Part shown: positions 1 through 25,745 of the stretch, in pieces | Numbering within the stretch: position 1 is the first letter of the stretch | Layout of the letters: the number at the start of each line of letters is the position of its first letter | Source of the DNA: a virus | Length of the DNA stretch: 25,745 bases | Strand: one strand, 5' to 3' | Virus record (IMG/VR): IMGVR_UViG_3300024985_000073 | Location: 1 to 25,745 of that record | Program-made: the position numbers and the translations under genes | Notes under the pieces: generated by a model | The model's database searches: none | The model's input: the letters and a program-made list of their open reading frames with translations, nothing else | What the model was told of the DNA's origin: nothing

Positions 1-74
1 GGTTGGGTTAGGCGCTAGCCGTAACCCAACACACCGAACAACAAATATTGGGTTACGCTAGCGCTAACCCAACC
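1..74. repeat. Head-to-head pair of REP-like palindromic elements (left pair)
   Basis: Two units lie back to back. Unit one (1-30) starts GGTTGGGTTAGGCGCTAGCC and ends GTAACCCAAC. Unit two (48-74) starts TTGGGTTACGCTAGCG and ends CTAACCCAACC. Each is itself an imperfect palindrome, with complementary GGTTGGGTTA and TAACCCAACC ends, and about 17 bases separate them. The pair recurs in inverted orientation at 10733-10805, and a single unit lies at 9133-9163. They look like dispersed host REP/BIME-type elements rather than phage att sites; that origin is inference. Confidence 0.75.
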
Positions 75-86
75 TACGCCCTACAC

Positions 87-479
87 CTAGCCATTATTCT
101 TGCGGCGGTCTACGCCGTTCCACGTTTTCGATTCCTTTTCATGCTTGGCCGCGGCGGCGGCTAGTAGGGCCATGCGTTTGACGGCGGCCTGATCTCCTTT
201 ATCTTCAATATGGCGGAAGTTGTCCAGCAGGGCGGCTTCTTCGCGGGTGAGTGCTGCGGTGGCGGCTGAATGGGATCGGTTGCCGGTCAAAATATAATTC
301 ACATCCGCACCGGCTGCGGCGATTGCTATTAAATATTGCGAGTCAGGAAACCTCTTTCCAGATTCATAATTTATTTGTGAAAGCCTCTTCACCCCGCCAA
401 TTTCGGCCAATTCATCCTGCGTTAACCCCAGTCTTTGACGCTCTTCTTGTAGTCGCTTTTCCAAAGTATTCACCCGCAT
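87..479 (-). CDS. XRE-family phage repressor (c/cI-like)
   Basis: This leftward protein of 130 residues has a lambda-repressor-type helix-turn-helix in its first 60 residues, with RQRLGLTQDELAEIGGV followed by the recognition-helix region SQINYESGKRFPD. The rest is short, alanine-rich and charged, and ends DRRKNNG. There is no recognisable LexA-type peptidase domain, so it is not obviously a RecA-cleavable repressor. I chose the start at 479. An upstream in-frame start at 539 would run through the palindromic operator and promoter, and its extra 20 residues look like translated noncoding sequence. The gene diverges from the rightward early operon, the usual place of the repressor in Mu-like phages. 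It probably keeps the prophage silent by binding the palindrome at 499-516. Confidence 0.85.
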   Translation of the reverse strand: MRVNTLEKRLQEERQRLGLTQDELAEIGGVKRLSQINYESGKRFPDSQYLIAIAAAGADVNYILTGNRSHSAATAALTREEAALLDNFRHIEDKGDQAAVKRMALLAAAAAKHEKESKTWNGVDRRKNNG

Positions 480-492
480 ACATAAATAAATC

Positions 493-521
493 TTTACATG
501 TATGCAATTGCATACAATAAT
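493..521 (+). promoter_or_regulatory. Rightward early promoter with palindromic operator
   Basis: A TTTACA box (493-498) and an AATAAT box (516-521), each matching the sigma-70 consensus at 5 of 6 positions, are exactly 17 bases apart. The spacer holds the 18-base perfect palindrome TGTATGCAATTGCATACA (499-516). A repressor bound there would block RNA polymerase directly. The promoter would drive the Ner-like genes from 566 onward. The same palindrome lies just upstream of the repressor start at 479, so it may also serve autoregulation. I see no clear leftward promoter boxes. Confidence 0.65.
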
Positions 522-565
522 TAACACCGAACAACACAAATTAACAATAACTAACAGGTTAAATC

Positions 566-775
566 ATGACTGCTAACAAAGCCAAGAGCAATGACATCAA
601 GCATCGTCTGAGAAAAGACCATCAGATGACGCTGACTGACTTTGCTGACAAATACGGCTTCAAGTTTCGCGATGTATCCGATGTCGTACGAGGCATCCGC
701 CTTGGTCAATACGGTATTGGCCGCGACATATCCGAGAAACTACAAGCCTTAACGGGTTTAAAAATTACCCAATAA
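566..775 (+). CDS. Ner/Cro-like small DNA-binding protein
   Basis: This 69-residue protein is the first gene of the rightward operon, directly opposite the repressor. Residues about 20-65 (MTLTDFADKYGFKFRDVSDV, then RGIRLGQYG and a final helix ending in LTGLK) resemble compact phage HTH proteins. The pattern is shared with the next gene (FSGWAKENGYRVNEVYR, then AKYGKS and KLGLK), so the two look like paralogues. By position it is the equivalent of Mu Ner or lambda Cro, turning down early and repressor transcription during lytic growth. That function is inferred from position and fold only. The start is preceded by AACAGG at 555-560. Confidence 0.65.
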   Translation: MTANKAKSNDIKHRLRKDHQMTLTDFADKYGFKFRDVSDVVRGIRLGQYGIGRDISEKLQALTGLKITQ

Positions 776-801
776 CACCATCAACCACTAGAGGAAAGAG
801 A

Positions 802-1119
802 ATGATATTAACTGTTACCAATTTTTCGTCCCGGTATAGCAAGGTCAGTATGCTAAGAACGAAAGCCGCAACTCAAGACCTAAAAACACCAGACGAAGTT
901 AAGGCTGATTTTTTAGCCAGCGGCGTAATGAACAACACACTAACCCCCGATCAGGTTAAAGATAAATTTCAAAAACGCGGCATTACCTTTAGTGGCTGGG
1001 CAAAAGAAAACGGCTACCGGGTTAATGAGGTTTACCGCATTCTTAATGGCCAATCAAAAGCGAAATATGGCAAGTCCTATGAAATCGCTGTAAAGCTTGG
1101 TCTTAAATCCGCTGCTTAA
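802..1119 (+). CDS. Phage DNA-binding protein, second Ner-like paralogue
   Basis: This 105-residue protein has two parts. The first 55 residues are unrecognised and contain TPDEVKADFLASGVMNN and then a similar-looking TPDQVKDKFQKRG, possibly an internal duplication. The C-terminal half (ITFSGWAKENGYRVNEVYR through KLGLKSAA) is a small HTH-type domain common in proteobacterial prophages and related to the preceding gene. A strong Shine-Dalgarno sequence (GAGGAAAG) lies just before the ATG at 802, which decides against the internal Met at 850. It probably acts as a second early regulator; its target is unknown. Confidence 0.65.
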   Translation: MILTVTNFSSRYSKVSMLRTKAATQDLKTPDEVKADFLASGVMNNTLTPDQVKDKFQKRGITFSGWAKENGYRVNEVYRILNGQSKAKYGKSYEIAVKLGLKSAA

Positions 1120-1137
1120 TCCTTCCGGAGAAACGCC

Positions 1138-1680
1138 ATGACCACACCCAAACCTATCGTAACCATCGAGCAAGGCCACGTTTTCACCACCTCGTTAATG
1201 CTGGCAGAAAAGTTCGATAAATTGCATTACAACGTTTTGCGGGACATTAAAAACATCCTGCAAAATTGCCCCGATGAGAGCTTTCGACGCCTCAATTTTG
1301 AGGCGTCCTCATACCAAAATGAGCAGAATAAAACTCAACCCATGTACAACCTGACCCGCGATGGTTTCACCATGGTGGCCATGGGCTTTACCGGACAAAA
1401 AGCCTTCCTGTGGAAAATCGCCTTCATCAATGCCTTTAATCGCATGGAAGCCAAACTCAACGAGCTGCTGGTCACCGAACACCATTCAATGCTTGCCGAC
1501 CTCTACGCCAAACATCCCAAGTGGCCTGGCGTTCGCACCGATACCCGGGCCGGTTATACGCAAGTCCAAATCGGCCAACGTAATGGCATGAACCGCCGCA
1601 ACGTGCAACGCATGCAGCAACGTATCCGTACGGCAGGCCTCGATTGCCGACCACCGGCACGTTTAACCCTCATTGCTTAG
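1138..1680 (+). CDS. Rha family regulatory protein
   Basis: The protein has 180 residues. Residues about 15-105 match the Rha family of phage regulators: the N-terminal HVFTTSLMLAEKFDKLHYNV, the RDIKNI helix, and the hallmark YNLTRDGFTMVAMGFTGQKA followed by FINAFNRME. The last 60 residues (RTDTRAGYTQVQIGQRNGMN, then RRNVQRMQQRI) look like a second DNA-binding helix-turn-helix. Rha proteins are known from lambdoid phages, where their expression interferes with growth in certain hosts; here it sits in the early regulatory cluster. An SD-like CGGAG precedes the ATG. The gene contains a perfect 10-bp-arm palindrome at 1286-1307. Confidence 0.85.
   Translation: MTTPKPIVTIEQGHVFTTSLMLAEKFDKLHYNVLRDIKNILQNCPDESFRRLNFEASSYQNEQNKTQPMYNLTRDGFTMVAMGFTGQKAFLWKIAFINAFNRMEAKLNELLVTEHHSMLADLYAKHPKWPGVRTDTRAGYTQVQIGQRNGMNRRNVQRMQQRIRTAGLDCRPPARLTLIA
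1286..1307. repeat. Perfect 10-bp-arm palindrome inside rha
   Basis: The arms GACGCCTCAA and TTGAGGCGTC are separated by two bases. In RNA this gives an 8-bp GC-rich stem with a six-base AATTTT loop. It lies wholly within the Rha coding sequence. It could be an operator or an mRNA structure, or simply coincidence. Confidence 0.5.
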
Positions 1681-1688
1681 GAGCCATT

Positions 1689-1817
1689 ATGAAACATAAC
1701 CAAGCGGGTTTAAGACGGCTTCGTTTTCACATGATAAAAACCGTTTGCACAATATACAAGCGTTATTTCTATCTTGAACCCATCACCCGGAGCTTTCGCA
1801 ATGGCGACTCAAGATAA
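1689..1817 (+). CDS. Small basic ORF between rha and the IclR-type gene
   Basis: A 42-residue ORF starts at an ATG with a good Shine-Dalgarno sequence (AGGAG, 1679-1683). It encodes a basic peptide (KHNQAGLRRLRFHMIKTV...) and ends 17 bases inside the next gene in another frame. Its existence rests on the ribosome binding site and on filling an otherwise empty 120-base gap. No family is recognised. It may be a small regulator or only a leader that couples translation to the next gene. Confidence 0.4.
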   Translation: MKHNQAGLRRLRFHMIKTVCTIYKRYFYLEPITRSFRNGDSR

Positions 1818-2106
1818 TAAATCTGCAGGCAAGGTCCTGGCGGTGCTGGATGTGTTATTGCGCAACTTCGCGCACGGCTTCAGCCCGGGCGAACTGGCCA
1901 AGGAAACCGGCTTTAGCGCCAGCGACATCACCCGTTATGTGGGCACACTGGAAAGCGCCGGCTTTGCCGAAAGGATTACCGAGACCGGGCGCATCCGCCC
2001 CAGCCATCGCCTGGGACAAAGGGCCTTGCAGATTCTTAATTCCCTGAATGAGGCAGAAAGCCGCATCCAGACCTCAATAAACCGGATAACGAGAGTAGAA
2101 AAATGA
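1801..2106 (+). CDS. IclR-type winged helix-turn-helix protein
   Basis: The protein has 101 residues, little more than a single DNA-binding domain of the IclR N-terminal type: KVLAVLDVLLRNFAHGFSPG, ELAKETGFSASDITRYV, then GTLESAGFAERI and the HRLGQRALQI helix. Full-length IclR regulators have a further effector-binding domain of about 170 residues that is missing here, as is usual for phage versions. The ATG at 1801 is preceded by CGGAG with 8 bases spacing and is preferred over a start at 1774. The stop overlaps the next ATG (ATGA at 2103), so the two are translationally coupled. The target is unknown. Confidence 0.75.
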   Translation: MATQDNKSAGKVLAVLDVLLRNFAHGFSPGELAKETGFSASDITRYVGTLESAGFAERITETGRIRPSHRLGQRALQILNSLNEAESRIQTSINRITRVEK

Positions 2107-2459
2107 ATGTAACAAAGATTGCGTTTGACCCAAAACGCAGGGAAGTCAGTAGCCAGTATGGGAAAGCAATTGGCAAAATCCTGTTGGACAACAGGGAAAT
2201 TGTGAAAGCAACGCTATTTAAAGCTTTGCAGGAAGGGGATGTTATTAGAACAGCAAAAATGTCGGGGTACACAGACTTTTTCAAGGACATGACGACCAGC
2301 GGGAAACTGAGAGCCGACATTCTGGAGCAGTTAATCAATCAATTCGAGAAGTTAATAGAAGATGGCTTTGGCTTTAACGCAGCCCTTTACCAGCTCATGG
2401 AAGAAGGCTGGGTGGAGAAAATAGGCAATTTTGACTTGCCGGGGAAAAACAATGGCTAG
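2103..2459 (+). CDS. Hypothetical early phage protein
   Basis: This 118-residue soluble, mostly helical, charged protein (MNVTKIAFDPKRREVSS...) has no motif I recognise. It begins in an ATGA overlap with the IclR-type gene, and its 3' end overlaps the next gene by 8 bases, so it is firmly inside the early operon. The C-terminal helix ELINQ-like stretch (LEQLINQFEKLIEDGFGF) could mediate protein contacts. Function unknown. Confidence 0.65.
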   Translation: MNVTKIAFDPKRREVSSQYGKAIGKILLDNREIVKATLFKALQEGDVIRTAKMSGYTDFFKDMTTSGKLRADILEQLINQFEKLIEDGFGFNAALYQLMEEGWVEKIGNFDLPGKNNG

Positions 2460-3423
2460 AACAGAAAATAAAAACGAAATAACGCAATTTGTCGTGACTG
2501 ACGAGAACACGCCGAACATTTATACGATGGTCGATGCGGTTGATTTGCTGGATAAGCTGGAAGTTGAAGCCGCCGAGAATGTGCAGGCGCTGGCACTGGA
2601 GCTAGGTTATGAAGGATCGCTGTCAAAGCGGGAATTAATATTAGGCATCAAATCCTCAATGCGCAGTTCTATCGAGCATGTGCTTGAGGCGGGACGGCGG
2701 TTATTGATTCTGAAAGAGATGACGCCGCATGGCCAATTTACTAACGAACTGGGAAAAGAGGGTATTGATGAAAGAGTAGCGCGTAAATTTATGGCGGCAA
2801 CCCTGAAATTTTCAAAACGGCCGTCAACGGCCGTTTTGAAATCAGTAGGGAACCCAACAAAAATGTTAGAGCTTTTGATTTTAGATGATGGCGAAGTCGA
2901 GGCGCTTGAAAAGGGCGATACCGTCCGCGGTGTAACAATGGATGACATAGAGCGCATGAGCGCATCCGAGCTAAGGAAAGCCCTTCGCGAATACAAAGAA
3001 CGCATTGAGGACAAGGATAAAGTGCTTCAGGACAAAAATGCAACGATAGACAAACAGGCGGAAAAGCTGATCAGTCTTGAAGGTCGGCAACGTCTCAAGC
3101 CTGTCAGCGCCGAACAAGCCGTGCTAGATGCGCGCGCCAACCTGCAAACCTGTGCGGCCCATATCAAGGCGGCGGTCATGGCCTCGCTGCGCAAAGGCAT
3201 CAAGGATTTAAGTGAATTGCCCGGCGACCACTCGGCCTTTGCCGGCGGTTGCCTGATCGAGATAGGCCGCGAGCTGGCTATTTTGCGCAGTGACTTCAGT
3301 CTGCCGGCCACCGTATCAGAAGACCTGACGCCTGAATGGATGAGAGAGGATGTAATGGCCAGCATCGAAAAGCAGTATGCCGCGTCGCCCAATGTAACCG
3401 ATAGCCTGAGCGAAAAGGAATGA
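2452..3423 (+). CDS. DUF3102 domain protein
   Basis: The protein has 323 residues from the ATG at 2452, which has GGGGAAA just upstream; a TTG at 2431 is less likely. Residues about 74-123 match DUF3102, a domain found in phage and plasmid proteins: IEHVLEAGRRLLILKEMTPH, then GQFTNELGKEGIDERVARKF. Residues about 173-213 (LRKALREYKERIEDKDKVLQ and following) should form a coiled coil. The C-terminal part is helical and unrecognised. The gene lies directly upstream of the transposase (3-base gap), suggesting a role in early DNA metabolism or its control, but the biochemical function is not known. The coding sequence carries a terminator-like hairpin at 2810-2841. Confidence 0.8.
   Translation: MARTENKNEITQFVVTDENTPNIYTMVDAVDLLDKLEVEAAENVQALALELGYEGSLSKRELILGIKSSMRSSIEHVLEAGRRLLILKEMTPHGQFTNELGKEGIDERVARKFMAATLKFSKRPSTAVLKSVGNPTKMLELLILDDGEVEALEKGDTVRGVTMDDIERMSASELRKALREYKERIEDKDKVLQDKNATIDKQAEKLISLEGRQRLKPVSAEQAVLDARANLQTCAAHIKAAVMASLRKGIKDLSELPGDHSAFAGGCLIEIGRELAILRSDFSLPATVSEDLTPEWMREDVMASIEKQYAASPNVTDSLSEKE
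2810..2841. terminator. Intragenic terminator-like hairpin in the DUF3102 gene
   Basis: Perfect 14-bp arms (TTTCAAAACGGCCG and its complement) flank a four-base TCAA loop. The stem has a CGGCCG core bordered by AAAA on one side and TTTT on the other, the layout of a bidirectional intrinsic terminator. Four more base pairs (CTGA/TCAG) can form outside a three-base bulge. The T run is only four bases, and the whole structure is inside coding sequence, 600 bases before the transposase. It may act as an attenuator or only as an mRNA structure. Confidence 0.45.
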
Positions 3424-3426
3424 TCT

Positions 3427-5190
3427 ATGTCAGCTGTCATCATTCAACGCTTGTCCCTCGTCGCGATGGTCGCGCAGAGTGCCGGTCATGGCGAGCGGGG
3501 CAAGATTTATCGCGAGGCCTGCGCCGAGTTGGGAATCAGTATGCAAACCATGCATCGTAAATTAGGCAAGATCAGCGTACGCGACCAACGCAAACGTCGC
3601 GCCGACGCCGGTAGCACGCAATTGTCTCTGGACGAGGCGCACATCATCAGCGCCTATGTGCTGGAACATATCCGCAAGAACAACAAGAAGACCAAATCCA
3701 TGCAGGCCGCCGTTAAAGAGCTGCGGGCCAATGGCGTGATTGTCGCAGGCACCGTTAACGAGGAAACCGGCGAAATAGTCCCGCTGTCCGACTCTGCCAT
3801 CCAGCACGCCTTGCGGGGGTACGGCCTGCATCCGGAACAGGTCTTGGCTCCGGACCCTGTGATGACCTTGAAGAGCAAGCACCCTAATCATGTCTGGCAA
3901 ATCGATGCCTCCTTGTGCGTGCTGTACAAGCTGCCGGATCAGCCCGGCTACGGCATTACCGAGGTGGAGACGACAGAGAAATACAAGAACAAGCTGAGCC
4001 ACTTCGCCAAGATCGAACACCGCCTGGTCCAGCGCTATCTGATTACCGATCACGCCAGTTGTGCGGTATTTATCTATTTCGCCTTCGGCGGCGAGAGCAC
4101 GGAAAGCCTGTGTATGTTGCTGATACAGGCCATCCGGCAGCGCGAACAATACCCGTTTTACGGCATCCCGATGATTATTTACCTGGACCGGGGCAGCGCC
4201 AACCGTTCGGCCACCTTCAAAAACCTGTGCAAAGCATTAGGCATCCGCCTGGAATTTGCCCAGGGCGCACGAGCCAAGGGCCAGGTAGAGAAGATGCACG
4301 ACGTGGTGGAGCTGGGCCTGGAATCCGGCCTGAAAATGGCCGTGCATATCCGCAGCGTGGAGCAGCTCAATGAGCTGGGGCAAAAGTGGGCGCACTGGTT
4401 CAACGCGACCAGCATTCATAGCCGTCACCAGAAGACCCGTTATGCCGCCTGGCAGCGCATTAAGCCGGAGCAGTTGATCACGACCAAGCTCGATACCGAA
4501 CAACTGCTGTTGCTGGCTCGCGAAGAGCCCAAGGAATGCAAGGTCACGCCGTACCTGACCGTCAACTTCAAGGGGGGCGAATACGACGTGTCCAAGGTGC
4601 CGGGGGTGATGGTGGGTGAAAAGATCATGATTACCCGTTGCGCGTTCGATGCCGACTTTGCCCAGGCGGTATTGCATGACGAAAACAACCGTGAAGTATT
4701 TCAGCAACTCCCCGTCAAGGCCCGTGATGCCGAGTGGGGCTGGTTCAGCGATGGCGCCGTGCTTGGCGAGGAACACAAGCGCCATGACGATACGCCGGCG
4801 CAAACCGCCCGCAAGCGTTTGGAACGCCTGGCGATGAATGCGGAGACCGACAGCGAGGCCGAAGCCAACCGGAAAGCCAAAGTCGCGCCGTTCGGGGGCC
4901 GCATCAATCCCTATAAGGAGTCCGACGAATACCGGCATCCGGCCTATTTGCCCACCCGAGAAACGGTGCGCAACCTGGACACGCCGCTGCGGGAGCTGGA
5001 GCGCATGAACACCGTACGAATGGCCAAATGGCTGCAAGGGCGGCTGAAAGCGGATTATCAGCCGCCCTTATTGGTGGACATAATAAAAAGGTTTCCGGAC
5101 GGCGCGACCGAGCCGGAACTTGAACAGGTGTTGGCAGACCTGCGCGCGGGTAGAACCGTAAGCGGCAAAGCCAGACTGCAAGCAATTTAA
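3427..5190 (+). CDS. Mu-type DDE transposase (MuA-like)
   Basis: The protein has 587 residues, against about 660 for MuA. It would cut the prophage ends and join them to target DNA in integration and replicative transposition. An N-terminal HTH region (about 20-60) probably binds the phage ends. The RNase-H-like catalytic core has D160 (HVWQIDASLCVLY), D254 (IIYLDRGSANRSATF) and E288 (RAKGQVEKMHDVVE), with 33 residues between the second D and the E. Residues about 365-405 (YLTVNFKGGEYDVSKVPG) fit the Mu transposase C-terminal beta-barrel. The charged C-terminal tail would be where MuB and ClpX contacts lie in Mu. AAGGA precedes the ATG at good spacing. The catalytic triad looks intact. Confidence 0.93.
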   Translation: MSAVIIQRLSLVAMVAQSAGHGERGKIYREACAELGISMQTMHRKLGKISVRDQRKRRADAGSTQLSLDEAHIISAYVLEHIRKNNKKTKSMQAAVKELRANGVIVAGTVNEETGEIVPLSDSAIQHALRGYGLHPEQVLAPDPVMTLKSKHPNHVWQIDASLCVLYKLPDQPGYGITEVETTEKYKNKLSHFAKIEHRLVQRYLITDHASCAVFIYFAFGGESTESLCMLLIQAIRQREQYPFYGIPMIIYLDRGSANRSATFKNLCKALGIRLEFAQGARAKGQVEKMHDVVELGLESGLKMAVHIRSVEQLNELGQKWAHWFNATSIHSRHQKTRYAAWQRIKPEQLITTKLDTEQLLLLAREEPKECKVTPYLTVNFKGGEYDVSKVPGVMVGEKIMITRCAFDADFAQAVLHDENNREVFQQLPVKARDAEWGWFSDGAVLGEEHKRHDDTPAQTARKRLERLAMNAETDSEAEANRKAKVAPFGGRINPYKESDEYRHPAYLPTRETVRNLDTPLRELERMNTVRMAKWLQGRLKADYQPPLLVDIIKRFPDGATEPELEQVLADLRAGRTVSGKARLQAI

Positions 5191-5217
5191 CAATTAACTA
5201 ACCAAGAGGGTAAAAAA

Positions 5218-5439
5218 ATGAGAGCAGATAAATATGGCACCTGGGCCGAGCAAGTCCGGCATAGTCAAGGCTGGAGACCGGGCAATAAGCACCCGCGCTG
5301 CGAGTTTTGCGCTTACCTGTTAGTGCTAAACAGGGAACCAAGCATTTTGGCACGATGCAGCAAAGGGGCTTTTGCCACGTCGATTGCTGCGTGCTGCGAT
5401 CAGTTTCAGCCGGCACAAGTCGTTGAGGTAACCCCATGA
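5218..5439 (+). CDS. Small cysteine-containing protein between the transposase and ATPase genes
   Basis: This 73-residue protein has a clear SD (AGAGGG) before its ATG and an ATGA overlap with the next gene. It carries a CEFC pair and later C and CC residues, so a small metal-binding fold is possible. There is no family assignment. It sits within the transposition operon between the MuA-like and MuB-like genes. Confidence 0.6.
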   Translation: MRADKYGTWAEQVRHSQGWRPGNKHPRCEFCAYLLVLNREPSILARCSKGAFATSIAACCDQFQPAQVVEVTP

Positions 5440-5675
5440 AAACCATCCTGGTGATTGAGGACAACCCCAAAGCACCCAACGGCGTTGACATATCAACCAT
5501 GCGCATACTGACTGAGCAGGAGCAGAAAAACGCTGCCGTGCAAAAACCAACCAAAGCCAGCGCAATGATGGCGGTGATTGAAAAAGCGATTAGTGATTTT
5601 AATTTGGAAATGAAGCGGGCTGCGGCTGCCGAGACAAAGCCAGACTCAAAAGAGGGCAAGTCATGCTGGCACTAA
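5436..5675 (+). CDS. Hypothetical small early protein
   Basis: A 79-residue charged protein (MKTILVIEDNPKAPNGVDIS...) begins in an ATGA overlap with the preceding gene and overlaps the ATPase start by 13 bases. The first residues look like a response-regulator beta strand, but the protein is too short for a receiver domain, and I reject that reading. Its C-terminal half is helical and Ala/Lys/Glu rich. Function unknown. Confidence 0.6.
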   Translation: MKTILVIEDNPKAPNGVDISTMRILTEQEQKNAAVQKPTKASAMMAVIEKAISDFNLEMKRAAAAETKPDSKEGKSCWH

Positions 5676-6829
5676 AACCCGTGATGCAGGCCGCCAATGT
5701 CAGCCAGGCGGAACTGGCCAGGATGATCGACATGAGCCCCGCGGCCATTGCCCAGCTGTTGAATCACGGGCAATGGCCGAAGAAGCCATCCATGAAGAAA
5801 TTAAAAGGGCGTATTTGGGAAGCCCTTGCAGACAAAAACATCGCTGTTGACGCAGCGATGTTTGAACCCCTTTCCGGCAATGTTGAGATTGACGGAACTT
5901 TACCAGCCCTGACCGAGGAGGTCCAAGACATGTTACTACGAAAACAGAGTTTAACGCCACAGGCAAAAAAGCAGTTTGGCCTTTTCCGGGATCCCTTTGA
6001 AAACGACGTGCAGGAAGCCGACGACGTGTTCATAACCCCCGATATTCGCTATGTCCGCGAATATCTGTGGACGACCGCCAAGCTGGGCGGGTTTATGGCC
6101 GTCGTGGGCGAATCCGGCGCCGGCAAGTCCACGCTGCGCAAGGATTTGGAAGAGCGCATTTTTCGTGAAGATGCGCCGATTCTGGTCATGAGCCCCTACA
6201 TTCTCGGCATGGAGGATAACGACAAGAAAGGCAAGACCCTGAAGGCCGCCAGTATTGCCGACTGCATGATTCACGCCCTGGCACCGCTGGAACGCCCTTA
6301 TCAGTCGATGGAGGCGAAAGGCCGTCAGCTGCACAGGCTGTTGAAGGAAAGCCGCAAGGCGGGCTTTAGCCATGTCCTGGTGATCGAGGAAGCGCATGGC
6401 TTGAGCATACCAACCCTGAAGCATTTAAAGCGCTTCTTTGAGCTGGAGGACGGCTTTAAAAAGCTGGTCAGTATCGTGCTGATCGGACAGACCGAGCTGA
6501 AAACCAAATTGTCCGAGCGCTCGCCGGAAGTGCGCGAAGTCGTGCAGCGCTGCGAGGTGGTCGAATTGGCGCCGCTGGATAGCCAGCTGGAGGCCTATTT
6601 ACGCTTCAAGTTTAACCGGATCGGCAAGCCGGTAGACGAAATATTTGATAAAGACGCGATGGACGGCATCCGTTCCCGGCTGATCCTTGCCAAAGCTAAC
6701 AAACAGTCACGGGAAACCGTCAGCCTGATGTATCCCCTGATGATCAACAACCTGGTGACCGCTGCCTTAAACACAGCAGCAACATTGGGCTTTACCACCG
6801 TTTCAGCGGATTTAATCCGGGAGGCTTAA
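5663..6829 (+). CDS. AAA+ ATPase, MuB-like target-selection protein
   Basis: The protein has 388 residues, against 312 for MuB. Residues about 1-60 form a lambda-repressor-like HTH (VSQAELARMIDMSPAAIAQL), matching the N-terminal DNA-binding domain of MuB. The AAA+ core has Walker A at 149-157 (GESGAGKST) and Walker B at about 238-245 (VLVIEEAH), followed by the sensor-type strand SIVLIGQTEL. MuB-family ATPases coat target DNA, recruit and stimulate the transposase, and give target immunity. About 50 residues between the HTH and the ATPase core (70-120) are extra relative to MuB. It lies in one operon with the transposase, which supports the pairing. Confidence 0.9.
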   Translation: MLALKPVMQAANVSQAELARMIDMSPAAIAQLLNHGQWPKKPSMKKLKGRIWEALADKNIAVDAAMFEPLSGNVEIDGTLPALTEEVQDMLLRKQSLTPQAKKQFGLFRDPFENDVQEADDVFITPDIRYVREYLWTTAKLGGFMAVVGESGAGKSTLRKDLEERIFREDAPILVMSPYILGMEDNDKKGKTLKAASIADCMIHALAPLERPYQSMEAKGRQLHRLLKESRKAGFSHVLVIEEAHGLSIPTLKHLKRFFELEDGFKKLVSIVLIGQTELKTKLSERSPEVREVVQRCEVVELAPLDSQLEAYLRFKFNRIGKPVDEIFDKDAMDGIRSRLILAKANKQSRETVSLMYPLMINNLVTAALNTAATLGFTTVSADLIREA

Positions 6830-6831
6830 TC

Positions 6832-7017
6832 ATGCAATTAAAAAACTACAACGATCTATTACGTAGCTGTTTGCGTCGCGCAGATTTTGAGCTGCAACTG
6901 GAAAGCCAGGAGCAGGAAGAGCAACGCCAGCGCCTAGAAAGATGCTATATGAAGCAAAGCCGCAAGGAGTCACGCCTTTTAGCAGCACGAAGAAACGCAA
7001 TGAAGGTGAAGGCATGA
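6832..7017 (+). CDS. Small Arg/Glu/Gln-rich helical protein
   Basis: This 61-residue, very polar and probably all-helical protein (ESQEQEEQRQRLERCYMKQS) starts two bases after the ATPase stop with a strong SD (GGGAGG). Its stop overlaps the next start (ATGA at 7014). No family is recognised. Confidence 0.6.
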   Translation: MQLKNYNDLLRSCLRRADFELQLESQEQEEQRQRLERCYMKQSRKESRLLAARRNAMKVKA

Positions 7018-7310
7018 GCACACAACAAGCGCAGTTACAAACCGAGCACGGCTATATGCCCTTTGGCAAGGTCAGCGTGGTGATGAACAAGCTTATCGCG
7101 AGGGGCTTTACCATTATTTCCATACGCCTGGGCGCCATACCAGGGATTACTGTAAAACCCTGCGAGGCTACTCGGGAGCTTGATTCGCGCTATCGCGGTT
7201 ACAGCTTTAACGGCATGCAGTATTTTGCCGACTATAGCGCGCTGGTGGATGGCGTAGAAGTGGAGTGGTACAAACCGAGAGCGAAAATTAAACCCTGGGG
7301 GGAGCAATGA
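7014..7310 (+). CDS. Hypothetical early phage protein
   Basis: A 98-residue protein starts at the ATG in an ATGA overlap; the longer reading from 6942 would overlap the previous gene by 75 bases and is unlikely. It has an alpha/beta look (GKVSVVMNKLIARGFTIISI, then FNGMQYFADYSALVDGVEVE). No known domain is recognised. The stop again overlaps the next ATG. A role in early DNA metabolism is possible only by context. Confidence 0.6.
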   Translation: MSTQQAQLQTEHGYMPFGKVSVVMNKLIARGFTIISIRLGAIPGITVKPCEATRELDSRYRGYSFNGMQYFADYSALVDGVEVEWYKPRAKIKPWGEQ

Positions 7311-7423
7311 ACACGCTGAAACGGGTCGCGGCCCCGCTGATTTTTGCCGCCATGCTAGCCGGAACCGCATTGTTGATGGCGGCCGGTAAATTTCTGAAAT
7401 CCATAGTAAGACTGGAGGAATAA
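7307..7423 (+). CDS. Single-pass membrane microprotein 1
   Basis: A 38-residue ORF starts in an ATGA overlap after GGGGGGAG. It has a basic N-terminus (MNTLKR), one hydrophobic segment of about 20 residues (APLIFAAMLAGTALLMAAG) and a charged tail (LKSIVRLEE). It is too short for gene finders, but the coupling on both sides supports it. Early-region microproteins with one helix recur in transposable phages; no function can be given. Confidence 0.55.
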   Translation: MNTLKRVAAPLIFAAMLAGTALLMAAGKFLKSIVRLEE

Positions 7424-7424
7424 T

Positions 7425-7532
7425 ATGAATATGTTAGCTGTAGCATTTATTGCGGGCACTTTTTTTGGTGCCTTTGTGGGGATCATGGTTATGTGCCTGG
7501 TCGCAATCAATCGCTTCGAAGACGAGGACTAA
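7425..7532 (+). CDS. Single-pass membrane microprotein 2 (DUF3789-like)
   Basis: A 35-residue ORF with a strong GGAGGA ribosome binding site that lies inside the end of the preceding ORF. It is nearly all one membrane helix (VAFIAGTFFGAFVGIMVMCL) followed by an acidic tail (RFEDED). Its size, glycine spacing and C-terminus resemble DUF3789 phage microproteins, an assignment I make from memory. It lies two bases before the DUF3164 gene. Confidence 0.55.
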   Translation: MNMLAVAFIAGTFFGAFVGIMVMCLVAINRFEDED

Positions 7533-7534
7533 CC

Positions 7535-8173
7535 ATGACTGAAAATTTGAATAAAACGAACCCGGGAGAAATCCCTTTTGGTTACCGGCCAGACAGTTTC
7601 GGGCGCTTGACGCCGAGCTCGATGATCAAGCCCCTGGACTTGTTGCGAGATGACACGGTACTTCGCATTATCGCCAACGGCAGGCAGGCGCAAAGCGCCT
7701 TGCGGGCCTTCAAGCAGTCGGCCCAATCGGATATTGCCGCATTCCTGGCCATCTCTGCCGGGCAGTACGGGGTAAAAATGGGCGGGCGCAAGGGGAACTT
7801 GCAACTCACCAGTTTTGACGGCAAGTACAAGGTGCTGCTTGCCGTCTCTGAAAATCTGGTATTTGATGAGCGCTTGCATATTGCCAAACAGTTGGTTGAC
7901 GACTGCATCCATGAATGGGTCAAGGGCAGCAACGACCACATCAGGGCACTGGTTGAACATGCCTTCCAGACCGACAAGCAGGGCAATATCAATACTGCGC
8001 GCATATTTAGCCTGATGCGGCTGAAAATCGATGATGCCGACTGGCAAGCGGCGATGGAGGCGTTGAGGGATTCCATTCAGATCACCTCAACATCCGAGTA
8101 TATCCGCCTCTATGAGCGGGTTGACGGCACGGATAAATACCGCCAGATAGTGCTGGATATGGGGGGTGTCTGA
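7535..8173 (+). CDS. DUF3164 family protein
   Basis: The protein has 212 residues from the ATG at 7535 (GAGG upstream). It matches DUF3164, a family conserved in the early regions of Mu-like phages: the opening IPFGYRPDSFGRLTPSSMIK, the central DGKYKVLLAVSENLVFDERL, and the closing helices ALRDSIQITSTSEYIRLYER. No enzymatic motif is visible and the function is unknown; its constant presence beside transposition genes suggests DNA replication or transposition support. Its stop overlaps the next ATG by one base. Confidence 0.85.
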   Translation: MTENLNKTNPGEIPFGYRPDSFGRLTPSSMIKPLDLLRDDTVLRIIANGRQAQSALRAFKQSAQSDIAAFLAISAGQYGVKMGGRKGNLQLTSFDGKYKVLLAVSENLVFDERLHIAKQLVDDCIHEWVKGSNDHIRALVEHAFQTDKQGNINTARIFSLMRLKIDDADWQAAMEALRDSIQITSTSEYIRLYERVDGTDKYRQIVLDMGGV

Positions 8174-8568
8174 TGGCAACGGTTACCATCAAGAGTCTCG
8201 CCGACATGTTGAAGTGTTCAATCTGTAATGCGCGAAAGCTAGTGAGGAGCGATAACTTCCCTCGGCCAAAGCATATCAAGGCGCACACAAGGGAAGTCCA
8301 TTGGGATGAGGGCGAGGTGAAGACATGGGTGGAATCATATACCAGAACGCGCACATCTCAACAAAATAAGGGCGCCTTCAGTGGGCTGGACAATAACCTG
8401 GCACGGTCTTTTTTAATGGGCCAGCATGACCACGTCGGGCGGCAATTACGGAACCAGAAAAGGCTTATCTTGGCCAGGAGGAACGACCCCAAAACCAAAA
8501 TAATTCGGATGGGTGAGGCCAATGTACAAAGTTCCCGCGATGCCAATCCCTGGGCAGGGCTTTTTTAA
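8173..8568 (+). CDS. AlpA/MerR-like winged-helix DNA-binding protein
   Basis: This 131-residue protein has a short winged HTH of the AlpA/excisionase type in residues about 1-58: VTIKSLADMLKCSICNARKL, the DNFPRPKHI wing, and HWDEGEVKTWVESY. This is the usual arrangement of phage regulators and excisionases of this family. The C-terminal 70 residues are basic and unassigned. It overlaps its neighbours by one base on each side (stop/start TGATG and TAATG), so it is translated within a coupled string. Confidence 0.65.
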   Translation: MATVTIKSLADMLKCSICNARKLVRSDNFPRPKHIKAHTREVHWDEGEVKTWVESYTRTRTSQQNKGAFSGLDNNLARSFLMGQHDHVGRQLRNQKRLILARRNDPKTKIIRMGEANVQSSRDANPWAGLF

Positions 8569-9116
8569 TGTCGTGCAGTTTCGACTGCCCGTATTGCGGG
8601 GAATCGATCGACATTATTCAGGGCATGGAGCTGGCCGCGGGGAATGAATGGACGGCTCTGATACAAAGCTTAACGCCCAGTATGATCGGCGCCTTGCTCC
8701 GGTATCTGGAGCTGTTCAAGCCGCACAAACAAACCTTGCGCTGGTCCCGGCGTCTGGCCTTGACTCAGGAGCTGATGCCGATGATCAAGTCCGGAACGCT
8801 GGTCCGTAACGGGATCACTCATCCCATGCCTGCCCAGGTATGGGAAGGCGTCATGATGCACCTGGTTAGCAACAAGCCGGCATCGCTGGCACTGCCGCTC
8901 AAGTCCAACGGTTATTTGCTGGCCATCATGATGGGCAAAGTCGAAAAGAAGCAGGCGTTAGCGGAGGCGAAAAAGATCGAGGCGCAGCGTAATAGGGGGC
9001 AAGCAGGGGCAGCAACGGGCTTGGTGCCGTTGACCGAGCTTGTTGAACAAGCGGCAAAAAAGACCAAAACCAACCCCCCGCCAAACTGGCAGGGAATTTT
9101 AAAAAAAACACCCTGA
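8568..9116 (+). CDS. Early phage protein with N-terminal CxxC
   Basis: This 182-residue protein opens CSFDCPYCGESID, a probable zinc-binding CxxC, and then has LTPSMIGALLRYLELFKPHK followed by TLRWSRRLALTQELMPMI, a pattern I associate with unassigned phage early proteins. A conserved-looking LPLKSNGYLLAIM follows, then a Lys/Ala/Gln-rich tail. It could contact nucleic acid, but no function is established. It is the last gene before an 80-base gap that holds a REP-like element. Confidence 0.6.
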   Translation: MSCSFDCPYCGESIDIIQGMELAAGNEWTALIQSLTPSMIGALLRYLELFKPHKQTLRWSRRLALTQELMPMIKSGTLVRNGITHPMPAQVWEGVMMHLVSNKPASLALPLKSNGYLLAIMMGKVEKKQALAEAKKIEAQRNRGQAGAATGLVPLTELVEQAAKKTKTNPPPNWQGILKKTP

Positions 9117-9132
9117 TGCGGTTGTGGTTGTA

Positions 9133-9163
9133 GGTTGGGTTAGGCGATAGCCGTAACCCAACA
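9133..9163. repeat. Single REP-like palindromic element
   Basis: GGTTGGGTTAGGCGATAGCC followed by GTAACCCAACA. This is the same family as the paired elements at 1-74 and 10733-10805; it has the GCGATAGC core also seen (as its complement) in the right-hand unit at 10780-10805. It fills the only gap in the early string, between the CxxC protein and GemA. It could act as an mRNA stem-loop protecting or separating the transcripts. Confidence 0.7.
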
Positions 9164-9197
9164 CATCAACTGCCACACAAATTTTAATGAGTTTTTT

Positions 9198-9671
9198 ATG
9201 CAACATAGAAATAGACAATCCGAGTTTGATAGAAAACGCTTTTACACCTTGCTGAGAGTAGGCAAGGAACAGTTGCAATGGGATGACGAGTTTTACTATG
9301 GCATCTGGCTGCCTACCATGGGCGCGTCGCTGCTCAACGGCCGATACTCGGCCACTTCCTTATCCAATAGACAGCTCTTTATCGCCGTTGAGAATATGAA
9401 AAGCAAGGGCTTTAAGGTTGCGTACAAATCGGGCAATAAAAAAGAGGCCGTGCCGGCAGTGCCAAATCGTAAACTGGCCGATGATGCCCAGTCTAAAAAA
9501 ATCCGTGCGTTGTGGCTGGAGCTGCACAATGCCGGCAAGGTGCGCAATCCTGCCGAAGAAAGTTTGGCGGCTTACGTGAAACGCGCAACCAAGATCGATG
9601 CCCTGCAATGGCTCAGCACGGAACAAGCCAGCGCCATTATCGAACAGCTGAAAAAATGGCTGGCACGCTAA
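9198..9671 (+). CDS. gemA: GemA-like regulatory protein (Mu gp16 family, DUF1018)
   Basis: The protein has 157 residues. The N-terminal RKRFYTLLRVGKEQLQWDDE, the central KIRALWLELHNAGKVRNPAE and the C-terminal AYVKRATKIDALQWLSTEQA followed by IIEQLKKWL are typical of the GemA/gp16 family. In Mu, GemA (E16) affects host gene expression and DNA supercoiling and lies directly upstream of mor, as it does here apart from a 44-residue ORF. The ribosome binding site is weak (AATGAG). The stop overlaps the next ATG (TAATG). Confidence 0.88.
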   Translation: MQHRNRQSEFDRKRFYTLLRVGKEQLQWDDEFYYGIWLPTMGASLLNGRYSATSLSNRQLFIAVENMKSKGFKVAYKSGNKKEAVPAVPNRKLADDAQSKKIRALWLELHNAGKVRNPAEESLAAYVKRATKIDALQWLSTEQASAIIEQLKKWLAR

Positions 9672-9805
9672 TGCAGAAGTTGCGCAGATATTTTCGTCGT
9701 TGGTATTGGCGACACAGATTTAAGCGATTGGAACCAGCTACACAGCAGTTAGCAATTCTTCTTAAAATTGATCCTGACAGTCTTATAGATCGTGGCTTTT
9801 TATGA
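9671..9805 (+). CDS. Small basic ORF between gemA and mor
   Basis: A 44-residue ORF is coupled on both sides (TAATG with gemA, ATGA with mor). The N-terminus is aromatic and very basic (LRRYFRRWYWRHRFKRLEP), and the C-terminus (LAILLKIDPDSLIDRGFL) is a short helix. The tight coupling makes it credible. It may bind nucleic acid or membrane, or may only link translation of gemA and mor. No family is recognised. Confidence 0.5.
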   Translation: MQKLRRYFRRWYWRHRFKRLEPATQQLAILLKIDPDSLIDRGFL

Positions 9806-10191
9806 GCGAACTACCCAAGCACCTGTTGCCTGCCAGCCTGCTGCAGATCGCTGAATACTGCGGCGAGACCACGATGTGGGCAATCTGGAGCGCATACGGC
9901 GGCGGCCATTTATCGGTGCCGATGCAGGTATCCCCGGACCATGCGCTTAGCCAGTTACTGGGGTACGTTGCTGCGTGCAAATTCTGCCAGGCCTTTGGCG
10001 GCGAGCTGCTGTCAATCCCCAAAGCGGAAGCGGCAAAACGGGCGGTCAGGAATGTCCGGATTCGTCAGGAGCGGTTAGAAGGCCAGGACAATTTTAGCCT
10101 GTGCCGGAAATACGGCCTCACGGAGCGGCAAATCATCACGATTTGCCAGGCCGATGAGGTGCCTGTGCTGAATATGGACTTGTTTGATTAA
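9802..10191 (+). CDS. mor: Mor-family transcription activator
   Basis: This 129-residue protein is the size of Mu Mor. Its first 70 residues form the dimerisation region (LPASLLQIAEYCGETTMWAI and YGGGHLSVPMQV). Residues about 97-116 (NFSLCRKYGLTERQIITICQ) are the C-terminal helix-turn-helix. Mor/C proteins activate middle or late phage promoters that lack a good -35 box. In Mu the next genes are C, lysis and terminase. Here only a lipoprotein gene and repeats lie between mor and the protease gene. Confidence 0.88.
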   Translation: MSELPKHLLPASLLQIAEYCGETTMWAIWSAYGGGHLSVPMQVSPDHALSQLLGYVAACKFCQAFGGELLSIPKAEAAKRAVRNVRIRQERLEGQDNFSLCRKYGLTERQIITICQADEVPVLNMDLFD

Positions 10192-10317
10192 AATTGCGAT
10201 TTAAGGCATTTTTTTTAGCTTGCCTTGTCTGTGTAGCCAAAAGCCAATAGACCCCGTTTATAAAGTTTATGCGTTGCGAGAATGGGCGTTATTGAAGGCA
10301 TGTCTGCCCTGCTTGAC

Positions 10318-10323
10318 TATAAT
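10318..10323 (+). promoter_or_regulatory. Candidate promoter (-10 box) for the lipoprotein gene
   Basis: A perfect TATAAT lies about 40 bases before the lipoprotein ATG. No -35 box is found at normal spacing; TTGAAG at 10292-10297 is 20 bases away. An alternative reading uses TTGACT (10313-10318) with TATTTT (10337-10342), 18 bases apart. A strong -10 without a -35, just after mor, could mean an activator-dependent promoter. This is a tentative call. Confidence 0.35.
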
Positions 10324-10361
10324 AAGCGGGATATTTTATTTTAACCTTGATGGAGAACGCT

Positions 10362-10703
10362 ATGAAAAACAAAATCATCATTGCGGCATTATGTGTTTTG
10401 ATGGGTGGATGTACAAACAGCAAATACCCAAATTGGCAATATGTCAGGATTGAGCCGCAGGTCCCGGATAAAAAATGTGTTTACAAAATGCAAGAGCCTT
10501 GCAGTTTAAGAACTAATGCCTGCCTGAACTGGCATAAACAGAGAGCGACAACATTCGGCGCTGATACTGTCGTAATAACCCAGGCTGAAGCGCTCACAGT
10601 CGCATCAACAGGTTTCACGGGATATAAAGCCAGCGAAAACAGCAGCACCATTGCCGATTACTATTATTGCAATGGACCTAAAAATTTAAAGCCCAAAGAC
10701 TAA
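10362..10703 (+). CDS. Small lipoprotein (DUF4156-like)
   Basis: The protein has 113 residues from the ATG at 10362, which has GGAG 7 bases upstream. A lipoprotein signal peptide is present: MKNK, a hydrophobic stretch IIIAALCVLM, and GGC with the lipidated Cys at residue 17. The mature part has three more cysteines before residue 55 and one near the end, and the segment KQRATTFGADTVVITQAEAL, which resembles the DUF4156/RcsF-like group of outer-membrane lipoproteins. It is not proline-rich like phage Rz1. It has its own upstream gap, so it is probably a cargo gene that alters the lysogen's envelope rather than a lytic gene. Function unknown. Confidence 0.7.
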   Translation: MKNKIIIAALCVLMGGCTNSKYPNWQYVRIEPQVPDKKCVYKMQEPCSLRTNACLNWHKQRATTFGADTVVITQAEALTVASTGFTGYKASENSSTIADYYYCNGPKNLKPKD

Positions 10704-10732
10704 ACATTAGATTTGAAAGCCTATAGTGCGTA

Positions 10733-10805
10733 GGTTGGGTTAGCGCTAGCGTAACCCAACATTGGCCGCTTCGGTGTGCTGGGTTACGGCTATCGCCTAA
10801 CCCAA
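10733..10805. repeat. Head-to-head pair of REP-like elements (right pair, inverted copy)
   Basis: Unit one (10733-10761) is GGTTGGGTTAGCGCTAGC plus GTAACCCAACA, whose first 27 bases are the exact reverse complement of 48-74. Unit two (10780-10805) is TGGGTTACGGCTATCGCC plus TAACCCAA. The spacer holds TTCGGTGTG, the complement of CACACCGAA in the left spacer. The whole pair is therefore an inverted relative of 1-74. It separates the lipoprotein gene from the morphogenesis genes. Confidence 0.75.
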
Positions 10806-10856
10806 TTTACGGGCTAGTTACAAAAACATGATTTATGTAGTAGAGTAACCACACCT

Positions 10857-10886
10857 GACCATTGCGAGGACCTCCTCGCAATGGTC
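10857..10886. repeat. Perfect 14-bp-arm inverted repeat upstream of the protease gene
   Basis: The arms GACCATTGCGAGGA and TCCTCGCAATGGTC are separated by CC. As RNA it would be a very stable hairpin. It is followed by CTCCTCCTGCC rather than a T run, so it is not a standard intrinsic terminator. It could be an operator, a transcript-processing site, or the trace of an insertion. Confidence 0.7.
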
Positions 10887-10957
10887 CTCCTCCTGCCAGA
10901 CCCATTCCGAAGCGTTTCATAATCCCCCTTGCCTCATGACTGCCTATCATTCAGCCC

Positions 10958-12022
10958 ATGAGCAAAAACAAATCCCTGACTATTGCCTTATCCGCGCAGC
11001 TTATCGAGCTGGGCGGCACTGCGCCCACTGAAATCAAGCTGTTGCCCGCCGGCCGGTTCAAGGCTAAGGACGGTCGCCCGCAAGGCTTGCCGGGCTGGAC
11101 CATGAACGATGTAGGCGCCGCCGCCATCCTGACAGCCGCAGGCAAGCAGACGGATAAATACCTGATCGACTACGAGCACCAGACCCTGCACAGCAAGGCC
11201 AATGGCAAGCCGGCGCCCGCGGCGGGATGGTTCGGCGAACTGGAATGGCGTGCCGGCAACGGCCTGTATGCCACCGACGTGCAATGGACAGCGGCGGCCC
11301 AGACCTCAATAGAGGCCAGAGAGTACCGCTACATCAGCCCCGTTTTAACCTATAACCCGAATACCGGCGACGTGACCGGCCTGCTGATGGCGGCACTAGT
11401 CAACTATCCCGCGCTCGACGGACTGAATGATCTGGCGGCTGCGCATTTTAACTTTTACCAACCCACCAGCGAGAACACGATGAATAAAGAGCATCTAGCC
11501 GCCTTAGGTCTCCAGGAGGGCGCAGACGATGGCGCCGTTCTGTCCGCCATTAATACACTTAAAGAACAAGCGGCTCAGGTCGCCGCGCTATCGGCGCAGA
11601 TCGAAGCGCTGAAAGCGCCTGACCCCATCCGGTTTGTGCCGGTTGCCGTTGTGGCTGAGCTGCAAACCCAGCTGGCCGCATTGTCCACGAAAGTGGCAGC
11701 GTCCGAGATCGATGACTTGATCAAGAGCAATTTAACCAGGCTGCCGACGCCCGGGTTGCAGGCGTGGGCTAAAAGCCAAACGGTCGAAGCGTTATCCGCT
11801 TATCTCGCCAATGCGCCAGAAGTGCCGGCGTTAGCGGGGATGCAAACGGACGGCAAAGCCCCTGGCGCAACCGATCAGGATCCCATCACCGACGAAACCG
11901 CGCATAAGGCCAGCTGGAACGCCAACGCGGAACTGCGCGCCGAGTTCGGCGATTTTGAAACTTATGCCGCTTTCGCCAAGGCAGACGCCGGCGGTCTGGT
12001 AAAAATCAAAGGAGATAAATAA
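10958..12022 (+). CDS. Mu I-like head maturation protease
   Basis: The protein has 354 residues. The N-terminal 160 residues match the Mu gpI protease family: EIKLLPAGRFKAKDGRP, then the conserved YLIDYEHQTLHSKANGKPAP, AAGWFGELEW, and REYRYISPVLTYNPNTGDVT. The C-terminal half is helical (LKEQAAQVAALSAQIEALKA) and ends with an acidic tail, as expected for a scaffold domain that the protease removes during head maturation. It has no clear SD at its start. It is normally preceded by terminase, portal and F genes, which are missing here. The decoration protein follows with a one-base overlap (TAATG). Confidence 0.88.
   Translation: MSKNKSLTIALSAQLIELGGTAPTEIKLLPAGRFKAKDGRPQGLPGWTMNDVGAAAILTAAGKQTDKYLIDYEHQTLHSKANGKPAPAAGWFGELEWRAGNGLYATDVQWTAAAQTSIEAREYRYISPVLTYNPNTGDVTGLLMAALVNYPALDGLNDLAAAHFNFYQPTSENTMNKEHLAALGLQEGADDGAVLSAINTLKEQAAQVAALSAQIEALKAPDPIRFVPVAVVAELQTQLAALSTKVAASEIDDLIKSNLTRLPTPGLQAWAKSQTVEALSAYLANAPEVPALAGMQTDGKAPGATDQDPITDETAHKASWNANAELRAEFGDFETYAAFAKADAGGLVKIKGDK
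11480..12022 (+). CDS. Probable internal-start scaffold protein (Mu Z-like) within the protease gene
   Basis: An in-frame ATG at codon 175 (MNKEHLAALGLQEG) begins the helical C-terminal half. It is preceded by GAGAACACG, a possible ribosome binding site. In Mu the scaffold Z is made from an in-frame start inside gene I, and the domain boundary here falls exactly at this Met. The product would be 180 residues. This is inferred from the Mu parallel. Confidence 0.5.
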   Translation: MNKEHLAALGLQEGADDGAVLSAINTLKEQAAQVAALSAQIEALKAPDPIRFVPVAVVAELQTQLAALSTKVAASEIDDLIKSNLTRLPTPGLQAWAKSQTVEALSAYLANAPEVPALAGMQTDGKAPGATDQDPITDETAHKASWNANAELRAEFGDFETYAAFAKADAGGLVKIKGDK

Positions 12023-12444
12023 TGACGACTTTAGCAGTTGATAAGCCACGCACCTATGAACTCCATGGCGAGTTCGATACCGACTTGCCCGCCATTGCTT
12101 CCGACATCATCTACGAAGGTGCTGCCGTAGGGGAAAACGGTTCCGGTTATTTCCGCCCATTGGCAGCCGCCGATCCCTTCGCCGGTTTTGCGCTGATGCG
12201 GTGCGATAATTCATCCGGTGCGGCCGGCGTCAAGAATGTGCATGTCCGGGCCAAGGGCGCCGTCGTGTTATCTGTGACCGGCGTAACGGCCGTAACGGAT
12301 GAGGGGGCAACGGTTTATGCCTCGGATGACGATACCTTTACGCTGACTTCGACGTCCAACACCGCAATCGGCAAGGTTCTCCGTTACATCAGTGGGACTC
12401 AGGTCGTTGTTTATTTCGAATCCGCATCATTGCGCTCACTCTAA
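12022..12444 (+). CDS. Capsid decoration/cement protein (DUF2190-like)
   Basis: This 140-residue beta-rich protein (SDIIYEGAAVGENGSGYFRP, then VKNVHVRAKGAVVLSVTG and GATVYASDDDTFTLT) fits the small head-stabilising proteins that sit between protease/scaffold and major capsid in many phages. These bind the outside of the capsid lattice. It begins at TAATG on the protease stop and is followed after 9 bases by the capsid gene, whose SD is AAGAGG. Confidence 0.7.
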   Translation: MTTLAVDKPRTYELHGEFDTDLPAIASDIIYEGAAVGENGSGYFRPLAAADPFAGFALMRCDNSSGAAGVKNVHVRAKGAVVLSVTGVTAVTDEGATVYASDDDTFTLTSTSNTAIGKVLRYISGTQVVVYFESASLRSL

Positions 12445-12453
12445 GAGGTTGTC

Positions 12454-13380
12454 ATGCCCAGTTTAATTACCAGTAGAGCCGTTATCGGCAAGTTTTACCG
12501 CGCTTTGGAACAGGATATCGGCGATACCTGGGTGCCCGGCGTCAGTATGTTGTTTAACTCCGATCAGGAATCGGAAACCTATGCCTGGCTGGGGCAATCC
12601 CCCGCCTTCCGCGAATGGGTAGGCGCACGGCAAGCCAAAGGCATTACCGAGCAGAGCATCACCATCGCTAACAAGAAGTTCGAGGCGACGCTTGAGATCC
12701 CGACCGACTGGATTCGCCGCGACAAATCCGGGCAGATCGATGTCCGTATTAACGAGCTGGCCAGCCGTGCCAATGCGCATTGGGCTAGCCTGCTGTCAAC
12801 GCTGATCATCAATGCCGAAAGCGCGCTTTGTTATGACGGCCAGTATTTCTATGATACTGATCACGTCGAGGACGATAGCGGCACGCAAAGCAATTCCATT
12901 ACCAGCGACATCACTACCACGACCGCGCCGACTTCGGCCGAGTTCCAGACAGCCATCCTGTATGCCGTACAAAAACTGTTGAGCTATAAGGATAACCAGG
13001 GCGAGCCGATGAACGAAAACGCCCGCGAGTTCCTGGTAGTTGTGCCGGTGCCGTTCCTGGCCGCGGCTGCGACAGCGTTAGGCGCGACAGTTATCGGGCA
13101 AACCTCGAATAATATCCAGGCGTTGGGCTCCTTGGGAGGCTTTACTTTCCGTCTGGTCGTCAATGCCCGCCTGACCTGGACAACCAAGTTTGCGTTGTTC
13201 CGTGCCGATGGCCCGACTGCGGCCTTTATTCGCCAGGAAGAAGAGCCGATCAAGGTGTCCGCACTGGCTGAAGGCTCCGACATCGAGTTTACCCATGATG
13301 TGCATCGCTATGGCGTCAAAGCCATGCGTAATGTTGGCTACGGCTACTGGCAACGTTCCGTATTAACCACATTCGTGTAA
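12454..13380 (+). CDS. Major capsid protein, Mu gpT-like
   Basis: This 308-residue protein is about the size of Mu T. The family signature is strong: ETYAWLGQSPAFREWVGARQ, then ITIANKKFEATLEIPTDWIR with RRDKSGQ, and CYDGQYFYDTDHVEDDSGTQ. The C-terminal part (YGVKAMRNVGYGYWQRSVLT) is also typical. It forms the HK97-fold head shell. GC content is high compared with the deacetylase gene downstream: 35 of 60 bases by hand count at 12661-12720. Confidence 0.92.
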   Translation: MPSLITSRAVIGKFYRALEQDIGDTWVPGVSMLFNSDQESETYAWLGQSPAFREWVGARQAKGITEQSITIANKKFEATLEIPTDWIRRDKSGQIDVRINELASRANAHWASLLSTLIINAESALCYDGQYFYDTDHVEDDSGTQSNSITSDITTTTAPTSAEFQTAILYAVQKLLSYKDNQGEPMNENAREFLVVVPVPFLAAAATALGATVIGQTSNNIQALGSLGGFTFRLVVNARLTWTTKFALFRADGPTAAFIRQEEEPIKVSALAEGSDIEFTHDVHRYGVKAMRNVGYGYWQRSVLTTFV

Positions 13381-13393
13381 TCCGGAGGACGGC

Positions 13394-13666
13394 ATGTTGA
13401 TCAAAACCAATAAAGTTATCCGCGTGCCGTCCGGCGTCCGTTTGCTGTTGACGTCGGCGCAATTGGACGCACGCCTGCACAATGTCATTGATGATGTGGA
13501 TGGCGTGATGCGAGTGGCGCACCCGATGGAGTTCAAAGCGGGAGAAATGCTGGAGGTCGTGGGGGAGTTGCCGGATGCTATTCCATCTGATCACTACAGC
13601 GTGCTGGATGAACCGATGGACACGCCGATTAAGCCAAGCAAAGCAAAAAAAAATATGGGGAATTAG
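13394..13666 (+). CDS. Small protein at the Mu gp35 position
   Basis: This 90-residue protein has a GGAGG ribosome binding site (13382-13386) directly after the capsid stop. It is polar, with a middle part VMRVAHPMEFKAGEMLEVVG and a lysine-rich tail encoded by a run of nine A residues (13645-13653). By position it matches Mu gp35, a structural or assembly protein, but I see no sequence signature. Its TAG stop is in the same frame as the next gene's ATG, one codon apart. Confidence 0.6.
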   Translation: MLIKTNKVIRVPSGVRLLLTSAQLDARLHNVIDDVDGVMRVAHPMEFKAGEMLEVVGELPDAIPSDHYSVLDEPMDTPIKPSKAKKNMGN

Positions 13667-13669
13667 ACG

Positions 13670-15172
13670 ATGCCGGGAAGTGAAGGGATAGCGCGTTGGC
13701 CAATGTTTTACAAAACCGTTGGGGACATGCCAACAGCCGCTGCCTATGGTGTTGGCTCGGCTTGGGCAGGGGCTATGCTCTATTGGTCAGACGGCGTGAT
13801 TTGGCAGAGCATTAACGGCAGAGATAATAATTTAACACAAAAAAAGGGGAAGACTTTTGGTGGAAATTATGGGCGAAGAATATCAATGTGGGAAAGTTCA
13901 CTTTCAAATCAAGCCGGAACTGTCAGTAGAATTTCAACGACTGCCGGCGATATGCATCCGCACTATGAAAACCAAAACCAGTTTTTACGCATCTCGCACA
14001 ATGCAACCCAATCTTTCGGCCAACAAAATGTAACAACGTCTGCTCTCAGTACATCATCAAGAAAAGAGTCGTCAGTTGGCATTTGGATCAGAAATCCAAC
14101 GTATCACCATTTAGGCGCTACCATTACATTATTTAATGGTGCCGCAGACAAGTCATTAATTTATCATTTTAATGTGAAGCCGACCGCTAACGAGTGGGAA
14201 TTTTTCACTATATCTGGAATCGTTATTGGAGGTGCTAATCCGTGGACTCATGGGACAGATCAGATATCAATTATCAGAGTTGGTCAAAACAATGATATGG
14301 GTCAATGGGTTTCTGGTGATTCGATTGATGTAGGAACGCTATATTTCGGCACCAAAGGAAGAGCACGATTTTTAATTTGTAATGATGACTGCGTTACTAC
14401 CGTAGTAAATCCATTTAATACGACGGATATTCTCCCCGCATCAGGGAGGAGTTACAGGGAAATAGTCGAGTATTACGGATTTAAAGGGACAATATACTGT
14501 GTCCCAAGTTTAATTGGTACAACAGGATATTTAACTCAAACAGAACTGTTAAACCTTCATGATAATGGATGGGCAATAGGCTCTCATTCTTGGACTCATC
14601 CGTCGTACAGCAGCCGTGGTCTAAAATCACTGGGGCCAGTAGGGTATGCTGACGTTAGCGATCCATATCATAGCCAGGCCACAAACGATGATTCGGCGAT
14701 TTATACTGATATTATGCAAGGTATTGAAGGTCTAACAAATCTGGGGATTCCTGATGCCGACCGACTTTTTTCAATACCGCAGGGCGCAGTTGATGATTAT
14801 GTACGATCAGCCATCATTAGATCGGGTGTAAAACATGTACGAGATATCTCTTCTTATAATGACGCGCATACACTATCAATAGGCCTGCCAACAGGAGATA
14901 GGGACGGATCAGGGTCAAAATCAAGATCGGGATGGGTACATCAATATGATGCTGTACAAACAGATGGCGAAATTACTGATGTACAGGCAAAAAGCTATAT
15001 TGATGACTGTATTTTGATGGGGGCTACTGGGGCAAATTATCATCATGGTACTAGCTCGGTAAACGGGCAGGTATTGGACTCAGTGCTAGCCTATCTAAAA
15101 ATAAAGTCAGACCTTGGATTAATAGACGTTATGACCGCTTCTCAAGCCGCTTATGATGATGGGCTTTTTTGA
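13670..15172 (+). CDS. CE4-like polysaccharide deacetylase with an N-terminal beta domain
   Basis: The protein has 500 residues. Residues 1-50 (MPTAAAYGVGSAWAGAMLYW, then SDGVIWQSING) resemble virion-attachment segments of phage appendage proteins. Residues about 65-230 look like a beta-sandwich, possibly carbohydrate binding. The C-terminal part is NodB/CE4-like: LICNDD with D239/D240 in place of the usual FDDG, GSHSWTHPSY with H306 and H310 as metal ligands, FSIPQG (about 368-372) where the arginine motif is usual, and NYHHG (457-460) as a late histidine motif. CE4 enzymes remove N- or O-acetyl groups from glycans. The gene is poorer in GC than the capsid gene (26 of 60 at 14221-14280) and has no counterpart in Mu here, so it is likely acquired. 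It may trim host surface glycan during infection. Confidence 0.8.
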   Translation: MPGSEGIARWPMFYKTVGDMPTAAAYGVGSAWAGAMLYWSDGVIWQSINGRDNNLTQKKGKTFGGNYGRRISMWESSLSNQAGTVSRISTTAGDMHPHYENQNQFLRISHNATQSFGQQNVTTSALSTSSRKESSVGIWIRNPTYHHLGATITLFNGAADKSLIYHFNVKPTANEWEFFTISGIVIGGANPWTHGTDQISIIRVGQNNDMGQWVSGDSIDVGTLYFGTKGRARFLICNDDCVTTVVNPFNTTDILPASGRSYREIVEYYGFKGTIYCVPSLIGTTGYLTQTELLNLHDNGWAIGSHSWTHPSYSSRGLKSLGPVGYADVSDPYHSQATNDDSAIYTDIMQGIEGLTNLGIPDADRLFSIPQGAVDDYVRSAIIRSGVKHVRDISSYNDAHTLSIGLPTGDRDGSGSKSRSGWVHQYDAVQTDGEITDVQAKSYIDDCILMGATGANYHHGTSSVNGQVLDSVLAYLKIKSDLGLIDVMTASQAAYDDGLF

Positions 15173-15240
15173 TGTATTCATCGGCTAGTCATTATGGTTT
15201 GTATATTGAAATGGTGCCTGGCATCTATATGGCGGTTTAA
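15172..15240 (+). CDS. Tiny coupling ORF before gp36
   Basis: A 22-residue ORF (MYSSASHYGLYIEMVPGIYM plus AV) begins on the last base of the deacetylase stop (TGATG) and ends two bases before the TTG start of the DUF1320 gene. It could be a leader peptide that delivers ribosomes to that weak start, or the remnant of an insertion edge. Support is only positional. Confidence 0.25.
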   Translation: MYSSASHYGLYIEMVPGIYMAV

Positions 15241-15242
15241 CT

Positions 15243-15653
15243 TTGACCTACGCCACCAAACAAAACCTGATTGACTGCTTCAGCGAAGTGGAACTGATCC
15301 AGCTCACCGACTTTGACAATCTGGGAGTTATCAATGATACGGTGCTAACCAAGGCGTTGACTGATGCCGATGCCGAGATTAACGGCTATCTGACCGCCTA
15401 CCCGCTGCCGTTAACGACAGTCCCGGCTAACCTGGTGCGCATTGCCTGCGATATCGCCCGTTACTATCTGTACAGAGACCAGGTTATTGAGGGGGTCGAA
15501 AAACGCTATGCAAACGCCGTCAAATATCTACAAATGATAGGCAAGGGGCAAATAAGGATAGGTCCAGATGTTAACGGCGATATTTCTGCCACCAAAGATT
15601 CCGGCATTGATTTTTTCTCAAGCAGGAAAATCTTTGGTGATGTCGATTTTTAA
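15243..15653 (+). CDS. DUF1320 protein (Mu gp36-like head-tail connector)
   Basis: This 136-residue protein matches the DUF1320/gp436 family: MTYATKQNLIDCFSEVELIQ, then LTKALTDADAEINGYLTAYP and VRIACDIARYYLYRD. Members lie just after the capsid genes in Mu-like phages and are thought to be connector or completion proteins at the head-tail joint. The start is a TTG with only a GGCGG-like SD; no ATG is available near the conserved N-terminus. Here it is pushed 1.5 kb away from the capsid genes by the deacetylase gene. Confidence 0.88.
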   Translation: MTYATKQNLIDCFSEVELIQLTDFDNLGVINDTVLTKALTDADAEINGYLTAYPLPLTTVPANLVRIACDIARYYLYRDQVIEGVEKRYANAVKYLQMIGKGQIRIGPDVNGDISATKDSGIDFFSSRKIFGDVDF

Positions 15654-15678
15654 CTATCAATTATAAACAGGACTCAAT

Positions 15679-16092
15679 ATGACCCATTTTACAAATTTCA
15701 CCGAAGCAGGAGTTATAACGCACGTTTTCAGGACCGGCTCATTTGCCAAGCCTACCATGCTGTATATCGGCCTGATGTCTGCCGTGAGCGATGGCGAAGC
15801 CGGGACCGTAACTGAATTAACGGGAGGCGGCTATGCCCGCGTAGCGAATAACCCCTCAGACGCCAACTGGTCAGCGCCATCTGGCGGCAATGGAACCACT
15901 AGCAATATTGCCGCTGTCACGTTTCCAGAGGCAACTGCCAACTGGCCAGCCGCCACACATTTCGGCATTTGGGACGATCCAACCGCGGGCAATCTTATGG
16001 TTTATGCGCCGCTTGCCGCACCGCGCACTATTACTACAGGCGTAACCGCCTCGTTTGCTGCGGGACAACTAACAGTACAGGTTGATAACTAA
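15679..16092 (+). CDS. Phage structural protein of the gp80/tail-fibre-like family
   Basis: This 137-residue beta-rich protein has a pattern common in phage structural modules: KPTMLYIGLMSAVSDGEAGT, TELTGGGYARVANNP, then SNIAAVTFPEATANWPAATH and FGIWDDPTAGNLMVYAPL. These are generally annotated as tail-fibre-like or gp80 proteins; their exact place in the virion is not settled. The TAA overlaps the next ATG. Confidence 0.7.
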   Translation: MTHFTNFTEAGVITHVFRTGSFAKPTMLYIGLMSAVSDGEAGTVTELTGGGYARVANNPSDANWSAPSGGNGTTSNIAAVTFPEATANWPAATHFGIWDDPTAGNLMVYAPLAAPRTITTGVTASFAAGQLTVQVDN

Positions 16093-16571
16093 TGTTGACG
16101 CCAGAGCAAATAGAAATATTACGTACAGATATGCTGACACATTCAGCACTGGATGTGGCTCGTTTGTCGGGGGATGATGTTACCTTAGCCAATTACTACA
16201 ATGCCGAGGCAAGCCCTGCTTATGTAGTTTGGAAGACGCGCATTACTCAAGACGAAATCATGCAGAACGGTTTTGACTGGACCCGCGTTGATAATTTATC
16301 AGTTGGCAAGGCGAGGGTGTGGGAATGGATGTTCGATAATGGTCAAAAAAGCATCAATGCAGCAAAAGCGAATGTACGTGCCGGTATAGATGCTGTGTGG
16401 GTTGGTACGGCGGCAGACTTGGCAGTAAGAGCAAATGTATATGTACATTGCAAGCGTAAGGCTACCGTTTTTGAAAGACTTTTTGCAACTGGCGCAGGCT
16501 CAGACGCTAGCCCGTCAATCATGACGGTTGAAGGCAGGATAAGCTATGCGGAAATTAGCGGAGCACGATAA
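16092..16571 (+). CDS. Conserved phage structural-module protein
   Basis: This 159-residue protein has a recognisable conserved block, NYYNAEASPAYVVWKTRITQ, then DEIMQNGFDWTRVDNLSVGK and ARVWEWMFDN, found in many siphophage and transposable-phage clusters beside gp80-like and fibre-tail adaptor genes. Its biochemical role is unknown; head-tail or baseplate assembly is inferred from context. It overlaps its neighbours by one base on both sides (TAATG). Confidence 0.65.
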   Translation: MLTPEQIEILRTDMLTHSALDVARLSGDDVTLANYYNAEASPAYVVWKTRITQDEIMQNGFDWTRVDNLSVGKARVWEWMFDNGQKSINAAKANVRAGIDAVWVGTAADLAVRANVYVHCKRKATVFERLFATGAGSDASPSIMTVEGRISYAEISGAR

Positions 16572-16996
16572 TGGGTATTACAATTGTAGCAACTCAGGTC
16601 ACATGGTCAGCCGCTAACACATTGAGCGTTACTGGCGCCACCGAGGTGGTTAGCGATGTAATGACCCTGGATGATACCTGCGTTAACCTGGCTATACAGG
16701 TTAGCGCTGATAATGCAGGGACCCCGGCATCCGGCGATACGGCGGTATGGCGGATACAATGGTCTACCGGCGATGTCCTGGCAAATTCCGGGGACGATTA
16801 CGATACGTCTGAGCATGCTCAGTTCTTGACTGTGCTGGACACATTCGGGGCCAACATGCCAGGAGAGGATCCCGCACGAAGAACCGTCTCCGTTCCAAGA
16901 GCCGCGAAGAAATTTAAGCTTGCTTGCACTTGTGCCCAGGCAGGCTCAAGAAATATCACGATTGCGGCAAGAATAGAAGAGCAACGGGCTGCGTAA
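16571..16996 (+). CDS. Phage structural-module protein, beta-rich
   Basis: This 141-residue protein is probably all beta: MGITIVATQVTWSAANTLSV, then TCVNLAIQVSADNAGTPASG and WRIQWSTGDVLANSGDDYDT. The alternating pattern suggests a small jelly-roll or Ig-like fold, as in virion accessory proteins. It is coupled to the preceding gene and directly abuts the LamG-type protein. No family is named with confidence. Confidence 0.6.
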   Translation: MGITIVATQVTWSAANTLSVTGATEVVSDVMTLDDTCVNLAIQVSADNAGTPASGDTAVWRIQWSTGDVLANSGDDYDTSEHAQFLTVLDTFGANMPGEDPARRTVSVPRAAKKFKLACTCAQAGSRNITIAARIEEQRAA

Positions 16997-18211
16997 ATGA
17001 CGGCTTTTATTCCCGGCAAAAGGGTAAGGTCCAGCCAGCCATCGACGCTTGTTGGCATCAACTATAGCCTGCCCATCACCAGAGACTTGCTAATTGCGAC
17101 ACTCTATAGCGATGGTAAGCTGGTTAATGCGGTCAATAATAGCTCTGCGATTGAGGCGGCATCGTCAGGAGGCGGAACTAACCCCGTTATTCAGGTGGAA
17201 GATAGCCGTGGGCGCGGGTTTTCGTACGACGGACTTTGGCATAAGTTTTCAAATCAGGGCTTTAATCCGTACAACAGCTTTACTATATCCTGCGTAGCTT
17301 ATCTACCTACGATAACCAAACCCTTCTCCAGTCTTTTTAATATTGGCTCCGCTAATGATTCTTTTTTAGCGCAAGCCCTCTACGGTGGAACTATCTTGTA
17401 TTTCGGCAGTAGCGGCACTGGTGCTACTGATATAACTCCAGAATGGAACGGATTACATAATTTAACAGTAGTTCATGACTCAGCAACTGGCGACATATCC
17501 GTTTACTATGACGGGGTGTTGATGGTTACATTGACGGGTATAACCTGGAATAAAGAATCTACAAACGTTGATTTCGTACTTGGGGATGACCCAGAATGGA
17601 ACGGCAATGATGGTTGGCCAGGCGTTATCTATTCTACGCAAGTTTTTCAGCGGGCGCTGAGCAGCACAGAGGTACAAGGATTATCTGACAATCCTTGGCA
17701 GGTATTTGAGCCTGCAAATCAAGCTGTTTATTTTCTTGGCACGGCATCTACAGATTTATCTGGTGCGGCGACGGCGACCGGTTCGGCGACGGGGACAATC
17801 ACTGGTCAATTGGAACTTGCAGGTGGCTCGGTATCGGTCGCGACGGCGGCCGGCGGATTAACCAGTGCATTAAATCTGTCTGGTGCGGCTATTTCCGTCG
17901 CGGTCGGTGCTGGTGAGTTGTTGATGACTCAAGACTTGTCCGTAGCAAGCCAGGCGCAGGCATCGGCATCCGGCGTGCTGGCCGACGGCTTAGACCTGTC
18001 CGTTTTGGCACAGGCGCAAGTATTAGCGGGCGGCGATATTAAAATGACGCTGTCGCTGGACGGGGCTAGTGTTGCCCAGGCTATCGCCAGTGCCGCACTA
18101 TCTACAGACCTGGACTCCTCAGCCATTTATGACGCGAGGTTTGACGTAGTGGCGAAATTACGAGACTTTACCATAATAGGGAGGGCCCGTGACTTTGAAA
18201 TTATTGCCTAA
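16997..18211 (+). CDS. LamG-like lectin protein with six 20-residue repeats
   Basis: The protein has 404 residues. Residues about 30-240 resemble a concanavalin/LamG jelly roll: NSFTISCVAYLPT, HNLTVVHDSATGDISVYYDG, VIYSTQVFQRALSSTEVQGL and DNPWQVFEP. Such domains bind glycans and occur on virion surfaces. Residues 253-372 are six consecutive repeats of exactly 20 residues. The C-terminus (KLRDFTIIGRARDFEIIA) may attach to a partner. It lies between structural genes and the fibre-tail adaptor, so it is probably a surface-exposed adhesin or fibre-like protein; this role is inferred. Confidence 0.7.
   Translation: MTAFIPGKRVRSSQPSTLVGINYSLPITRDLLIATLYSDGKLVNAVNNSSAIEAASSGGGTNPVIQVEDSRGRGFSYDGLWHKFSNQGFNPYNSFTISCVAYLPTITKPFSSLFNIGSANDSFLAQALYGGTILYFGSSGTGATDITPEWNGLHNLTVVHDSATGDISVYYDGVLMVTLTGITWNKESTNVDFVLGDDPEWNGNDGWPGVIYSTQVFQRALSSTEVQGLSDNPWQVFEPANQAVYFLGTASTDLSGAATATGSATGTITGQLELAGGSVSVATAAGGLTSALNLSGAAISVAVGAGELLMTQDLSVASQAQASASGVLADGLDLSVLAQAQVLAGGDIKMTLSLDGASVAQAIASAALSTDLDSSAIYDARFDVVAKLRDFTIIGRARDFEIIA
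17753..18112 (+). repeat. Six tandem 20-residue repeats in the LamG-like protein
   Basis: The units begin DLSGAATATG, ELAGGSVSVA, NLSGAAISVA, DLSVASQAQA, DLSVLAQAQV and SLDGASVAQA, each 20 residues (60 bases) long. Their pattern is roughly xLSGAxxxxxxAxGxLxxxL. The register is exact across all six units. The small alternating residues suggest a beta-helical or stacked-strand stalk. DNA identity between units is modest, so the repeat is old or selected at protein level. Confidence 0.8.
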
Positions 18212-18497
18212 CAAGACTCCGGTCGAAAAGATTGGGCTAACCTTTACCTTTACCGCAGCCCTGGACGCGGGCGAAACCATCACTACGGCAAGCCTGTCAG
18301 TGGAGGTCAAATCCGGCGCCGACACCGGCGCCGCCGCCATGCTGGACGGCGCCGCATCCATTGTTGCCGGGCAAGTCTTCCAGCGGGTTAAAAACGGCGT
18401 TGATCAAACTGTTTACCTAGTGAGCTGCATTGCCACCCTGTCCTCCGGACGCGTGCTGGAGCTGGGCGCGCATTTGCCCGTTAACGCACTGTCCTAA
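18189..18497 (+). CDS. Phage fibre-tail adaptor-like protein
   Basis: The protein has 102 residues from a GTG with a strong AGGGAGGG ribosome binding site (18178-18185). Its pattern (AGETITTASLSVEVKSGADT, then GQVFQRVKNGVDQTVYLVSC and SSGRVLELGAHLPV) is like the small one-domain beta proteins annotated as phage fibre-tail adaptors. The first 23 bases overlap the end of the LamG-like gene in another frame. Confidence 0.6.
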   Translation: MTLKLLPNKTPVEKIGLTFTFTAALDAGETITTASLSVEVKSGADTGAAAMLDGAASIVAGQVFQRVKNGVDQTVYLVSCIATLSSGRVLELGAHLPVNALS

Positions 18498-18586
18498 TCA
18501 TCTACTCCACACCCTTATGCGAATATGACACTGCGCGACCAGGACGAATATAGTAAAATGTGCATCGCAACGGCCGGGAATTGATC

Positions 18587-19009
18587 ATGCTGCTGGCGCC
18601 TATCATTACCCATATCTCCACACAAATGCCGACGCTCAGGCAGGTAACAGCCGCCAGCTCTGTGCCTTTGGCTGTGCAATCGCTTAAAACGTTCCCGTCC
18701 GCCTGCCTGTTGATGCCAAGAGGCATGGCGGGGAAAAACACCCTGATTAATGCGATTGACCATAATGTTGAAGATCATTTCTCGGTCATTCTGGCGGTGC
18801 GCAATGTCAAGGATATGGCAGGATTCGCCGCAGCTGAAGACATGGATGCTTTGCGACCGGTTTTGATCGCGGCTTTGCTTAACTGGGTTCCGGCGACCGG
18901 CCACGATCCGCTGGAGTATGTCGGCCACCAGCTGGTACACTACCAGGACGGCTTAATGCTTTGGGCCGACCATTTCGCCACCCGCCATCACGTGCGCTCT
19001 ACTCTGTAA
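18587..19009 (+). CDS. Tail terminator-like protein
   Basis: The protein has 140 residues from the ATG at 18587; a GTG at 18560 would add nine residues with no better ribosome binding site. Its opening MLLAPIITHISTQMPTLRQV and middle DHFSVILAVRNVKDMAGFAA, plus NWVPATGHDPLEYVGHQLVH, fit phage tail terminators, which cap the tail tube and join it to the head. Position directly before the tail tube gene agrees. A weak promoter-like pair (ATGACA at 18525, TATAGT at 18549) lies in the 89-base gap upstream. Confidence 0.65.
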   Translation: MLLAPIITHISTQMPTLRQVTAASSVPLAVQSLKTFPSACLLMPRGMAGKNTLINAIDHNVEDHFSVILAVRNVKDMAGFAAAEDMDALRPVLIAALLNWVPATGHDPLEYVGHQLVHYQDGLMLWADHFATRHHVRSTL

Positions 19010-19059
19010 AACCTGCCGTTCTGAATCCTTTCAGATACCCCGTTTAAAGGCCATCCATT

Positions 19060-19251
19060 ATGCTGTCAGCAACATTTAATTTGTCTGCTGAACAGGTAAT
19101 TACCATGCAAGACCAGTATACCGGCCAGGCCGGAACCTTCGTAGTCGATCCCGAACAGGGCATCCGAATCCCCATCGAACAATATGAGGCTGAGCAGGCA
19201 GCAAAAAATGCCAAAAAACCAGCCAAACCCACAGCAGAGGCTGAGCAATAA
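19060..19251 (+). CDS. Small tail-module protein
   Basis: This 63-residue protein has an AAAGG ribosome binding site. Its N-terminal half is beta-like (QYTGQAGTFVVDPEQGIRIP) and its tail is rich in Ala, Lys and Pro. The stop overlaps the tail tube ATG (TAATG). Small genes of this type precede tail tube genes in several siphophages; function unknown. Confidence 0.6.
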   Translation: MLSATFNLSAEQVITMQDQYTGQAGTFVVDPEQGIRIPIEQYEAEQAAKNAKKPAKPTAEAEQ

Positions 19252-20429
19252 TGTCATTAGCGCAACGCAAACGAGTCATTCTCGTTAAACTGGAATCCAC
19301 CTATGGCACGGACTCAACCCCCGTTGCCGCTGATGCGGTATTGTGTTCCGGGTTGGATATTACCCCGCTCGAAGGCTCATCTGTCGAACGCGATTTTATC
19401 AGGCCCTATTTCGGCGGTTCCGGATCAATTCGCGTTGAGAATTACGCGTCTCTTTCCTTTGAAACCGAAATAGCCGGCTCCGGCGCGGCAGCAACGCCGC
19501 CGGAATGGGGTCTGCTACTTAAGGCGTGCAACTTTAGCGAGACCATTACCGCTGCACCCATTACCGGGGCTTGTGGCACCGGCAGCACAACCACCTCTAT
19601 CGTTTTGGCGGCTGGCGCTTCGGCAGTCGATGATTTTTACACCGGCATGACCATTGTGTTTGATGGCGCAGGTGGTGCCCAGCAGGGTGAAATTATCGCT
19701 TATGTAGGGTCTTCAAAAACCGCTACATTGGCCAAACCGATTACCACGGCTCCGACAGCAACATCAACGACTTACACGATTGGCGCCAACGTCATGTATT
19801 TGCCCAATAGTGACTTTGGCACGGCGGTGGCCAGTACCTCGGCAACCATTTATTTTAATATTGATGGCGTGCGGCACGTATTGCTCGGCGCAAAAGGCAA
19901 TCCAAGTTTTGACTTGACGGCTAAAGCTATCCCCAAAATGAAATGGAAATTCACCGGCTTGCTGGGCACTATCTCGGATCAAACGCTGCCAACCGCCGAC
20001 TTTACCGGCTGGCAAACGCCAGTTACAGTCAGCACGGCCAATACCACTGATATTAACTTGCTGGGCTATAACGGCGCAGCGATTCAAACGCTTAATTTTG
20101 ATATGGCCAACAGCGTTATTTATCGGCAGTTGATCGGTTATGAATCGGTGCTGATTACCGATCGCAAGCCGGCGGGTAATATCAGTCTGGAAGCTACCAC
20201 GGTAACCGCTAAAGACTGGTGGACTATCGCTAAAGATGCAACAACCGGGCCGTTCTGCGTTAAGCATGGCCAGACCGCCGGTAACACCGTTGGCTTTACT
20301 TCACGCAAAGCCCAGTTGGCCGATCCAAAATACTCGGACTCTGACGGTGTGGCGATGATGGATTTCAGCTTGATGTTTATCCCGTATGCCGCAGCCGGCA
20401 ACGACGACATCCGTATTTGCAGCAAATAA
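19251..20429 (+). CDS. Phage tail tube (major tail) protein with an inserted beta domain
   Basis: The protein has 392 residues. It starts RKRVILVKLESTYGTDSTPV, the usual opening of siphophage tail tube proteins, and continues with IRPYFGGSGSIRVENYASLS and ETEIAGSGAAATPPEWGLLL. Residues about 103-178 (IVLAAGASAVDDFYTGMTIV, then GEIIAYVGSSKTATLAKPIT) form an inserted Ig-like domain common in larger tail tube proteins, probably exposed on the tail surface. There is no sheath gene next to it, so the tail should be non-contractile. The end carries VAMMDFSLMF. Confidence 0.8.
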   Translation: MSLAQRKRVILVKLESTYGTDSTPVAADAVLCSGLDITPLEGSSVERDFIRPYFGGSGSIRVENYASLSFETEIAGSGAAATPPEWGLLLKACNFSETITAAPITGACGTGSTTTSIVLAAGASAVDDFYTGMTIVFDGAGGAQQGEIIAYVGSSKTATLAKPITTAPTATSTTYTIGANVMYLPNSDFGTAVASTSATIYFNIDGVRHVLLGAKGNPSFDLTAKAIPKMKWKFTGLLGTISDQTLPTADFTGWQTPVTVSTANTTDINLLGYNGAAIQTLNFDMANSVIYRQLIGYESVLITDRKPAGNISLEATTVTAKDWWTIAKDATTGPFCVKHGQTAGNTVGFTSRKAQLADPKYSDSDGVAMMDFSLMFIPYAAAGNDDIRICSK

Positions 20430-20440
20430 CAACCCCGTAG

Positions 20441-20457
20441 GGCGCGCCCCGCGCGCC
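20441..20457. other. GC-only hairpin between the tail tube and chaperone genes
   Basis: GGCGCGC, a CCC loop and GCGCGCC form a perfect 7-bp all-GC stem 12 bases after the tail tube stop. It is followed by TTATCCTTTC, not a T run, so termination would be inefficient at best. It may reduce read-through so that tail tube message exceeds downstream tail messages, or it may be a remnant of a host intergenic repeat. Confidence 0.45.
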
Positions 20458-20483
20458 TTATCCTTTCTATATAGGGAAAAATA

Positions 20484-20831
20484 ATGGCATTCATCCTCAA
20501 AAAAGACAAAAGCTACACCTGGCCGATCACCATCTCTGAGCCCGTAGACGGCGGCGGCTTTAATGATCAAAAAGTTCGCGTCAAGTTCAAGATGCTGAAG
20601 CAGTCTCGGATCGATGAAATCATCAAAAATGAGGCTGAGGAAGACGCTGACATTTTGCACGATGTACTGATTGGATGGGACGAGGAAGCATTCAAGGACG
20701 AGGCAGGCGCAAGCATTCCGTTCAACGAAGATAACAAAGACCTGGTTCTTTCGGTACCGTTTGTCCGCAGCGCTTTGGTCAAAGGCTTTTTTGAATCGAT
20801 TGCCGGCAAAGCGCTGAAACGAAAAAACTGA
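20484..20831 (+). CDS. Tail assembly chaperone, short form (G-like)
   Basis: This 115-residue protein has an AGGGAA ribosome binding site. Its body (VRVKFKMLKQSRIDEIIKNE, then HDVLIGWDEEAFKDEAGASI and FVRSALVKGFFESIAGKALK) fits the short tail chaperones of siphophages that bind the tape measure protein during tail assembly. It ends KRKN at a TGA placed directly after the slippery heptamer A_AAA_AAC, so a fraction of ribosomes should continue in the -1 frame to make the longer G-T form. Confidence 0.85.
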   Translation: MAFILKKDKSYTWPITISEPVDGGGFNDQKVRVKFKMLKQSRIDEIIKNEAEEDADILHDVLIGWDEEAFKDEAGASIPFNEDNKDLVLSVPFVRSALVKGFFESIAGKALKRKN

Positions 20832-21178
20832 TAGAGGCGGCTGAATACTATTGTAATCAGCCGTCAGACAGCAATACCGATCAGCTGGACGAGGATGCCG
20901 CGATATTGGGCATCCAACTCCCAGAGCTTGAAGAGCAGGAAGAACAGCATTTCGAGGTTTTCAAATGCAATGCCCCGGTTCTTGAAGCTTTTTTTATACT
21001 CGACGGCTGCGCCTGGCAATACACGGGCATGGGCGATTTAATCGGCCTGGATTACCAGGCCGCGCAGGTGATATGGGGTTATGCTGGCATGGCCATTGAT
21101 GCAGAGGTCTTTCGTGGCGTGATGTTGTTTTCAAGAACTATTGTTGATGAGCTGAACAAGAAGAGGAAGAAGAAGTGA
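20484..21178 (+). CDS. Tail assembly chaperone, frameshifted long form (G-T, DUF1799-like T part)
   Basis: The product would be join(20484..20828,20828..21178), 231 residues. The -1 frame is open from 20795 through 21178 with no ATG near its beginning (only a TTG at 20906), so it needs frameshifting to be translated. The T part begins LIEAAEYYCNQPSDSNTDQL and includes FEVFKCNAPVLEAFFILDGC and GDLIGLDYQAAQVIWGYAGM, which resembles DUF1799, the usual second ORF at this position. G-T proteins help fold and load the tape measure protein, whose GTG start overlaps the G-T stop (GTGA). Confidence 0.85.
20822..20865 (+). promoter_or_regulatory. Programmed -1 ribosomal frameshift signal
   Basis: The slippery heptamer A_AAA_AAC (20822-20828) is in the correct register of the chaperone frame (CGA AAA AAC TGA). 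Seven bases later a stem of 9 pairs including one G-U forms between GGCGGCTGA (20836-20844) and TCAGCCGTC (20857-20865) with a 12-base loop. A zero-frame stop right after the heptamer, ideal spacer length and an open -1 frame make this a textbook signal. Confidence 0.9.
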
Positions 21179-24100
21179 GCAACTCCGACATCAGACTTGG
21201 CATTACCATTCGCGCCGATGGCAGCGGCCAGGTTACGGGTGAGCTGAACCGTATTCGCAATGGCCTGGGCGAGACCGGCGCAGCGGTACAAGCGTCAAAC
21301 CGGCAATTTGCCGAAATGGCGTCCACTCTGAGCAAGTTCGGTGCGCTGTTGGGCGGCATTACGTTTGCAGCTCTTGCGCGCGACATACTGAGTGTCAATC
21401 GTGAAATGGAAACTTTACGGGCAACCCTGAAAGCGGTGACAGGCTCTGCTGCTGGCGGTGCTTCGGCATTTGCCTTTATTCAAGACTTTGCCAAAAATAC
21501 ACCTTATGAAGTGCAGGGGCTGACACAAACCTTCATCAAACTGAAAGGCATGGGACTAGAGCCCACGCGCCAGGTGATGGAGGCATTGACCAACCAGGCC
21601 TCAAAGCTGGGTGGCTCACAAGAAACACTATCCGCAATTGCTTTGCAGCTGGGGCAGGCTTATTCAAAAATGAAGCTTCAGCAGGAGGACTTGGTTGTCT
21701 TGGCTGAGCGAGGCATTCCAATTTATGACCTGTTGGCACAGGTTACGCACAAAAACGGCGAAGAGCTGACCGACCTGATCAGTAAAGGCCAGATTACCCG
21801 TGATGTCATTGATCAATTAATTATAAAAATGGGCGAGCTGGCTAGCGGTTCCAATGCGCAGGCCATGGATACACTTAACGGCGCAATCAGCAACCTGTCT
21901 GATGCCTGGCATCAATTTGAGGATACGCTATTAAATGATCAATCAGAAAGCCTTATAAGATCGATTGTCACCGGCATAACCGAATCCATCAATGCGCTGA
22001 CCAACGCGTTTGGCTCCAGCATCGATAATCAAATTGAAACTCTGAAAAACATGGCTATTACCAAGCAGGCTTTTTTGGGCCAGTTTGGCATTGAGGTCGA
22101 TACTTCATCGACCGACAAGCTGGTGCAATCCCTGGAAGCGCAAAGAAACGCCGCCGCTGAAGAGGAGCAAATCCGGACAGCCAGCGCCCGTGCTATTGCC
22201 GATACCGAAAACTGGCTGGCAGAAATCACCGATAAAAGCACCAAAAAACAGATAGCCAGCCATTCAGCAAGATCGGCTTCCGTATCGGCTGCGCAACAAG
22301 TGCTTAATGCAGCTACCGCAGAAGCCAAAAGAAACTACGATCAGGCGATAAAATCATCAGCCGACTACATAAAGCGGCTCCGGGCTGAGACCGCGCAAAT
22401 CGGCATGAACGCTACCCAGCGCGCGGACTTTGCTGCGGAACAGATTGCGCAGGCAATGGATGACGCTAAAGTCAGAAGCGGCCTTCAGGTTGAGTTTTTG
22501 ACGCAGGCGCATGAACTGGCGATAGCGCTTGAGAAAGTAAAAGAAGCTGAAAAAATCGATGCAGCGGTTAAAACCGAAATGGAAGCCTTGATTGACCGCT
22601 ACCAGCAACTGACTTTGTCCGCCGAAGAATATTATGCCGCCAAGCTGAAGGCTCAGGGCATGAGTGCTGAACAAGCCGCGCCATTGATCAAGCAAAACGC
22701 TATCAATAATGATCTGGAAAAGCAGGCGGAAGCGGCTGACGCGGCGCGTGAAGCCGTGCAAAGCTATGTGGATTCCATTGATTCAGCATCCGAGAGTATG
22801 CAAGGCCTGGGCGATGTCATCGGGGCGATATTTGATAGCTCCTTGGGCGGCGTAAATAGATTGGTGGGCGCACTTGAGCACATGGGCAAAGGCATAGCTA
22901 ATTCACAGAATGAATTTAATCTTTTGGCGGCCCAAAAGAAAGAAATTGATGCGCTGCCTGTGAGCAAGAAAGGCACGGAAAATTACCTAAAAGAGCTTAA
23001 GCTGAAATCAACTGCCGAAAAGAAATATGAAGAAGACTATCAAAAACTACAAGAAAAAACGCTAAACCAGCAATTGGATGGACTGGTTTTGATTTCCGGC
23101 GCAACAGAGGGCTTATTTGAGCAAAGCTCTGCCGGTGCTATTGCCATGAAAGCAGTAACACTGACGTTGTTGACTGTACAGGCAGCGTTAGCCATTGCTA
23201 CCGCAGCAAGCGGCGGTGATGGTTATTCAGCCTTTGCCAGACTTGCAGCGATGGCTGCCGCGATGGCAGCATTAATTGCATCAGTAGGCGGTGGAGGATC
23301 GGCAAAAACCCCTCCACCACCACCGCAATCAGCCGACACCGGCACGGTTTTGGGCGACTCCAAGGCGCAATCAAAGTCACTGGGCAATGTAATGGAGCTG
23401 CTGGAGGACATACATGCCGACGAATACGCTGAGCTGCGAGGCATTAATGAGGGTGTTGCTAAATTGTCCGGCGGTATTACTAACGTGATCACCAAGGCTT
23501 TTCAGACAGGCTACCTCACCGGCACCGACCCCGGCCCAAACCTGGGCAAAAGCAAGCACGAAATTGTCGGCGGCGGTATGTTGATCGATTCGGTCAATGT
23601 CGGTGACATCCTCAATGGTGTAGCTGAAATATTCGGTAGAATGTACACCACCGATATGGCCCGCAATAAAAAAGGCACCAAATTTACTTTCTCGGATACG
23701 TTTTCACCGATGACCGACGAAGTTACCCTGGCCATCTCCGATGTCTTCAATAGCATCGGTTCGACCATGTTTGAAGTAACCAAGACCCTGGGACAACAAA
23801 TCGGCATGGACTTTTCAGAGCAGCTCAGCGCCTATATTATCCCGGCTATTAAAATTGATTTGCTGGGAATGACTGGAGAGGAGGCGGTCAAGAAAGTCAA
23901 CGGCGTGATTTCATCCGCTATCGATACGATGGCTGGCGTAGTTTTAGGCGATATTATTGGGCAATACCAGCAGCTTGGTGAAGGGATGCTAGAGACTGCA
24001 ATCAGGCTGGTTTCAGAAATCGCTGTCGTTGGCGATGCGTTAATGAAATCGGGTCTAAAATTGGAGCCTGAAAATGTGCTTGCTTTCAGCGATGCCATTA

Positions 24101-25745
24101 TCCAGATGGCGGGCAGTATTCAAGAATTTCAAAAACAATTCTCGCAATATATTGATGCTTTTTACAGCGACAAAGAAAAGTTCAAGATGCTGGAAAAGAA
24201 TTTGTTTGGCAATGTAGCAAAGCGAACAAATCCAAAAAATATAGAAAAATATGGGGAGTATAGAAGCGATTATACGGGGCAACTTTCCGAAGTATTTGAA
24301 AATAGGCCGAACAGAATGTCAAAAATAATAGCATCAAGAAAAGGCTATCGTGATGCGCTGGAAGCTGTTGATATAAATTCCGATATCGGCATGAAGCAAT
24401 ACTCTACACTGATCAAGTTGGCACCCATGGCCGATCAATACTATTCATATATTGAGTCAAAAGAAGAAGAGCGTCTTGCGCTGGAAGAAAAGCGCCGTGA
24501 TTTAGAACTGCAATTAATGGACGCCACCGGCCAAAGCGCTGAGGCATTAGCTGAGCGCCGCAAAAAAGAACTGGAAGCCATGGATGAAAGCTTAAGGCCG
24601 CTGCAAGAGCAAATCTATCTCGCGCAAGACAATCTCATACTACAGCAAGAAGCGCAAAAACTGGCCCAGCAACAGCGCGGGCTGGACATTCAATACATGC
24701 AGGTTACCGGCAATGCCGCCGGTGCATTAGCCGCTAAACGTGAAGACGAGCTGGCCGCTATGGAAGAAAGCCTAAGACCCATGCAGCTTGCTATTTATGC
24801 CGCTGAAGACTTGTTGGTAGCACAGCAAAAAGCCGCGGAACTGGCCAAGCAGCAACGATCATTAGATATTGAATTAATGACCGCACAAGGCAACGCCGCT
24901 GGCGCTTTGGCCGCAAAAAGGGCTGACGAACTGGCGGCCATGGATGAAAGCTTAAGGGCTACGCAACAGGCTATCTATGATGCGCAAGACAGCGCGGCGG
25001 CCGCCATCGCACTGGCTGAAGCACTGAAGAAGGAACAGGAGGCAACCGAAAAAATGGCGGCCGCGGCACAATTGGCGGCTGAAAATCTTCAGGCAGTCAG
25101 CGAGATATTGGCCGTGTCCGGATTTATGTTGGGCAGCAATGCCAATGTGCTTGCCGATAGCCTGGCTACAGCAGCGGGCGGCTTGAGCGAGTTGCAATCG
25201 CAATTCAGCACCTATTTCAGCAGCTTTTATGCGGAAACCGAGCAGCAGATCATCAACGGCAACAAGCTGCAAACCGCATTAAGCGGGCTATTTGATCAAG
25301 CCACTATTGATAGGATGGCAAAATCCCGGGACGCATACCGTAGCGTATTGGAAGCGCTGGACCTAAATAATGAAGCCGATCAGCAACGCTATGTATTGCT
25401 ATTGAAGCTGGCCGGTGCTGCTAATGATTATTACACCGCAATCGAAGCTAGTGCAGCCGTCAATGCCCAGGCAATCGAAGACGCTAATCAAGCCAACGCT
25501 GACGCATTGGCCCAATATCAAGAGGATTTGGCGCAATACAATGCAGAAGTGGCGCAACAGGCAGCCGATGCAGCGGAACAGGCCGCTCAAGCGATGGCCG
25601 AAGCGATTACCAATGAGCTGCAAACCGTAGCGGACAACGCTAAAACATTTTTAGACGACGCCATTACTGCGTTGAATGATGCAGTCCAAAAAGAACGCGA
25701 TGTAATCACGGCAAAATACAATACCGATCTGGAAAAAGCCACGCT
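21175..25745 (+). CDS. Tape measure protein (3' end outside the window)
   Basis: The GTG start overlaps the G-T stop, with AGAGGAAG upstream. The frame is open for 1523 codons to the window end. Residues about 75-190 carry the tape measure N-terminal domain: RATLKAVTGSAAGGASAFAF, then FAKNTPYEVQGLTQTFIKLK and VVLAERGIPIYDLLAQ. A long coiled-coil part follows, with a hydrophobic stretch at about 655-715 followed by PPPPP. The distal part has two copies of a domain ending YRxxLEAxDxN and YY, flanking three 60-residue repeats. The protein sets tail length and spans the tail lumen; a long protein implies a long flexible tail. Confidence 0.9.
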   Translation, partial: MSNSDIRLGITIRADGSGQVTGELNRIRNGLGETGAAVQASNRQFAEMASTLSKFGALLGGITFAALARDILSVNREMETLRATLKAVTGSAAGGASAFAFIQDFAKNTPYEVQGLTQTFIKLKGMGLEPTRQVMEALTNQASKLGGSQETLSAIALQLGQAYSKMKLQQEDLVVLAERGIPIYDLLAQVTHKNGEELTDLISKGQITRDVIDQLIIKMGELASGSNAQAMDTLNGAISNLSDAWHQFEDTLLNDQSESLIRSIVTGITESINALTNAFGSSIDNQIETLKNMAITKQAFLGQFGIEVDTSSTDKLVQSLEAQRNAAAEEEQIRTASARAIADTENWLAEITDKSTKKQIASHSARSASVSAAQQVLNAATAEAKRNYDQAIKSSADYIKRLRAETAQIGMNATQRADFAAEQIAQAMDDAKVRSGLQVEFLTQAHELAIALEKVKEAEKIDAAVKTEMEALIDRYQQLTLSAEEYYAAKLKAQGMSAEQAAPLIKQNAINNDLEKQAEAADAAREAVQSYVDSIDSASESMQGLGDVIGAIFDSSLGGVNRLVGALEHMGKGIANSQNEFNLLAAQKKEIDALPVSKKGTENYLKELKLKSTAEKKYEEDYQKLQEKTLNQQLDGLVLISGATEGLFEQSSAGAIAMKAVTLTLLTVQAALAIATAASGGDGYSAFARLAAMAAAMAALIASVGGGGSAKTPPPPPQSADTGTVLGDSKAQSKSLGNVMELLEDIHADEYAELRGINEGVAKLSGGITNVITKAFQTGYLTGTDPGPNLGKSKHEIVGGGMLIDSVNVGDILNGVAEIFGRMYTTDMARNKKGTKFTFSDTFSPMTDEVTLAISDVFNSIGSTMFEVTKTLGQQIGMDFSEQLSAYIIPAIKIDLLGMTGEEAVKKVNGVISSAIDTMAGVVLGDIIGQYQQLGEGMLETAIRLVSEIAVVGDALMKSGLKLEPENVLAFSDAIIQMAGSIQEFQKQFSQYIDAFYSDKEKFKMLEKNLFGNVAKRTNPKNIEKYGEYRSDYTGQLSEVFENRPNRMSKIIASRKGYRDALEAVDINSDIGMKQYSTLIKLAPMADQYYSYIESKEEERLALEEKRRDLELQLMDATGQSAEALAERRKKELEAMDESLRPLQEQIYLAQDNLILQQEAQKLAQQQRGLDIQYMQVTGNAAGALAAKREDELAAMEESLRPMQLAIYAAEDLLVAQQKAAELAKQQRSLDIELMTAQGNAAGALAAKRADELAAMDESLRATQQAIYDAQDSAAAAIALAEALKKEQEATEKMAAAAQLAAENLQAVSEILAVSGFMLGSNANVLADSLATAAGGLSELQSQFSTYFSSFYAETEQQIINGNKLQTALSGLFDQATIDRMAKSRDAYRSVLEALDLNNEADQQRYVLLLKLAGAANDYYTAIEASAAVNAQAIEDANQANADALAQYQEDLAQYNAEVAQQAADAAEQAAQAMAEAITNELQTVADNAKTFLDDAITALNDAVQKERDVITAKYNTDLEKAT
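24493..25032 (+). repeat. Three tandem 60-residue repeats in the tape measure protein
   Basis: Units at 24493-24672, 24673-24852 and 24853-25032 are each exactly 180 bases. The shared pattern is QRxLDIxLMxxxGNAAGALA, then AKRxDELAAMDESLRxxQxA and IYxAxD. The second and third units are closest to each other. The units are helical and amphipathic. Changes in their number would alter tail length. Confidence 0.85.

Follow-up and report, generated by a model that had tools for sequence, protein, structure and literature searches.

The closest described system to the locus presented here is the G/G-T tail chaperone frameshift of phage lambda (Levin 1993; Xu, Hendrix and Duda 2004, both as cited in PMC5009743). 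In lambda-type chaperone loci two overlapping frames lie between the major tail protein and tape measure genes, a slippery heptamer is located inside the overlap in the phase of the first frame, the second frame shows constraint from the shift site onwards and no start that is conserved, and a downstream RNA structure is common, albeit not obligatory; all four features were found in the virus DNA analysed here. The zero-frame stop follows the heptamer at 15 nt in lambda and at 18 nt in P2, and does not abut it in HK97 either; for two phage sets, PRFect gives heptamer-stop distances averaging 26 and 36 nt (PMC10885494). A different layout has been described for Burkholderia phage KL1 (PMC3483164) and Acinetobacter phage Loki (PMC5313236), where a GGGAAAC or AAAAAAC heptamer is predicted immediately before the stop codon of the upstream chaperone gene.

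The window (the whole stretch of 25,745 nucleotides, IMG/VR record IMGVR_UViG_3300024985_000073) contains such a junction (Table 1). Direct reading of the zero-frame end of G gives CGA AAA AAC TGA (20820-20831), so that the A_AAA_AAC, the abutting TGA and the stem of nine pairs with one G-U are all present where a first-pass annotation of this DNA had placed them. The -1 frame is bounded by a TGA at 20792-20794 and a final TGA at 21176-21178, the latter overlapping the GTG (21175) of the tape measure ORF. In-frame X_XXY_YYZ heptamers (Y being A or T) are found at 19 of the 6659 codon positions in the genes of the window, and at that rate approximately 0.03 would be expected by chance in the 11-codon overlap of G and T; AAAAAACTGA has a single occurrence in the window. 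The signal and its phase, together with the family-wide conservation, the selected hairpin and the protein-level constraint on the -1 frame described below, point to a programmed -1 ribosomal frameshift which very probably yields two tail assembly chaperones with a shared start codon, G of 115 aa and G-T of 231 aa. The latter size, being the sum of G and the 116 aa of T read after the slip, is that given by the first-pass annotation, and its proposal of a frameshift of the lambda G/G-T type is strongly supported by the conservation and by the position between the tail tube and tape measure genes.

Table 1. Features of the chaperone locus and its neighbours (positions in the window)
Feature	Position	Strand	Basis or remark
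Tail terminator gene	18560-19009		Neighbour of G
Tail tube-like protein gene	19251-20429		phrog_290; neighbour of G
Gene G, tail assembly chaperone	20484..20831	+	Zero-frame product 115 aa, ending ...KRKN*; phrog_569 match; between tail tube gene and tape measure
-1 frame ORF with T domain	20795..21178	+	phrog_680; protein-level conservation from the slip site on
Slippery heptamer A_AAA_AAC, in phase of G	20822..20828	+	Read from sequence; same place and phase in all G homologues read
T part used after the slip	20828-21178	+	116 aa; predicted fusion G-T 231 aa
TGA stop of G, abutting the heptamer	20829..20831	+	Sequence; next in-frame codon TAG at 20832-20834
Stem-loop, candidate frameshift stimulator	20836..20865	+	Folding and synonymous recodings; 9-bp stem 20836-20844 / 20857-20865
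Tape measure protein gene	21175..25745	+	PF20155 TMP_3, E 1.4e-33; GTG start overlaps T stop (GTGA); open to window end

The genes of the window include an rve transposase, an AAA ATPase, GemA, a Mu-like protease and a Mu-like gpT capsid gene, which places it in a Mu-like transposable phage. No near DNA match to the window was present in the phage collection. G clearly matches phrog_569 (E 5.6e-19), and scores 20.6 bits (E 5e-4) against PF08748 (Phage_TAC_4), just under the curated cut-off of 21.1 bits; G is accordingly assigned by its PHROG match, without certified TAC_4 membership. Similarly, T matches phrog_680 (E 7e-11) and reaches 14.6 bits against PF08809 (DUF1799), under the curated cut-off of 26 bits. 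A search of 369 related bacterial genomes with PF08748 gave zero matches, controls included, and is thus uninformative. G is 77% identical to a homologue in a Methylobacter MAG, which points to a methanotroph host for the group. With regard to the remaining gene content, only two small ORFs lie at 9671-10958, between GemA (9198-9671) and the Mu-like protease (10958), and an ORF of large-terminase or portal size is absent among the listed ORFs before the capsid genes, its usual site in Mu-like phages; the virus may be rearranged, defective or incompletely assembled. Amid the head and tail genes there is a 500-aa protein with a polysaccharide deacetylase domain (NodB-type, PF01522; 13670-15172), and a gp80-type fibre-like protein (PF23140; 15679-16092) and a LamG-fold lectin-like protein (PF13385; 16997-18211) are encoded ahead of the tail tube gene; for proteins that may be adhesins this position is unusual.

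Homologues were collected with G as the sole query, which kept the junction out of the search. Each of the 54 non-redundant junctions obtained in this way has A_AAA_AAC directly before TGA, TAA or TAG, and in every readable junction of the G-recruited homologues, down to approximately 21-30% identity, X_XXA_AAC is followed at once by a stop codon. Among the distant homologues this is A_AAA_AAC TGA in a Comamonas plasmid and Synechococcus phage S-CBS3, A_AAA_AAC TAA in the E. coli phage TLS, and G_GGA_AAC TGA in RcapMu, RC1 and a Thioclava plasmid, and the heptamer is also directly followed by a stop in a second genome of the Methylobacter-group genus. Clustering at 70% identity gave 27 clusters, 23 with A_AAA_AAC and four with G_GGA_AAC, with an abutting stop without exception. 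Only 17 of these are G-recruited; some of the others were recruited by T, using a KKL pattern which partly presupposes the heptamer, or came from papers naming the heptamer (Loki, Colossus and phiCbK), and the unbiased claim of conservation is therefore that for the G-recruited loci. The use of both A_AAA_AAC and G_GGA_AAC indicates that slipperiness is kept rather than the run of A. The amino acid preceding the heptamer is variable (R, A, V, S, E, T), while its codon always ends in the base that the heptamer needs, and the joint chance of the A_AAA_AAC codon choices is approximately 1e-36 from local usage, before allowing for relatedness. Furthermore, the phrog_569 alignment crosses the fusion joint (residues 1-154 of the fused G-T frames), the RcapMu record carries a potential -1 frameshift at the heptamer site, and the two chaperone frames are joined in the TLS record. 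The alignment of homologues proposed in the first-pass annotation thus gave the heptamer with its abutting stop in all G-recruited junctions read; neither a conserved T start nor an unconserved heptamer, the combination which it had named as speaking against a frameshift, was found among the homologues.

Some of the homologues deserve separate mention. Shine-Dalgarno-like motifs are found approximately 11-13 nt upstream of the heptamer in L168 (RcapMu), L169 (Thioclava), L026, L028, L097, L127 and L146 (AGGAGG in RcapMu and Thioclava) and are a possible second stimulator; with such motifs in about a third of the clusters and none in the window, a conserved Shine-Dalgarno stimulator was rejected. 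For the G homologue of Synechococcus phage S-LBS1 (L022, SLBS1_A18) the record gives an ABC transporter ATPase component (FepC), apparently in error. Records of approximately 50 kb labelled Campylobacter jejuni (MG065636-MG065680) and Streptococcus phage MBBL140 (OR786094) carry the same G as the TLS-like coliphages, and their host labels may be wrong.

The first-pass annotation had called the abutting stop unusually compact, which holds in comparison with lambda, P2 and HK97, whereas within the G family it is the rule, and it has been described for KL1 and Loki. It had also suggested that such a stop may raise the frameshift rate. This is unsupported, as a stop abutting the HIV-1 site was found to lower frameshifting in bacteria and human cells and to make its rate dependent on release factor (PMC4373837). 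Still, the stop could be a working part of the signal, with the ribosome pausing with the stop in the A site, the Lys and Asn tRNAs slipping in the E and P sites, and the release factor level tuning the ratio of G to G-T. We consider this unlikely. In its favour, the stop abuts the heptamer in all members of the G chaperone family read, it lies 15-18 nt away in lambda, HK97 and P2 with their other heptamers, and in the HIV-1-site work a stop at this position was readable before slippage and the rate changed with the release factor level, although that same stop lowered frameshifting (PMC4373837). The occurrence of TGA, TAA and TAG means that no single release factor is favoured, and selection against additional residues on G, the simplest account of the abutting stop, would by itself give the same pattern; a tuning role is possible. 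An extension of this idea, somewhat more doubtful still, is that the Z=C heptamers of this chaperone family, which are weak for E. coli, depend on or are tuned by the stop that follows them; termination would then compete with slippage at a single position of the ribosome, and the ratio of G to G-T would sense release factor activity. If true, this would amount to a -1 analogue of the RF2-type arrangement. A general rule linking Z=C heptamers with an abutting stop is followed by phiCbK, Colossus, Loki and Dhillonvirus GeorgBuechner but broken by HCTV-1, and given this virus the link is claimed, from the junctions read, for this G chaperone family only. The tail chaperone of HCTV-1 (L347), an archaeal virus, has GGGAAAC with the zero-frame stop 27 nt downstream.

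In the -1 frame, which opens at 20795 without a usable early ATG, as the first-pass annotation had it, the TTG at 20906 is the sole ATG, GTG or TTG in the first 40 post-slip codons. It is preceded by a weak Shine-Dalgarno-like AGGA, and in the records of S-CBS1, S-LBS1, RcapMu and Comamonas gene callers have annotated T as a gene of its own from an internal start. T might be an independent gene whose translation starts at TTG 20906 or by coupled re-initiation, with the heptamer incidental. However, the LIEAAEYY segment between the slip site and this TTG, upstream of every start, is conserved as protein, with substitutions between slip site and TTG falling at the three codon positions of the -1 frame as 297, 278 and 531, favouring the third, and start codons are present in no more than 29% of the relatives at any column of the alignment (24% for the TTG column). 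Constraint upstream of any start, combined with the lack of a conserved start, indicates that ribosomes enter this frame by the shift. A separate start for T was rejected on these two grounds, and with heptamer and stop also invariant in the homologues we consider it very improbable.

Downstream of the heptamer, the nine-pair stem is extended by three inner pairs, and the stem-loop has an MFE of -19.3 kcal/mol (z -4.6), with none of 200 shuffles as stable. The spacer of seven bases stated in the first-pass annotation is correct when counted from the heptamer; as this includes the TGA, 4 nt remain between stop and stem. Of synonymous recodings of the -1 frame, 99.7% fold less stably than the hairpin of the window (z -3.8), and in 21 of the 27 clusters z is below -1 against recodings keeping the -1 protein (mean -1.8). 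The stem had been put forward for comparison among homologues as well. A strong hairpin at the same distance is present in 8/10 close relatives, three of which have the 3' arm shifted by one codon, whereas L010 and L025 lack a comparable one, L010 having none. Covariation of stem pairs in the close-relative alignment was not above that in shuffles, one reason being a 3-nt shift of the 3' arm in several relatives. The hairpin is thus selected beyond the need of the protein, though not universal. It also bears on transcriptional slippage, by which one A added to the six consecutive A of the heptamer would give a fusion mRNA and make ribosomal slippage superfluous. A run of six A is short for this process, the G_GGA_AAC of the distant relatives has three A only, which disfavours it as a shared mechanism, and the selected hairpin, being 3' of the run, would still be untranscribed with the polymerase on those A; this explanation, too, has very little probability. 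Stop readthrough was rejected, as the next zero-frame codon is TAG and ribosomes reading past the TGA would not enter the T frame.

For the ribosomal -1 frameshift, most ribosomes translating G would be released at the TGA that follows the AAC, with the 115-aa G as product. A smaller share would be slowed by the hairpin ahead and slip back one base on A_AAA_AAC, with the Lys and Asn tRNAs re-pairing with AAA AAA (tandem -1 slippage), and continue with CTG ATA GAG into the 231-aa G-T. We infer the slippage itself, its rate and the roles of both proteins from lambda, by analogy with which G would coat the tape measure protein and T would recruit the tail tube subunit (PMC5009743). A point against the frameshift reading is that A_AAA_AAC works with low efficiency in E. 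coli, though IS elements probably make use of it (PMC4066793); this low efficiency fits a product needed in small amounts, as lambda-type chaperones need a low rate only.

The locus is an ordinary example of the known class of frameshifted tail chaperones. What is mildly new is how strictly a divergent G family keeps to a 'eukaryote-type' Z=C heptamer abutted by a stop, and the interest lies in this strictness rather than in the single locus. In annotation, T of this phage and its relatives should be given as a joined G-T product. Bacterial data on next-codon stops at natural -1 sites seem sparse, and a large, divergent family keeping X_XXA_AAC next to a stop provides natural replicates for the effect of such stops on bacterial -1 frameshifting. 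With lambda the locus shares the order tube - G - T - tape measure, a -1 shift near the end of G and a long fusion from the first start, but lambda has G_GGA_AAG with the stop 15 nt downstream instead of A_AAA_AAC with the stop abutting, and its proteins are too dissimilar to G and T of the window for a match in the Pfam or PHROG searches used. KL1 and Loki are alike in layout, with chaperones that are not known homologues of G of the window, and differ by an extra gene before the tape measure. The Rhodobacter Mu-like phages RcapMu and RC1 have a homologous G (23% and 21%) and a heptamer abutting TGA, and in RcapMu a DUF1799 protein follows G, as T does here; they differ in having G_GGA_AAC, and RcapMu in an AGGAGG 8 nt upstream of the heptamer which is absent in the window. 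In tfmA/tfmS of phage TLS (Drexlerviridae), G is homologous (29%), A_AAA_AAC stands directly before TAA and is followed by a 3' hairpin, and the frames are joined, although TLS belongs to another phage family, has its T separated by a gap from the tape measure gene, and carries a joined annotation marked as non-experimental.
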